DNA of 64,000 bases, taken from assembly GCF_029309905.1 (NCBI RefSeq), contig NZ_JARBJP010000001.1, positions 434,001-498,000 on the forward strand, written 5' to 3'. The notes beneath the pieces are model-generated. The model made no database searches, had not been told where the DNA came from, and saw only the letters and a list, made by a program, of their open reading frames with translations. Shown piece by piece: positions 1 through 64,000 of the stretch. This DNA is from Brytella acorum. Lineage in GTDB: Bacteria; Pseudomonadota; Alphaproteobacteria; Acetobacterales; Acetobacteraceae. The position numbers and the translations under genes were made by a program. Within the stretch, counting starts at the first letter, position 1, and every line of letters starts with the position of its first letter.

Positions 1-1952
1 TCATCCTGCGGCGTGCCGAGATAACGCTCGGTGTAGGCGGTGTCGTAATCCGCGAAATCGACAGGTGGCGCGCCTGCGACGCCGACGCTGAACACGTCCG
101 GACGACGTGAGGTCGCCATGAGCGTGAAATAACCGCCGAACGACCAGCCATAGACGCCGACATGCCTCAGATCGAGTTCGCGATAGCGCTTGCCGAGAGA
201 CTGGATGCCGTCGACCTGATCCTGAAGCGGCAGGTCGATCAGATTGTTCTTCGTGGCGCGCTCGAAGTCATGATCGCGCCCCGGCGTGCCGCGACCGTCG
301 AAGCTGACGACGACATAGCCATGATTGGCGAGACACTGGTCGGCCGCGTAGCTCGCGGGCGTGCGATAGACCGTCTTGAAGCCCGGACCGGCATAGACCG
401 AAAGAATGACCGGATAGCGCGCGCCCTTGCGGAAATTGTCGGGCCGCACGATCAGCGCGTCCATGTCGAGCGGCCCTGCCTTCGTGAACTCCGCATGCAC
501 GCTGAAGGGCAGAGGCTCGGCGACGCTCGGCAGGGTCGCGAGAGGCTGTCCCGCGGCGTTCATGACGCGCGTGGCCCGGCTGCCGTCGGCGTTGCTGTCG
601 GACTGGATATAGGCGCTGTGAAGATCCCTGGTGAAATGCGCGCCGTGCTGGCCGGGTTCGGTCGTCACGGGCGTCGTCTGGCCCGTGAGGAGATCGACGC
701 GCACGAGCCCCGAATCGATGCGCGTGGGGTTCGTCGCGATGACGGCGGTGTGGGTGGTCGGATCGACGTCATGCAGTGCGAGGAACGGCGTGGTTTGCGT
801 CGTCAGGACGCGGTCCAGCGCGCCGTCGGCGCGATGCCGTTCAAGCTGCCACTGGGCGCCGCGCTGCGCGGCCCAGAGAAAGGACCCGTCGGGCAGGGCA
901 TAAGGCAATTCGAAACCGCCGGAACGTTCGATCGGCGTGAGATCAAGCCAGGCCGGATCGGTTTCGGTCAGGACCACGCGGCTTTTGCCGGTCCGGGGAT
1001 CGATCGAAAGCAGTTTCTCTTCCGTCTGGGCGCGGTTGAGGACGACGAGGAACAGCCCGCCATCTTTCCGCCAGACGACGCGGCCCAGATAGGGATAGGC
1101 GACCGAGTCCCACGCGACCCAGCGCGGACTGCCGCCGGAGGACGAAACCAGACCCAGGCGCAGCTTCGCATTGTTGGTGCCCGCGCGCGGATAGCGGAAC
1201 GAGACGGGGGGCACCTGCGGGGTTTCGGGATTGGAGATGTAGTGCATCTCCACGTCACGGCTGTCGGCCTCCTCGAACAGAACGGTCTTGCCGTCAGGCG
1301 ACCACCATGCACCATCCGCGCGCTGGAGTTCCTCGGCGGCGGCGAATTCCGCAAGCCCGTGCGTGAAGTCGGTCGAGCCGCCCTTCGTCAGGCGTTTCGC
1401 ATCGCCGCTGGAGATGTCGATGGCGTAGAGATCGTCGTCCCTGACGGCGAGCAGGCGTTTGCCGTCCGGCGAGAGGCGCGGCGCGATCCAGTTTCCGAGA
1501 ATCGGCGTGGCCGTCCCGGAGGCGAGATCGACATTCAGCAACTGGCCGCCGCGCGCCGCGATGGCGCTCTTGCCGTCCGGCGTCACGTCGAAATGCGTGA
1601 TGCCGGAGAGCGACAGGCGCGCGCGTTCGCGACGGGCCTTTTCCTCGACCGACAGGGTCTCGGGCGCGTCGTCGCCCCCTGCGAGTTCATGCGTGCTCCG
1701 ATCGGCCAGGTCGAACCGATAGAAATGCAGCGTCGTGTCGCGCGGGCCGCTGCGCAGGAACAGCACCGAATGGCCGTCGGGCGTCAGTTCCGCATGGTTC
1801 GGCAGGCCCAGAGAGCCGCTGCGCGTGACCGCAAGCGTCGCGAAACAGGCGTTGGCATCCGTGGAGAGGGCAGTCGAGGTCGCGGCCATGGCGGCGGCGG
1901 GAAGGAAGGCGGCGCTCGCGGCGAGGGCGAGGCGGAAAAGACCCGAAGGCAT
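1..1952 (-). CDS. S9 family (dipeptidyl peptidase IV-like) serine peptidase, 3' end cut by window edge
   Basis: Exported serine peptidase of the prolyl oligopeptidase / DPP IV class, expected to clip dipeptides from peptides in the periplasm. The visible 650 residues start with a signal peptide (hydrophobic run ending AAAMA), continue with a beta-propeller of WSPDGK- and SPDGK-type repeats, and reach the alpha/beta-hydrolase domain. The nucleophile motif GWSFGG puts the serine near residue 604. The text stops at YTERYLGTPQD, so the catalytic Asp and His (roughly the last 80-100 residues) lie beyond position 1. The ATG at 1952 has GGGAG seven bases upstream. An in-frame ATG at 1964 lacks such a site. 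It is divergent from clpB. Family assignment is firm; the substrate is unknown. Confidence 0.93.
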   Translation of the reverse strand, partial: MPSGLFRLALAASAAFLPAAAMAATSTALSTDANACFATLAVTRSGSLGLPNHAELTPDGHSVLFLRSGPRDTTLHFYRFDLADRSTHELAGGDDAPETLSVEEKARRERARLSLSGITHFDVTPDGKSAIAARGGQLLNVDLASGTATPILGNWIAPRLSPDGKRLLAVRDDDLYAIDISSGDAKRLTKGGSTDFTHGLAEFAAAEELQRADGAWWSPDGKTVLFEEADSRDVEMHYISNPETPQVPPVSFRYPRAGTNNAKLRLGLVSSSGGSPRWVAWDSVAYPYLGRVVWRKDGGLFLVVLNRAQTEEKLLSIDPRTGKSRVVLTETDPAWLDLTPIERSGGFELPYALPDGSFLWAAQRGAQWQLERHRADGALDRVLTTQTTPFLALHDVDPTTHTAVIATNPTRIDSGLVRVDLLTGQTTPVTTEPGQHGAHFTRDLHSAYIQSDSNADGSRATRVMNAAGQPLATLPSVAEPLPFSVHAEFTKAGPLDMDALIVRPDNFRKGARYPVILSVYAGPGFKTVYRTPASYAADQCLANHGYVVVSFDGRGTPGRDHDFERATKNNLIDLPLQDQVDGIQSLGKRYRELDLRHVGVYGWSFGGYFTLMATSRRPDVFSVGVAGAPPVDFADYDTAYTERYLGTPQD

Positions 1953-2058
1953 AAGAACTCCCATGACGATGTAGGGAGCATCATGCCGTGCGCGGGCGAC
2001 GCCGGAAACCCGTTGCGGGTGCGAAAGTGATCGGGGTCGTTTGCGCCATGACAAGGCT

Positions 2059-2086
2059 CTTGAAGCCAACATCCAAGATACCATCT
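2059..2086 (+). promoter_or_regulatory. Candidate heat-shock (sigma-32/RpoH) promoter of clpB
   Basis: CTTGAA at 2059-2064 is followed 16 bases later by CCATCT at 2081-2086. This resembles the RpoH pattern CTTGAA / CCCCATNT, and it sits about 90 bases upstream of the clpB start, where a heat-shock promoter would be expected. It is assigned by pattern and context only. Confidence 0.55.
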
Positions 2087-2173
2087 TCTTCTTTAATGAA
2101 GCCGGGACCGTTGCCTCGATGGGACGGTCGCGGGCGTTTTTGCCGCCGTAATGGGGCAGAAGGGAGAAGAAGA

Positions 2174-4774
<2,601 letters not shown>

Positions 4775-4841
4775 TGGCCTGACGCGGTCCGGCCTGGTCC
4801 GATAATCGGGTCGGGTTGGATCAAAGTTCGTGTCATGAGAG

Positions 4842-4874
4842 AAAAACGCGCCTCTGAAAGGGCGCGTTTTTTTT
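4842..4874 (+). terminator. Rho-independent terminator of clpB
   Basis: Inverted repeat AAAACGCGCC / GGCGCGTTTT with an eight-base loop followed by a run of T, starting about 70 bases after the clpB stop. This is a textbook intrinsic terminator. Confidence 0.9.
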
Positions 4875-5162
4875 ATATGCCGTATCAGGATCTGGGCGGC
4901 GTCAGAAGGGATGTCGGTCGCATGAACACGTCATGTTGCCAGAATGTAATTTCAAATTAAACGATAATTTATGTTACTGTATGTGTCCATAAGTCTGAAA
5001 CTTTACCCGGTCCTGAACGTGGTCAGGTTGATCCACGCGAGGCTTCTTACCCTTGACCTTGCTTGCGGAAGATCATCAACCTCTACTATGGGCCGAAGCC
5101 CGGCTATGGCCAGGCCACATGAGAATCCTCAACGAGCGATGCATAGAGCGATTATGTCCTGA
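4875..5162. other. Intergenic stretch with an AT-rich segment
   Basis: No convincing gene. After the clpB terminator there is an AT-rich block (about 4940-5000) that stands out from the GC-rich surroundings, then ordinary sequence up to the next start codon. It probably carries the promoter of the downstream dehydrogenase, but no clean -35/-10 pair can be fixed by eye. Confidence 0.5.
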
Positions 5163-6002
5163 ATGACTGCCAATAACTCCATGGTCGCGAAACAGACCGC
5201 CGCCACAGACGGAATTCAGCAGACCGCGGTTCTGACGGGAGCGTCGGGCGGAATCGGCGTGATCGTCGCGCGTCTGCTCCTCGACGGGGGGTACCGTGTC
5301 GTCGCCCTCTCGCGCTCGGTTCCCTCTATCGAGCACCCTGCCTTCACGCATATCGCCTTCGACGCCGCCGACCTCGACGGCCTGGAGCAGATATGCGCTC
5401 ATCTGTCGCGGCAATGTCCGTCGGTGCATGTCCTGATTCACTGTAGCGCCGTCATCGCGCCCTCATCCGTCGAAGAGCTTAACGTTCAGGAGGCGCTGCG
5501 GCAGATCGCCGTCAATCTGACGGCGCCCATAGTGCTGACGTCGAGATTTCTGCCGAATATCCAGCGTGGCGGTCGTATTGTCTTTGTAAATTCGATGGCA
5601 GCCGCCATGCCGCTGTCCGGCAGCAGCGTTTATGCCGCGACCAAAGCAGGGCTGCGCAACATGGCGCTTTCCCTGGCGCAGGAAGTCAGATCGCGCGATA
5701 TCTCCGTATCCTCGATTTTTCCATGCGCGGTGATGACGAACATGCTGAGACAGGAAATGGCTGAAGGTGGTTCGATCCTGAATTTCGTCAGTCCGCCCGC
5801 GACACCCGAAGCCGTTGCGCGCGAAATCATGGCACTGGTGCGCAAGCCGAAACTGGAACGTTTCTTTCCGGCGATGGACGGCGCGTTCGGAAGACTGTGC
5901 ATGTTCGCGCCGGGCCTGTTGCGGCTCAGCCTGCCGATCCTGACCTTTTTCGGAAAGCGCGGCTATCAGCGGGCTTTGCGTCGGAACCTGATGTCGGAGT
6001 GA
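5163..6002 (+). CDS. Short-chain dehydrogenase/reductase
   Basis: NAD(P)-dependent oxidoreductase of the classical SDR family, 279 residues. Visible features are the cofactor loop TGASGGIG (25-32), the catalytic serine in FVNS (144) and the YAATK pair Tyr157/Lys161. The usual NNAG motif is altered to HCSA. The C-terminal 60 residues are basic and hydrophobic (PGLLRLSLPILTFFGKRG), which suggests membrane association and a lipid-like substrate, as in SDRs acting on fatty-acyl or sterol-type molecules. The start is uncertain: ATG at 5163 or at 5181; neither has a strong ribosome site. The gene stands alone between clpB and a convergent TonB receptor. The substrate cannot be read from the sequence. 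Confidence 0.88.
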   Translation: MTANNSMVAKQTAATDGIQQTAVLTGASGGIGVIVARLLLDGGYRVVALSRSVPSIEHPAFTHIAFDAADLDGLEQICAHLSRQCPSVHVLIHCSAVIAPSSVEELNVQEALRQIAVNLTAPIVLTSRFLPNIQRGGRIVFVNSMAAAMPLSGSSVYAATKAGLRNMALSLAQEVRSRDISVSSIFPCAVMTNMLRQEMAEGGSILNFVSPPATPEAVAREIMALVRKPKLERFFPAMDGAFGRLCMFAPGLLRLSLPILTFFGKRGYQRALRRNLMSE

Positions 6003-6081
6003 AGCGGGGAGCGTGGTCCGACGCCAAAAGGGACGGCCCGACCGACCGTCCCTTGATACGGCATTTCTTCCGACGGGACTC

Positions 6082-8445
6082 TCAGTAGGCGAGAGCGACT
6101 TCGCCGAGGAACATGCGTCCCGCCGATGGCGTTGCCCGATTGGAAAACAGGCTCTGGTAGTTGAGACGGTTGGCGAGATTATAGCCGTTCATCGAGACCT
6201 TCCAGCGATCGTTGAAGCGATGCGAGATCATCGCGCTGAAATCGAGATTGGCGGGCGCGCGCAGCGTATTGGCTGCATCCAGCCAGACATGCTCGCGCCA
6301 GGTCACGCCGCCGCCGAACGTGATGTTGTAAGCCGTGCGCGGGAAGGCGCTATACGCCGTCCATAGCGTGGCCTGGTTATGCGGGACATACTGCACGTTC
6401 TTGCCGCGATTGGCCTTCGTGGCCGAGTAGGTCGTATCGCTGTCGTACAGCGCATAGGTCGCCGAGATATTCCATCCGGGGAGAATGATGCCGCCGACCG
6501 ACAGTTCGAGGCCCTGATTGCGTTGCCGGTCGGTGGAGCCCAGAACTTCGCCTGTGACCGGATCGGCGTTCATGGCATTGCCCTTATCCAGCCGGAACAG
6601 GGATGCCGTAAATCCCATGCGGTCCTGGAACAGGCTGTATTTCGCGCCGATTTCGTAGAGCTGCGCTTTCTCGGGGCTCGCGAAGGAGTTCGTGCCGGGG
6701 CGGATCGGCACGGAACCGTTCGTCACATACATGCCCATCGGGGTCGTCGAACTGGCCCAGGTGAAATAATAGGTCTGGTGTGCGTCCGGCGTCGCGATCA
6801 GGCTGACATTCGGATTGAAAACGCTGCTGACATTGCGGAAATGCTGATCGGGGTTTTTGGCTACATCTCCGCCGGTCAGTCTGTAAGCGGTCTGCCAGCG
6901 ATCCCATCGGAAGCCACCTTTGACGGACAGCCAGTTGGTGAACCAGATCTGGTCGAACAGGAACAGCCCCGTGTCGAAGCCATAGCCACTGCTATGGGGT
7001 TTGGCCCCGAGCGTGCCAAGAGTGACCAGTCCGCCGGGATTGCTTTCTCCAGGCACGAGATCGAGGTTGCCGACGTAAGGATTGGGATTGACGAGGTTGG
7101 CGTAGGGCTTGGGCTTCAGATAGGTCGACTGCGAACGAACGTCGTTGACGCGTTCGATATCGACGCCCGCGACGATCTGATGTCTGAGGAAGCCGGTTTT
7201 ATAGTTGGCGACCATTGAGGCGACATTCTGCACGGACCAGCTCGTCTGCTGGTAAGGCAGAGGCGCCATGAACGTGCCTGGTCCCGTTCCCTTGCCCGCG
7301 CCCACGGGGCCGGAACGGGCCACGAGTGCCGCGTTGGGGTCGCCGTTGAAATAGGTATTGACGCATGTCGTGTCGCATGTGGCCTTGGAAGCGGCGAAAG
7401 TCCGGTAATATTCGCCGCCGCGCAGGTCGTCGTAGATCGTGATGTGATCGTCGACTTTATATGAAAAACGCGCCGTTTCCATATTGTCGTTCGTCGCGTT
7501 CTGGTCGTTGTCCGTGCCGTACCAGTTCGTGCGGCGGATGCCATATTCCGTGATGGGTTTGCCGACGGCATCGCCCGGTCTGGTCACGACGGGTACACCG
7601 AAATCGGGGATCGAATTTTCCTGCTGGTGCATGAACTGCAGAACCAGCGTGGCGCGTTGTCCGATTCCGAAGGCCAGTGAGGGCGCGATGCCCCAGCGGT
7701 GCGAATAGAGGAAGTCGCGACCGACGATGTTGTGTTCGTCGCCCATGCCGGTGATGCGCAGGGCCGTGGAATCGCCCAGACGCTGGTTGAAGTCCAGTGT
7801 TCCGCGGTAATATTGACCCGATCCGCCTGAGAATTCGGCTTTGTAGTGGTTCTGAAGTTCCGGCGTCTTGGTCACCATGTTGATGGCGCCCCCGGTCGTC
7901 CCATTGCCGAAGACCTCCGAAGACGGGCCCTTGATCACGGACACGGTTTCGAAATTGAACGAATCCCGGGAATAGACGCCGAAGTCCCGCAGACCATCTT
8001 CGTAAATGTCGTTCTGGGCCTGAAAGCCGCGGATGAGGAACTGATCGCCGTTCATGCCCCCGGCGCCTTCGCCGATGGAGGTGGTGACGCCGGGGACGTT
8101 GCGCAGCGCTTCGTCGAGGGATTTGACGTTTTGCTGCTGCATGAGCGCCTGAGGCACGACGTTGATGTTCTGCGGCGTGTGCATCACGTCCTGCGGCATC
8201 CGGGAGAGGCCGACTGGCTGATGCATGATGTTGAAGCCATGTCCCACGACGGTGAGATGCTCTGTTCCTTCGGCTGCGTCCTTGTGTTTGTCGACTGCGC
8301 GTTTGTGATGCTCCGGTTTTCCCTGACGTTTATGGTCTGCGCGTTCATCGGACTCCGGTGACGAAGATCCATGGGCCTGCGTGGCGACGAGCAGCGTCCC
8401 GGCAATGGAGAGTGGCGTAATGAAAGCGCGTGTGAAGCGGGGCAC
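6082..8445 (-). CDS. TonB-dependent siderophore receptor (Fiu/FhuE class)
   Basis: Outer-membrane gated porin importing ferric siderophores with energy from TonB-ExbBD. The 787-residue protein has a signal peptide ending near ATQAHG, then an unusual charged His/Lys-rich spacer (about 30-60), a TonB box-like EHLTVVG, a plug domain (FLIRGF, VSVIKGPSSEVFGNGTTGGAINMVTK) and a 22-strand barrel ending in the aromatic GEVALAY, the usual outer-membrane insertion signal. The start is GTG at 8445 with AGGAAAGGG just upstream. A Fur-like site lies in the promoter region, so iron-repressed expression is likely. No siderophore synthesis genes are nearby, suggesting use of foreign siderophores. The exact ligand is not determinable. 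Confidence 0.95.
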   Translation of the reverse strand: MPRFTRAFITPLSIAGTLLVATQAHGSSSPESDERADHKRQGKPEHHKRAVDKHKDAAEGTEHLTVVGHGFNIMHQPVGLSRMPQDVMHTPQNINVVPQALMQQQNVKSLDEALRNVPGVTTSIGEGAGGMNGDQFLIRGFQAQNDIYEDGLRDFGVYSRDSFNFETVSVIKGPSSEVFGNGTTGGAINMVTKTPELQNHYKAEFSGGSGQYYRGTLDFNQRLGDSTALRITGMGDEHNIVGRDFLYSHRWGIAPSLAFGIGQRATLVLQFMHQQENSIPDFGVPVVTRPGDAVGKPITEYGIRRTNWYGTDNDQNATNDNMETARFSYKVDDHITIYDDLRGGEYYRTFAASKATCDTTCVNTYFNGDPNAALVARSGPVGAGKGTGPGTFMAPLPYQQTSWSVQNVASMVANYKTGFLRHQIVAGVDIERVNDVRSQSTYLKPKPYANLVNPNPYVGNLDLVPGESNPGGLVTLGTLGAKPHSSGYGFDTGLFLFDQIWFTNWLSVKGGFRWDRWQTAYRLTGGDVAKNPDQHFRNVSSVFNPNVSLIATPDAHQTYYFTWASSTTPMGMYVTNGSVPIRPGTNSFASPEKAQLYEIGAKYSLFQDRMGFTASLFRLDKGNAMNADPVTGEVLGSTDRQRNQGLELSVGGIILPGWNISATYALYDSDTTYSATKANRGKNVQYVPHNQATLWTAYSAFPRTAYNITFGGGVTWREHVWLDAANTLRAPANLDFSAMISHRFNDRWKVSMNGYNLANRLNYQSLFSNRATPSAGRMFLGEVALAY

Positions 8446-8477
8446 CGGAATCCCTTTCCTGGAAGTGAAATTCAGGT

Positions 8478-8498
8478 TATGATAATGCGCATGAGAGT
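8478..8498 (-). promoter_or_regulatory. Candidate Fur box of the TonB receptor
   Basis: GATAATGCGCATGAGA-type sequence centred on the palindrome ATGCGCAT, about 35-50 bases upstream of the receptor start. It matches the first GATAAT hexamer of the Fur consensus well and the rest loosely. The placement before a siderophore receptor supports it. Confidence 0.5.
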
Positions 8499-8694
8499 CA
8501 GTTGCAACAAAGCGTTGCGAAATGAAGCCATGTCATCCCGGCGCGACTGAAGCTGCTGCCAGAATGAAGGTTTTGGCATGGTCGCGGAAATCTTCGAGGG
8601 TGTGACATCATCATGAGGGCGCAATGGTTGCGCCCGATGCGTTTATGGTATCGGATCAGCAACGCCCCTGATTTCGAGTGCAGCCAACCCATCC

Positions 8695-9330
8695 ATGAGT
8701 GAGAAATTGATCCAGTCCGTCGAGGCCCGGCCTTCAGGTCCTCGCCATACCTGGGGCGAGGACGTTTACGCCTTTCTCATCGGCTGTTCGATGATCGTCG
8801 TCGGGCTTGTCTGTCTCCACAGGGCCGGTCTCGTGACCGGTGGGGTGGCCGGGATCTCGCTGCTGCTGTCCTATGTGGTGCCGCTTTCGCCGGGCATGCT
8901 GTTTTCGGTCATTAACGTGCCGTTCCTGCTTTTCGCGTTTCGGGCCATGGGCCATGTTTTCGCCCTGAAAACCACGATCGCCAGCATCTCGATTACGTTG
9001 CTGGCCCTTGTCATGCCTCATATCATCGGCCTGAGTTTCATCGACCCGCTCTTCGCCGCCGTGTTTGGCGGAACGATCATCGGCATGGGAATATTATCGC
9101 TGGCCCGGCATCAGGCCGGTGTCGGCGGGACGGGCGTGGTCACGCTCTGGCTTCAGAAAGCGCATGGACTCAATGCCGGTCGTACCCAGCTTGCAATCGA
9201 TGCCGTCATTCTCCTGACGTCTCTCGTGGCCTTGCCCTGGCGACAGGTGCTTCTCTCCGCGATCAGCGCGGCGGCGCTTAGCGGGGTCATGATCGCGTTC
9301 CATCGACCGGACCGATATCTCGTGCACTGA
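8695..9330 (+). CDS. YitT family membrane protein
   Basis: Integral inner-membrane protein of 211 residues with about five or six hydrophobic segments and the YitT-family N-terminal signature around GLVTGGVAGISLLLSY. Family members are widespread but their substrate is unknown; transport roles have been proposed. This copy is shorter than the Bacillus type (about 280 residues) because the C-terminal cytosolic DUF2179 domain is missing, which is common for proteobacterial members. It ends convergent to the cytochrome gene. Confidence 0.8.
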   Translation: MSEKLIQSVEARPSGPRHTWGEDVYAFLIGCSMIVVGLVCLHRAGLVTGGVAGISLLLSYVVPLSPGMLFSVINVPFLLFAFRAMGHVFALKTTIASISITLLALVMPHIIGLSFIDPLFAAVFGGTIIGMGILSLARHQAGVGGTGVVTLWLQKAHGLNAGRTQLAIDAVILLTSLVALPWRQVLLSAISAAALSGVMIAFHRPDRYLVH

Positions 9331-9364
9331 ACCGATTCAGCCCTGAACCGATCCCGCCGCCGGG

Positions 9365-9865
9365 TCAGGGCAGCGCATATTTCTGATCGAGGGCTTCGCG
9401 TTCGGCGCGTACCTGCACCGCCGAATGCATTGGCAGGCGCTGCCGTGCGATATCCTGAGCTTCGAAAACGGGCGTGTTGCGCGTTGCGTTCCTGCCGCCC
9501 TGTGCGGCGACCCAGGTCAGGATACCGGCGATCTGTTCGTCGCTGAGACGGCGAAACGAGGGCATCGCCCAGTCGAAATGTTCCCCGTTGGCGGTAATGG
9601 GGCCACTGACGCCATTGAGCAGCACATCAATGATGTAATGCTTGCCTTCGGGCGTGCTGGCGATCTGGTCGATCCGACCGAAAAGGGGCGGCGTTTCCGA
9701 GACCTGTCCACGGCCGCCATGGTGGCAGATCCCGCATTGCTCGCCGTAATCCCTGAAACCGTGATCGCGGTTGACCGCGATCCTGTTGATGACGAACACA
9801 CCGACCATGATGAGCGCCAGCACAAGGGGCAGGCGCAGATGGCGATCCAGTGAGGGAATTTTCAT
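9365..9865 (-). CDS. Membrane-anchored class I cytochrome c
   Basis: Periplasmic mono-haem electron carrier of 166 residues. An N-terminal membrane anchor (about 10-27) is followed by the haem motif CGICH (Cys44, Cys47, His48) and a probable axial Met in WAMPSF before the C-terminal helix. It resembles small cytochromes that pass electrons from periplasmic dehydrogenases to terminal oxidases, a prominent pathway in acetic acid bacteria. The ATG at 9865 has only a weak ribosome site, but an extension further upstream would run into thymidine kinase territory and adds no recognisable sequence. The redox partner is unknown. Confidence 0.9.
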   Translation of the reverse strand: MKIPSLDRHLRLPLVLALIMVGVFVINRIAVNRDHGFRDYGEQCGICHHGGRGQVSETPPLFGRIDQIASTPEGKHYIIDVLLNGVSGPITANGEHFDWAMPSFRRLSDEQIAGILTWVAAQGGRNATRNTPVFEAQDIARQRLPMHSAVQVRAEREALDQKYALP

Positions 9866-9967
9866 GGTCTCTAGGGAGCACGGTGAGCACGGGTGCGGCA
9901 AGTCGGAAAACCCGTCGCCACAAAGGCGGGAACGTGCTTTTTTCGCGAGGATTGTGAAGGAGTGTTC

Positions 9968-10588
9968 ATGTCGCGCGGAAGCCTGGTCGTGTTTGTGGGT
10001 CCCATGTTCGCGGGGAAGTCCGCGCATCTTATTGCTGAAGCGAAAGCCCACGCCGGAACGCTGCGGCTGACACCGGTTTTCGATACGCGTTCGGGCGGAT
10101 GTCTTCATAGCCGTGAGGGGGTGTCCCTGACAGCGCGTGCAATCGCTTCCTGGCCCGCGGATGCGACCGAATATGCCCATGTCGTCGTTGATGAAGCCCA
10201 GTTTCTGGGGGCGCCGTTTTATGAGGGCGATATCGTCGCCGATATTCTCGACGCGCGGGCGCAGGGGGTACATCTTGCCGTCGGGAGCCTCGATACCGAC
10301 TATCGCCGCGAGCCGTTCGGGATCACGCAACGCCTGATCTCTGCCGCCGATTGCTGTGTGCGTCTTCAGGCGCGTTGTCATGTGTGCGGCGCTCCAGCGC
10401 GCTGGACGGCCAAGAAGCGTGATACCGGCTGTGTTCTCGAGACCGGCGACGACGAGCTTTACGAAGCACGATGCGATGCGCACTGGTCATTGCCGGGAGA
10501 TGTGAGCGCTGCGGGCGGCGCGGATTTATGCGTGGCCGCGATGCCGGAAAAGTCGCGACCCGAAAAATCGGCTCCTGAAAAGCCGTGA
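9968..10588 (+). CDS. tdk: Thymidine kinase (type II)
   Basis: ATP-dependent phosphorylation of thymidine to dTMP in the salvage pathway. The 206-residue protein has the P-loop GPMFAGKS near the start, the DEAQF motif with the catalytic Glu, and a zinc-binding lasso region with CHVC and a distal CDAH. A GAAGGAG site sits seven bases before the ATG. The C-terminal tail is a three-fold PEKS-type repeat encoded by exact 15-nt units, and its last 63 bases overlap the convergent dehydrogenase-like gene. The tail lies outside the conserved fold and is probably disordered. Confidence 0.96.
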   Translation: MSRGSLVVFVGPMFAGKSAHLIAEAKAHAGTLRLTPVFDTRSGGCLHSREGVSLTARAIASWPADATEYAHVVVDEAQFLGAPFYEGDIVADILDARAQGVHLAVGSLDTDYRREPFGITQRLISAADCCVRLQARCHVCGAPARWTAKKRDTGCVLETGDDELYEARCDAHWSLPGDVSAAGGADLCVAAMPEKSRPEKSAPEKP

Positions 10589-11440
10589 AAGACCGTCTTC
10601 GAGCGACAGGGGCGCGACACCCAGCTCTTGACGCATAGGGGTGACGTCGAAGGCCTTGTCTTCCAGCAGACGGCGGATCTCGTCGCGTCGGATATCGGGC
10701 AGGAAAGGCATATGCGCCGTCATCGGCGCCAGGGTCATCAGGACGCCCGCCGGAACGGAAAGAACCCGACGGTCTCGAAGTCCCGCGGCCTTTGAAACGG
10801 CTGCGACGAAGGCTCGGTAGGGCATCGCCGCGGGGCCTGCGATGACGATCGAACGCGGCGTCGTGAGTTCTCCGGCGATGGCTTTTCTGACGGCGGCGAG
10901 GAGAGAGCGGGTGACGTCTTCCTGGTAGATCGGCTGCACGAGCGCGCGGCCCTTTTCCGGCAGAGGCACAACCGGCAGAAATCGCAACAGTCGGGCTAGG
11001 CGCTGCACGTTGTCTTCTCCGGACGCACCATAAATCATGGTCGGATGCAGCATGATGCCCGCGCGGCCGCATGACATAAGGGCCTGCTCTCCCGCGATGA
11101 CGCCATGGCCATGGACATCCGACCATCGACTGAATTTACGCGTGCTGCCGAGGCCGATCAGTATGGCGGGAGGAGGGGCAGCGGCGAGAATGGCCACGGT
11201 GTGGCGGGCATGGGCGGTGTTGACGATACATCGCGCGTCCTGCAAGGCGATCCGGATGGCGGCCGTCTCGTCCTCGAGGTTGATCAGCCGGGGCGGCGGG
11301 CATGTCCGGGCGATATCGTCAGGAAGGTTCCCGGCCCGTCGCACGATGGGGATGACGGTCCGCCCCTCCCTGATCAGGGCGCGGCAAAGGGCCGCACCGG
11401 ACCGGCCGTTGGCGCCGATGACATGAACGGTCGATGACAT
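10526..11440 (-). CDS. NAD(P)-binding, NmrA/NDUFA9-like atypical SDR
   Basis: Rossmann-fold protein of 304 residues starting VHVIGANGRSG, the glycine-rich loop typical of atypical short-chain dehydrogenases (NmrA or complex I NDUFA9-like group). A segment HPTMIYGASGEDN resembles the YG(A/P)xD active-site region of these proteins, without a full YxxxK. The role could be NAD(P) sensing or a sugar-nucleotide-like reaction; the sequence does not decide. The last 20 residues are an arginine/phenylalanine repeat created by the 15-nt repeats overlapping tdk. It lies 20 bases downstream of the large exported protein gene on the same strand, so co-transcription is likely. Confidence 0.82.
   Translation of the reverse strand: MSSTVHVIGANGRSGAALCRALIREGRTVIPIVRRAGNLPDDIARTCPPPRLINLEDETAAIRIALQDARCIVNTAHARHTVAILAAAPPPAILIGLGSTRKFSRWSDVHGHGVIAGEQALMSCGRAGIMLHPTMIYGASGEDNVQRLARLLRFLPVVPLPEKGRALVQPIYQEDVTRSLLAAVRKAIAGELTTPRSIVIAGPAAMPYRAFVAAVSKAAGLRDRRVLSVPAGVLMTLAPMTAHMPFLPDIRRDEIRRLLEDKAFDVTPMRQELGVAPLSLEDGLSRLFRSRFFGSRLFRHRGHA
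10544..10588. repeat. Three 15-nt tandem repeats shared by two convergent genes
   Basis: Units at 10544-10558, 10559-10573 and 10574-10588 share the core CCNGAAAA(G/A). They encode PEKSR, PEKSA and PEKP-stop at the end of tdk, while the opposite strand encodes RLFRS / RFFGS / RLFRH in the tail of the convergent gene. The last unit ends exactly on the tdk stop codon. Confidence 0.85.
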
Positions 11441-11460
11441 GGGTGAAGGAAGGCGGGAGC

Positions 11461-12867
11461 TTATTGGACTGAGGACGTCAGGATCGGAGGTTGCAGGTAT
11501 AGCGCGGCATCCGGGAGACTGATCTTCGTCGCCAGATCGACGATCTTGAGAGGCGAGGGCGGCTGAAAGGAGAGCGTGAAGGCGCGTCCGGAAGGCGACT
11601 GGATATAGTCTCCGAGGGGTTGGAGCGCCGCATACTGACTGCCCGTGAGCGTCAGGAGCAGCGTCGCGCGCTGTCGGAGTTGATCCTCGGGAGTCCCCGT
11701 CTTTTCCGCATACTGACGAAAAGCGCGTTCGATCAACGACGCATCCGTATAGGCGAAGGTCATTTTCGCAATGGCTGTATTCTGGTGGGAAGGGTCCGCG
11801 CTTTCACCATCATGAGGGGCGTTTACGAGGTCAACGAGGAAGGAGAACTTGCCGTAGGAACCCAGCGTCACGTCGTAAGTGCTACGGGAGGCGCCGGTGC
11901 GGTTGTCGCTCACGGCATCCGCCGTGAAGCCGACGAGGCCGCCGCCAAGAAGAGCCATGGCTGGTTTGCCGTTTATCAGAAGTCGGAAATCCGGCACCGT
12001 CATGTGCGCCCGGCTTTCGTGGCCCTCAAGCCGGGATTCGATATTGGCGGAGGCGATCGCGAACGCGGCGACCCCCTGCCGGAAATCAAGACCGCTGACG
12101 GTCATGGAGCTTTTCGCAGGCTCCTTGGACGAGTCCATGACCGGCGCGAATTCCGCCTTCTTCGTCAGGATTGCGGAGAGTTGCTGCACAGTCAGGGCGA
12201 GGTCGACATTGCGACCGCCGATCTGGGACAGGCGGACGTCGAGCGGCGCCTGCTTCACGGGGGGTGCGCCGGGGCGCGGCGTCCGGGGTGGAAGAGCGCA
12301 ATGAAGTGCTGCGCTGTTCATCGCATAATCCGATCCTTCGTGCAGACCGTAATTTTCCACTGAAATATCGGCGATGGTCGCATTGCAGGCCGGAGTGGCC
12401 GTCTGAAGATTGAGGTGAGCGATCGCTGCGTTGCGGAAATGCATCAGCCATAGAACCGACAGTTCACCGTCAGGGCCTTCGTTCCGGGCTGGAGGCAGAT
12501 TGAGATCAGCAACGCGGGCGTCGTCGATGATCACGTTGCTGCCGTTGCGGCTTACGGTCAGGGAGGTCGTGCGCAGGACGCCGAGATGCGTGCCCGTGAC
12601 ACCGTTTCCCGAGACGGAGCGGGCATAAAGCGTAGCGGCGGTCAGGACAGTGCCGTTTTCCATGTAACGGACGTTCCTGAACTCGGCGCCGCGGGTCAGG
12701 ATATGCGGCGTGGCCGAGCTGTACGTGAAGGACGCATCGGGCGGCAGGGTCGCCCGGAAGCGCGATATCGCGCGATCGAGTTGGATGCGAGCTTCATGAC
12801 GGACACCGACAGTGCCCAGGATCCCCAGAGCAATCACGAGGCTGCACGTCAGCAGGGGTCTTTTCAC
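11461..12867 (-). CDS. Large exported/membrane-anchored protein of unknown function
   Basis: Not recognised. Taken from GTG 12867, which has GAGGA eight bases upstream, it is 468 residues with an N-terminal hydrophobic helix (LLTCSLVIALGILGTVGV) acting as anchor or signal, and then a soluble beta-rich region. An upstream ATG at 12912 has no ribosome site. Repeating beta-rich stretches such as LTVSRNGSNVIIDDARV, with two cysteines in the middle region, look like an AsmA/DUF2125-type periplasmic beta protein, but this is only an impression. It lies just upstream of the NAD-binding gene on the same strand. Confidence 0.75.
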   Translation of the reverse strand: MKRPLLTCSLVIALGILGTVGVRHEARIQLDRAISRFRATLPPDASFTYSSATPHILTRGAEFRNVRYMENGTVLTAATLYARSVSGNGVTGTHLGVLRTTSLTVSRNGSNVIIDDARVADLNLPPARNEGPDGELSVLWLMHFRNAAIAHLNLQTATPACNATIADISVENYGLHEGSDYAMNSAALHCALPPRTPRPGAPPVKQAPLDVRLSQIGGRNVDLALTVQQLSAILTKKAEFAPVMDSSKEPAKSSMTVSGLDFRQGVAAFAIASANIESRLEGHESRAHMTVPDFRLLINGKPAMALLGGGLVGFTADAVSDNRTGASRSTYDVTLGSYGKFSFLVDLVNAPHDGESADPSHQNTAIAKMTFAYTDASLIERAFRQYAEKTGTPEDQLRQRATLLLTLTGSQYAALQPLGDYIQSPSGRAFTLSFQPPSPLKIVDLATKISLPDAALYLQPPILTSSVQ

Positions 12868-13029
12868 GATGGGCGTCCTCGAACGGTACGATGAAAAATG
12901 AACGGACTGCATGGTAGCATTATGAAAGAGGAGGGCAAGTTCGGTGGCGGCGTGTGGTATTTATATACCGCACACGAAAAACTCCCGGAAAGCCGCCGAA
13001 AATCAGCCCTCATCACGTGCAAAAAATGC

Positions 13030-13058
13030 TTGACGGGTCGCCGCCCGACGAGCATAAC
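13030..13058 (+). promoter_or_regulatory. Sigma-70-type promoter of rplM-rpsI
   Basis: TTGACG at 13030-13035, spacer of exactly 17 bases, CATAAC at 13053-13058, ending 41 bases before the rplM start. The short distance suggests a leader of about 35 bases. Confidence 0.65.
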
Positions 13059-13099
13059 CCGCCGCCACACGCCAACACTCGTTGCTGGAATTGCCAAAC

Positions 13100-13576
13100 A
13101 TGAAGACCACACTTTCGTTGAAGCCTGCCGAGGTGACGAAAGGCTGGGTGCTGATCGATGCCGAAGGCCTCGTTCTCGGGCGCCTCGCCACGATCATCGC
13201 CCATCGCCTCCGCGGCAAGCACAAGCCGCAGTACACTCCGCATGTCGATTGTGGCGATAACATCGTCGTCATCAATGCGGAAAAAATCGCGCTGACCGGC
13301 AACAAGGTCGGCCAGAAGCTCTTCCATTATCACACGGGTCATCCCGGCGGGATCAAGGAGCGCACGATCACGCAGCGTCTCGAAGGCAAGAACCCGGGCA
13401 GCGTCGTCGAGAAGGCTGTCGAGCGCATGATCACGCGCGGGCCGCTGCAGCGTCAGCAGATGAAGCATCTGTATGTCTATGCCGGCGACAAGCACCCGCA
13501 TGACGGTCAGCAGCCGGTCAAGCTGGATGTCGCCGCCATGAACCGCAAGAACACCATCTCTCCGATCGGGGCCTGA
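13100..13576 (+). CDS. rplM: 50S ribosomal protein L13
   Basis: Large-subunit ribosomal protein binding 23S rRNA early in assembly; 158 residues, normal for alphaproteobacteria. Conserved segments include [36 protein letters not shown] and the C-terminal region from [11 protein letters not shown] to PVKLD. The start at ATG 13100 gives the usual [12 protein letters not shown]. Only five bases separate it from rpsI, the conserved L13-S9 operon. Confidence 0.98.
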
Positions 13577-13581
13577 GATCT

Positions 13582-14067
13582 ATGTCTGAAACTCAAGAGC
13601 GCACGGGCACCCTGCAGGATCTGGCAGCGATCGCACCCGCGACGCACGACAAGCCGGTTCACGAAGTCAAGCGCGACGCGCAGGGCCGTTCCTATGCCAC
13701 AGGCCGTCGCAAGGACGCCGTGGCACGTGTATGGATCAAGCCTGGCAAGGGCGACATCATCGTGAACGGTCGTTCCGTCGGTGAGTATTTCGCGCGCCCC
13801 GTGCTGCGTATGCTGATCACCCAGCCGTTCCTGATTACGGATCGCTACAACAGCTTTGACGTGTATTGCACGGTCAAGGGTGGCGGACTGTCCGGTCAGG
13901 CCGGTGCCGTCCGTCACGGCATCTCCCGTGCGCTGACCCATTACGAGCCCGAACTGCGCGGCATTCTGAAGGTTGCGGGCTTCCTGACCCGTGACAGCCG
14001 CGTGGTCGAGCGTAAGAAATACGGTCGCGCCAAGGCTCGCCGTTCCTTCCAGTTCTCCAAGCGCTGA
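13582..14067 (+). CDS. rpsI: 30S ribosomal protein S9
   Basis: Small-subunit protein whose C-terminal tail reaches the P-site tRNA. The 161-residue protein carries an N-terminal extension of about 35 residues, as in other alphaproteobacteria, before the conserved [14 protein letters not shown]. The conserved [10 protein letters not shown] segment and the C-terminal [14 protein letters not shown] are both intact. Second gene of the rplM operon, followed by a strong terminator. Confidence 0.98.
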
Positions 14068-14109
14068 GGCATCGGGCCGGGGTTCCCGGCCGCTGTCGTT
14101 TCGATACGA

Positions 14110-14143
14110 AAAGCCCGGTCGCGACGCGTCCGGGCTTTTTTTA
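14110..14143 (+). terminator. Rho-independent terminator of rplM-rpsI
   Basis: AAAGCCCGG / CCGGGCTTT stem followed by a T run, about 45 bases after the rpsI stop. Confidence 0.9.
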
Positions 14144-14392
14144 TATGTCACCCCGGTCTGGCGTTCCGGATCTCCTGTTATGCTGGCAAAGAAATCTCTG
14201 CGAAGAGGTCCCCGGCGGATTGGCTGTTGTATCCTGTTCTCCCAGAAGGCAGGATCATGGCAATGTCGTCGGAACAGGATATTTTCAGCAGGCGTTTCGC
14301 GCGACATGTGTGGCGTGAATGCGACTGAACGTATCAGCGATTCATGCGTTCTGCCGACCTGCTGTTTTGTTTTGTCGTTTTGGGGGGCCGGG
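14144..14392. other. Gene-free stretch
   Basis: With the terminator, the gap after rpsI is about 325 bases. Nothing convincing is seen in the remainder: no supported reading frame and no RNA gene. It presumably holds the promoter of the exported protein that follows. Confidence 0.5.
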
Positions 14393-14890
14393 ATGATGGC
14401 GTATCGCATCGTGCGTTTTGGGGCGGCTGCGGGCCTGATTGCCAGCGCCATGCTCGGCAATGCTCGCGCAGACGAGTCGGCGGCGGTTGCCGCTTCCGTC
14501 CTGGCGCCGACCGTGTCATTTCAGCTGCGCGAAATCGGCGGCGGCTTCGGATATGAGTGGGGCAAGGGCACCCTCAGCTTCAACGGCAGGACCTATGATT
14601 TCCATGTTGGAGGGGGCGGTATCGGCTCCCTCGGTTATCTCGATATCAAAGGTGTCGGTGAGGTCACCAATCTGTCTCACCTCAGCGATTTCGACGGTAC
14701 CTACTGGACGGCCAGTGTCGATGCCGCCGCGGGACCAGGCGTCGGCGAGGCGATTCTCGAAAATCAGTTCGGCGTTCATCTTCACCTGCATCTTGTTACG
14801 AACGGTGCCCATCTGGGTGCGTCCGTGAAGCGGTTGCGTTTCCGACTGGTGCCTCGTCCTGCCGATATCGCACCGGACAGCCTTCGCTAG
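14393..14890 (+). CDS. Small exported protein of unknown function
   Basis: A signal peptide (hydrophobic AAAGLIASAML, cleavage near ARA) followed by about 140 residues rich in glycine and beta-type pattern, with IGGGFGYEWGKGTLSF, DIKGVGEV and LSDFDGTYW. The glycine-rich beta layout recalls the small EipA (DUF1134) envelope proteins of alphaproteobacteria, but I cannot claim membership. Two adjacent ATG codons (14393 and 14396) follow a G-rich ribosome site. It precedes cardiolipin synthase by 48 bases on the same strand, which may link it to the envelope. Confidence 0.72.
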   Translation: MMAYRIVRFGAAAGLIASAMLGNARADESAAVAASVLAPTVSFQLREIGGGFGYEWGKGTLSFNGRTYDFHVGGGGIGSLGYLDIKGVGEVTNLSHLSDFDGTYWTASVDAAAGPGVGEAILENQFGVHLHLHLVTNGAHLGASVKRLRFRLVPRPADIAPDSLR

Positions 14891-14938
14891 TTTCGCGCGT
14901 CGCGTTTTCCGCGAAGTCATCTTCGGGAAAGGAGAGTC

Positions 14939-16384
14939 ATGCACTGGCGGGAGCTTCTGGCGGTTGCAACCGTCGCTTTGCAGGTGACCTTCATTGTACG
15001 GGCCTTGCTCCGACGGCATCGTCAGCCTGCTTCCCGGGTCGCGTGGGTGGCGATCATCGCGGCGCTGCCGCTTTTGGGAACCCTGGCGTATATTCTTCTC
15101 GGGGAAGCCAATCTCGGTAGTCGCCGCGTCGCACGCATTCGCGACGCGATGCGCCTTCTGCCGGTGCCAGGCAAGCGTTCGGAGGCGCTGGTAGACGCCG
15201 AAACCACGTTTTCCGTTCCGCCGAGACTGGCCCCGCTCTTTCGGGTGGGGCAGTCGGCCAGCGGCTATCCGCCCGTCGGGAACAACACGGCCGTCCTGAT
15301 GGAAACGTCGGATCTCGCGATCCAGACCATGGCGGCCGACATGGACCAGGCGACCGACCATGTGCATGTCAGCTTTTATATCTGGCTGGCAGACAATAAC
15401 GGGCTTAAAATCGTCGAAGCCCTGAAGCGGGCGGCGCGACGCGGGGTCACCTGTCGTGTCATGGCCGATGATCTGGGTTCCCGACGCCTTATTCACAGTC
15501 CGCACTGGCGCGACATGAAGGAGGCAGGCGTGCAGGTCGTGCGTTCATTGCCGCTCGGCAATATTTTTCTTCGTCCCCTGCGCGGACGGATGGATATGCG
15601 CAATCACCGCAAGATCGTCGTGATCGATAACGTCGTGACCTATACGGGCAGCCAGAACTGCGCGGACCCGGCTTTCCGCGTGAAGGCCAAATATGCGCCA
15701 TGGGTTGATCTGATGGTGCGTTTCAAAGGCCCCGTCGTTTTGCAGAACCAGCATCTGTTTGCGACCGACTGGATGGCGCATACGGATGAGGATCTGAGCC
15801 CTCTCCTCGAAAAAGCCGTCGTCCCCACAGGTCCGGGTTTCGTCGCGCAGGTCATCGGTTCGAGCGCGGCCTTGCGTTATGGCGCGATGCCTGAAACATT
15901 CGTGTCGCTGATGAACGCGGCGGCACACGAACTGACAATCACCACACCCTATTACGTGCCGGACGAGCCGATACAGTTCGCGTTGACGTCCGCGGCCCGG
16001 CGCGGGGTGCGCACGATCCTGACGGTGCCCCGGCGCAACGATTCCTGGATCGTGGCGGGTGCGAGCCGCAGTTATTATCGGGGGCTGCTGGAAGCCGGTG
16101 TGCGCATCTTCGAATATCCGCACGGATTGCTCCATACGAAAGCGCTGACCGTCGATGGTGGCATGACGCTCGTGGGTTCCGCCAATCTGGATCGGCGCAG
16201 TTTCGACCTCAATTTCGAGAACAATATTCTGCTGGCGGATCGCGATTTCGCGGAAACAGTCTGCGCGCGCCAAAGGAGTTACATCGACGCGTCGATCGAA
16301 ATCACGCTCGACGAAGTCATCGCCTGGCCGCGCCATCGCGTGCTGCTGAACAACACGCTGGCGATGATCGGCCCGGTGCTCTAG
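14939..16384 (+). CDS. cls: Cardiolipin synthase (phospholipase D family)
   Basis: Inner-membrane enzyme that joins two phosphatidylglycerol molecules to cardiolipin and glycerol. The 481-residue length is typical. Two N-terminal hydrophobic helices (about 5-20 and 33-55) precede two HKD catalytic modules: NHRKIVVID with His223, and LLHTKALTVDGG with His399 followed by GSANLDRRSF. AAAGGAGAG sits just before the ATG. It ends convergent to a small exported protein with a shared hairpin. Confidence 0.96.
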   Translation: MHWRELLAVATVALQVTFIVRALLRRHRQPASRVAWVAIIAALPLLGTLAYILLGEANLGSRRVARIRDAMRLLPVPGKRSEALVDAETTFSVPPRLAPLFRVGQSASGYPPVGNNTAVLMETSDLAIQTMAADMDQATDHVHVSFYIWLADNNGLKIVEALKRAARRGVTCRVMADDLGSRRLIHSPHWRDMKEAGVQVVRSLPLGNIFLRPLRGRMDMRNHRKIVVIDNVVTYTGSQNCADPAFRVKAKYAPWVDLMVRFKGPVVLQNQHLFATDWMAHTDEDLSPLLEKAVVPTGPGFVAQVIGSSAALRYGAMPETFVSLMNAAAHELTITTPYYVPDEPIQFALTSAARRGVRTILTVPRRNDSWIVAGASRSYYRGLLEAGVRIFEYPHGLLHTKALTVDGGMTLVGSANLDRRSFDLNFENNILLADRDFAETVCARQRSYIDASIEITLDEVIAWPRHRVLLNNTLAMIGPVL

Positions 16385-16396
16385 CGCACTGAACGC

Positions 16397-16423
16397 GAAG
16401 GGCGTGGGAGACCCATGCCCTTC
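16397..16423. terminator. Bidirectional hairpin between convergent genes
   Basis: GAAGGGCGTGGG / CCCATGCCCTTC, twelve pairs including one G-T wobble, loop of three bases, located between cls and the convergent exported gene. No T run is present, so termination strength is uncertain. Confidence 0.55.
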
Positions 16424-16439
16424 GGGGTCGTGCGACCGT

Positions 16440-17087
16440 CTACTTCGGCGCCGTAACACCACCCTTCTGCTCCGTCACGGATACGGACGACGTATTGGTG
16501 CGGTTCATGACGACGAACGAGATCGCGTCCATTGTGGTGACGTCCACTTCATCGCCGCTTTTCAGACCGGGCAGGAGTGCCTGCATGGCCTTGGTATGAA
16601 GGGTCACGGTGCGGGTGTTCTTGTCGGCCGTCGTGAATGTCACGGTCGATGTCTGGAGATCGATCGCGACGATCGTGACCCGCTGCCGAAGGAACGAGAT
16701 CAATGTTCCATGAGGATGGCGGTGGACATAGCCCTTGCTCGTCTGAAGCGTCGAAATCGGCATGGGACTATCGGGACGGGCGATGGCGGCGTCCATGGTC
16801 TGGAAGAAGCGCAGCCCGAGTTGATCACCGGCCTGAAGGCGGGGCAGGTTCGCCGTCCCTTTCGGTACCGTGACCGTGATCAGGTTATCATGCGCGTCGC
16901 GCAGCAGCACGGTGCCAGTGTCATGGTCGACGGTTTCGACGGTGGCCGTGGTGGTCTGCACACCGGTAATGACGGCCTGCGCGCGTGCCTGATGGAGAAA
17001 TGCATCGGCCGCCGGAAGAGTCAGGCCGAGCGCAAGGGCGACGGCCCCAAGACGGCGAGGCGAGAGAAGAGGCATGCTTGGACTCAT
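16440..17087 (-). CDS. Exported protein with an internal duplication
   Basis: Not recognised. The signal peptide runs through ALALGLTLPAADAFLHQARA. The mature part consists of two similar segments of about 60 residues: one with VDHDTGTVLLRDAHDN ending GDQLGLRFFQTMDAAI, and a second with IDLQTSTVTFTTADKN ending GDEVDVTTMDAISF. Each half looks like a small beta-barrel (OB/SH3-like) unit, so the protein probably forms a pseudo-dimeric periplasmic barrel. The start is taken at ATG 17087; ATG 17075 is also possible. Confidence 0.72.
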   Translation of the reverse strand: MSPSMPLLSPRRLGAVALALGLTLPAADAFLHQARAQAVITGVQTTTATVETVDHDTGTVLLRDAHDNLITVTVPKGTANLPRLQAGDQLGLRFFQTMDAAIARPDSPMPISTLQTSKGYVHRHPHGTLISFLRQRVTIVAIDLQTSTVTFTTADKNTRTVTLHTKAMQALLPGLKSGDEVDVTTMDAISFVVMNRTNTSSVSVTEQKGGVTAPK

Positions 17088-17191
17088 GATATGATTGATC
17101 TTTCCTGGCGATGGTCGCGTCAATGCGGCTGACTATCCCGCCTCCGGATGATGAAGGCAATATAGGGTGCGTCGGACCTCGGGCTTCGGGT

Positions 17192-17854
17192 TTATTCGCG
17201 TCGCAAAACCTTGTCCGTGACGAAAGAAGACAAGCGGCCCGCGACGAAGTCGCGCTTCAATGCCGTTTCGTCGTATTCGTCTCGCACCCAGTCCATGAAT
17301 GGCAGGCGACCTTCTCCCTGAGCACGGTAACGCAGGAAAAACGCGTCCAGAATCCCGGTCCGCGCACGGTTGAAATGCCCGAAACGCCAATGGAGCTGAC
17401 GGAGCGCTTCCGCCGTCGTGCCGCCCTCGAACATCACGACCAGCCCGGATGCGAGACCCGCCCGGTCGGCTCCCGATTTGCAGTGCATGAGCATGGGGGT
17501 CTTTATCGCGTGATAAAGGCCCTCGAAGCGGATGATGCGGTCTCGATGCGGCGCGCCGCGGCTTTCAAAAGCCATGTCGACATGCGCCAGGCCCAGATCC
17601 TCCGCGGCGCGGCGTGACAGGGCGTCGGACCCGCAGCGACGATGACCGCGCAGATTGACCAGTGTCTGCAATCCCAGCCTGGATTTCAGCCGCGCGAGGC
17701 GAGCCGGGGTGGGGTGATTGCAGCGATAGACGCGGCCGGGCACAACGGTCGCAAGATTCGTCCATGGGAGACGAAAAATGGCGTGATCGACAAAGAGACT
17801 GTCGAGCCAGGCGCGGCGTCGTGCGGCGGAAGAGTCCAGTGAGCCTTCGAACAC
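17192..17854 (-). CDS. Dual-specificity/tyrosine protein phosphatase
   Basis: Cysteine phosphatase of about 220 residues with the signature HCKSGADRAG: Cys125 is the nucleophile and Arg131 the phosphate-binding residue. The general acid may be one of the Asp residues at 93 or 105. The preceding segment VPGRVYRCNHPTPARL and NLRG motif match the group of bacterial DSPs that includes PIR-3-like and lipid A core phosphatases. The GTG at 17854 has AAAGGAG ten bases upstream; longer starts at 17968 or 18010 add a sequence with no family likeness and would crowd or overlap the divergent lipoprotein. The substrate could be a phosphoprotein, phosphoinositide-like lipid or sugar phosphate. Confidence 0.85.
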   Translation of the reverse strand: MFEGSLDSSAARRRAWLDSLFVDHAIFRLPWTNLATVVPGRVYRCNHPTPARLARLKSRLGLQTLVNLRGHRRCGSDALSRRAAEDLGLAHVDMAFESRGAPHRDRIIRFEGLYHAIKTPMLMHCKSGADRAGLASGLVVMFEGGTTAEALRQLHWRFGHFNRARTGILDAFFLRYRAQGEGRLPFMDWVRDEYDETALKRDFVAGRLSSFVTDKVLRRE

Positions 17855-17989
17855 GCCGTGGGAACTCCTTTGCTGATCGGACGTCCGGAAGGACGGTGGA
17901 TGTCGCAACCGGCGGCACGCGTCAATTATCGATTGCGATTCAGGGGGCGGGTTGCTGCGGCGTGGCATGGCTTGGTAGTCTGTTCCATC

Positions 17990-18310
17990 ATGCTCGCTCG
18001 GGTTCACCACGTTACGCTTCTGCTGGTTTCGACACTACCGCTCGTAGCTTGTGGCGGCGACGACGGCGGGGGTATGCTCGGGCCGCCGCGAGCGGATCTG
18101 GTGGTGCGCGGGCCGCCGGGGCGGAGTCATCATCACGCGCCGCCGTACATGCCGAGCGCCATTCCTGCCGGACTACAGATCGGCGGTATGGGAGATGGCA
18201 CCGATCATGCGCCGGACGACAGAAGTTCCGCGAGCGCGTCCCAGTCCACGCCGGGCTCCGTGACGCCCGCGACGCAGGTGATTTACGGCAAGAATCCGGG
18301 CGGTTCGTAG
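17990..18310 (+). CDS. Small lipoprotein of unknown function
   Basis: 106 residues with a lipoprotein signal peptide: TLLLVSTLPLVACG gives lipobox L-V-A-C. The mature part is low complexity (Gly, Pro, His, Ser) with HHHAPPY and a serine/threonine-rich C-terminus and no recognisable domain. ATG at 17990. Likely an outer-membrane-anchored disordered protein. It is divergent from the phosphatase gene and convergent with the glycosidase operon. Confidence 0.65.
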   Translation: MLARVHHVTLLLVSTLPLVACGGDDGGGMLGPPRADLVVRGPPGRSHHHAPPYMPSAIPAGLQIGGMGDGTDHAPDDRSSASASQSTPGSVTPATQVIYGKNPGGS

Positions 18311-18327
18311 CGCCGAACGCTGCTGGC

Positions 18328-18345
18328 CCGAAATGCTTATTTCGG
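18328..18345. terminator. Short hairpin between lipoprotein and glycosidase operon ends
   Basis: CCGAAAT / ATTTCGG with a four-base loop, overlapping the stop codon of the minus-strand glycosidase. Candidate bidirectional terminator. Confidence 0.4.
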
Positions 18346-19524
18346 CGCGAATCGCAAAACGAGAACGTCACGCATGCCGATCGTCAGGCTTTCCTGACCT
18401 GAAAAGGGTGCGACGTCGCGGTGCGTCCAGAGATCGCGCGCTTTCCGCTGCAAGACATCCGGCGCAAGCACGTCGTTCGCCCGGTCGTCGATCTCGTGGT
18501 CGAGGGTGTTGACCAGGGCCATGACGGTGCTGCCGTCGCTCAGGTCGCGTCGCCAGGTCTGGATCGCGCCATCCCAGCGGATCATCCGTCCGGCGCGGCT
18601 GCCCCGGTCCTGATCGACCTTGATGAGATCGCGGTTGGTCAGGATCTCGCGGGTTTCGGGACGCAGGGCGGAAAGGTCGTTTCCCGCGATCAGCGGCGCG
18701 GCCAGCATGGCCCAGAGCGTCATATGGGTCCGTGCCTCGCCCGACGCGTCGAAACCGTCATTGCCGATCTCCAGCATGTCCGGATCGTTCCAGTGATCCG
18801 TGTCGTCCAGGGGCGGGATCGCCTGCGTGCCGAGCGCGTTGAAGATCATGCTTGTGTAGGAGGGGCCGATATCGGTCGTGGTGCGCCAGGTCGAGGCGCC
18901 CACGGACGCGCCCCACTCCCATACGCGGTTCCATCCATACGTGCTCAGAGCATAGACGATGGGACGGCCGGTGGCGTCCAGAGCTTCGTGCATGCGCTGA
19001 AAGGCGACGATGCTCGCTTCTTTCTGGATGGCCAGCGGCCGTCCATTGAGCGCGCCGCGCAGCGAGCAGAGATCGTATTTCAGATAATCGACGCCCCAAG
19101 CCGCGAACTGGCGGGCGTCTTCGGTTTCATGACCGCTGCTGCCCGTAAAACCCGCGCAGGTTTTCGGACCCGGCGAACTGTATATCCCGAATTTGAGGCC
19201 CCTGGCATGGACGTAATCGGCCAGAGCTTTCATGTTGGGAAAGCTGCGAGGATTGGAATGCAGGACTCCCGAGGCGTCGCGCGTGCCCTGCCAGCCGTCG
19301 TCGATGATGACGTACCGATAGCCCGCGGCCGCCATGCCGCTCGTGACAAGCGCGTCCGCGGCCTTGCGGATGTCGGTTTCGGTCACTTTGTCCGAGAAAT
19401 GGTTCCAGCTGTTCCACCCCATCGGCGGCCCGGCATGGGCCGTCGAGAGACGGATCGGCAGTATCGCGAGGACGACCGTCAGAATGGCGACGGCGGATCG
19501 GCGTGGGTCAGGGCGTGAGTTCAA
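18337..19524 (-). CDS. Secreted alpha-galactosidase, GH27 family
   Basis: Retaining glycosidase expected to remove terminal alpha-galactose from oligosaccharides or plant galactomannans. The 395-residue protein has a signal peptide ending AHA before GPPMGWNSWN, the canonical GH27 N-terminus. IIDDGWQ and the nucleophile motif YLKYDLC (Asp151) follow; the acid/base lies in WNDPDM (about 246-250). A C-terminal beta-sandwich follows the barrel. Translation starts at a TTG (19524) with GAGGT eight bases upstream; a stop codon immediately precedes it in frame. The start lies inside the last 17 bases of the upstream glycosidase gene, so the two are translationally coupled. Confidence 0.93.
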   Translation of the reverse strand: MNSRPDPRRSAVAILTVVLAILPIRLSTAHAGPPMGWNSWNHFSDKVTETDIRKAADALVTSGMAAAGYRYVIIDDGWQGTRDASGVLHSNPRSFPNMKALADYVHARGLKFGIYSSPGPKTCAGFTGSSGHETEDARQFAAWGVDYLKYDLCSLRGALNGRPLAIQKEASIVAFQRMHEALDATGRPIVYALSTYGWNRVWEWGASVGASTWRTTTDIGPSYTSMIFNALGTQAIPPLDDTDHWNDPDMLEIGNDGFDASGEARTHMTLWAMLAAPLIAGNDLSALRPETREILTNRDLIKVDQDRGSRAGRMIRWDGAIQTWRRDLSDGSTVMALVNTLDHEIDDRANDVLAPDVLQRKARDLWTHRDVAPFSGQESLTIGMRDVLVLRFAPK

Positions 19525-21553
19525 GTGTCATGACCTCGAAGGGGGCGAGACGGATGACGACCGGCTGGTCGGCATCGAACGCTGTGGGAGCCGCCGATTT
19601 CGCCCACAACGTGCGCACGCCATAATGTGTGGGCGCGTCGTCGGGCAGTTCCAGCACGCGACGTGGCTCGATCAGGATGGTGCGGGACACCTGATCGGGA
19701 TTGCGCAGCGTCAGGAAGGCTCTCTGCGGCGTCCATGCGGCCCAGCCGTAGGGTTCGAGCCGCCCCGGATCACCTCCCACCCAATGGCTGTCCTTGAGAA
19801 TTTCGGCGTTGGCGCGCGCCCATCTGGCGGTTGACGCGATGACATCCCAGTCCGCGTCTTTCAGGAGGTCCGGTGTGACGTAGAGTTCCTGTTCATCTGT
19901 GCCGGTTGCGAAGAAGGAATGGACTTCATCGGGGAAATCATGACCGGGGTCATCGTTCAGGCGCTGATTCTTCTGGGCGTAGATGATGCCGTGCAGCATG
20001 AGCGAGTTGATGGGAAAGAGCGGCGCCTTGACCACGATGTTCCGATAGGTATCGGAATCGCGATAGGTGATCCAGCGCTGACGCTTCGTGCCCACGCCGC
20101 GCAGCATGTCGTCTTCGCCCCCGCGCCAGATGGAGTCCGCCGTGCGCAGCCAGAAGGGTGATGGATAGGTGCCAGTGGTCAGGTTGATGAACGTATCGGG
20201 CTTGGCCTTGTAGATGTCGGCGATCAGATGGATGGCAGCGTCGAAGTCGCTGTTGAAGACACTGCCGGGCGCGACCTGGTCCGCGTTTCCTGTGCCGTCG
20301 AATTTGAACTGGTTGATGCAGTCGTTATGCAGCATGTCGAGCACGGCCTTGTGAAAGACCGCGTAATATTTCGGTCCCGAAAGATCGAAGCCGCCGTCGC
20401 GCGTCTCGAGGCCGAGCTTCTGTCCGTTGGCGACGCGGATTTCCTTGGGCGTGCTGTAGCCGCCCCAAGGCGAAAGCCAGACGCCCGGAGCCGCGCCGAA
20501 CGACGCGGCCAATGCGCAAAGGGGACGAAAACCCTGGGGAAAATCATGGCTGAACCGCCAGTTGCCGCTGCGATCGTCCCAGCCATCGTCGAACAGAAAG
20601 GAGTCGATCTGGACGCCGCGCTTGCGTACCAGCTCGTCCCCGATGGTCCTGATGCGATTTTCCGCGTCTTTCTGCGTGTAAGGCGTGAAATAGCCGATAT
20701 CGTACCACGAATTGTAGTTGAGAAACGGACGATAGGGATGGGTGCGCTCGCGTTCGAGATAGATCTGGAAGTCGCGACGCATCTGTCCATGTCGCGATAC
20801 GCCCGCGACGGCCGAGACGGTGAGGTCATGACCTGGTTCGATCGGGAGGGCCTGGGTCAGGCTGAGGCGGCTGCGGCCGTTGAAGACGAGGCTGTCGGCT
20901 AAGGGGCTTTCGATTCCGAAATAGACGTCCTGGATGCCGACGGGCGACCCCTGAACGTCTCCGAGCACCTCGCCGACATCCGTATGGGCTTCGAGCAATG
21001 CGACGTTCTTGATGGAAAGCGCGGTGCCGGATGGAGTGCCTGATGGAGTCAACGTGATGCTCTGGCGAAGATAGGGCGAGCCGGTCCGCTGTTCGACGCG
21101 CCAGAGCACGGCGAAGCGTCCCTTGGGATCGGTGAACCGGGCTGTCACGAAATGTCCGTCCAGGCGTTCCGCGCCACGCGCCGCGCTCTTCTGCGCCGGA
21201 AGGAGCCCCTCCTGGGGGCGAGCCGTCAGCGTGAGAACACTGCTCGGGATCTTTTCTCCATGGCTCAGATTGATGCTGAACAGGGCGAAGAGCGGGATGG
21301 TGCGGTCATGGACCACGTCCGTGAAACTTGCGTTTTTGACGTGCGCGCCGTCGATCGTCCATGTCAGCCGGGCGACATTGTTCCCGAAATGCTGCGTATC
21401 GCCGTTGAGAACCGTTTCCGTGGCCGCGGGTGCCAGAACGGTGTTTTCCGCGGCCCGGGCGTAGGCAGGGGTTGCCGCATCGAGAGCCGCGACACTCAGG
21501 AACGTTGCCGAGCACAACAGAAGCGTGACGGGAAAGCGAACGAATCGGAACAT
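19508..21553 (-). CDS. Secreted GH36/clan GH-D alpha-galactosidase-like glycoside hydrolase
   Basis: About 681 residues. A signal peptide (FPVTLLLCSATFLSVAAL) precedes an N-terminal beta-sandwich (to about residue 280) and a TIM barrel with FLFDDGWDD, a probable nucleophile in NQFKFDGTGN and a probable acid/base in RTADSIWRGGEDD; a small beta domain closes the protein. The architecture is that of GH36-type alpha-galactosidases. Some databases label relatives 'enterotoxin', which the sequence gives no reason to adopt. ATG 21553 follows GGAGA; an ATG-like start at 21643 would put 30 residues before the signal peptide. First gene of the operon, followed by GH27 with a 17-base overlap, and divergent from a DeoR regulator. 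Confidence 0.82.
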   Translation of the reverse strand: MFRFVRFPVTLLLCSATFLSVAALDAATPAYARAAENTVLAPAATETVLNGDTQHFGNNVARLTWTIDGAHVKNASFTDVVHDRTIPLFALFSINLSHGEKIPSSVLTLTARPQEGLLPAQKSAARGAERLDGHFVTARFTDPKGRFAVLWRVEQRTGSPYLRQSITLTPSGTPSGTALSIKNVALLEAHTDVGEVLGDVQGSPVGIQDVYFGIESPLADSLVFNGRSRLSLTQALPIEPGHDLTVSAVAGVSRHGQMRRDFQIYLERERTHPYRPFLNYNSWYDIGYFTPYTQKDAENRIRTIGDELVRKRGVQIDSFLFDDGWDDRSGNWRFSHDFPQGFRPLCALAASFGAAPGVWLSPWGGYSTPKEIRVANGQKLGLETRDGGFDLSGPKYYAVFHKAVLDMLHNDCINQFKFDGTGNADQVAPGSVFNSDFDAAIHLIADIYKAKPDTFINLTTGTYPSPFWLRTADSIWRGGEDDMLRGVGTKRQRWITYRDSDTYRNIVVKAPLFPINSLMLHGIIYAQKNQRLNDDPGHDFPDEVHSFFATGTDEQELYVTPDLLKDADWDVIASTARWARANAEILKDSHWVGGDPGRLEPYGWAAWTPQRAFLTLRNPDQVSRTILIEPRRVLELPDDAPTHYGVRTLWAKSAAPTAFDADQPVVIRLAPFEVMTLELTP

Positions 21554-21638
21554 TGTTGAGCGTTCTCCGGCAAGGGAAGCAGCCGACCTCGGCCCGTGAA
21601 GTCGGTCGGCGAGGGGATGGCGCGGAAAGTAAAGCGTG

Positions 21639-21698
21639 ATCATAAATATTCATCAAGCAAAACGATCAAAACCGGACAAAATTTATATTCATTATGAT
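21639..21698. promoter_or_regulatory. AT-rich divergent promoter region with inverted and direct repeats
   Basis: Between the glycosidase operon and the DeoR gene, ATCATAA (21639-21645) and TTATGAT (21692-21698) form a perfect inverted repeat, and ATATTCAT occurs twice in direct orientation (21646 and 21685). The block is far more AT-rich than its surroundings. It is a good candidate for promoters plus the DeoR operator. Confidence 0.45.
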
Positions 21699-21777
21699 TG
21701 ACCTTCCAGAGAGCTTCATAGGCACGGGTCTCGTGTTGCGATAGGATAAGGATGCAGGAACGAGCCCCGGAGGAACG

Positions 21778-22569
21778 ATGCAGCCCGACCGTCTGACTCA
21801 GATTCGTCATTATCTTTATCGCCACGGCATGACGGGCGTGAACGAGTTGGCAAAGATCGTGGATAGTTCCGTCGTGACGATCCGGAGGGATCTGCAGCGC
21901 CTCGAAGAGCAGGGTTATGTGCGCCGTACTCATGGCGGCGCCGAGATCGTGCATTCGGGAGGCATGGAAATTGCCTTCGAGGCGCGTGAAAGCCATCGCC
22001 TGGGCCTCAAGCGTGCGATTGCCGAGGCCGCTTTCGAAGGACTGCATCCGCATGAGTCCGTTTTCATGGATTCCGGCACGACGGTGCTCCAGTTGGCCCG
22101 GCGTCTTCGTCTCGATCCCATGCAGCTCAATGTTTTTACCAACAGCATCGCCATCGTGCAGACCCTGCTCGACACGCCACAGCTTCAGATCACGCTGATC
22201 GCCGGGCGTATCCGCAACGAGAACCGGAGCATCGTTGGTCCGTTAGCGGAACGAAGCATCGAAGGACTTTGGTTCGACAGGCTTTTCCTGGGCGCCAGCG
22301 CGGTCCAGCCTGACGGGAGCATCGCGACGCCGGATAGTGACGAGGCCAGTCTGAATGCGGCGATGATCCGACAGGCCACCCAGCGTTGCCTGCTGATGGA
22401 CAGCTCGAAATTTGGCCAGCATGCGACCTTCCGGGTAGGGCGTCTGGAGGACATGACGCATGTCATCACCGACGATGGACTGGCGCCGGACTGGGTCGAG
22501 CGTTTCGCGCAGGCGAGCACGGCTTTGACACGCGTGGCGTCTGATTTCGATGGACTCGAAGACGTATGA
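21778..22569 (+). CDS. DeoR/GlpR family transcriptional regulator
   Basis: Sugar-responsive repressor of 263 residues. The N-terminal winged helix contains the family signature VTIRRDLQRLEEQGYVRRTHGGA; the C-terminal domain is the DeoR sensor fold, with FMDSGTTVLQLA and GASAVQPDGSIATPD, which binds phosphorylated sugars in relatives. CCGGAGGAACG precedes the ATG. Its divergent position next to two alpha-galactosidase genes suggests it controls their expression in response to a galactose-derived or related phosphate; this is inference from context. Confidence 0.92.
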   Translation: MQPDRLTQIRHYLYRHGMTGVNELAKIVDSSVVTIRRDLQRLEEQGYVRRTHGGAEIVHSGGMEIAFEARESHRLGLKRAIAEAAFEGLHPHESVFMDSGTTVLQLARRLRLDPMQLNVFTNSIAIVQTLLDTPQLQITLIAGRIRNENRSIVGPLAERSIEGLWFDRLFLGASAVQPDGSIATPDSDEASLNAAMIRQATQRCLLMDSSKFGQHATFRVGRLEDMTHVITDDGLAPDWVERFAQASTALTRVASDFDGLEDV

Positions 22570-22633
22570 TTTCTGGATTTCGGAGCCGAATCGAACCTGG
22601 AGCCTGGCCCTCTGTAAAGCACGCATGATCAGC

Positions 22634-22646
22634 GGGGGGGGGGGGG
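22634..22646. repeat. Homopolymer of 13 G
   Basis: An unbroken run of 13 G on the plus strand in the gap between the convergent deoR-type and flavin reductase genes. It is not inside a reading frame. Confidence 0.9.
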
Positions 22647-22673
22647 ACAGTGGACGGTGCCGCCAGCTCCTTC

Positions 22674-22702
22674 CGTTTTTCAGGAGAGATGCCTGAAAAA
22701 CG
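22674..22702. terminator. Hairpin terminator between convergent genes
   Basis: Perfect 11-bp inverted repeat CGTTTTTCAGG / CCTGAAAAACG with a seven-base loop, between deoR-type and flavin reductase genes; the T-rich arm can serve either strand. Confidence 0.7.
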
Positions 22703-22728
22703 ATAGATCGACAGTGGCAATATGAGTG

Positions 22729-23223
22729 TCAGACCGGAACGTAACCCCGTCGGAACCAGACGAGGCCCCGGTTCGCCGTTTTGGGGAGCGTGACGACATC
22801 GACTTCCGCGAAAACGACCGTATGCGTGCCGATGTCGCGGGTTTCGCTGATCCGACATTCCAGTGTTGCCAATGCGTCCCGCAGGATGGGCAGGCCGGTC
22901 GTGCCCGTTTGCCAGTCGCCTGTCGCGAAGCGGGCGGTCATATCCAGCCGGCTGTCAGCGAACTGGTTGGAGAGGGAATCGTGCGATTCCGCCAGAACGT
23001 TGATTGCGATGCGCCCATGCGCCATGACATGAGGATGCGTCTTGCCATCGCGATTGATGCAGACCAGCAGCGTCGGCGGGGTGTCGGACACGCTGCACAC
23101 GGCTGAAGCCGTGAAGCCGTGACGGCCGCCAGGTCCATCCGTTGTGATGATCGTCACCGCGCTGGCCAGCAGGGACATGGCCTCGCGAAATGTGGGAGCG
23201 TCGGTCGAAATGGGCTTTGTCAT
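22729..23223 (-). CDS. Flavin reductase family (FMN-binding split barrel) protein
   Basis: 164-residue NAD(P)H:flavin reductase-like protein of the HpaC/RutF type, which supplies reduced flavin to two-component monooxygenases. Supporting sequence: the N-terminal LASAVTIITTDGPGGRHGFTAS, the PPTLLVCINRDGKTHPH core and the INVLAE segment, all classic for the fold. No partner monooxygenase lies nearby, so the physiological acceptor is unknown. It starts at ATG 23223 without a strong ribosome site. A short palindrome sits in its promoter region. Confidence 0.9.
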   Translation of the reverse strand: MTKPISTDAPTFREAMSLLASAVTIITTDGPGGRHGFTASAVCSVSDTPPTLLVCINRDGKTHPHVMAHGRIAINVLAESHDSLSNQFADSRLDMTARFATGDWQTGTTGLPILRDALATLECRISETRDIGTHTVVFAEVDVVTLPKTANRGLVWFRRGYVPV

Positions 23224-23280
23224 GGTCCGCGCCGTCGGTTGAGGAGGGATAACCCTCGCATGTTATTGGTGCCCGTCCGC

Positions 23281-23295
23281 CGAACGGGCCGTTCG
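23281..23295. promoter_or_regulatory. Palindrome upstream of the flavin reductase gene
   Basis: CGAACGG-G-CCGTTCG, seven perfect pairs around one base, 58-72 bases upstream of the flavin reductase start. Could be an operator or part of the glsA terminator region. Confidence 0.3.
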
Positions 23296-23354
23296 ACCGG
23301 CATGTTTAATCGAAAATGGCATGATTGACATATGGCGGCGCGGCGCATGCGAAA

Positions 23355-24308
23355 TCATGCTTCGTGCCGAGGAGGCGTGAAGACGGACCATCCCGTGGCG
23401 TGGACGAGGCGTGTCAGAGCGGCGGTGCCGAGAAGAGAGTTCCCCTGCGCGTTCAGACCGGGCGACCATACGGCGATCGAGGCGATGCCCGGGACGATTG
23501 CGAGAATGCCCCCGCCGACGCCTGATTTGCCCGGCAGGCCGACCTGAACGGCGAAAGATCCCGACCCGTCATAATGGCCGCATAGCATCATCAGCGCGAG
23601 CACGGTCTGGGTCGTCCGGGCGGAAACGGACTGTGCGGTTTCCGTGGCGACCCGTCCGCCCATCATCAGAAAACGCCCGCTTTCGGCGAGTTGGCGGCAG
23701 GTCATGGTGATGGCGCATTGATGAAAATACTGGCGAAGCACGCTCGGGATCAGATTTTGAATATTCCCGAAATTGCGCATGTCGTTGGCGAGGGCCGCAT
23801 TGCGAAAGCCGGTTTCATATTCCTGCCGGGCCAGGGATTCGTCATATCTGACGCCACTGGTTTTGGCGACGAGAGAGCGAACGAAAGCGAGAAACGCGCG
23901 GCGGGCGTCGGCGGCGCCGAAATGCGAAAGCAGGATATCGGATATCACGAGAGCGCCCGCATTGATGAACGGGTTGCGGGGTATGCCGCGCTCGCTTTCA
24001 AGCTGCATGATCGAATTGAAGGGATTGCCGGAAGGTTCCTGCCGCACGCGGGACCAGATCGGTGCTCCGATGGTTTCGAGCGCCATGGTGAGCGCATAGA
24101 CCTTGGAAATGCTCTGGATCGAGAAGGGTTCATTGGCATCTCCGGTGAGATGCATGCGGCCGTTGGCTTCGAGTACGGCAATGCCGAATTTGTCCGGATC
24201 CACGTCTGCGAGCGGCGGAATATACGTTGGCAGGACGCCACGCTCCGGAGCCGACCGCATGTCCAGCGCGATCGTCTCGATAAGCATGGCGATGTCCGAT
24301 TGAGGCAT
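23355..24308 (-). CDS. glsA: Glutaminase
   Basis: Converts glutamine to glutamate and ammonia; the serine beta-lactamase-like fold is used. The 317-residue length and order of motifs match bacterial GlsA/Yba[11 protein letters not shown], the catalytic SIQSISKVY (Ser-x-x-Lys), NPFINAGA, and [12 protein letters not shown] near the C-terminus. In enterobacteria this enzyme supports acid resistance by releasing ammonia, which would suit an acid-producing organism (inference). ATG at 24308. It is downstream of nucleoside hydrolase on the same strand across a 120-base AT-rich gap, so it probably has its own promoter. Confidence 0.96.
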
Positions 24309-24428
24309 GGACGCGGGTTCCGGCTCTGCTTTTTGGGAATGGCTTTCACCATAAACATCTTGGAGGAATGCCGGGAATATGACCGTTTGTGATTTTAGAT
24401 ATGCTAAATTTGCATAACTTGGGAAGAG

Positions 24429-25373
24429 TTAGCCCAGGCGCGCGAGCCGCTCGGTCAGGAGCGCGTAAAACCCGTCCGCGTTCCCGTCGCGGAGATAGAG
24501 TGCGTTGGGCGCTCGTCCTGTCACGCGCCAGTAATCCACGATCGTGGTCCCGGCGCAGAACTCCCCCTGCGTCTCGACGCAGATATTGACCTCACGCCCC
24601 TGGAAGAGGTCCGGGCGCAGCAACCAGCCGATCGTGCAGGGATCGTGAAGGGGCGCGCCGTCAGATTCGAACTTCTTGAGATCGAACCGTTCCGAAAACC
24701 CCAGCATGCCCGCGACGCAGCGTGCGGCGGCATTGTCGACGGCGCGGATGGCGGCGAGGCGCGCCGCGGTCGCGGCCATCTGATGTGTGACGTCGAGGGG
24801 CAGAACGACCATGGGAATGCCTGCGCCGAACACGATTTTCGCGGCTTCAGGGTCGACGAAGGCATTGAATTCCGCGTTTGGCGTGATGTTGCCGCCCTCG
24901 AAACAGGCGCCGATCATCGAGACGATGCGTGCGATGCGCGGCGCGATGTCGGGCGCCTTGCGCAGGGCCAGCGCGATATTGGTCATGGGGGCGAGCGTCA
25001 CGAGTGTGATCGCGCCCTGCGGCTGAGCACGCAGATAATCGGTCAGGAAGTCCACGGCATGGGTGGCTTCCGCCTGTTTCGACGGCGGAGGGAGCGCCGC
25101 GCCATCGAGGCCGCTCTCGCCATGCACGTGTTCTGCCCGCAGGGGAGGCCGGACCAGCGGGATATCGCATCCGCGATAGAGGGGGATATCCGACCGCCCG
25201 GCCAGTTCGAGGATCGCGGCGGCATTGCGTGTGGTGTTCTCGATACCCGTATTGCCGCCCACGGTCGTGACGGCTTCGACCGTCAGTTCATCCGGCGAGG
25301 CGAGGGCCAGCAGGAGCGCCACCGCATCGTCCTGACCGGGGTCGGTATCGATAATGATGCGAATCGGCGCCAT
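24429..25373 (-). CDS. Inosine-uridine preferring nucleoside hydrolase
   Basis: Cleaves ribonucleosides to ribose and free base. The N-terminal DTDPGQDDA motif supplies the calcium-binding aspartates; the middle region has TLAPMTNIALAL and FVDPEAAKIVF, and the C-terminal region DPCTIGWLLRP carries the last calcium ligand (Asp). 314 residues, typical. GAGGA sits six bases before ATG 25373. Substrate preference within the family (purine, pyrimidine, RihA/B/C) cannot be set by eye. Together with the NCS2 permease 8 kb away it may serve base salvage. Confidence 0.95.
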   Translation of the reverse strand: MAPIRIIIDTDPGQDDAVALLLALASPDELTVEAVTTVGGNTGIENTTRNAAAILELAGRSDIPLYRGCDIPLVRPPLRAEHVHGESGLDGAALPPPSKQAEATHAVDFLTDYLRAQPQGAITLVTLAPMTNIALALRKAPDIAPRIARIVSMIGACFEGGNITPNAEFNAFVDPEAAKIVFGAGIPMVVLPLDVTHQMAATAARLAAIRAVDNAAARCVAGMLGFSERFDLKKFESDGAPLHDPCTIGWLLRPDLFQGREVNICVETQGEFCAGTTIVDYWRVTGRAPNALYLRDGNADGFYALLTERLARLG

Positions 25374-25404
25374 GCATGATCCTCGAAGCGGGCTGCTCTC
25401 GCTT

Positions 25405-25656
25405 TCAGGCTGGTTTTTCTTCGTCCTTGAACCAGACTTCGACCGGACCGGTCACCTTGATGGTCATGGGACGCCCCTTGCGATCGAGGGTGCGGCCGAC
25501 CGCCATGCGCACCCAGCCTTCGCTGATGCAGTATTCCTCGACGTTGAAGCGCTCTTCATCCTTGAAGCGGACGCCAATGCCGCGTTCGAGAACGCCTTCG
25601 TTGAAGAACGGGCTGTCAGGGCTGGCGCTGAGGCGATCGGGCGGCGTATCGGACAT
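25405..25656 (-). CDS. DUF3297 family small protein
   Basis: 83 residues matching the widespread DUF3297 family: LSASPDSPFFNE, GVRFKDEERFNVEEYC and GWVRMAVGRTLDRKGRP. The function is unknown. The start at ATG 25656 gives the standard MSDTPPDRL; longer in-frame extension is not conserved in type. It sits just upstream of nucleoside hydrolase on the same strand (about 30 bases), so they probably share a transcript. Confidence 0.9.
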   Translation of the reverse strand: MSDTPPDRLSASPDSPFFNEGVLERGIGVRFKDEERFNVEEYCISEGWVRMAVGRTLDRKGRPMTIKVTGPVEVWFKDEEKPA

Positions 25657-25839
25657 GTGACGCAAAATCCTGTGCTGACGATGTTTCTGGGCACATAGCC
25701 TCTCCGCCATCGGACGGAAAGGGCGCTCTGCCTGCAAGGCTCCCGCTTGACGACCGCTCTTCTCTTGGAAACGTTAGGGCGCGATCCGCTTTCGGTGCGC
25801 CATGATAAGGTCAGCATCCAGCGCCATTCAGGACAAGAC

Positions 25840-28800
25840 ATGAGAGATATTTCCCGACCGATTCGACAGGCCATTCTGATGACGGGTCTCTCGTTGATAG
25901 GAGCCGCCAGCATGCCCGTGGCTCAGGTTCGGGCACAGACGGCGCTTCGCGAAATGGACGGGCTGCACACGTTCATGCGTTATCCGAACCTGCACGGCGA
26001 CACGGTGGTTTTCGTCGCGCATGGCAACCTCTGGGAGGTGTCGCGCAAAGGCGGCGCGGCGCGTCGTCTGACGGCCGATCCGGGAGACGATTTTCTGCCG
26101 CGATATTCGCCGGACGGACAGTGGATCGCGTTCACCGCAAGCTATCAGGGCAATCAGGACGTCTACGTCATGCCGTCCGGCGGCGGTCCGGCCCGACGAC
26201 TGACCTTCCATTCGGATATTGCGGCGAAGGCGCCCGATCGCTGGGCGCCGGACAACATGGTCATGACATGGACGCCGGATTCGCGCTCGATCGTATTTTC
26301 CTCACGCGCCCTGGCCTGGAATTCGTGGATCAACCGTCCGTTCACCGTCCCTTTGACCGGAGGCCTGCCCACACCGCTGCCGCTGGATCGCAGTGGTTTC
26401 ATGACCTACGGGCCGGATGGGCATACGGTCGCCCTGACCCGCATCCTGCGGGATTTCCGGACCTGGAAGCGTTATGACGGCGGCCTGGCCCAGAATGTGT
26501 TCACCTATGACCTGAACAGCCACAGGATGGCGCAGGTCACGGACTGGTCCGGCACGGCGACACAGCCCATGTGGTTCGGGCATAAAATCTATTTTCTGGC
26601 GGATCATGATTCGAACCGCCGCGCCAACATATGGGTTCTCGACCTGGAAACGCACCAGACGCGGCAACTCACGCATTTCACGGATTTCGATGTCGATTTT
26701 CCCTCGCTGGGTGACAGCGGCCTGACATTCCAGCAGGGCGGCGCTTTGTGGGTGATGGATCTGCCTTCGGAAGAGCTTCATCGTCTTGACGTTACGGTGC
26801 CTGACGACGGCATGCGGACCATGTCGCGTCCCGTCGCCGCAGCGGATGCCATCCGCGACAGCGATTATGCCCATGAACCCAATTTTGCCGTTGCGCCGAA
26901 TGGACGGCGCGCCGCTCTCGTGGCGCGCGGCGATCTGTTCTCGCTTCCGGCCGAACATGGGGCCGTGCGCAACCTGACCCATAGCAGTGATGCGGATGAC
27001 GAGCATCCGGTCTTCTCGCCGGATGGCAGCCAGCTGGCCTACACGTCGGACGAAAATGGCGAGCAGCAGATATGGCTGCGCGCCGTCGATGGCGGCCCGG
27101 CGCGTCAGTTGACGCATTTCCGCGACGGATACCGTTATGCCCCGATCTTCTCGGCGGACGGCAAGCAACTGGCCTTTTCAGACAACAACAACCGGCTGTG
27201 GGTCATGACGATCGGGTCCGATCCGGTCCCGGTCGCCCAGGACATTCAGGACGAGATTCACGATCAGGCTTTCTCTCCGGATGGACATTATCTCGCTTTC
27301 AGCATGAAGCGTGACAATCACCAGCCTGGCCTTTTCCTGTATGATATCGAAACGCGCCAGCTCATGCCGCTGGGTGGCGCGGAGGCCGACACGAAGCCGC
27401 AATTTTCCAGGGATGGCCGGTATCTTTTCTTCACGTCCCAGCGTCTCGAACACCCCGTCTTCGACGAGCACGAGTTCAACGCCTATTCCATGCAGAGCAC
27501 GGGTATTTATGTCGCGGCTCTGGCGGCTTCGACACCGGCCATGTTCGGAATACGGTCCGATGAGTCAGGCCCGTCCGAGGGCGGGAAGAATGCGGGGGAC
27601 GGCGCGGATCAGCACGCTGGCGCCGATGCGAAGCACACCGATCCTTCCGCGGGGGTGGACGTTTACGGGATTCTTTCGCGTGCGGAGCCGGTGCCGGATA
27701 TCCGGCCCGGCGTGACGAAGATCGCCATGCGCGGAGACAGGCTCTTTTACGAAACGGAACCCAAGGAATCCATTGACGGAGCGACGCCGGATGGCGGCGA
27801 ACGCTCGCTTTTCAGCTATGATGTCGCCGCTCGGAAAAGCCTGTTGATCCAGCAGAAATACGACGCGCTGACGCTGTCTTATGATGGCGCGTTCATGCTG
27901 TGGCGGAATGGTCATGACTGGTTCATCGCCGAGGCCAGGCCGAAATCCGAACCTCACAAGCTCAAGGTCGATGCGATGACGGCCTTCGTGACGCCGCCCC
28001 GGGAGTGGGCCGCCATGTTCAATGAGGCGTGGCGCCTGGAGAGGGATTTTTTCTACAATCCGATGATGAATGGCGTGGACTGGAACCAGATCCATGCAAG
28101 CTACGAGAAGCTTGTCCCGCTGCTCGGGTCGTCGGCCGATTTCGGCTATCTTCTGGGGCAGTTGCAGGGCGAACTTGCCAATTCCCATACCTATGCGCAG
28201 AGCGTGGGCGAGCCGCCCGGACGGCGCTTCCCGACGGCCCTGATCGGAGCGGATTTCGCGCTCGATGCGGCGTCGGGGCGTTATCGCCTCGCGCATGTGC
28301 TGCGCGGGGATAATGCGCGCCCCGCTTATCGCGCCCCGCTCGCGCAGCCCGGCATGAACGTCCGTGATGGCGATTACCTGCTTGCTGTCGATGGCGAGGA
28401 TCTGCGCGCGCCGACCGATCCCTACAGCCTGTTCGTCGGCAGGAACGGCCCGCTGACCCTGACCATCGCCGCGTCGATCGAAGGGAAGAGGCGTGATGTG
28501 ACGGTCGAGCCCGTGGAGAGCGAGCTGTCGCTGCGCGAAGCGGAGTGGATCCGGCATAACCGCGAAACGGTCGATCGTCTGTCGCACGGACAGATCGCCT
28601 ATATCTATCTGTCCGACATGTCCGGGCTGGGGATGCAGCAGTTCATCCGTCAGTTCTATACGCAGCTCGACAGGAAGGCGCTCATGATCGACGATCGCTG
28701 GAACGGCGGCGGCTTTATCGACGAGATCCTGCTTGAGCGTCTGCGACGTGTTCTGGACGGCATGGACGTGACGCGGCAGGGCGTGGGGCGTTCGATCCCC

Positions 28801-29223
28801 CAGCAGTTGATCGTCGGCCCGAAGGTCACGCTCATCAACCACTATTCCGCCTCGAACGGCGATATGTTCCCGTTCTATTTCCGGGATTATAAACTCGGAA
28901 AGCTGATCGGGACGCGGACATGGGGCGGCGTGCGCGGCATCCGCGGGATGTGGCCACTGCTCGACGGCAGCACGATTTCCATTCCCGAGACCGCGCTTTA
29001 TGATCGAAAATCACAATGGGTGATCGAGAATCACGGGGTTGATCCGGATATCGACATCGAGAACGAACCCGCCGATCTTCTGGCTGGCCATGATGCACAG
29101 CTCGAAAAGGGTGTGTCGGTTCTCATGGACGAACTCAAGGCGAATCCACCGGTCATCCCGATGCCTCCTGCCTGGCTGCCGGCCTATCCACCGTCCGCGA
29201 CTCCCGCAACTCACCACGACTAA
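25840..29223 (+). CDS. Periplasmic tricorn-like protease (S41 family)
   Basis: Large protease of 1127 residues. A signal peptide ends near VRAQ, unlike the cytosolic archaeal tricorn. Two beta-propellers built from SPDG and GGPARRLT repeats cover about residues 35-640, followed by a core region, a PDZ domain (about 830-880, PGMNVRDGDYLLAVDGED) and the catalytic domain with NHYSASNGD (nucleophile probably Ser1005) and WNGGGFIDE. An Asp/Gly/His-rich insert lies near residues 590-620. ATG 25840 has GGACA upstream; the 31 residues before it lack a ribosome site. It probably degrades oligopeptides in the periplasm. It is followed after 18 bases by two lipoprotein hydrolase-fold genes, so an operon is likely. 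Confidence 0.92.
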   Translation: MRDISRPIRQAILMTGLSLIGAASMPVAQVRAQTALREMDGLHTFMRYPNLHGDTVVFVAHGNLWEVSRKGGAARRLTADPGDDFLPRYSPDGQWIAFTASYQGNQDVYVMPSGGGPARRLTFHSDIAAKAPDRWAPDNMVMTWTPDSRSIVFSSRALAWNSWINRPFTVPLTGGLPTPLPLDRSGFMTYGPDGHTVALTRILRDFRTWKRYDGGLAQNVFTYDLNSHRMAQVTDWSGTATQPMWFGHKIYFLADHDSNRRANIWVLDLETHQTRQLTHFTDFDVDFPSLGDSGLTFQQGGALWVMDLPSEELHRLDVTVPDDGMRTMSRPVAAADAIRDSDYAHEPNFAVAPNGRRAALVARGDLFSLPAEHGAVRNLTHSSDADDEHPVFSPDGSQLAYTSDENGEQQIWLRAVDGGPARQLTHFRDGYRYAPIFSADGKQLAFSDNNNRLWVMTIGSDPVPVAQDIQDEIHDQAFSPDGHYLAFSMKRDNHQPGLFLYDIETRQLMPLGGAEADTKPQFSRDGRYLFFTSQRLEHPVFDEHEFNAYSMQSTGIYVAALAASTPAMFGIRSDESGPSEGGKNAGDGADQHAGADAKHTDPSAGVDVYGILSRAEPVPDIRPGVTKIAMRGDRLFYETEPKESIDGATPDGGERSLFSYDVAARKSLLIQQKYDALTLSYDGAFMLWRNGHDWFIAEARPKSEPHKLKVDAMTAFVTPPREWAAMFNEAWRLERDFFYNPMMNGVDWNQIHASYEKLVPLLGSSADFGYLLGQLQGELANSHTYAQSVGEPPGRRFPTALIGADFALDAASGRYRLAHVLRGDNARPAYRAPLAQPGMNVRDGDYLLAVDGEDLRAPTDPYSLFVGRNGPLTLTIAASIEGKRRDVTVEPVESELSLREAEWIRHNRETVDRLSHGQIAYIYLSDMSGLGMQQFIRQFYTQLDRKALMIDDRWNGGGFIDEILLERLRRVLDGMDVTRQGVGRSIPQQLIVGPKVTLINHYSASNGDMFPFYFRDYKLGKLIGTRTWGGVRGIRGMWPLLDGSTISIPETALYDRKSQWVIENHGVDPDIDIENEPADLLAGHDAQLEKGVSVLMDELKANPPVIPMPPAWLPAYPPSATPATHHD

Positions 29224-29241
29224 AGAAGAAGCTTTTTGCCG

Positions 29242-30399
29242 ATGCGTTTTCATCCCGCCCTGTTCGGCCTCATTTTTCTGGCGATGACCGCCTGTCACCG
29301 CATGGGCGATGACGAGGATTATTCCGCGCGGGCGTACGCGTCGGCGGGAGAGGTGATTTCACTCAAGCATCAGGCGAGCGAGGCGCCCGGCACGACCTAT
29401 CGCATGGCCTATCGCTCCACGGATGCGCACCTGCCGCATCAGCTCGTGGCGGTGTCGGCGACCGTGATCGTGCCTTACGGCAGGCCGCCTTCTGGCGGAT
29501 GGCCGGTCGTGGCGTGGGCTCATGGGACGAGTGGCCTTGCCATTACCTGCGCGCCTTCGATCATGGGGATCGGCGGGCCACAGGCCAGCTTCTACGGGGC
29601 ATGGATCCGACGCGGGTTTGCGGTCGTCGGAACGGATTTTCCGGGGTTGGGCGAGGCCGGGACGCCGCTTTATCTGAATTCGCGTTCGGAAGGCATGGCC
29701 GTTCTGGATTCGGTGCGCGCCGCAACCCGGGCCGTGAGAGGGCTGAGCGACCGCGTGGTGCTGCTCGGCCACGATCAGGGCGCGCATGCCGTGATCGCGG
29801 CGGCGGGGATGGCCGCGGGTTACACGCCCGAACTTCAGATCCTGGGGACGATCGCGGTCGGGGCGCCCGATCCGGCCAACGATCCGCAGTTCTTTTCAGG
29901 TGTGCATGGCGAGAGCCGCTTTTCGCCCAATGTGTTCTACGCGCTGATGATGGGTGCTTCGCTCGGTCGGGCGGATTCGCAGTTTATTCCCGAACGCGCG
30001 TTCACGGACCGGGCCATGGAACTTTATGGCAAGGCATCCCGCGAGTGTCGCAGCGACGTCTTCGCCGCCATGGAGCATCGCCGTCTGACGCCGGCCAATG
30101 CTTTTGCTCCGGGGGTGGCGACGGCTCTCAAACCGGCTCTTGACTGGTCGCGCTACCCCACTTTGGCCCTCAAGCAACCGCTCATGCTGGCCATCGGCGG
30201 CGGGGATACGCAGATCCCTCTCGGCGTTCAGGAACGTCTCGGACAGAATCTATGCGCGGCAGGCACGCCTGTCAGCGTGTACCATTATGCCGGGGCGGAA
30301 CATACGCCTGTGCTGCGTCGCGCGCAGATGGACGCTCTGGACTTCGCGGACGGCCTCCTGTCCGGCCGGGCGCCCGCATCGACGTGTCATCCGGGCTGA
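29242..30399 (+). CDS. Lipase-fold lipoprotein with Asp at the nucleophile position
   Basis: 385 residues. Lipoprotein signal peptide (FGLIFLAMTAC). The body resembles the secretory lipase family (PF03583): WAHGTSGLAITCAPS, RRGFAVVGTDFPGLG, and YTPELQILGTIAVGAPDP. In relatives the nucleophile elbow is GHSQGGHA or GYSQGG; here it is GHDQGAHA, with Asp178 instead of Ser. The putative charge-relay Asp322 (GGGDTQIP) and His354 (AEHTPV) remain. Asp nucleophiles occur in haloalkane dehalogenases and epoxide hydrolases (GHDWG), so altered chemistry is possible; loss of activity is the alternative. ATG 29242, with TTG 29236 as an option. It is followed by a paralogue after four bases. Confidence 0.83.
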   Translation: MRFHPALFGLIFLAMTACHRMGDDEDYSARAYASAGEVISLKHQASEAPGTTYRMAYRSTDAHLPHQLVAVSATVIVPYGRPPSGGWPVVAWAHGTSGLAITCAPSIMGIGGPQASFYGAWIRRGFAVVGTDFPGLGEAGTPLYLNSRSEGMAVLDSVRAATRAVRGLSDRVVLLGHDQGAHAVIAAAGMAAGYTPELQILGTIAVGAPDPANDPQFFSGVHGESRFSPNVFYALMMGASLGRADSQFIPERAFTDRAMELYGKASRECRSDVFAAMEHRRLTPANAFAPGVATALKPALDWSRYPTLALKQPLMLAIGGGDTQIPLGVQERLGQNLCAAGTPVSVYHYAGAEHTPVLRRAQMDALDFADGLLSGRAPASTCHPG

Positions 30400-30403
30400 T
30401 CTC

Positions 30404-31594
30404 GTGGCAGGTCTTGGCGCATTTCCGAGAAGGATGTCCTGGGCAATCGCTCTGGCCGTGGGCCTGACGGGGACGCTGGGCGGCTGTGAGGCGCCACAGG
30501 TTGACGCGCCTCTTTCCTTTCGTCCCCAGCCGGGAGCGCTGATTTCGGTCATTCCGAAAGAGAACGACTTTCCCGGTCGCTCGGCGGTCGTGACCTATTA
30601 CACGACGGATGTTCTCGTCCCGGCCCATATGCTGACGGTCACTGCGATGGTGTTCACGCCCGCAGGACCGCCGCCGGTCGGGGGCTGGCCCGTCATGGCG
30701 TGGGGCGACGGAATGCCCGGACTGGCCGACGATTGCGCCCCCACAGCGACAGACGTATCGCGCGGTCCTTACGGCCCCTATCTTCTGTCCTGGCTCAAAC
30801 GCGGTTTCGCTGTGATCATGACGGACCAGCCAAGGCGCGGGCGGCCATTTTATCTGAACGCGCGGGAAGAAGGCATGAGCATGCTGGACGCCGTGCGCGC
30901 CGTCACGACGAATGACGGGCGTTTCAGTCGTCGCACCGTGCTGGCAGGGCATGGACCCGGCGCGCACGCCGCTCTTTCGGCGGCCGGAATGGTGGCGGAG
31001 TACGCGCCGGAGTTGCGGATCGGTGCGGTCGTGGTCAGCGGGGCGCCGTACTGGGACTCCCGCAGTGTGGCGATGCTGGCGGGGCAGGTCCGTGGGGAGA
31101 GCGGCCATCAACGTGATCCAGAACTGGGAGAACTGATGCTGATGGGCGCATCTCTCGCCGCGGCGATGCCGACAGGCGACGCCGCGCGGGCCTTTTCGCC
31201 GCAGGCCCGGACTGTCTATCAGCAGGCGGGAACACTCTGTCCGGTGCCCTTCATGGCACTTCTCGCGACTTCGGGCCTCACGCCCGCGACAGCGCTCACC
31301 GCTTCGGCGTTCGAGGATCTGAAACCGGCATTCGACTGGGCGGCCTACCCGACATTGCGTATCCAGGCCCCCGTTTTCTTCGCTATTGGCGGAAAGGACG
31401 TTCAGGTTCCCGGCGCCGCGCAGGATCGCCTCGCTGCCGATCTATGTCGCGCTGGCACCCGCATGCGGGTGCGCCATGACCCGGATCAGAACCACATGAG
31501 CGCGCTATTCGTGTCGAGCGACGAGGGCATGACCTTCGCGCAGAATGCCCTGCGCGGCGTCGAGCCGGGATCGGACTGCGCGGCGTTTCGATAA
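30404..31594 (+). CDS. Second lipase-fold lipoprotein, Gly at the nucleophile position
   Basis: About 396 residues and clearly a paralogue of the preceding gene: WPVMAWGDGMPGLADDCAPT, LKRGFAVIMTDQP, YAPELRIGAVVVSGAP and the closing C-terminal cysteine pattern align along the whole length. A twin-arginine-like PRR then hydrophobic run leads to lipobox L-G-G-C. The nucleophile elbow is GHGPGAHA (Gly184 replacing Ser), while Asp332 (GGKDVQVP) and His364 (QNHMSA) are kept. Probable pseudoenzyme or binding protein. The start is uncertain: GTG 30404 is used; ATG 30434 is the alternative. The four-base spacing from the first paralogue implies co-transcription. Confidence 0.8.
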   Translation: MAGLGAFPRRMSWAIALAVGLTGTLGGCEAPQVDAPLSFRPQPGALISVIPKENDFPGRSAVVTYYTTDVLVPAHMLTVTAMVFTPAGPPPVGGWPVMAWGDGMPGLADDCAPTATDVSRGPYGPYLLSWLKRGFAVIMTDQPRRGRPFYLNAREEGMSMLDAVRAVTTNDGRFSRRTVLAGHGPGAHAALSAAGMVAEYAPELRIGAVVVSGAPYWDSRSVAMLAGQVRGESGHQRDPELGELMLMGASLAAAMPTGDAARAFSPQARTVYQQAGTLCPVPFMALLATSGLTPATALTASAFEDLKPAFDWAAYPTLRIQAPVFFAIGGKDVQVPGAAQDRLAADLCRAGTRMRVRHDPDQNHMSALFVSSDEGMTFAQNALRGVEPGSDCAAFR

Positions 31595-31605
31595 AAATTG
31601 TCGGG

Positions 31606-32364
31606 TCAGGATACGACGCTGATCCGACGGATCATGGGATCGCCCTGAAATGTGGACGGGCCGGTATGGCTCAGTTTCGGACCCCGATGCAGCCAGACTT
31701 CGCCGCCGAGTTTCCGCCAGCGGTGGCAGAAGGTGAAATCCTCGCTCAGATAGGTCTGCGTTTCCGGGTCGATCATGCAGTCGAAGAGCGCGTAGGCGTC
31801 CTGTTCCGGCGATGCGTCGGTCGTTGGGGCGTCGATCCTTCGATAGCGCGTTTCCGGGTGCGCCGTGCGCAGGCGTGCGACGACCTCGCGTTCGATCAGC
31901 AGGAAACCGGTGCCCAGATAGGCGACTTTCGCCAGAGGCTCTCCGGCTTTCGTGCCGGCCTGTTCATAGATGGAAGCGCAGTCGCCGACATAGCGCAGAC
32001 TCGCGGTTTCAGGCGGCTCGCCAAGAGCCATCAGGCGGCTTGTCGCGTTGTCCCAGTATCGCGCCTTGAGGGGATAGGCGCCACCGATGACGGGTTTTTC
32101 CGCGGCCAGAAGAGCTTCGATATCTGAGACCGAAAAGCCGATATCGCTGTCGACAAACAGGATGTGCGACGCATCCGTGCGCGTGAAAAACTGATGCAGC
32201 AGCGTGTTGCGGGCGCGGGTTATCAGGGCGTCGTCGCCGATGGTAGCCAGAGTGACCTGGATGCCGCGCTGACCGGCCTCCATGACGCAACCGAGAACGG
32301 ACTGCATGTAGCTCTGGGTCAGCAGGCCGCCATAGCATGGCGTGGCGAGAAAGATATGGGGCAT
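31606..32364 (-). CDS. GT-A fold glycosyltransferase-like protein
   Basis: 252 residues resembling family 2-type glycosyltransferases: ITRARNTLLHQFF, then HILFVDSDIGFS carrying a D-x-D-like metal motif, VIGGAYPLK, and a C-terminal SEDFTFCHRWRKLGGEVWLH that corresponds to the E/D-D acceptor region. Relatives are found in phages and bacterial glycan gene sets. No sugar-nucleotide or export genes are adjacent, so the acceptor is unknown. AGGACACC precedes ATG 32364. Convergent with the lipoprotein pair. Confidence 0.78.
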   Translation of the reverse strand: MPHIFLATPCYGGLLTQSYMQSVLGCVMEAGQRGIQVTLATIGDDALITRARNTLLHQFFTRTDASHILFVDSDIGFSVSDIEALLAAEKPVIGGAYPLKARYWDNATSRLMALGEPPETASLRYVGDCASIYEQAGTKAGEPLAKVAYLGTGFLLIEREVVARLRTAHPETRYRRIDAPTTDASPEQDAYALFDCMIDPETQTYLSEDFTFCHRWRKLGGEVWLHRGPKLSHTGPSTFQGDPMIRRISVVS

Positions 32365-32445
32365 GGTGTCCTGACGCTCGGTGATCGTGGCGTCAGTCTG
32401 CCGATCAGGAGTTTCGGACGGGTTAATGCCGGGTGGGTTTATGTG

Positions 32446-33804
32446 TCAGCCGCTGGTGCCAAGTCCGAGCTGGTTCGTCAGAATGAGATAAAACAGAAAG
32501 ATCGCGTCCAGTCCGAGCAGCGTCGGGGTGAGACGCGCGAACTGTCGCGTGGCCATGAGCAACACGGAGTAAAAAATCAGGCCAAGCGCTAGGCTGTACA
32601 TGAAATTTCCGGTCAGTACGGCGATCAGCAGCATCAGCAGGGGCGTCATGACGGCTTCGGGAGCACGGTCCTGCATCGAGAAGATATGCGAGAGCATCCC
32701 CAGTCCGACCAGGATCAGAACGGGGGCGGTCGCGATGGCCGGTATGATCGTGATAATGGGCCAGAAGACGGCGGACGCCAGAAAGAGAAGTGCGACGACA
32801 ACGGCGGTCAGACCCGTGCGCCCGCCCGCTTCCACGCCGACGAGGCTCTCGATATAGGCCGAGACCGTGCATGTCCCCAGGGCGCTCCCGATCATGCTGG
32901 CCGCGCCGTCGGCGGCGAAGGCGGCGCGGCTGGGTGTCGGTGTGCCGTCCGCCTGGAGAATCCCGGCCCGGCCGGTGATGCTGAACATCGTGCCCGTGGC
33001 GTCGAAGAAGTCGCTGATGAGGAAATAGAGGGTGATGGGAAGCAGAAGGCCGAGATGCGAGGCGAAGTCGTGAAAATCGAACGCGAAGAGAAGATGCGTG
33101 GGGTAATGCGGCCATTCCGCGAGGTGTTCCGGCCAGCGCGTTATCGGATGACCGTGATCGTTGAGGAACAGGCCCGCGATCGTGACGACGGCGATCGCCA
33201 GCAGGAGGCCACCCGTCAGGCGACAGACGGTCGCGATGGCTGCGACTCCCAGGCCGCCCAGACAGAGCAGGACGGCCGGGTTTCCCAGTTCTCCAAAGTG
33301 AAACCCGTCCGCCGCCGGAACGGCCAGGCCACCTGTGATCATGCCGATCCGCGCGATGAAAATGCCGATCGCGACCTGAATGCCCATCACTACGGGCTGC
33401 GGGAAGGCCCGCACGAGCTTTTCGCGCAACCTCGAGACCGAGAGCGCCGTAAAAGCCGTTCCTCCGAGCAGAATGATGGTGAATGCCGTGGCGGGTGCCA
33501 CGTGCATCTGCTGGACGACGACCTGCGCGAAAATGACGTTGCTGCTCATCGCTGGCGCCAGGGCGATCGGCAGGTTGGCGACAAGGGCCATCAGCAGAGT
33601 TCCGCAGAAGGCGGCTGCGATGGTCGTCATGATCATGTCATGGCGGTCCAGCCCCGCAGCGCCCATGATCGCCGGATTGACCGCCATGATGTAGGCCATC
33701 GCACCGAACGTGGTCAGACCCGCCAGAATCTCACGTTGCGGGGTGGAGCCGCGCTCCGAGATGCTGAAATGACGGTCGAGCCATGACGGGGATTTCTGAG
33801 GCAA
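32446..33804 (-). CDS. NCS2 family nucleobase permease (AzgA-like)
   Basis: Inner-membrane purine or related base transporter of 452 residues with about 12-14 hydrophobic segments. AYIMAVNPAIM, PIALAPAMSSNVIFA and the SYIESLVGVEAGGRTG-type motif (seen here as SAYIESLVGVEAGGRTG) place it in the adenine/hypoxanthine/guanine (AzgA, GhxP/AdeP) branch rather than the uracil/xanthine branch. Translation is from TTG 33804 with GGGAG ten bases upstream. Uptake of adenine, guanine or hypoxanthine is likely but not distinguishable here. Confidence 0.92.
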   Translation of the reverse strand: MPQKSPSWLDRHFSISERGSTPQREILAGLTTFGAMAYIMAVNPAIMGAAGLDRHDMIMTTIAAAFCGTLLMALVANLPIALAPAMSSNVIFAQVVVQQMHVAPATAFTIILLGGTAFTALSVSRLREKLVRAFPQPVVMGIQVAIGIFIARIGMITGGLAVPAADGFHFGELGNPAVLLCLGGLGVAAIATVCRLTGGLLLAIAVVTIAGLFLNDHGHPITRWPEHLAEWPHYPTHLLFAFDFHDFASHLGLLLPITLYFLISDFFDATGTMFSITGRAGILQADGTPTPSRAAFAADGAASMIGSALGTCTVSAYIESLVGVEAGGRTGLTAVVVALLFLASAVFWPIITIIPAIATAPVLILVGLGMLSHIFSMQDRAPEAVMTPLLMLLIAVLTGNFMYSLALGLIFYSVLLMATRQFARLTPTLLGLDAIFLFYLILTNQLGLGTSG

Positions 33805-33919
33805 GAAGGTCTGTCTCCCGACAATGCGTCATGATGCCCATGGGGGAGGGGCTGGAACGTCCGGTGGGAGACATGATGTTCGTTGCGATGACGTTCCGCA
33901 AGTCCGCTATTCAACGCCG

Positions 33920-35164
33920 CTACTGGAGATCCGCGTAGGCGGGGGTCAGCGCGGCGCGGAGATCCCTGAACGTCCCGTCGCCGGTCTGGCCTACGAGACC
34001 CAGAAGATGAAGCACAAGAGGCTGTATGTCGGTATTGTTGATGGGCGCGAGCTTCGTGCCGCGCGCAAACGCGGGGCCATTGCCGATAAAGATCGCGGTC
34101 ATCTCTGGCGCCGCCGGGTCGTAGCCATGAGCGCCTCCGTGAACCGGATGCGTATCGCGCGGGCCGGTCAGAACCCACCCCACGTCAGCCAGGCAGATAA
34201 ATGCCGGAACGCGGGCGTTTCGACCGTAATGCAGCCGCTCCGGGATATGCTCCTTGGGCCAGCACTGGACGTGATCGTGCGGTTTGGCCAGGGCGTCGGC
34301 CAGGGACCGTTCATGACCCGGCGTCGGATTGATGCCTGCATAGGCGCCGGACGTGACGATCTCCATCTCTCCGACCGGCGCCAGACGGGACAGGGGAATG
34401 GCGCGATGCGGGCTTATCTGAGCCATGCCGTGATCGGAAACGATGATGATGTTCGCGATGATATGGTTCTGTCGCAGACCGTCGAGCAGCATCCCGACCG
34501 CGTGATCGACGGTTGCCGCGGCCGTATGTCGGGCTTCGGAATTCGGCCCGTCGCTGTGACCCGCATGATCGACGTCTTCGAGATAGATCGTCGTCAGAAC
34601 GGGACGTTCGGCCACAGGTCTCTGAAACCATCCAAGAACGCGGGTGATGCGGTCATCGGCCGACAGGGTCTTGTCGTAATGCGCCCAGTCATCCGGCAGG
34701 ACGCCCTTGATCGGCGTATCCGTGCCCGGCCAGAACATCGACGCCGCATGCAGCCCATGGGTTTCCGCCGTGACCCAGACCGGTTCCGCGCCATCCCACC
34801 AACGCGGATCCTGCAACCCCGTTCCGCGCGAGACATCGAAGACTTCGTCAGGAATAGCCGGGTCCAGCATCCGGTTGCCGACGATGCCGTGCATGTCCGG
34901 GCGAAGGCCGGTGACGAGCGTATAGTGGTTGGGAAATGTCACGGACGGAAAAGACGGATGCATGTCGGCCACGGCGCCGGTGTCGGCGAGGTGATCGAGC
35001 GTCGGCGTATCGCCCTGGTAGAGATAGTCGTTTCTGAACCCGTCGAGCGAAATCATGATGACAGGCACCGGGCCGCCACCCGGACTCGTCGGAAAGGAGG
35101 TTTCAGGCTGAGCACAGCCCGAGAGAATCGTCAGGAACAGGAGGCATAGGGGCAGACGGCGCAT
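33920..35164 (-). CDS. Lipoprotein nucleotide pyrophosphatase/phosphodiesterase (ENPP, alkaline phosphatase superfamily)
   Basis: 414 residues with lipoprotein signal LPLCLLFLTILSGC. The catalytic core has the metal motif MISLDGFRNDY, the threonine nucleophile in SVTFPNHYTLVTG, LEDVDHAGHSDGP, and IIVSDHGM plus a late HGG/GAHGYD: the full set of two-zinc ligands of the ENPP family. Relatives hydrolyse nucleotides, phospholipid headgroups or phosphodiesters in the periplasm. ATG 35164 is preferred over an upstream ATG at 35224 because it begins at the signal peptide. No ribosome site is clear. Confidence 0.9.
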   Translation of the reverse strand: MRRLPLCLLFLTILSGCAQPETSFPTSPGGGPVPVIMISLDGFRNDYLYQGDTPTLDHLADTGAVADMHPSFPSVTFPNHYTLVTGLRPDMHGIVGNRMLDPAIPDEVFDVSRGTGLQDPRWWDGAEPVWVTAETHGLHAASMFWPGTDTPIKGVLPDDWAHYDKTLSADDRITRVLGWFQRPVAERPVLTTIYLEDVDHAGHSDGPNSEARHTAAATVDHAVGMLLDGLRQNHIIANIIIVSDHGMAQISPHRAIPLSRLAPVGEMEIVTSGAYAGINPTPGHERSLADALAKPHDHVQCWPKEHIPERLHYGRNARVPAFICLADVGWVLTGPRDTHPVHGGAHGYDPAAPEMTAIFIGNGPAFARGTKLAPINNTDIQPLVLHLLGLVGQTGDGTFRDLRAALTPAYADLQ

Positions 35165-35294
35165 GTACCGACAGTGACAGCGCGGACGTGCGCGATCAAT
35201 CTGTTGCGGCGACCTGTCGTTCATTTTAAAGATCGGAGGTTCGGCGCAGCGGTGCTCTTCAATGTTCCCGACGCGCCCGCCTCCCGGAGCAGGC

Positions 35295-37097
35295 TCAGTC
35301 CATTTTCAGGGCGGCGAGGAAGGCGCTCTGCGGAATTTCGACCTTGCCGAACTGCCGCATGCGCTTTTTACCCTCTTTCTGCTTCTCCAGCAGTTTCCGT
35401 TTGCGGCTGATGTCACCGCCATAGCACTTGGCGGTCACGTCTTTCGACATGGCGCCGATGGTCTCGCGGGCGATGACACGCGAGCCGATCGCGGCCTGAA
35501 TGGCAATCTTGAAAAGCTGCCGCGGGATCAAGTCCTTGAGTTTCGCGCAGATCGCGCGACCGCGATTTTCGGCCACGGTGCGATGCGCGACGAACGCGAG
35601 CGCGTCCACAGGCTCCTGATTGACGAGAATGGAGATGCGGACGAGATCGCTCTCTTCATAGCCGTCCATGTGATAGTCGAAGCTCGCATAGCCGCGCGTC
35701 AGTGATTTCAGGCGATCATAGAAGTCGAAGACGACTTCGTTCAGCGGCAGCTTGTAGACGGCCATCGCGCGGTTGCCGACATAGGTGAGGTCGAGCTGCA
35801 CGCCGCGACGCTCGCTGCACAGCGTCAGCACCGCGCCGAGATATTCGTCCTGGACAAGAATCGTCGCCTTGATCCACGGCTCCTCGATGGAGGCGATCTT
35901 GCCGATATCGGGCATGTCGGCGGGGTTGTGCAGGTCTTCCTTCGTCCCGTCCGTCATGGTCATTTTGTAGACGACGGACGGGGCGGTCGCGATGAGATTG
36001 AGGTCGAATTCGCGCGACAGGCGCTCCTGGATGATTTCGAGATGGAGCAGTCCGAGGAAGCCGCAGCGAAAACCGAAGCCGAGTGCGGCGGACGTTTCCG
36101 CTTCGAAGTGAAAAGACGCGTCGTTGAGGCGCAGCTTGCCCAGCGATTCGCGCAGCTTTTCGAAGTCATCGGCATCTACGGGGAAGAGACCGCACCACAC
36201 GACCGGGATCGATGGCTTGAACCCTGCGAGCGCCGCCGGGGCCGGATGGCGATCCAGGGTGATGGTGTCACCGACGGCGACATCCGCGACCGTCTTGATG
36301 GCGGCGTTGATGTAACCCATCTCGCCCGGACCAAGTTCGTCGACATTGGTCATCTTGGGCAGGAAAACGCCGACCTGATCGACATGGTAGGTCGATCCTG
36401 CCTGCATCATGCGGATGCGGTCGCCGCGTTTGACGGTGCCGTTCATCACGCGGATCAGGATGATGACGCCGAGATACGGATCATACCAGCTATCGACGAG
36501 AAGCGCCTGAAGCGGTGCGTCGCGATCGCCCTTTGGAGCGGGCAGCCGCGTCACGAGCGCATCGAGCACGCCCTCGATGTTCAGACCGGTCTTGGCGGAA
36601 ACTTCCACCGCGTCGTCGGCCGGAATGCCGATCACTTCCTCGATCTGCGCGCGGACGCGCTCCACATCGGCCGCCGGGAGATCGACCTTGTTCAGGACCG
36701 GGACGATCTCGTGGTTCGCGTCGATGGCCTGATAGACATTGGCCAGAGTTTGCGCTTCGACGCCCTGGGAGGCATCCACGACCAGAAGCGAGCCTTCGCA
36801 TGCCGCGAGCGAGCGGCTGACCTCGTAGGCGAAGTCCACGTGGCCCGGCGTATCCATCAGGTTGAGGATATAGGTCTTGCCGTCCTTGGCCGGATAGGTC
36901 AGGCGGACGGTCTGGGCTTTGATGGTGATGCCGCGCTCCTGCTCCAGCTCCATGCTGTCGAGCACCTGCGCTTTCATCTCGCGCTCGGTCAGCGCGCCAC
37001 ATGCCTGGATCAGACGATCGGCAAGCGTCGATTTGCCATGGTCGATATGGGCGATGATCGAGAAATTACGAATCTGGGAAAGCGGAGTGGCGGTCAT
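35295..37097 (-). CDS. lepA: Elongation factor 4 (LepA)
   Basis: Ribosome-associated GTPase that back-translocates or assists initiation under stress; 600 residues, as usual. G1 [11 protein letters not shown]2 region [10 protein letters not shown]3 DTPGH and G4 NKVD are intact, as is the LepA-specific C-terminal domain ending [20 protein letters not shown] at 37097. A 42-residue protein gene lies 77 bases upstream on the same strand and may share a transcript. Confidence 0.98.
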
Positions 37098-37174
37098 GGT
37101 GCGCTACATAGAGGATCGCCGGAGCAATGTCAGCGCCTCCTTGCAGGCAATTATTGCCGTTCTCCGGGTTCTGC

Positions 37175-37303
37175 CTATTTTTTGGGACGGTCGGGATCTT
37201 CCTGCGATGGCGGGTCGCTCGCCGGGAAGCTCTCCTTGAGGGCTTCGTCGAGGTCCCGCTCTTTTTTCGCAGGTTCTTTCTTGCCGTGCTCTTTGGCGGT
37301 CAT
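37175..37303 (-). CDS. Small SFPASDPP-motif protein, 42 residues
   Basis: A very short reading frame with an excellent ribosome site, GAAGGAG seven bases before ATG 37303, ending in TAG. The sequence is charged and disordered-looking, with LDEALKESFPASDPPS in the middle; this motif is the hallmark of a small family of unknown function that is common in alphaproteobacteria. It probably acts in the cytosol. A weak EcfG-like pair (GAAAC and GTT, 17 apart, about 37410-37437 on the minus strand) lies upstream, which would point to the general stress response, but the match is incomplete. Located just upstream of lepA. Confidence 0.72.
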   Translation of the reverse strand: MTAKEHGKKEPAKKERDLDEALKESFPASDPPSQEDPDRPKK

Positions 37304-37511
37304 GATGAACTCCTTCGCAGTGCGACGGACGCTTCCACGATCATGGCTGTCCGCTCACGCGTTGAGCGTATTCGCAGATCATGATGTTCGGGCGATCTCG
37401 CTTCGACTCAACGCAAGCGTCTTTAAGAAGTTTCCCCGTCAGATCGAAGCATGTCCACGAAGGGCATCCGCCCGATCGTTTTATGGGGGCGGCTTTGGTG
37501 ACCAGCCAAAG

Positions 37512-37547
37512 ATACCGAGATGACGTCTGGAGACGTCATCTCGGTAT
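37512..37547. repeat. Perfect 16-bp inverted repeat, four-base loop
   Basis: ATACCGAGATGACGTC and its complement at 37532-37547 around the loop TGGA, 20 bases beyond the stop of the MotB-like gene. No T run follows on the minus strand. It probably acts as a terminator or mRNA-stabilising hairpin for the OmpA/MotA/MotB-like operon. Confidence 0.7.
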
Positions 37548-37566
37548 GATCGTTCATCATAATCGT

Positions 37567-38568
37567 TCATCGATCGGTCAGGCGGAACTCGATACGGCGG
37601 TTACGCGCATAGGCCTGTGCCGTATTGCCGCTGTCTAGTGGCTGGTAATCCGCAAAGCCGGTCGCAGCCAGATGGCGCGGATCGACGCCCTGCTGGATCA
37701 GCAGCTTCACGACCATGATCGCGCGTTCTGACGACAGCTCCCAGTTGCTGGGAAACTTGCTGTGGATCGGCTGCTTGTCGGCGTGCCCGTCGACCCGCAA
37801 AATCCATGGAATATCTTTCGGGATCTGCCCCGAGACCTGCTTGAACGTCGTTGCCAGTGTCCTGATTTCCTTCACGCCTTCGGGCGTGAGGTCCGCACTG
37901 CCCTCGGGGAAGAGAACGGAGCTCTGGAACACGAAACGGTCGCCGACGATCTCCACGCCCTTCTGGTTCTTCATGGCCTCGCGCATGCGACCGAAGAATT
38001 CCGAACGATAACGCTTGAGCTGGTTGACCTTGTCGGCAAGTGCCAGGTTCAGGCGATTGCCCAGGTCCTTGATCTGCTCCTCGCGCGACGCGACATCCTT
38101 TTTGCTGATGTCCAGAGCGTCACTGATGGCCTTGAGCTGGATATTGAGCTGTTCGATCTGGGACTTCAGCTCGGTAATGGTGGCCTGATCGGATTGCGTG
38201 GCCTGCCCGGCGGAGGCCAGCGCCTGATCCTTCTGGGCGATCGTGCCGTTAAGCGTTCCGACCTGCGTCGTCAGCGCATCGGCTTCCGCCTTAAGATGAT
38301 CGCGTTCACTGGTGAGGGACGCGACCATCGCATCCAGCGAACGGTTACGGTTTTCACTCAAGGACAGCGTGTGTTGCAGTTCCGCCAGTTGAGCCTTGAT
38401 CGCGTCCAGCGCATGCGTTCGCTGACTGAGGGAAACCGATAGAAACTGCTGGCCGAGCACGAAAACCAGCAGGACGAATGTGACGACCATCAGCAGCGTG
38501 GACAGGGCGTCCACATAGCCGGGCCAGGCGTCAAGACCATTATGGGAGGTGCGGCGGCGGCGGGCCAT
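37567..38568 (-). CDS. MotB/OmpA-like peptidoglycan-binding stator protein
   Basis: 333 residues. One N-terminal transmembrane helix (about 19-42) starts with YVDALSTLLMV; Asp20 sits where MotB/ZorB carry the proton-binding aspartate. A long coiled coil (about 55-190) connects to a C-terminal OmpA/MotB domain with GVDPRHLAATGFADYQPL and NRRIEFRLTDR for peptidoglycan binding. Last gene of a three-gene set, nine bases after the MotA-like gene. No flagellar genes are in the window. It most resembles the MotB part of envelope proton-channel complexes rather than a flagellar stator. Confidence 0.85.
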   Translation of the reverse strand: MARRRRTSHNGLDAWPGYVDALSTLLMVVTFVLLVFVLGQQFLSVSLSQRTHALDAIKAQLAELQHTLSLSENRNRSLDAMVASLTSERDHLKAEADALTTQVGTLNGTIAQKDQALASAGQATQSDQATITELKSQIEQLNIQLKAISDALDISKKDVASREEQIKDLGNRLNLALADKVNQLKRYRSEFFGRMREAMKNQKGVEIVGDRFVFQSSVLFPEGSADLTPEGVKEIRTLATTFKQVSGQIPKDIPWILRVDGHADKQPIHSKFPSNWELSSERAIMVVKLLIQQGVDPRHLAATGFADYQPLDSGNTAQAYARNRRIEFRLTDR

Positions 38569-38577
38569 ATGCGGGGC

Positions 38578-39732
38578 TCAGCCCTGGCCGTGCAGGTTGG
38601 AGCTGGCGGCAATCGTCCGTGCGATCACGCGCAGATCCGTGCGGATTTCACCGCTGAGCTGGAGGCGCCCCTGATGGGAGTCTTCGATGAGGCGACCGAG
38701 CTGGGCTTCGATCCTGGCAAACTGTTCGCGGGTCTGGCGGGCTTCATCGAAAGCGGGAGAGCCCGGCGTCACCGCGTCCGCCGCGTGTTTGACGAGGGGA
38801 GCGAGCGCAAGCTGGGTTTCGGCAAGACGCGTCACAAGCTTCTGGTTGGCATGCAGGGCTTCGGTCATATCGCCGAGACGCTCCTGCAGGGCTTCGAGAA
38901 GCAGGACCTGTTTTGAACGTCCTTCCTCTCCGCGTATGATTGCGTTCTGAAGGGCTTCCATGTTTTCGGCCGTCTGCTCGAGCAGGGCCTGGACATACGC
39001 CGGAACCGAGGAGTCACCAGTTTCGATGGCCGATCCACCGACGCGTGTCAGTCCGGCGAGCCACTCTTCAAGTTCATTGAAAAAACGTGTCTGGGCCTGC
39101 CCGGCGGTCAGGTCGAGAAAGCCCAGGACGAGGGCGCCGGCCAGGCCATACATCGAACCTGAAAACGCCGTGGACATTCCATGCAGTGGCGCTGCCAGGC
39201 CCGTTTTCAACTGCCCGAACATATTGTCGAGGTTGCCGTCTCCTACCGACATGTCCCCGATCACATTGGCGATCGAACTGACCGTCAGCAGCAGGCCGTA
39301 GAAGGTGCCGAGAAGACCCAGGAAAATCAGGAGCTGCGTCATGTAGCGCGAGATTTCGCGCGATTCGTCGAGGCGCGACGACAGACTGTCGAGCATGATC
39401 TGCGTCGTCTGCGTGGAGAGCGAGATCCGGTCGTGCCGGTTGCGCGAGGCGAGCATGCTGGCCATGGGCGCGAGCAGGCGCGGAGGACTGGGCGGGGCGA
39501 GGCCCGTGCGCGGCTGCCGCAGCAGTTCGACCCATTTCACTTCGGGAAGAAGCCTCAAGACGATGCTGATGTTCCAGGCGACGCCGATGAGAAGGATGGT
39601 GAGGATCAGCCCGTCGAGGAGCGGATTGCTGAGAAAGGCCGCGGTCAGCGTACGCCACAGCATGGCCCCGACCGCCGCGACGGCGACGAGGAACACGGCC
39701 ATGCGAAGCAGGAAAATGGTCGGTCTGGTCAC
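38578..39732 (-). CDS. MotA/TolQ/ExbB-like proton channel subunit
   Basis: 384 residues with two N-terminal helices, then a cytoplasmic loop, and a pair of helices around YMTQLLIFLGLLGTFYGLLLTV and MSTAFSGSMYGLAGALVLGFLDL, the MotA/TolQ/ExbB channel core. The C-terminal tail (about 260-384) is a charged coiled coil. Translation starts with GTG whose last bases form the upstream stop (GTGA overlap with the OmpA-like gene). With the MotB-like partner it probably forms a proton-driven inner-membrane motor; the load it drives is unknown. Confidence 0.85.
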   Translation of the reverse strand: MTRPTIFLLRMAVFLVAVAAVGAMLWRTLTAAFLSNPLLDGLILTILLIGVAWNISIVLRLLPEVKWVELLRQPRTGLAPPSPPRLLAPMASMLASRNRHDRISLSTQTTQIMLDSLSSRLDESREISRYMTQLLIFLGLLGTFYGLLLTVSSIANVIGDMSVGDGNLDNMFGQLKTGLAAPLHGMSTAFSGSMYGLAGALVLGFLDLTAGQAQTRFFNELEEWLAGLTRVGGSAIETGDSSVPAYVQALLEQTAENMEALQNAIIRGEEGRSKQVLLLEALQERLGDMTEALHANQKLVTRLAETQLALAPLVKHAADAVTPGSPAFDEARQTREQFARIEAQLGRLIEDSHQGRLQLSGEIRTDLRVIARTIAASSNLHGQG

Positions 39733-40532
39733 GGCGTGGCCTTTTGAGCAGGAGAGGATGATGAAGGAACCGGGACCGCGGCGGTGCCGAACTGGGCCTG
39801 CGCGGGTTTGAGCGGGACGGCCCCCTCGGCGATCACGTCCAGGCGATCGGGTGGACTGGAATCGCCAGCAGGGGGCACGCCGATGGCCCGCGGGTAAATG
39901 CGTGTGGTGGCGACGCCGCTGTTGATGAGGATCGACCGCACCACAAGTGCACGCGCCAGGGCGACACGGCGGGGCATGGAATAATCGTCAGTTTTGCCCG
40001 GTGCGTAGCTCAGGAGCGTGACCCGCAAATCTGGCCGCGCGGCCAGGCGGCTGGCCGCCGCTTTCAACGCGTCAAAGGTCGCGGGGCTGACATCGGCCTT
40101 GTCCTGACCGAACAGGACGCGGACGCCGTCGGGTCGCTCGCTCACGGAGCCCGGAGCGCCGGCCACGGGCGTCACCGGGGTCGGGGGTACGGCGGGATGT
40201 ATCGGCACCTCGACGGTGGGAGGCGGTATGATGACGGGCGCGGGCGCCGCTGCGGGCACGGCAGGCGGTAAAACCGCATGCGTGGCCATCGAGGTCGGTG
40301 GCGGCGTGACCGGTGCGGTCCCTGGCTTGTTCGGTATCGTGCCGGAACGGGCGCTTCTGGCGACGGGGCTGTGCGTCGTGCGGCTCGGGACGGCCTTGGG
40401 CGGCGGCGGCGCTGCCATCGGCAGAGCATCGGGATTGGTCGAAATCTGGGCGTGGGCGGTCGGCCCGGTGAGGAGGGCAGCCGCGAGGGCCACCGGGAGA
40501 AGACGGAGAGTGAATGGTTGCGGCCGTTTCAT
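39729..40532 (-). CDS. Exported proline-rich OmpA-like protein
   Basis: 267 residues: signal peptide (ALAAALLTGPTAHA), a long Pro/Ala-rich linker (about 35-140) fit to span the periplasm, and a degenerate OmpA-like domain (VLFGQDKADVSPATFDALKAAASRL, TLLSYAPG, RRVALARALVVRSILINSGV, RIYPRAIGVP). First gene of the set and overlapped by four bases with the MotA-like gene. The linker suggests a piece that connects the motor to the outer envelope. Confidence 0.8.
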   Translation of the reverse strand: MKRPQPFTLRLLPVALAAALLTGPTAHAQISTNPDALPMAAPPPPKAVPSRTTHSPVARSARSGTIPNKPGTAPVTPPPTSMATHAVLPPAVPAAAPAPVIIPPPTVEVPIHPAVPPTPVTPVAGAPGSVSERPDGVRVLFGQDKADVSPATFDALKAAASRLAARPDLRVTLLSYAPGKTDDYSMPRRVALARALVVRSILINSGVATTRIYPRAIGVPPAGDSSPPDRLDVIAEGAVPLKPAQAQFGTAAVPVPSSSSPAQKATP

Positions 40533-40662
40533 GTTGGCGCAATCCTAACCACGCCCTTCCGTGGGGAGCAATGGCCCGTCTTGATCCTCGAGCGGATTTG
40601 GTTGCTGGCCGTCGGGGGCAGGGGACGCCAAGAGGCAGACGCCGGGCCTGCCCCAGTCTGTT

Positions 40663-41493
40663 TCAGGCTTCAGGATGAATCGCGGCGTGCAGGATGGCGC
40701 GCAGGGGGCCATGCATGTGGGCGTTTCCGGCAACGACCGTCAGGTCTCCGTCGAAATTCGCGATTTCACGCCCGTTCTCATCGGTCACGTAACCGCCCGC
40801 CTCACGCACGAGCAGGATGCCTGCCGCGCAGTCCCAGGGCTTGAGGCCGATTTCCCAGAACCCTTCGTAACGACCTGCGGCAACCCAGGCGAGGTCGAGG
40901 GCCGCCGCGCCGAAGCGACGGATGCCCGCGACCTGCGGCATCAGCGCGCCAAGCGTCCGCGCGAAGGGAAGGCGGCGCTGGGCCGGGACTTTCGCAAAAG
41001 GGATGCCGGTCGCGAAAACGGACTGGAGCATTTCACGGCGCGCGGAAACGCGCAGGCGGCGGTCGTTGAGGAAAGCGCCCACGCCGCGCTCGGCCCAGAA
41101 CATTTCGTTATTGACCGGATTATAGACGAGGGCCGCGGCGATCTCGGTCTGACCGTCTGACAGGCGGCGCTCGAGGGCGATCGAAATGGCCCATTGCGGA
41201 ATGCCGTGCAGGAAATTTGTCGTCCCGTCGAGCGGATCGACGATCCAGCGCCATGTCCAGTTCTCGCCGCCCGACGCGCCGCTCTCTTCCATCAGGAAAG
41301 CATAGCCCGGGCGCGCGCGCTCGAGTTCTTCGCGAATGATCGTCTCGGCGCGAAGGTCGGCCTGGGACACGAAATCGCCCGGACCTTTGACGCTGACCTG
41401 CAACTGCTCCACTTCGGCGAAGTCGCGGACCAGGCGCCGGGCCGCCTTGGTCGCGGCATTCTGCATGACGGTCATGTGCGGTGAGAGGCGCAT
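40663..41493 (-). CDS. suhB: Inositol monophosphatase family protein (SuhB-like)
   Basis: Mg-dependent sugar/inositol phosphatase, 276 residues. Metal motifs EESG, DPLDGTTNF and the late WDCAAGILLVREAGG are all intact. Bacterial SuhB proteins also modulate rRNA transcription; related HisN enzymes dephosphorylate histidinol phosphate, so the name is provisional. ATG at 41493, about 75 bases after efp on the same strand, a neighbourhood seen in other acetic acid bacteria. Confidence 0.9.
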   Translation of the reverse strand: MRLSPHMTVMQNAATKAARRLVRDFAEVEQLQVSVKGPGDFVSQADLRAETIIREELERARPGYAFLMEESGASGGENWTWRWIVDPLDGTTNFLHGIPQWAISIALERRLSDGQTEIAAALVYNPVNNEMFWAERGVGAFLNDRRLRVSARREMLQSVFATGIPFAKVPAQRRLPFARTLGALMPQVAGIRRFGAAALDLAWVAAGRYEGFWEIGLKPWDCAAGILLVREAGGYVTDENGREIANFDGDLTVVAGNAHMHGPLRAILHAAIHPEA

Positions 41494-41566
41494 GGCGTGG
41501 CTTTCTGATTCGAAGGTGAAAAGAGCAGGAAACGGGTCGGGACGACGTCAGGTGGAAGGGCCGCGG

Positions 41567-42133
41567 TCAGCCCTTTGCACGCTCCACGTAGCTTGCGTCT
41601 TCGGTGCGGATCACGACGCGCTCTCCGGCCTCGATGAAGGGCGGAACCATCGTCTTGACGCCGTTGGACAGGAGCGCTGGCTTATAGGACGAGCTTGCCG
41701 TCTGGCCTTTGACCACGGGATCGGCCTCGACGATTTCGAGCGTGACCTGTGGCGGCAGGGTGACGCCGACCGGATCGCCTTCCACAAGCTTGACGTTCAG
41801 GGCCATGTTGTCCTGAAGGAACGGAAGCTGGTCGCCGAAGAAATCCTTGTGCAGCATGAGCTGCTCGAACGTCTCAGGGTCCATGAGGACGATGTTGTCG
41901 CCATCTTCGTACGAGTAGCTGTAGTCCTTGTCCTCGGTCATCAGGCGCTCGACCGAGTCCGCCGTGCGCCAGCGTTCGTTGGTTTTGTTGCCGGTGTTGA
42001 GGTCGCGCATTTCGACCTGGATAAACGCGCCACCCTTGCCCGGTGTGATGATCTGCTGCTTGAGGACGGTCCAGCGGCGGCCGTCATGCTCGATGACCTG
42101 GCCAGCGCGGATCAGGTTCGCCTGCTGTTTCAT
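41567..42133 (-). CDS. efp: Translation elongation factor P
   Basis: Relieves ribosome stalling at polyproline. The 188-residue protein has the three EF-P barrels; the loop PGKGGAF carries Lys33, the residue modified in many bacteria. ATG 42133 gives MKQQANLIRAGQV, the expected start. No epmA/epmB is in the window, so the modification state is unknown. It may matter for the proline-rich OmpA-like protein nearby (inference). Confidence 0.97.
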   Translation of the reverse strand: MKQQANLIRAGQVIEHDGRRWTVLKQQIITPGKGGAFIQVEMRDLNTGNKTNERWRTADSVERLMTEDKDYSYSYEDGDNIVLMDPETFEQLMLHKDFFGDQLPFLQDNMALNVKLVEGDPVGVTLPPQVTLEIVEADPVVKGQTASSSYKPALLSNGVKTMVPPFIEAGERVVIRTEDASYVERAKG

Positions 42134-42306
42134 GGTGGGGTTCCCGGGACTGGATAAAGGCGCGCGTGAAGCGCCGGAATGACGCGGGCTTCTAGCGCTC
42201 CCGAGCGCGAAGGGCAAGCGAGACCGCTCTCCAAGGTGTGAACGCAACACGGTGTTGCGGCGTTCTATGGGATGGAGACAGCTTCACTTCAAAGGATGGA
42301 CCCGTC

Positions 42307-42612
42307 ATGTATGACATGAAGAAACTCGCGAACCTCGAAAAGATGAACACGGCCGCCGAGCCGGGCATGAAGGCTTTCTGGGCGTTCAATGACGCGGCCT
42401 TCGCGGATGGAGCGCTCAACCGCCTGACGAAGGAACTGATTGCCCTGGGCGTCGCGATGACGACACAGTGTCCTTATTGCATTGAGCTGCACACCAAGGC
42501 CGCGCGCGAAGCTGGCGCCACGGATGCGCAGCTCTCCGAAGCGGCGCTCGTCGCGGCGGCCATTCGCGCGGGTGGCGCGATCACCCATGCGACTCACATG
42601 TTCGGTGCGTAA
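42307..42612 (+). CDS. AhpD-like carboxymuconolactone decarboxylase family protein
   Basis: 101 residues with the redox/peroxidase motif CPYCIELH (Cys-x-x-Cys-x3-His) typical of AhpD-like disulfide proteins that act in peroxide defence or thiol exchange. AAAGGA lies ten bases before ATG 42307. It is single and divergent from efp. Confidence 0.9.
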   Translation: MYDMKKLANLEKMNTAAEPGMKAFWAFNDAAFADGALNRLTKELIALGVAMTTQCPYCIELHTKAAREAGATDAQLSEAALVAAAIRAGGAITHATHMFGA

Positions 42613-42651
42613 GAACTTCAGCGCATAAGAACGCCCGCGTGGCTCACCATT

Positions 42652-43230
42652 TCAGGCGTGGCCGACTGCGCCTGTGAGGGTGAGCGGGTCCATGTTGATG
42701 GACGCCAGCGCCCGACGCCATTTCCCGGCATGGTCGCCGCCGAACACCAGGGCCTGCGTGGCGGGCGCGACCATCCATGCGCTGTGCCGGATCAGTTCCT
42801 CTTCGAGCTGACCCGGCGCCCAGGAGGCATGGCCGATGGCGAGAAGGACGTCGCGGGGGCCGGACCCGTCAGCGATGTCGCGCAGGATATCGAGACTGGC
42901 CGTCAGGGTTCGTTCCGCATCGACCACGACGCTGCTGTCGCTCGTCCAGTCCGGCGAATGCAGGACGAAACCGCGTTCATCCTCGACTGGGCCCCCTTTG
43001 CAAACGCCGATGCGACGCTTCGACGGCGCGGGCTCGATGCCAAGCTGATCGAAGAGGGCATCCTGGCCGGGATGGGACAGATGTTTGTTGACGACAAGTC
43101 CCATGGCGCCGTCCTCGGGCGTATGGGCGCACAGATAAATGACGCTATGGGCAAATTCGGAGTCCGAAAGTGCGGGGGTGGCCACAAGGAGAAAGCCCGT
43201 CAGGCTCCGGGGGCTGGCATCGGAAGTCAT
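42652..43230 (-). CDS. yqgE: YqgE/AlgH family (UPF0301) protein
   Basis: 192 residues matching the family: SLTGFLLVATPALSDSEFAHSVIYLCAH near the N-terminus, GAMGLVVNKHL, and GHASWAPGQLEEELIRHSAW. The biochemical role is unsettled; it often neighbours ruvX or DNA/RNA genes in other bacteria, not here. ATG 43230 is preferred over a TTG at 43266. Confidence 0.93.
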   Translation of the reverse strand: MTSDASPRSLTGFLLVATPALSDSEFAHSVIYLCAHTPEDGAMGLVVNKHLSHPGQDALFDQLGIEPAPSKRRIGVCKGGPVEDERGFVLHSPDWTSDSSVVVDAERTLTASLDILRDIADGSGPRDVLLAIGHASWAPGQLEEELIRHSAWMVAPATQALVFGGDHAGKWRRALASINMDPLTLTGAVGHA

Positions 43231-43362
43231 ATCCCGCAATGTCGGAGGTTCGGGGCGGGTTTGCAAGCCGGGCCCGATCCGGGTCAGCCTCTATCCGCTG
43301 AAAACGACCCAGGTCAGGCCGCTCGACCTCAGACTCGATACGGAAACAAAGGAGAGACAATC

Positions 43363-44118
43363 ATGGCGACTGTTCTTGTCACCGGTGCCACGGCCGGATT
43401 TGGCCGTGCCATCACGCGACGACTGGTGCGTGAAGGACATCGGATCATTGCAACCGGTCGTCGGCAGGAGCGGCTCGAGGCGCTCCGCGACGAACTCGGC
43501 GCCACGGTCCTGCTGCCGTTCCGTCTGGACATGAGCGACCTGTCAGCGATCCATGCCTTGCCGGGTTCGCTCCCCGAAGGCTGGAGAGAGGTCGATGTGC
43601 TGGTGAACAATGCGGGGCTGGCGCTGGGTATCGCTCCGGCCCAGGATGCCGCGTGGTCGGACTGGGAGACCATGATCGCCACGAATGTCACCGGGCTCGC
43701 CGCCATCACGCGCGCGCTCCTTCCGGGAATGGTCGCGCGGAACAGCGGCTATATCCTCTCGCTGGGCAGCATCGCCGGGACATATCCGTACAAGGGTGGC
43801 AACGTGTACGGGGCGACCAAGGCTTTTGTTGAACAGTTCATGCTCAATCTGCGCGCCGATCTGCTGGGCACGCGCATAAGGGTCACGAATATCGAGCCCG
43901 GCCTGTGTGGAGGGAGCGAGTTCAGCGAAGTCCGCCTGCGTGACGATTCCAGGGCCGCCGCGGTCTATCAGGGCACGACCCCTCTGACGCCCGAGGACAT
44001 CGCGGAGACCGTCTCGTGGCTGATCGGTCTTCCCGCTCACGTGAACATCAACAGGATGGAAATGATGCCGGTTTGTCAGGCGCCGTCCGGGCCAGCAGTG
44101 GATCGTCATCTTGGGTGA
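43363..44118 (+). CDS. ydfG: YdfG-type short-chain dehydrogenase (3-hydroxy acid dehydrogenase)
   Basis: 251-residue SDR with TGATAGFG at the N-terminus, NNAG, serine in SLGS and the YGATK pair; NIEPGLCGGSEFSEVR is the signature region of the YdfG/3-hydroxypropionate dehydrogenase group, which oxidises serine and 3-hydroxy acids with NADP. AAAGGAGAG precedes ATG 43363. Its stop overlaps the PPK2 start by eight bases, so it leads a three-gene operon. Confidence 0.92.
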   Translation: MATVLVTGATAGFGRAITRRLVREGHRIIATGRRQERLEALRDELGATVLLPFRLDMSDLSAIHALPGSLPEGWREVDVLVNNAGLALGIAPAQDAAWSDWETMIATNVTGLAAITRALLPGMVARNSGYILSLGSIAGTYPYKGGNVYGATKAFVEQFMLNLRADLLGTRIRVTNIEPGLCGGSEFSEVRLRDDSRAAAVYQGTTPLTPEDIAETVSWLIGLPAHVNINRMEMMPVCQAPSGPAVDRHLG

Positions 44119-45052
44119 CGCCAAGGATTACCGCGCTCTGGGGCGCGAACTCGTCGAACGCTTTCTCGTCCGGGACGGTAAGGATTTCGACCTCGACAAG
44201 GTGCCGACGGCTGAAAAAGGCGGTCTCGACAAATCCACGGTGCGCCGGATCTTCAGGGATTGCAGGATGCGGCTCGCGGCCCTCCAGGAGAGGCTGGCGG
44301 CGAATGGAGAGCATGGGATACTCATTGTGCTCCAGGGCATGGATACGGCGGGAAAGGACAGCCTGATCCGTCATGTGATGTCCGGGATGAACCCCCAGGG
44401 CACACATGTGACCTCGTTCAAGCAGCCCAGCGTCGACGAGCAGAAACACGACTTCCTGTGGCGCGTGCACGCGGCGATGCCAGCGCGGGGGCAGGTCGGC
44501 GTTTTCAATCGCAGTCATTATGAAGACGTGCTCGTGGCGAGGGTGCATGCCGAACGTCTCGACAGGCATGCCTTCGCAGGAGATCCCGAGACCCCGGCCT
44601 TCTGGGACGGGCGCCTGGAGGACATCCGTCATTTCGAGCGCTACCTGACGCGGCAGAATTTCTGCATTCTCAAGGTCTTCCTGCATATTTCGCCGGACGA
44701 GCAGCGTTCGCGCATCCTGCAAAGGATCGACCGTCCGGAGAAGCGCTGGAAATTCGATCAGTCCGATCTCACGGAGCGCACGTTCTGGCCCGCCTATCAT
44801 CGGGCCTATCAGGAAGCCGTGGCCGGGACCGCCACACCTTATGCACCCTGGCTCGTCGTTCCTTCGGACCATAAGTGGTTTTCACGATTTGTCGTGATGG
44901 AGGCGCTGATCGCGATGCTGGAAACCATCAACCCGGAGCCTCCGCCCGCGGCGCCGGAAATTCTCACCAAGCTCTCAGATCTGCGCCGCCGTCTCAGGAA
45001 CGATACCATCGGCGATGAGCCGTCCAACCACGATGCAAAGGGAAAATCATGA
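44111..45052 (+). CDS. Polyphosphate kinase 2 family protein
   Basis: Polyphosphate:nucleotide phosphotransferase, 313 residues. Walker A QGMDTAGKDS, then HVMSGMNPQGTHVTSFKQPS, and FNRSHYEDVL identify the PPK2 group; these enzymes make (d)NTP/NDP from polyphosphate. Translation begins at a TTG (44111) inside the ydfG stop region; no ATG occurs in frame until residue 53, too late for the fold. The four-base ATGA overlap with the esterase downstream indicates translational coupling. Class (AMP, ADP or GDP preference) cannot be assigned by eye. Confidence 0.93.
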   Translation: MGDAKDYRALGRELVERFLVRDGKDFDLDKVPTAEKGGLDKSTVRRIFRDCRMRLAALQERLAANGEHGILIVLQGMDTAGKDSLIRHVMSGMNPQGTHVTSFKQPSVDEQKHDFLWRVHAAMPARGQVGVFNRSHYEDVLVARVHAERLDRHAFAGDPETPAFWDGRLEDIRHFERYLTRQNFCILKVFLHISPDEQRSRILQRIDRPEKRWKFDQSDLTERTFWPAYHRAYQEAVAGTATPYAPWLVVPSDHKWFSRFVVMEALIAMLETINPEPPPAAPEILTKLSDLRRRLRNDTIGDEPSNHDAKGKS

Positions 45053-46026
45053 AAATCTCTGACCAGGGCGATCCGCGCGCGCTCGTCGATCCGGCGCTGC
45101 TGCCGTTTCTCGACCTGCTGCCTGCGGGGGACGTGACGGCCGAGACGCTTGCATGGCGCCGGTCCCGCATGCGTGATCTGGTGGCGCTACAGGAGCGCAC
45201 CCAGGACGGGTTGGCTGTGAGCGTGACGGAAAGCCACGTGCCTGGTTCTGAGGGGGCTGCGGACGTGCGCGTCCTGGTGGTCGCGCCGAAGACCGGGGGC
45301 GCCGGTCGGGGCGCGATGCTGCACTGTCATGGCGGCGGCATGGTCATGGGCATGCCGGAATTGAGCCTGCCCGTGCTGCGCCAGATGGCGGACACGCTGG
45401 ACATCGTCATCGTCTCCGTCGACTACCGCCTGGCTCCGGAGGCACCGTTTCCGGCGCCCATCGAGGACTGCTACGCAGCACTTGTCTGGCTGCATGCGAA
45501 TGCCGAATCGTTGGGGGTCGATCCGACCAGAATCGGCGTGACCGGCGAAAGTGCGGGAGGCAACCTTGCGGCGGCGGTAAGCCTGATGGCGCGGGATCGG
45601 AAGGGACCGCCGCTTCTGTTTCAGAATCTGATCTATCCGATGCTCGATGAGCGGCCGGATGCGACGGACAATCCGCTGGTCGGCGCGTTTTGCTGGACCC
45701 GCGCGAGCAACGCGTTCGCATGGCAGGCTTATCTTGGCTCCAAGACCGATGGCCCTGTTTCTCCCTACGCGGCCCCGGCGCGCGCGCAGGATCTGTCGGG
45801 TCTGCCGCCCACCTGGCTGTGTGTGGGCGCGCTGGATCTTTTTCTCGATGAAGATCTGCGCTTCGTGCGCGACCTCGCCGCCGCGGGCGTCCCGGTGGAA
45901 CTGGTCGTATATCCCGGCGCGTTTCACGCCTTCGACGTTGCGCCCCATGCTCCGGTTGCGATCCGCGCCAGAAGCGATCGTATGGAAGCCCTGAGGAGAG
46001 CATTCTCCGTGTCCGATCAAGCATGA
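45049..46026 (+). CDS. Alpha/beta-hydrolase esterase, HSL family
   Basis: 325-residue esterase with the oxyanion motif HGGGMVMG, nucleophile elbow GESAGG, and a charge-relay pair in DLFLDEDLRF and GAFHAF. This is the hormone-sensitive lipase family of short-chain carboxylesterases. It is cytosolic (no signal peptide), starts within the PPK2 stop codon, and is last in the ydfG-ppk2-esterase operon. The substrate is unknown. Confidence 0.92.
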   Translation: MKISDQGDPRALVDPALLPFLDLLPAGDVTAETLAWRRSRMRDLVALQERTQDGLAVSVTESHVPGSEGAADVRVLVVAPKTGGAGRGAMLHCHGGGMVMGMPELSLPVLRQMADTLDIVIVSVDYRLAPEAPFPAPIEDCYAALVWLHANAESLGVDPTRIGVTGESAGGNLAAAVSLMARDRKGPPLLFQNLIYPMLDERPDATDNPLVGAFCWTRASNAFAWQAYLGSKTDGPVSPYAAPARAQDLSGLPPTWLCVGALDLFLDEDLRFVRDLAAAGVPVELVVYPGAFHAFDVAPHAPVAIRARSDRMEALRRAFSVSDQA

Positions 46027-46049
46027 GTGCATTTTTCTTGCGATGATAT

Positions 46050-46064
46050 TGCGAATTGTTCTCA
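46050..46064 (+). promoter_or_regulatory. Candidate Fur/iron box of bfd
   Basis: TGCGAAT-T-GTTCTCA, a near-perfect 7-1-7 dyad of the TGNNAAT/ATTNNCA iron-regulator pattern, 43 bases upstream of the bfd start. Confidence 0.5.
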
Positions 46065-46106
46065 TCGGTGGTTAAATGGCTGTGTCCTGCCGTGATGGAA
46101 CTTTCG

Positions 46107-46337
46107 ATGATCATCTGCTCGTGCAATGCGCTTACGAATCACGATGTCGAACATGCCGTAGACAGGGGCGCGCGACGCCCTTCGGAAATTTACGCCGCAC
46201 GGAACTGCAAGGCTCAGTGTGGCAACTGTGTTCCGGGAATGGTCTGCACGTTGCGGGCGCTGCTGCAACAGCGGGCCAATGACAGCGGGTTGCCACCGTC
46301 GCGCCGCCCCGCCGATGTGGTCGCCTCTTTTCTCTAG
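46107..46337 (+). CDS. bfd: Bacterioferritin-associated ferredoxin
   Basis: 76-residue [2Fe-2S] protein that hands electrons to bacterioferritin to release stored iron. The cysteines fit the Bfd pattern: Cys4-x-Cys6, then Cys38-x-x-Cys41. The ATG at 46107 (GGAAC upstream) gives the standard MIICSC; the longer frame from 46056 is not supported. An iron-box-like dyad lies upstream. The stop codon is embedded in a palindromic repeat. No bacterioferritin gene is in the window. Confidence 0.92.
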   Translation: MIICSCNALTNHDVEHAVDRGARRPSEIYAARNCKAQCGNCVPGMVCTLRALLQQRANDSGLPPSRRPADVVASFL

Positions 46338-46378
46338 AGCCGTATCCGTTCACACTGGTTCACCGAAATCGCTCTAGA
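46333..46378. repeat. REP-like palindromic element
   Basis: TCTAGAGC at 46333-46340 and GCTCTAGA at 46371-46378 enclose a 30-base interior with two GTTCAC repeats. This layout matches intergenic palindromic repeats of alphaproteobacteria. It overlaps the bfd stop codon and may stabilise or terminate that mRNA. Confidence 0.6.
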
Positions 46379-46458
46379 CCATTGTTTTGTCGAGCATTTT
46401 CAGCGTCCCGCTCGCGCGCATCATCGTATCTGCCTTTTGGTGGAAGGGAATGACGCTC

Positions 46459-46989
46459 ATGACGACGTCTGTTCGATCCGTTGATCTTCCCTGTAGCGAA
46501 CGCCTCGCCTTATGGGTGCTCCGTCGCTTCGCCCGTTACCGCGGCTCGGCGTGCGGCGGCCAGATCTGCCTGATGCAGGGCATCTTCTTCCCGTGTTTCC
46601 GTGAAGATTTCGATGGTGTCGCTCAGGCGCTCGAGGGTGCTTTCGCACGCATTGATGAGGGTGCGGATATGCCACTCGACATTGCCAGTGCGGGGGTGGC
46701 GGTGCTCACGCCTCTGGAGGTCGTGCTGCTGGCGGCGACGGCTGCCATGCAGGCGGGCGACCGTGAACGGGCCCGACATCACATCAGCCGCGATATGCGT
46801 CTGTGCAGGGCGACGGGGGCTTTTCTATCGGCGACTGGGCTTCTGGCCCTACGGCTGGCCGGGGCCGGTCACTGGCTGGTATGGCCGGACGACGCATCCG
46901 TCATGTCTCGAAGCCGTCCGTCCGGCATGTCATCCGGAAGCGGTGAGGCCGCGAGACGGGCCATCGGCGACGTCCCGACGGGGCATTGA
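46459..46989 (+). CDS. Conserved-looking protein of unknown function, 176 residues
   Basis: Not recognised. Begins at ATG 46459 with AGGGA nine bases upstream. Mostly alpha-helical pattern with several cysteines in the first half (PCSERLALWVLRRF, SACGGQICLMQG, FFPCF) and an alanine/leucine-rich centre ending HWLVWPDD; the last 30 residues are low complexity. No membrane helix or known motif is evident. Codon usage fits the neighbours. Confidence 0.6.
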   Translation: MTTSVRSVDLPCSERLALWVLRRFARYRGSACGGQICLMQGIFFPCFREDFDGVAQALEGAFARIDEGADMPLDIASAGVAVLTPLEVVLLAATAAMQAGDRERARHHISRDMRLCRATGAFLSATGLLALRLAGAGHWLVWPDDASVMSRSRPSGMSSGSGEAARRAIGDVPTGH

Positions 46990-47018
46990 AGCGCGCCGTC
47001 GGGGAGCATGCGCGGTCT

Positions 47019-48788
47019 TCAGACGCTGCGCTTGCGAGTCGACGCCTTGCCATAAGCGGGCTTGCGTCCCGCAAATTTTGCCGGACGCGGACCGCCGGCG
47101 TCGTCGCGACGGGGCGCATATCCGTCGCGCGGCGGACGCGCGGAGCGCGAGGTGCTTCCCGGCGCCGGAGCTTCCGCGGGCTCGATCCGGGGTTCGTCCG
47201 AATCCAGACCTTCGATGCAGGAGCGGAAACGTCCGGCGCTGTCCGGCGCAATCTCGAAGAACGTCCGGTCAGCCGCGATGCGGATGGCGCCAATCTCGCG
47301 CTTCGTCACGTTTCCGAGGCGGCAGATCAGCGGGATGAGCCATTTCGGGTCGGCTTTCTCCGAACGGCCCACGGCAAGGCTGAACCATTCGCCGTTCATG
47401 GCTTCCGTGCGTTCGCTGCGCTCCCGAGGAGCGCGCTCGCCACGATCGCTCGCGGCCCGCGGCGCTTCCACGTTCACCGGGCGGGTGTTTTCGACCTTTG
47501 GCAGGCGCGAATTGTAGAGCCGCACGAGGGCCGTCGCGAGCTGATGCGCGTCGTGCGCTTCCGAGAGGCGGCTTGCGAGAGCGTCTTCGGCCGCGGTCGA
47601 CGGTGCGAAGAGTTCCGCGTCCTGCAAGAGGCGCTGGGCATCCTGCTCATGGATCTGCGCGGGTGTCGGCACCGTCGTCCACTGGGCGTCGGTAATCTTG
47701 GCCATCGCCAGCAGACGCTCGGCGCGGCGGCGCTGGCTGACCGGGACCATAAGCACGCAGGTGCCCTTGCGTCCCGCTCGGCCCGTGCGTCCCGAGCGGT
47801 GGAGCAGGGTGGCGGCTTCGGTCGGCAGGTTGGCGTGGATGACGAGGCTGAGCGCGGGAACGTCGATGCCGCGGGCGGCCACGTCCGTGGCAACGCACAC
47901 GCGCGCTATGCCCGAGCGCAGGGCCTCGATGGCGCGCGAACGCTCGTTCTGGCCCATCTCGCCCGATATGGCGACCGACGCGAAACCACGCTCCAGCAGG
48001 GCCGCCTGCACGTCGGCGACCATGGCGCGCGTGTTGCAGAACAGCATGGCCGTCGCGCTCTCGTGAAAGCGCAGAACGTTGACGACGGCGCGGCCGAGTT
48101 CGTTCGGAGCCGTGACGACGCATTCGTAGCTGATGTCGGAGTGCTGCTTTGCGCCGCCAGCGGTGTCGATGCGCTCCGCGTTTTTCTGGTAGCGGCGGGC
48201 GAGCGTTGCGATTTCGCGTGCGATCGTCGCCGAGAACAGCAAGGTGCGTCGCTCTGCCGGGGCTGCGTCCAGCAGTTCCTCGAGTTCGTCACGAAAGCCC
48301 ATGTCGAGCATCTCGTCGGCTTCGTCGAGGATGACGGCGCGCAGAGACGAGAGATCGAGATTGCCGCGCTTGAGATGATCGCACAGACGGCCGGGCGTGC
48401 CGACGACGATGTGGGGGCCACTCTGGAGCGCGCGGGCCTCGCGGCGAGCATCCGTGCCGCCGATGCAGCTTGCGATCTTGGCGCCGGCCTCGTCGTAAAG
48501 CCACTGAAGCTCCGTCTGGACCTGCATGGCGAGTTCGCGCGTGGGTGCGATCACAAGCGCGAGCGGCGCGTGAACCGGTGCGAGACGTTCGGCGCCCTCG
48601 GGCAGCAGGGTCGGCGCGATGGCGAGCCCGAAGGCAACCGTCTTCCCCGATCCGGTCTGGGCGGACACGAGGAGATCCCGCGTTTCCAGGCCAGGCCGGA
48701 GAACGGCCTCCTGCACGGGCGTCGGCGTCTCGTAGCCGCGGGCCGCTAGTGCGCGGCTCAGGGAAGGAACGGTATCGGGGAAACTCAT
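47019..48788 (-). CDS. deaD: DEAD-box ATP-dependent RNA helicase (DeaD/DbpA-like)
   Basis: 589 residues. The Q motif region (TPVQEAVL), motif I SAQTGSGKT, Ia PTREL, DEAD box in ILDEADEML, SAT and C-terminal HRSGRTGRAG are all present. After the helicase core comes a linker rich in Arg/Glu and a DbpA-type RNA-binding fold (NVTKREIGAIRI ... TFFEIAP), followed by a basic Arg/Gly/Lys tail. This supports a ribosome-assembly or cold-adaptation role as in DeaD. ATG 48788 begins MSFPDTVPSLSRAL; the longer frame is not supported. Confidence 0.93.
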   Translation of the reverse strand: MSFPDTVPSLSRALAARGYETPTPVQEAVLRPGLETRDLLVSAQTGSGKTVAFGLAIAPTLLPEGAERLAPVHAPLALVIAPTRELAMQVQTELQWLYDEAGAKIASCIGGTDARREARALQSGPHIVVGTPGRLCDHLKRGNLDLSSLRAVILDEADEMLDMGFRDELEELLDAAPAERRTLLFSATIAREIATLARRYQKNAERIDTAGGAKQHSDISYECVVTAPNELGRAVVNVLRFHESATAMLFCNTRAMVADVQAALLERGFASVAISGEMGQNERSRAIEALRSGIARVCVATDVAARGIDVPALSLVIHANLPTEAATLLHRSGRTGRAGRKGTCVLMVPVSQRRRAERLLAMAKITDAQWTTVPTPAQIHEQDAQRLLQDAELFAPSTAAEDALASRLSEAHDAHQLATALVRLYNSRLPKVENTRPVNVEAPRAASDRGERAPRERSERTEAMNGEWFSLAVGRSEKADPKWLIPLICRLGNVTKREIGAIRIAADRTFFEIAPDSAGRFRSCIEGLDSDEPRIEPAEAPAPGSTSRSARPPRDGYAPRRDDAGGPRPAKFAGRKPAYGKASTRKRSV

Positions 48789-49005
48789 ATGATCTGAAAC
48801 TCGGCAAAAGAAGGATGCCGTGCGCCGAAAGGATGGCGAACGCTCACAGGCGTCGCAGACCTGCTGCACGCCGCACACGGAACGTGGGTCCATAGAGAAA
48901 ATATGCCGACAATGCCAGAAGAAAGCGCATGGTCGCACGATAACACGCCGGAAAACGTGATGACGCTATCGTCTTCCTCATCTGGCGGTCATATAACTGC
49001 CCCCC

Positions 49006-51177
49006 ATGCTGAGCACGATAAAGACCTGGGTGGTCAACAGCGCGCTGAATCGCCGACCGATCGCCGAATGGCCGCTGGCCTGGGTTTACGCTCCCAAGCC
49101 GGGCGATATCGAATTTGCGCTGCGAAATACGATTGCCGCGCTCTTCGCTCTGGCCATCGCGTTCTGGTGGGAGCTCGGTGAGCCGCAATGGGCGGCGATG
49201 ACCGTCTGGATCGTGGCGCAGGGATCGCGTGGGGAGTCCCTGTCGAAAGGGCGCTGGCGTCTGGTCGGCACCATTCTCGGCATGGTATCGGCGATTTCCC
49301 TCGTCGCGGTCTTTCCCCAGCAACCGTGGCTGTTTCTTCCGGTTCTCGCCTTATGGGCGGGGCTGTGCACGGGGCTGGCCACGCTCGTCCATAATTTCCG
49401 GTCTTACGCCTTCGTGCTGGCCGCCTATACCTGCGCCATCATCGCCATGGATGCGAGTGCTGCGCCTCACCACGTCTTTCAGATCGCCATGGCGCGCGGG
49501 ACCTATATCTTCCTGGGCGTCATCTGCGAGATGGTGGCGGGCATGGTCTTCTCCCAGGATCTGCCCCGGCAGGCGCGGAAAATCATGCGCGCCCGACTGC
49601 TCGACGCCATTACGAGCGCCACGGCCGCCGTCTATGATATCGTTCGCGAGGAACCGCCGCCGGAGAGCGATGTGCGCGCGGTGTATGGTCAGACATTGAC
49701 GCTGCATGATCAGATCGAATTCAGCGCTGTCGAAATCGGTCGCAACGAGCATTCGGTCCAGTATGCCTATGCGACGACAGGCATTTTGTCGCGGATCATG
49801 TCGCGGGCGCTTGGTCTCAAGGCCCGTCTGGCCGCTGTGCCGGGCCGCAGCCGGGTTTCGCAGACCATCCTGATTCGTACGACCGAATTCCTGTCGGCGC
49901 TGCCACAACGCCTGGCTCTGGCGGAGGATGTGCCTGAAGCGCGCGACCAACTCGACGAACTGATTGCCCAATGCGTTCATGCCATCGGGGTCACGCTGGA
50001 GAATGAAAACGCGGCTGGCGATGACGAGGCCGCCCGCACGCTTGCGATCAACGATCGTATTGCGTTGCAGGGGTTGCGCCTGATCCTCGGCGAGTATCAC
50101 ATGCTGCTGACGTTCTTTCATGGCGATGAGCAGCGCAAGCTCCGTCCCGCCCATTACAGGCTGCGTCATCTGCCGAACTGGCGGGCTGCCCTTCATAACG
50201 GTGTGCGGACGTCGGCGGCCATCGTGCTGGCCGCTCTGATCTGGGAGATGACGGCCTGGCCGAGCGGAGCCGGTTTCGTGTCGTTCATCGCGGTTGTGTG
50301 TGGCCGTTTCGGCACATTTGAAAATACGGTCCTCGTCAGCAACCAGTTCTTTTATGGCGCCTGTGTCGCTGTGCTGGTCTCCACGATCCCGGTGTTTCTG
50401 ATGATTCCGGTCGCGTCGAGTTACGGAGCGCTGGCTCTGGCTCTGGGGCCTGCGATGTTCCTCTCGGGGCTGGCGCTTCGCAATCCAGGCACGGCCCTTC
50501 CCGCGGCATCCTTCGCCACGTTTTTTCCCGCGATCCTCGGTCTCGATAACCAGCATCGCATGGACGAAATCACGTGGTTCAACAGTTCGATGGCCCTGCT
50601 TGCGGGCTTGGGCGGCGGCGTCCTCGTGTTCCGCTGCGTGCTGCCGTTCGACGAAAAGCGCGTGTGCCGCATCATGCGTCTTCGGGTTCTGACGGGGCTG
50701 AGTGATATCGGCCGGGGCGTTCGGCGCAGTCTGGATGACAACCGCTGGATCGGTATCACGACCCAGAGCATGCAGCGCCTGATCCGCTATGCCGGTCGCA
50801 ATGTGCCCCCGCTCGTCGATACCTATCTGCATGGCACGCTGGCGGTCATGACGATGGGGCGCAATCTCATCCATCTCCGCCGCGTCAATGCCGAGCCGAC
50901 CATGCCGGACGATGCGAGGGCCGCGCTCGAGGACATGTTCTCCCGTATGGCCACGCATCGGTTGACCGTGGAGGAACTGCGGGCCGTCGTCGGGGATGCT
51001 CTTGAGAAACTGCGGAGGATGGAGGCGGACCAGAACAATGCCGCCAGTCGTCTTGCCCTCACGGACGCGATCGGATCGCTGCTGATCGTCTCGACCGAAG
51101 TGAACGGTAACGAACTTTTCTTTGACGACCGTAAATTCGACATGGCCATGCTGCTTCCCTCGATCGCCACGGCGTGA
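49006..51177 (+). CDS. FUSC family (aromatic acid efflux-type) membrane protein
   Basis: 723 residues with the two-half FUSC architecture: a membrane block near the N-terminus (about 35-190), a large soluble region, and a second membrane block (about 395-545), then a helical C-terminus. FRSYAFVLAAYTCAIIAMD and NPGTALPAASF are characteristic segments. Relatives such as AaeB export aromatic carboxylic acids, which suits an acetic acid bacterium, but no AaeA-type partner is adjacent. ATG 49006 lacks an evident ribosome site. Divergent from deaD. Confidence 0.85.
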   Translation: MLSTIKTWVVNSALNRRPIAEWPLAWVYAPKPGDIEFALRNTIAALFALAIAFWWELGEPQWAAMTVWIVAQGSRGESLSKGRWRLVGTILGMVSAISLVAVFPQQPWLFLPVLALWAGLCTGLATLVHNFRSYAFVLAAYTCAIIAMDASAAPHHVFQIAMARGTYIFLGVICEMVAGMVFSQDLPRQARKIMRARLLDAITSATAAVYDIVREEPPPESDVRAVYGQTLTLHDQIEFSAVEIGRNEHSVQYAYATTGILSRIMSRALGLKARLAAVPGRSRVSQTILIRTTEFLSALPQRLALAEDVPEARDQLDELIAQCVHAIGVTLENENAAGDDEAARTLAINDRIALQGLRLILGEYHMLLTFFHGDEQRKLRPAHYRLRHLPNWRAALHNGVRTSAAIVLAALIWEMTAWPSGAGFVSFIAVVCGRFGTFENTVLVSNQFFYGACVAVLVSTIPVFLMIPVASSYGALALALGPAMFLSGLALRNPGTALPAASFATFFPAILGLDNQHRMDEITWFNSSMALLAGLGGGVLVFRCVLPFDEKRVCRIMRLRVLTGLSDIGRGVRRSLDDNRWIGITTQSMQRLIRYAGRNVPPLVDTYLHGTLAVMTMGRNLIHLRRVNAEPTMPDDARAALEDMFSRMATHRLTVEELRAVVGDALEKLRRMEADQNNAASRLALTDAIGSLLIVSTEVNGNELFFDDRKFDMAMLLPSIATA

Positions 51178-51220
51178 CGATCGCGAACAAGCGCCGACGA
51201 GAGCTTGAAGCCGCGAGAGC

Positions 51221-51697
51221 CTAGAAACTTGTCTTCAGCAGGGGACTGATGGAGAGGCAGAGCATGATGAGGCCGAACAGGGCGAGCGCTTTCAGGACGA
51301 TGAAGACGCTTTGACTCATGATGTCGTTGCGGGTCGCCAGTGTCATGAAGGGATCGCCCGGAGGCGGAAGGTAACGGCTCCGGGCGTCGGGCTGGGTCAG
51401 CGCCATCAAAGCGGCGCTGCGCTGGTCGGCGCGGGCCTGCCGTCTGCGCTGCATCTCTTCAGCGGAAATATCGGCGGTTTCATAGAGATGGGCGATGTAG
51501 CTATCAAGGTCGTCCGTGCGGAACAGCCTGCCTTCAGACGGCACCGGCCCCGCACCGAACCATCCCATCACCCGAAGTCGGAGCGGTGAGATCCCGAGGT
51601 AGATCGCGGCGCATTGCAGATTGAATCTCTGGACGCGGACGGGCAGCCTGAGAAGGTTGTCGGAGACGCCGGTGGGATGATCGGCCGGTAGGGACAT
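51221..51697 (-). CDS. HTH-like, C-terminally membrane-anchored protein of unknown role
   Basis: 158 residues. The N-terminal half (AIYLGISPLRLRVMGWFGAGPVPSEGRLFRTDDLDSYIAHL) looks like an excisionase/MerR-type helix-turn-helix; then a charged helix, and a C-terminal hydrophobic segment (FIVLKALALFGLIMLCLSI) that would be a single membrane anchor. A DNA-binding domain on a tail anchor is unusual, and either reading could be wrong. ATG 51697 has no clear ribosome site. Confidence 0.55.
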   Translation of the reverse strand: MSLPADHPTGVSDNLLRLPVRVQRFNLQCAAIYLGISPLRLRVMGWFGAGPVPSEGRLFRTDDLDSYIAHLYETADISAEEMQRRRQARADQRSAALMALTQPDARSRYLPPPGDPFMTLATRNDIMSQSVFIVLKALALFGLIMLCLSISPLLKTSF

Positions 51698-51857
51698 GGG
51701 CTGTTGACGTCCAGAGCATGCGCGCCGCAAGGCGCTGCTTCCGGCACGATTTCAGGAAGTTTTTCATCTCTGCCAGGGGCATGTGTCCTGACGGGAAAAC
51801 AATCATGTCAAACTATCGCAAAGCTCTCTCGACGTCGAGAAAAACCGCGCTGCCCGA

Positions 51858-52931
51858 TCATCTGCTGCGGAGTGAGCGGATGTCATCCACCATTTCCAGC
51901 CCCTCGTCGCGCAGGGTATCGAGCAGTTCGCGCTTCAGTCGCGACAGGATGCCGGGGCCTTCAAGGACGAACGACGTATAAATCTGAACGAGATCCGCGC
52001 CCTCGCGAATGCGTTCGAAAATGTCCCGCCCACTCGCGATGCCGCCACACGACACAAGCGTCAGGCGACCGCGATTGATGGCGGAGACGCGCCGCAGCAT
52101 GTCGACCGCCAACGGACGCAGAGGGTGTCCGGACAGGCCGCCTTTTTCCCTGGCCAGGGGGCTCTGGAGACCTGGGGGCCTTGAAATCGTGGTGTTGGTG
52201 AGGATCAGTCCGTCCGCGCCATGGGCGACGGCGGCTTCCACGATCGACTCAAGGCTGTCGATATTGATGTCCGGCGCGAGCTTGACGAAAAGAGGCGGCC
52301 GTTCCGGATTCCTGATCGCGATCGCATCCAGAATGTCGCCGAGCAGGTTCGCACTCTGGAGATCACGCAGTCCGGGGGTGTTGGGCGACGAGAGGTTGAT
52401 CGTCACGTAGTCGACATACGGGCTGACGCGCGCGACGAGTTCGGGATAGTCACGCAGCGGGTCGGCGCCCTCCTTGTTGATGCCGACATTCGCGCCCAGC
52501 GGCGCACGTCCGATACCGTGACGTCCGCCGTTGGGACGGGGGCGGTTCAGCCGGGCGAGGCGTTTGCAGAAAAGGTCGAGGCCGCCGCCATTGAAACCCA
52601 TACGGTTGATGATCGCGCCGTCTTCGGGGAGACGGAACAGACGCGGGGACGGATTGCCCGGCTGCGGTTTCGGCGTGACGGTGCCGCATTCCACGAAGCC
52701 GAATCCCAGCCGCGCCAGCGGTCTGGCGGCGCGGGCATCCTTGTCGAAACCCGCCGCCAGTCCGATCGGGTTCGGAAAACGCATTCCGAGAACCCGCGTG
52801 CTCAGGGCGGGCACGTCCGGCGCGGCGGTGGCGCCCAGGCCGAGAGCGAGGCCGTGTATGGCGACTTCATGCGCCCGTTCCGGATCAAGGCGATGCAGGA
52901 GAGTCGTGGCAATGGCGTCCAGTGCGGTCAT
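51858..52931 (-). CDS. pyrD: Dihydroorotate dehydrogenase (quinone), class 2
   Basis: Fourth step of pyrimidine synthesis, passing electrons to ubiquinone. 357 residues. N-terminal amphipathic extension for membrane binding, FMN-binding core with GLAAGFDKDA, FVECGTVTPKPQPGNP, INRMGFNG, the catalytic serine region TINLSSPNTPGLR and SCGGIASG. Class 2 is indicated by the N-terminal extension and the catalytic serine rather than cysteine. ATG 52931. Confidence 0.97.
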   Translation of the reverse strand: MTALDAIATTLLHRLDPERAHEVAIHGLALGLGATAAPDVPALSTRVLGMRFPNPIGLAAGFDKDARAARPLARLGFGFVECGTVTPKPQPGNPSPRLFRLPEDGAIINRMGFNGGGLDLFCKRLARLNRPRPNGGRHGIGRAPLGANVGINKEGADPLRDYPELVARVSPYVDYVTINLSSPNTPGLRDLQSANLLGDILDAIAIRNPERPPLFVKLAPDINIDSLESIVEAAVAHGADGLILTNTTISRPPGLQSPLAREKGGLSGHPLRPLAVDMLRRVSAINRGRLTLVSCGGIASGRDIFERIREGADLVQIYTSFVLEGPGILSRLKRELLDTLRDEGLEMVDDIRSLRSR

Positions 52932-53076
52932 CGGCTTGGGTCCCGTGTGTTTGGCGGCGTGGTTCGCGTCATAGCGCGTGGGCGGAGCCGGGGCGAGTGT
53001 TCGGGACGAGAGTTTATGGCGGTCCCTGCAGTTCGTCGTTTCCGTCGGGACGCCGATCGGGTAAGGCCACAGAGCT

Positions 53077-53328
53077 ATGTGGGATGAACCTTATCTCGAA
53101 ACCTGCTGTCGCTCGGCGCTGCATCGGCTTTTGCTGTGCGAGGATCTCGGGCGGCCGCAGGGGCTGCGTGATCAGCCCTGTCTGGAGCGGTTGGGCCGGA
53201 TGGGACTGGCGCGTATCCGTGAGGACGGACGATTTGAAATTACGCCCGCCGGACAGGTGCGTCACGATCAGGAGATCGGCAAGCTCGTGCCCGCTTTCGC
53301 CGGCGCCCGAAGAAATCGGCTGCGCTGA
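53077..53328 (+). CDS. Small protein of unknown function
   Basis: 83 residues; MWDEPYLETCCRSALHRLLLCEDLG begins an alpha-helical domain, with ITPAGQVRHDQEIGK resembling the wing end of a small winged-helix protein. ATG 53077. Its last 89 bases overlap the convergent YfhO-like gene, so the C-terminal tails of both are uncertain. Confidence 0.55.
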   Translation: MWDEPYLETCCRSALHRLLLCEDLGRPQGLRDQPCLERLGRMGLARIREDGRFEITPAGQVRHDQEIGKLVPAFAGARRNRLR

Positions 53329-55945
53329 GACCGGTGCGCTGAGACAGTGGCGTGAATCCCGCGACCAGCAATCCGATCCCGAACAGCATCCCGAACCAGC
53401 CATAGGTCGCGCCGGGCGGGGCGAAAGCGAAGCTGACCGTGCTGCGACCCGTCGGGAGCGGCACGCTTTCGAACAGGTCGTCGTAGGTCTCCGGGATCGT
53501 GCGTGCGCCGTTGATCGTCGCCGTCCATCCCGGCAGCATCAACTCCCGCCGGATGAGCGTGGCGGGCCGGGTGCAATCGGCAACGACGTGTTCGCGATCC
53601 ACGGCCTGAACTTTGCAGGACGTCCCCGCGTCGAAATAGGGCGCGGGATCGTTCAGACGATAGAGGTCGGCCGCGGCGCCTGAAAGCACCGGCGTCAGGG
53701 CTGCACTCGCGGCATTGGTCTCAAAACGTGTGACGGGCCACGTCGCCGCATCTGTCGCACGGCTCCAGAGCACGACGGAGCGCGTGGCGTCCTCCAGGCG
53801 GATCGTCATTTCGCGCGCATGGGGGGGAATCGTGGCATCGAGAGACATGAACAGGAGCGCGTTGTCAGCGGCTCCTTGCAGGCGCGCGCGGCCGCGCGCG
53901 CATTGCGGGCCGTCACACAGGGAAACGGCGAGGGTTCCGTCCGATTGTCCGCCAAACGTGCCGACAGAAAAGCCGATCCGGCGGGACGGTGGTATGTTCC
54001 ATCGTGTGATGTCGAGACGGATTTCGGGTGACGGGGGCGAAACTTCGATCTGCGCCGGACGGCCCTGCGTCAGGGGAAAGGGCGTGACGGAAGGAGGCCC
54101 GCTGCCGGGAGGGACGAGGACGGTCGTGACCCCAAGGGCCGAAAAGAGCACCGGGTTTCGCGCCAGCGGCCCTTCGAGGTAGCCGAGACCGTCCATATCG
54201 GTCGGGAAGCTTCCGTCGAACGTCACGGGATCGAGACGGTCTCCGAAATCATGGCGCAGCCGTGCGATGAAAGCCGCGGGCGTCGGGATGGCGTTGTGGT
54301 TGAGCGATGCGATACGGAACCATGCGCCGTAATTGGGCGGGACAGGGCCGAGTGTTACGAAGCGCTGGAGACCGGTTTCCTGACGCAGCGCGCCGATCAG
54401 CGACGTGTCGATGGGCCGGACGTGGCGCGCGCTGAGCAAGGGAAACGCAAACAGAACCAGAGCTTCCAGCACCAGAGCGCCAGCGATCAGCTCCGGCCGC
54501 CGCCGCCGGAGCAGCAGCCACGCCGTGGGTATCACCAGCGACATTCCGAAAGCGAATGAGAAGACTATATACTGCCGGGTAGAAACCGGGCCGTGCGAGA
54601 CCTGGTTCAGGATATGACGCATCGGTCGGTCCAGACGCCACGCGACGACCACCATGACCGTGAGCGCGCTGCTTGCTGCGATGGTCGCGTGCTTTCGCCA
54701 TACGCCACGAGCCACGTCGTCGAGCGTGAAACAGGCGAGCACGATGAGCGCTGCTTCAATCACGGGCTCGCTCAGTCGGTAGAATACCGTATGGGCAACG
54801 CCGGGTATCAGATCTACCAGTGGCGTCAGGACCGGCATACCCGCCTGTTTGCCGACCACGGCCACGACATAGCCCAGCAGCAGGAAGCGCAGACCGCGCT
54901 CGCGGCGCCCGCCGATGGCTGTCAGGGCGAGCAGGGGCAGGACAAGCCCCGTATAACCGCCGAGAGCGTACCAGTTATCGAACTGGTTGCCGTAGAAAAA
55001 CGTGCCGTTGACGTAAGGAAAAAGCAGCATCGCCCAGCATGAGGCCGGGAGCGTCCCGTCGTTCAGCCCTGTATGCGAGCCAAGATACGCATGGGGCACG
55101 AAGGTCAGGAAAGCGATGAGTTGTGGCGCGGCGATCAGCAGGGACGCGATACCGGCCAGAGCAATGCGCATCGTGAAGGCCAGCCGGTCCACGGCTCCGA
55201 AAAGGCGGAAAATGGCCCAGCCGAGCACAAGCGTTCCGACGAGAAACGCGGTTTCCGGAAAACCCGATAGCAGAAGATAGGACAGGCCCAGCCCAAGCCA
55301 ACCCCAGTGCCCACCGCGGCCGTTGACGATGCGTGCACGTTCCACGCCGTACACGGCCAGAGGCAGGAAAGCGAGCGGCTCGGAGGGTCCATCCGACGCC
55401 CACGCATAAGTGCCGTTGAACGCATAGAGGATGCCCCCGATCAGAGCCACGCGCGGCGCCATGCGCAACTGCCGTATCAGGGCGTAGCTCGACAGGGCCG
55501 CGATGATCTGGAGCGTACATTTCATCATCAGAAGGCCGTTGGGCAATCCGAGAAACAGCACGAAGGGCAGGAAGAACGCGGCGGGCTGGTATTCGCCCGC
55601 CAGTGGCATGCCGACGCCGCTATAGGAATTCCACCAGGGCACGATCCCATGGGCCCAGTCATGGGCCACGAGACGCCCCAGAGCCTCGACGATCACGCCC
55701 GCGCAACCGTCGATCCAGCCCGGATTTCCGGGCAGCAGACCGCCATCGGTAAAGGCATAGGGATGATCGACCGCCTGTGCCCAGATACGCAGCGGATCGG
55801 CGCTCAGGACTCCCATCCATTCGGGCAGATAGAGCGCTATGGGCAGCAGGATCAAAATCAGGATGTGTGAGCGCGGCCAGCGGCTCGAAACGAGATCGGG
55901 CATAAAAAGTCCGGAAAATGGGGCAGGCTTGGTCAGGGCATTCAC
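53240..55945 (-). CDS. YfhO-like multi-spanning membrane protein
   Basis: About 901 residues with roughly 12-14 membrane segments in the first two thirds and an extracytoplasmic C-terminal part ending in ELMLPGWTATINGARTI and FAFAPPGATYGW, which is the closing motif of YfhO family proteins (GT-C fold, linked to glycosylation of lipoteichoic acid in Gram-positives). The Gram-negative role is unclear; it may transfer sugar to an envelope polymer. Translation probably starts at GTG 55945 (ATG 55903 is an alternative). No other glycan gene lies next to it. Confidence 0.8.
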   Translation of the reverse strand: MNALTKPAPFSGLFMPDLVSSRWPRSHILILILLPIALYLPEWMGVLSADPLRIWAQAVDHPYAFTDGGLLPGNPGWIDGCAGVIVEALGRLVAHDWAHGIVPWWNSYSGVGMPLAGEYQPAAFFLPFVLFLGLPNGLLMMKCTLQIIAALSSYALIRQLRMAPRVALIGGILYAFNGTYAWASDGPSEPLAFLPLAVYGVERARIVNGRGGHWGWLGLGLSYLLLSGFPETAFLVGTLVLGWAIFRLFGAVDRLAFTMRIALAGIASLLIAAPQLIAFLTFVPHAYLGSHTGLNDGTLPASCWAMLLFPYVNGTFFYGNQFDNWYALGGYTGLVLPLLALTAIGGRRERGLRFLLLGYVVAVVGKQAGMPVLTPLVDLIPGVAHTVFYRLSEPVIEAALIVLACFTLDDVARGVWRKHATIAASSALTVMVVVAWRLDRPMRHILNQVSHGPVSTRQYIVFSFAFGMSLVIPTAWLLLRRRRPELIAGALVLEALVLFAFPLLSARHVRPIDTSLIGALRQETGLQRFVTLGPVPPNYGAWFRIASLNHNAIPTPAAFIARLRHDFGDRLDPVTFDGSFPTDMDGLGYLEGPLARNPVLFSALGVTTVLVPPGSGPPSVTPFPLTQGRPAQIEVSPPSPEIRLDITRWNIPPSRRIGFSVGTFGGQSDGTLAVSLCDGPQCARGRARLQGAADNALLFMSLDATIPPHAREMTIRLEDATRSVVLWSRATDAATWPVTRFETNAASAALTPVLSGAAADLYRLNDPAPYFDAGTSCKVQAVDREHVVADCTRPATLIRRELMLPGWTATINGARTIPETYDDLFESVPLPTGRSTVSFAFAPPGATYGWFGMLFGIGLLVAGFTPLSQRTGLSAADFFGRRRKRARACRSPDRDAPVRRA

Positions 55946-56044
55946 TTCGTGTCGTATCGGCTTGCGAAACCGTGAACAAGCCGTGCGGAGAAAACCTCAT
56001 AAGAATGATTGACATCACATGGGAGTGTGGCGGAGGCTGCGCGC

Positions 56045-56178
56045 GACCAGGGGGGGCCTCGACAAGAGGCTGAGAGGCTGCTGGCGGACAACCAGGATCC
56101 GCAGCGCAGCGACCCTATCGAATGCGACAGGCGCATTCGAAGAACCTGATCCGGTTCGTACCGGCGTAGGGATTGGTG
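56045..56178 (+). promoter_or_regulatory. TPP (THI-box) riboswitch of thiC
   Basis: Core elements are in order: CTGAGA at 56070-56075, GACCCT near 56111, GAACCTGATCCGG from 56143, and CCGGCGTAGGGA closing near 56172. The pairing ACCA / TGGT closes the base helix. A variable hairpin CGAATGC / GCATTCG (56119-56139) sits between ACCCT and the ACCTGAT element. Binding of thiamine pyrophosphate should repress thiC, probably by sequestering its ribosome site. Confidence 0.93.
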
Positions 56179-56249
56179 TGCGTGCGCCTAGCCGGACCGG
56201 CGCGCCGACATGCTTTCCTCACACGCTTGGGCGATCCGTATTCGCATGA

Positions 56250-58106
<1,857 letters not shown>

Positions 58107-58122
58107 AGGCGCAGGCAGGAAA

Positions 58123-58142
58123 GGGGCGGTCTCAGCCGCCCC
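58123..58142 (+). terminator. Candidate terminator of thiC
   Basis: GGGGCGG / CCGCCCC with a six-base loop, 17 bases after the thiC stop, between it and a convergent gene. No T run. Confidence 0.45.
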
Positions 58143-58176
58143 CGTCCCGCGCCTTCATTTCCGAATCCCTTCAGTT

Positions 58177-59061
58177 TTAACCGCCTGTCTCCGCACCCAA
58201 TTGAAGTCCGATCAGTCCCAGGACAAACAGCAACGCAAGGGCGGCAAAACCCGTCGAGACGCCAAGCAAAACCATTCGAATGAGCGTGCCTCCGACAGAT
58301 CTTCGATAGAAGCCGCGGAGATGGAAGAAAAGATGCGCGACCATTGCCAGTATGAGCGAGAGGGTCAGCCAGCCCGAAAGACGGCTCGGCAGGATATGTG
58401 CGGCGACATTTGAAATGGTCATGAACAGGAAAATTACGGTGAGGGAGTGCAATGAAAAGATCAGATGATCATAGAGCGCCACTGGGCGTGGCCAGGCATA
58501 GAGCAGCCACAGAACGAGGGCACTGATCGGGAGGAGGAGAAGCACGACGCGTTCAGCCCACTCGCCCATCACGTGCTGGACTTCATCAGGATCGTCTGCC
58601 GCTGCGGTGAGATGGGCGCGTAACCAGTCCTGGACGACGCGGGGACCCCCGAAATGGATCTGCCGGACCCCCTGCTTGAGCGGATCGTGATCTTTCCCGG
58701 TGGAGCCGGTCGCAACCGAAGCGGGGTTTGTTGCGATCATTTTATGGAAAGGCTCGACGGAGGTGAACGCGAAGAAAAAAAGCAGAGATACGAAAAACAT
58801 CCGTACCGGCGGGATTTCGCTCGCCCGTTTGCCTCGGATGTAATCACAGGTCAGGCTCGCGGGTTCCAGTATCAGCCGCCGAAGTGTGCGTATGACCTTG
58901 CCGTCGGCATGGGTCATCATTTCCACGAATTCCTGGAGGAATTCCCTCAGGGACGGCTCGGCCGCCCGAACGTCCTGCCCGCAGACGTGGCAATAAGCAC
59001 CCATGAGTGCTGTGTTGCAGTTGAGGCAGGTTTCATGGGGGATGGTTTCGACGGTATTCAT
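58177..59061 (-). CDS. DUF3667 family membrane protein
   Basis: 294 residues. N-terminal zinc-ribbon pattern CLNCNTALMGAYCHVCGQ followed by SLREFLQEFVEMM and RTLRRLILEPASLTCDYIRGKR, the DUF3667 signature, then four or five membrane helices. The function of the family is unknown. ATG 59061 is preferred because it starts close to the zinc ribbon; 59112 adds 17 residues of no evident value. Convergent with thiC. Confidence 0.88.
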   Translation of the reverse strand: MNTVETIPHETCLNCNTALMGAYCHVCGQDVRAAEPSLREFLQEFVEMMTHADGKVIRTLRRLILEPASLTCDYIRGKRASEIPPVRMFFVSLLFFFAFTSVEPFHKMIATNPASVATGSTGKDHDPLKQGVRQIHFGGPRVVQDWLRAHLTAAADDPDEVQHVMGEWAERVVLLLLPISALVLWLLYAWPRPVALYDHLIFSLHSLTVIFLFMTISNVAAHILPSRLSGWLTLSLILAMVAHLFFHLRGFYRRSVGGTLIRMVLLGVSTGFAALALLFVLGLIGLQLGAETGG

Positions 59062-59262
59062 TCCTGTATCGTATGTATTCCGGATCGTTAAGAAAAGTCT
59101 GCTCTCATCCACAGTGAAGACGTCGCGGCTTTCACATGGGAATGCCGGGCGACTGAGATATTTTCACGCCTGTTTGAGATCTGGTGTTTGTATGTCTCTA
59201 TGGGAATGGACGGAACGCCTGTCATTTCGGGCCAAATCTCCGTCGCATGGAAAGGGTTTCCG

Positions 59263-60042
59263 ATGACCGTGTCTCACGCCGCATCCGCTCTGGCGGCGCA
59301 TCTCGTCAAAGCACGTCGAAACAGGGTCGCCAGCGGTGATGTCGAGGCTGATCTGCTGCCTGCCGACGAGGCCGCGGCCTACGAGGTGCAGGACAGGGTG
59401 GCAGCCCTTATGGGCGACGAACTCGGACCTGTCATGGGATGGAAGGTTGGCGCGTCTTCCGCAAGTTCCGAGCCGAGCGCCGCCCCACTTCATCGTGATA
59501 CAATTTTTGCCGATGGCGCCACCATTCCCAAGGGCTTGTGTCGCTTCCAGGGGGTTGAAGCCGAAATCGCCTATCGATTCGCCGGTTCGCTTCCGAAACG
59601 GGACGCGCCGTGGACCGAGGAGGAGGTCTTTGCCGCGATCGGCTCCGTTCACGCTGCGATCGAAGTCGTCGATACAAGATTTCGCGCCCCCAAATCGCAG
59701 CCGCCTCTTGCGCATCTTGCGGATCAGTCCAGCCATGGCGTCGCCATCATTGGACCCGGAAAAGAGGATTGGCGGGATATCCTGTCCACCGATCTCGTGG
59801 TGATGCTGAAGATCGATGGCGTGACGGCCTGCACCCATAAAGGGGGCAATACGGCGGGAGATACGCGACGGCTTCTTGTCTGGCTCGCCAATCACGCCAT
59901 GCGTCGGGGACTTCCGATAACGGCCGGAACGGTCGTGATCACCGGTTCGACGACGGGTACGCTGTTCGAGGAGGGTGGTCACGCGGTGGAAGCGTCATTC
60001 GATGAACTTCCGCCCGTCCATGCTTATCTTTCCGGTTTGTAA
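59263..60042 (+). CDS. Fumarylacetoacetate hydrolase / 2-keto-4-pentenoate hydratase family protein
   Basis: 259 residues of the MhpD-like group, which hydrate or decarboxylate 2-keto acids in aromatic degradation. Key parts are WKVGASS, the metal motif GVEAEIAYRF (E-x-E) and GSTTGTLFEEGG near the end. GGAAAGGG is ten bases before ATG 59263. No catabolic operon is adjacent, so the substrate is unknown. Confidence 0.87.
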   Translation: MTVSHAASALAAHLVKARRNRVASGDVEADLLPADEAAAYEVQDRVAALMGDELGPVMGWKVGASSASSEPSAAPLHRDTIFADGATIPKGLCRFQGVEAEIAYRFAGSLPKRDAPWTEEEVFAAIGSVHAAIEVVDTRFRAPKSQPPLAHLADQSSHGVAIIGPGKEDWRDILSTDLVVMLKIDGVTACTHKGGNTAGDTRRLLVWLANHAMRRGLPITAGTVVITGSTTGTLFEEGGHAVEASFDELPPVHAYLSGL

Positions 60043-60090
60043 GCCTCGTTGCGAATTGACGTTTTGTTGCCGGGCGTCCAGCCTGTTGCC

Positions 60091-60486
60091 ATGAATACAC
60101 CGCGTCAGACGCGTCTCTCCGCGCATCCCCTGGACCATGCCGCCATGCGAAGAGGGCCGCGTCCCGCGCGTGCGAAGGTCGAGCGCAAGACAGTGTCTCC
60201 TGCGATGCGACAGGTGGCGGGACAACTCGGTGAGTGTGCCATGCGCTGCACCGAGGCCTATGTCGTGCGGGATCGGGAGGCGCTTGTGCTGGAAAGCGCA
60301 GTCTTTCTGGATCTGATCGCTGAAATCTGGGCGATGCGGGGGCTGGATCGTGCGGATGTGTATCGAGAACTGGATCATCGGATGCAGCTTTCTGAATTGC
60401 TGCTGCGCTTCAACAGCGAGGATGCGCAGGCGGAACCGGGTGCCCGCCGCCGCTTCTGGCGTCCCGCTACAACCAAACTGCCCTGA
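60091..60486 (+). CDS. HisE/MazG-like protein with altered metal site
   Basis: 131 residues. The C-terminal half (LGECAMRCTEAYVV, DREALVLESAVFLDLIAEIWAMRGLDRADVYRELDHRM) follows the phosphoribosyl-ATP pyrophosphohydrolase (HisE/MazG) helical pattern closely. In that family the metal is held by EExxE and ExxD; here the ExxD position reads ESAV, with Val for Asp, so catalysis is doubtful. The N-terminal 45 residues are basic and low complexity. ATG 60091 has no strong ribosome site. It could be a degenerate HisE paralogue or a structural relative only. Confidence 0.6.
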   Translation: MNTPRQTRLSAHPLDHAAMRRGPRPARAKVERKTVSPAMRQVAGQLGECAMRCTEAYVVRDREALVLESAVFLDLIAEIWAMRGLDRADVYRELDHRMQLSELLLRFNSEDAQAEPGARRRFWRPATTKLP

Positions 60487-60504
60487 AGCGGGTTCTCTTT
60501 TTTG

Positions 60505-61026
60505 ATGCATGTTGCTGACATTGTCGCCCTGACCGTCATGGCGCTTTCGGGACTCTGGGGGCTGATCAGCGGATTCTGGGCGCTTGTTCTGGGTTTCGTG
60601 GCCTGGGGACTGGCGGGCTGGATCACGCTCCATGTCTATCGCCGGGTCATGCTGCTGATCTTGCCTTATATGCCTGGCGCGCCGGTCGCCGCGGGGCTGG
60701 CCCTGTTGATCTGTTTCGTCGTACTGCTTCTGACCCTGTCCGTTGTAGCCGGCAGGATCGCGCGCGCGGTGAAGGGTTCCGTCCTCGGAACCATGGATCG
60801 GCTGCTTGGCATGGTTCTGGGTGTCGTGATCGGGTTTGGCGTGCTGAGCGTGGGATTCGTGGTGCTCCACATGATTTTTGGACAAACCGTGCTGCTGGGA
60901 CTGCATGGCAGCAGCCTGGCCCCTTATATTGAGGGTGCGGCAACCTATCTGGAAGAAACACTACCGGGTTTGGAGCAGACAGGGCTTGCGCCATTTCGCG
61001 TGAAGGGCCATGACGCCGCCATCTGA
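60505..61026 (+). CDS. cvpA: CvpA family membrane protein
   Basis: 173 residues with four hydrophobic segments and the CvpA layout (MALSGLWGLISGFWALVLGF, GRIARAVKGSVLGTMDRLLGMVLG). In enterobacteria CvpA supports colicin V production and bile resistance, and it commonly precedes purF. ATG 60505 follows a G/T-rich leader. Its end touches or slightly overlaps the purF start. Confidence 0.92.
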   Translation: MHVADIVALTVMALSGLWGLISGFWALVLGFVAWGLAGWITLHVYRRVMLLILPYMPGAPVAAGLALLICFVVLLLTLSVVAGRIARAVKGSVLGTMDRLLGMVLGVVIGFGVLSVGFVVLHMIFGQTVLLGLHGSSLAPYIEGAATYLEETLPGLEQTGLAPFRVKGHDAAI

Positions 61027-61063
61027 CCCGCCGCGTCCGCCCATCCATGTGGAGAGCCTGCCC

Positions 61064-62518
61064 ATGAGCCGCCCTTGCGATATCAACATCATGCCTGAGC
61101 CGGAACAGAGCAATCGTCCTTATGAAGAATGTGGCGTGGTGGGCGTCTGGGGTGCGGAGGACGCTTCGGCGCTCGCGGCGCTCGGTCTGCATGCGTTGCA
61201 GCATCGGGGGCAGGAGGCCGCCGGTATCGTCAGTCACGATCGCAAACGTTTCTACCAGCACAAGGGGCTCGGCCTGGTTGGTGAAGTCTTCCATGACCAG
61301 CGTGTCATGGCGACGCTGCCGGGTCATACCGCGATCGGGCACAACCGGTATGCGACGACAGGCGCCACCCTGCTGCGTAATGTCCAGCCGCTCTATGCGG
61401 ACTATGAATTCGGCGGTCTGGCGGTCGCGCATAACGGCAATCTGACGAACGCGGCGACACTGCGTCAGGCGCTTGTCAGACGCGGTTGCCTGTTCCAGTC
61501 CACGACAGATACCGAAGTCTTCGTCCATCTCATCGCGATTTCTCTTTACGCCAGCGTCCTGGATCGCCTGATCGATGCCGTCAAGCAGGTGAAGGGCGCC
61601 TATTCGCTCATCGCCCTGACGGCGGACATGATGATCGGCATGCGTGATCCGCTGGGTGTGCGTCCCCTGATCCTGGGCCGCATGCCCCGTTCCGGCGCCT
61701 GGGTGCTGGTGAGCGAGAGCTGTGCGCTCGACATTATCGGCGCGGACTTCGTGCGTGACGTGGACCCGGGCGAAATCGTCGTGATCGAGGGCGATGGCAT
61801 CCGTTCCATCAAGCCGTTCGGCGAAACTTCGCCGCGCTTCTGTGTGTTCGAATATATCTATTTCGCCCGGCCGGATTCGGTGCTTGAAGGCCATTCGGTC
61901 TATGAGGCCCGCAAACACATTGGTTTCGAGCTGGCCCGCGAGAGCGGCGTGGATGCCGACGTGATCGTGCCCGTGCCCGACTCCGGTGTGCCTTCAGCCA
62001 TGGGGTATGCGGTCGAGAGCGGCATTCCGTTCGAAATGGGCATCATCCGCAACCATTACGTCGGCCGCACTTTCATTGAGCCGACGGACCAGATCCGGAA
62101 TCTCGGTGTGCGGATGAAGCATTCCGCCAATCGGGCCGTGCTTGAGGGCAAGCGCGTCATTCTCGTCGATGATTCGATCGTGCGCGGGACCACGTCGCGC
62201 AAGATCGTGGACATGGTGCGTGCGGCGGGCGCGATCGAAGTGCACATGCGGATTTCGAGCCCGCCGACCCGCCATCCGTGCTTCTATGGAATCGACACGC
62301 CGGAAGAGAGCAAGCTGCTGGCGGCCACGCATGATCTCGCCGGAATGGCGGAAGCCATTGGTGTGGACAGTCTCGCCTTCATTTCGTTCGATGGGCTTTA
62401 TCGCGCGCTCGGCCATGCGGGACGCGAGGAGGCTCGTGGCCGTTATTGCGATGCCTGCTTCACGGGTGATTACCCGATCGAACTGGTCGACAAGGAAGGG
62501 CATCTCGTCATCGCGTGA
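61064..62518 (+). CDS. purF: Amidophosphoribosyltransferase
   Basis: First step of purine synthesis, joining PRPP and glutamine-derived ammonia to phosphoribosylamine. 484 residues from ATG 61064 (GGAGAG seven bases upstream). The glutaminase nucleophile is the Cys of EECGVVG, 24 residues in, so a short propeptide is removed. The PRPP site VILVDDSIVRGTTS and the HNGNL and NRYATTG segments are present. ATG 61010, which overlaps cvpA, is a plausible alternative with GAAGG before it. The cvpA-purF pair is conserved. Followed by a terminator. Confidence 0.98.
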   Translation: MSRPCDINIMPEPEQSNRPYEECGVVGVWGAEDASALAALGLHALQHRGQEAAGIVSHDRKRFYQHKGLGLVGEVFHDQRVMATLPGHTAIGHNRYATTGATLLRNVQPLYADYEFGGLAVAHNGNLTNAATLRQALVRRGCLFQSTTDTEVFVHLIAISLYASVLDRLIDAVKQVKGAYSLIALTADMMIGMRDPLGVRPLILGRMPRSGAWVLVSESCALDIIGADFVRDVDPGEIVVIEGDGIRSIKPFGETSPRFCVFEYIYFARPDSVLEGHSVYEARKHIGFELARESGVDADVIVPVPDSGVPSAMGYAVESGIPFEMGIIRNHYVGRTFIEPTDQIRNLGVRMKHSANRAVLEGKRVILVDDSIVRGTTSRKIVDMVRAAGAIEVHMRISSPPTRHPCFYGIDTPEESKLLAATHDLAGMAEAIGVDSLAFISFDGLYRALGHAGREEARGRYCDACFTGDYPIELVDKEGHLVIA

Positions 62519-62538
62519 CGGGACTTGATATTCAGGTA

Positions 62539-62576
62539 AAAAGGGCTGGAGCAGGGTGACCTGCTCCAGCCCTTTT
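62539..62576. terminator. Strong bidirectional terminator purF / azoR
   Basis: 16-bp stem with a six-base loop, A-rich at one arm and T-rich at the other, between the convergent purF and azoreductase genes. Confidence 0.92.
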
Positions 62577-62582
62577 GCCGTT

Positions 62583-63182
62583 TCAGAGCTTCGCGATGGC
62601 TTCGCGGGCGACCGCAATCGATTTTTCGCGGGCTTCCGCACCGAGCGCGACACCCTCGGCCAGAATGCTCGTGATTCTGGTGATGCCGATGAAGCCGAAG
62701 ATGGCGCGCAGATAGCTTTCCTGATGCTCAATGGCAGCTCCCGGGGTGCCAGGTGAGTAAATGCCGCCCCGGGCCAGGGCCAGGATGACGTGCTTGTCGC
62801 CAGCGAGGCCGACGGGACCGTTCTCCGTGTAATGGAAGGTCTTGCCGGCCACCACGATACGATCGATCCAAGCCTTGAGCTGGCTTGGAATCGTGAAGTT
62901 ATACATCGCAACGCCGATGACAACGGTGTCGGCAGCGAGGAACTCCTCCAGGGCCTTGCCGCCCAGATGCAGGTCCTCCTGCAGAGCCGGATCATGCTGC
63001 ACATCGGGGCTCTTTCCCGCAAGATAGCGGCCTGTGAGATGCGGAATGGGGCGGGCAGCGAGATCATGATAGGTGATCTCGGTTTCAGCCTTGTTTTCGA
63101 GGTGTGCCACCACGTCGGCCGACAGTGCGCGGCTGACAGAGTTGTCACCAAGAATGCTCGAATCGATGTGAAGAAGTTTCAA
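62583..63182 (-). CDS. azoR: FMN-dependent NADH-azoreductase
   Basis: 199-residue flavodoxin-fold quinone/azo reductase. Conserved parts are LLHIDSSI at the N-terminus, AMYNFTIPSQLKAWID (FMN site) and ARGGIYSPG. Translation starts with TTG 63182 (TTGAAACTT), with AGGAG about 13 and AGGA about 5 bases upstream; no ATG lies in frame before the conserved start. It detoxifies quinones by two-electron reduction. Divergent from an HxlR regulator, probably its controller. Confidence 0.94.
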   Translation of the reverse strand: MKLLHIDSSILGDNSVSRALSADVVAHLENKAETEITYHDLAARPIPHLTGRYLAGKSPDVQHDPALQEDLHLGGKALEEFLAADTVVIGVAMYNFTIPSQLKAWIDRIVVAGKTFHYTENGPVGLAGDKHVILALARGGIYSPGTPGAAIEHQESYLRAIFGFIGITRITSILAEGVALGAEAREKSIAVAREAIAKL

Positions 63183-63290
63183 GGATCCTGTCTCCTGGAC
63201 GGGATGCGCCGATGCTGCAAAGAGCCTCGAGCAGGTTGAGAAAAGCGTCGACCCGTGATTTGTGGCGATGAGCGCGAAATGCCGCAAGAA

Positions 63291-63319
63291 GGCACATGAA
63301 GGGAAACAGGGCACATGAA
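63291..63319. repeat. 10-nt direct repeat near the azoR/hxlR start
   Basis: GGCACATGAA at 63291-63300 and again at 63310-63319, 19 bases apart; the second copy contains the start codon of the HxlR gene. A candidate for autoregulatory binding or chance. Confidence 0.4.
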
Positions 63320-63716
63320 TGTTCGTGCGGGCGGTCAGGATGGCGAAATTCCGGATGAAAATCTGCTGGATCATGATGACTGCGCACTGGTGCGCGGCGT
63401 CCTGGCGAGGGCGGGCGACAAGTGGAGTATTCTCGTCCTGCGCATTCTCGGCGACGGGCCGACCCGGTTCAATGCCCTGCAGCGTGCGGTCGGCGGCATT
63501 TCGCAGCGCATGTTGACTGTGACCCTGCGACATCTCGAACGTGATGGTCTTGTCAGCCGGGAGGTGACGCCGAGCAAGCCGCCCCGTGTGGATTACGCAT
63601 TAACGTCTCTCGGGCAGTCCTTGAGGGAGGTCACCGAACCGATCGGGCAATGGGCTCTGGCCAATCGTGGGGAGATCGAAGGGGCGCGAATCCGTTACGA
63701 TGCGGCGGATCTATAA
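63315..63716 (+). CDS. HxlR family transcriptional regulator
   Basis: 133-residue winged-helix protein: [25 protein letters not shown], then [35 protein letters not shown], the family signature. The single Cys at the N-terminal segment may sense quinones or electrophiles, as in HypR/YodB of Bacillus. Divergent from azoR, which it likely regulates. ATG 63315. Its stop overlaps the TetR gene stop by six bases. Confidence 0.92.
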
Positions 63717-64000
63717 CCCGCCGCCCGCGTGCGGTCCCGCGCCGGAGAGAAAGATCCTTACACTCTCTGCAATAAAAGCGTCGCGCTCGGGCTTGGGCAG
63801 ACAGGGGCGGCACTGTGTGAGTTCGCCAAGTGCGAGAACGCCGAGCGTCATTCCAAAAAGGCGATCGGCGGTCGCGGTGATATCGTCGGTTTTGAGTGCG
63901 TTCTGGTCATGAAGTTCCTGTAGCCAGACGCGCATGGGGTAGGTTTTGCTCTCTGTCGCGAAATACTTTTCCATGAACTGTCCGATCTCAGGGTGGCGTG
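63711..64000 (-). CDS. TetR family regulator, C-terminal part, 5' end beyond the window
   Basis: Reading frame open to the right edge and ending at 63711. The visible residues ([18 protein letters not shown], then [18 protein letters not shown]) match the C-terminal ligand-binding region of TetR/AcrR regulators. The DNA-binding part lies past position 64000. Convergent with the HxlR gene, stops overlapping by six bases. Confidence 0.72.

Follow-up and report, generated by a model that had tools for sequence, protein, structure and literature searches.

A secretory-lipase-fold lipoprotein of acetic acid bacteria with a conserved aspartate in place of the nucleophilic serine, and its degenerate tandem copy

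In the 64,000-nucleotide stretch of the Brytella acorum genome analysed here (the window), a lipoprotein gene of the secretory-lipase family, P1, encodes aspartate where its relatives carry the nucleophilic serine. As judged from its orthologues, this replacement is conserved in at least 14 species and marks a working protein that is no ordinary serine lipase. The reading that we prefer, at slightly better than an even chance, is that P1 is a repurposed esterase that has no need of a nucleophilic serine and serves in ligand binding or in non-covalent chemistry, and that its tandem neighbor P2 is a pseudoenzyme. The wider interest of the locus is that related genera hold it in three nucleophile states, Ser, Asp, and Ala, all under purifying selection. 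It may thus offer a natural series leading from a serine esterase to an Asp-nucleophile enzyme or a binding protein, a transition so far mainly studied by engineering.

P1 is an intact open reading frame on the forward strand (29242..30399, ATG start at 29242) with the elbow motif GHDQGAHA, in which Asp178 (codon GAT, 29773..29775, forward strand) takes the place of the nucleophile. P2, its tandem paralogue on the same strand, occupies 30434..31594 or extends upstream to an alternative GTG start at 30404, and so begins 4–34 bp after P1 depending on the start codon. Its elbow reads GHGPGAHA, the glycine at the nucleophile position being residue 174 from the ATG at 30434 and 184 from the GTG. 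In a profile search the two proteins score 57.7 (P1) and 47.2 bits (P2) against the LIP family PF03583, whose curated cut-off is 23; their other matches, to the general and non-specific Abhydrolase_6 and Abhydrolase_1 profiles, fall below cut-off. Inspected by eye, both have the signal peptide with lipobox cysteine of bacterial lipoproteins, with lipobox LGGC in P2 and MTAC in P1, where Met at −3 is unusual, the orthologues having LAAC, LTAC, or LSAC.

The AlphaFold models (pLDDT 92.4 for P1 and 91.0 for P2) place both proteins with the solved members of PF03583, Candida antarctica lipase A (CALA; 2VEO, 3GUU) and Xanthomonas oryzae LipA (3H2G), which they resemble in fold and lid (Z about 32–37) despite only 17–23% sequence identity. 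The match runs the full length of P1, lid included (Z 34.9–36.7), and the whole length of P2 (Z 32–35.6), over spans of 326–346 residues, while the next fold group scores Z 22–23. CAPS and elbow motifs and the relay Asp and His are likewise common to the solved enzymes and our two proteins. In a profile alignment Asp178, Asp322, and His354 of P1 fall on Ser184, Asp334, and His366, the catalytic triad of CALA (PMC2841678). The difference lies in the nucleophile, Ser in the solved members vs Asp in P1 and Gly in P2, and in the oxyanion-loop motif, which P2 lacks. P1 and P2 are therefore relatives of CALA by descent but not serine lipases, the Ser of GxSxG being absent. The earlier note on this DNA had described tandem lipase-fold lipoproteins with Asp and Gly at the elbow, and the intact reading frames, the family scores, and the alignment to CALA bear this out. 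Its statement that both retain the relay residues agrees with the alignment of P1 to Asp334 and His366 and with the presence of these residues in P2. A search of the P1 elbow for another serine found none.

How widely the aspartate is held was gauged in 397 Acetobacteraceae genomes and in an order-level search of 395. Asp stands at the nucleophile column in 14/14 P1 orthologues from six genus groups, the window's genome included, among them Asaia lannensis, A. prunellae, A. siamensis, A. bogorensis, and Acidomonas methanolica. These orthologues are 55–66% identical to P1, and in the order-level search a wide gap separates them (650 bits or more) from the next group (522 bits or less). Their elbow is GHDQG, or GHDEG in Acidomonas methanolica. 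Setting the Gluconobacter proteins described below aside, Ser occupies the column in all 70 other aligned family members, and it does so in 68 of the 80 relatives from GTDB species genomes, the remaining 12 being Asp and Ala orthologues; with Ser so nearly universal, the change in P1 and P2 is not a matter of chance. Outside position 178 the Asp proteins keep every catalytic residue, namely His94 in the WAHGT loop, Asp322, His354, and Gln179, which is Glu in Acidomonas.

A lost nucleophile might also reflect an error in the sequence or the neutral decay of redundant copies, and the degenerate P2, found here only and on a long branch, lends this account some color. For P1, against this, 14 independent genomes have the same residue, held under purifying selection. 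dN/dS is 0.02–0.05 within Asaia and about 0.02–0.08 when genome G008 is compared as well, and the Asp codon is GAT in some orthologues and GAC in others; low dN/dS together with the use of both synonymous codons, which holds for the Ala group as well, argues that selection on the protein maintains the residue. The core of the enzyme, scored over 35 columns that were chosen from Ser proteins lying outside the subfamily, is as conserved as in the Ser-type members, with 7 of 502 changes in the Asp group falling in core columns vs 13 of 794 in the subfamily's Ser members. Of the seven Asaia and G008 genomes scanned, six have the Asp protein as their sole PF03583 member, and hence there it is no relaxed spare copy. 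Error or recent decay of P1 was rejected on these grounds; P2 counts against decay too, with its intact 386-codon frame, GC3 of 0.739 vs 0.738 in P1, pLDDT of 91, and Z of 35 to CALA, and across both genes we regard the error-or-decay account as very improbable. The concern raised in the earlier note, that the residue might reflect error or decay, is thereby answered for P1, and its suggestion of an altered function is likely correct, an Asp-for-Ser change being conserved within a retained lipase fold.

Gluconobacter supplies a second nucleophile-less group under purifying selection at the same locus. Its P1 orthologues (L123–L129 and L212–L222) carry Ala at the nucleophile (GHAQG), encoded by GCA or GCC, with dN/dS of 0.04–0.06. 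That the Ser, Asp, and Ala forms occupy one locus is shown by shared flanking genes. An inosine-uridine nucleoside hydrolase (PF01156; 24429..25373, reverse strand), which served as an orthology anchor, and a divergently oriented DUF3297 protein (PF11730; 25405..25737, reverse strand) adjoin the lipase-like gene in nearly all examined genera, whichever of the three residues it encodes. On a tree of 89 proteins three nucleophile changes are needed, Ser to Asp, Ser to Ala, and Ser to Gly, once each; the nucleophile was thus replaced at least three times, most simply with a single origin for Asp and one each for Ala and Gly. When the nucleophile column is masked, the best tree still unites the Asp proteins in one clade, and since its support is only moderate (68/35), one or two Asp origins are possible. 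Every path from a Ser to an Asp codon that proceeds one base at a time crosses Ala, Gly, Asn, or Tyr, and the gene therefore probably passed through, and survived, a nucleophile-free stage. That stage would be bypassed if both bases had changed at once, from TC to GA.

These two observations, the persistence of Ala orthologues under selection and a Ser-to-Asp route through nucleophile-free residues, are why we think that the P1 group probably needs no nucleophile at all. Its members, probable envelope lipoproteins of acetic acid bacteria, derive from secretory-lipase/CALA-family serine esterases; Ser gave way to Asp in the lineage of Asaia, Acidomonas, and the window's organism, and to Ala in many Gluconobacter, with the lid, fold, relay His–Asp, and oxyanion motif retained through the loss. 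In place of lipase hydrolysis, P1 would use the former acyl pocket to bind a hydrophobic or ester-like ligand of the envelope or, alternatively, act on such a ligand without a covalent acyl-enzyme. Serine independence, ligand binding, and an envelope location are the most likely attributes of P1, and its annotation as a secretory lipase, like that of other P1-type proteins, is likely wrong as to mechanism. Counting against serine independence, an enzyme that uses Asp as its nucleophile would show the same invariant His354 and Asp322 and the same strict Asp178. Moreover, the Ala group is shallow, so that its record of 0 core changes in 79 has limited power.

An active Asp-nucleophile hydrolase is indeed the reading that the earlier note had raised for P1. 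Asp178 would attack the substrate, and the His354–Asp322 pair would activate water to cleave the resulting alkyl-Asp ester. Haloalkane dehalogenases and epoxide hydrolases share with P1 the α/β-hydrolase fold, an elbow Asp, and a His–acid pair; their elbow reads GHDWG, with Trp after the nucleophile, and their cap carries a Tyr pair. P1 sits instead in the CALA family, and all Asp-group proteins have GHDQG or GHDEG, the Gln or Glu after Asp being the same as in Ser members. Among the group-specific invariants (Gly112, Ala153, Arg226, Arg270, Glu278, Glu331, Glu353, Pro356, and Ala361) there is neither a Trp after the nucleophile nor a cap Tyr pair, and no group-specific Trp or Tyr has been gained. 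The charged, group-unique Arg226, Arg270, Glu278, Glu331, and Glu353 do hint at an altered pocket, and the strict Asp in 14/14 orthologues beside conserved His354, Asp322, His94, and core is what such an enzyme would show. Glu353 is weakened as a residue of the Asp mechanism, since a Glu before the relay His (AEH) is also found in CALA and is no mark of new chemistry, and the Ala orthologues, with Ala at the same locus, have the same core. By engineering, an esterase has been given weak epoxide-hydrolase activity (PMC3962183), a precedent showing that such a step can be taken. Taken together, dehalogenase or epoxide-hydrolase chemistry in P1 is possible yet bears no positive mark, and we think it unlikely, while still deserving of serious consideration. 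Were it correct, the Asp group would represent a natural switch from a CALA-family Ser esterase to an Asp-nucleophile hydrolase, independent of the dehalogenase/epoxide-hydrolase lineage and with the Ser and Ala orthologues marking the route, a scenario to which we give the same low but appreciable credence.

A third possibility is that P1 and the Ala proteins both remain catalysts of a nucleophile-free kind, with the His–Asp dyad as general base, the oxyanion loop as stabilizer, and the nucleophile position merely shaping the pocket. The dyad and the oxyanion motif are intact in the Asp and Ala groups alike, and a Ser-to-Ala variant of lipase B retains catalysis of Michael-type addition (reviewed in PMC3962183). 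The neighboring genes, for their part, differ among genera and give no link to a substrate or pathway, and we hold this possibility to be quite improbable.

The preferred reading, a repurposed esterase without need of its serine, has partial parallels among known proteins. In the non-catalytic, cholinesterase-like neuroligins, gliotactins, and neurotactins, the α/β-hydrolase fold has outlived the catalytic triad and taken on a surface role (PMC8387733); these belong to another subfamily and to eukaryotic adhesion, whereas P1 and P2 are bacterial lipoproteins that keep the relay residues. A nucleophile swap within the α/β-hydrolase family is shared with PfEH1 and PfEH2 of P. falciparum, where it runs in the reverse direction, with Ser in an epoxide hydrolase, and where activity was shown (PMC5082902). 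Open-access literature searched for the GHDQG motif and for pseudoenzymes among bacterial lipases returned nothing relevant.

P2 has departed much further from its relatives and has lost the greater part of its active site. Although it retains the relay Asp and His, it is altered at 10 of 36 core positions, the oxyanion motif (WAHGT to WGDGM) among them; in P1 numbering the changes include His94Asp, Thr96Met, Tyr133Gln, Gly135Arg, Ser178Gly, and Gln179Pro, together with a three-residue loop deletion. Since P2 has thus lost the oxyanion-loop motif and the GLGxxG loop as well as the serine, P1 and P2 are different cases. Its branch, at 1.3–1.56, is 4–5 times longer than that of P1 (0.27–0.31). 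The orthologue of P2 is the second tandem gene of genome G025, where GHSQGAHA is kept, and the degenerate form was seen in the window's genome only; P2 is a deeply altered further copy of a Ser-type tandem gene. It is probably a non-catalytic pseudoenzyme; judged from this single genome, the intact reading frame, GC3, and predicted fold favor a protein that folds but does not catalyze over a gene that has died. The earlier note had suggested P2 as a possible binding partner and had proposed a check on whether the two proteins change together. Probable loss of catalysis in P2 fits the suggestion, while a co-changing pair is not supported: besides the window's genome only G025 has the tandem, and the second copy there is of the normal GHSQG type.

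Upstream, a tricorn-like S41 protease gene (25747..29223, forward strand; profile matches to PD40, Tricorn_C1, PDZ_Tricorn, and Peptidase_S41) ends 18 bp before P1, and from this spacing the two are likely co-transcribed; promoter and terminator scans gave signals near or below chance. In G025, Acidomonas, and G022, as in the window, the protease gene adjoins P1 or its orthologue. In Asaia, G008, and Gluconobacter it is absent from the locus, a tricorn gene lying elsewhere in the genome, and in G048 it is found 1.6 kb from a Ser-type gene. The neighborhood is thus independent of the Asp change, as a Ser-type gene near tricorn in G048 and an Asp-type gene without it in Asaia indicate, and the single exported unit proposed in the earlier note does not hold as a rule. 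Besides the copy next to P1, the window's own genome encodes a second full-length tricorn-like gene (G000:C2:71127-71384), and two such genes are also present in G025, Acidomonas, and G022. The same genome further holds, elsewhere, a third PF03583 lipoprotein-like paralogue with an intact GQSQG elbow (L002:1033-2352; C2:277737-278909).
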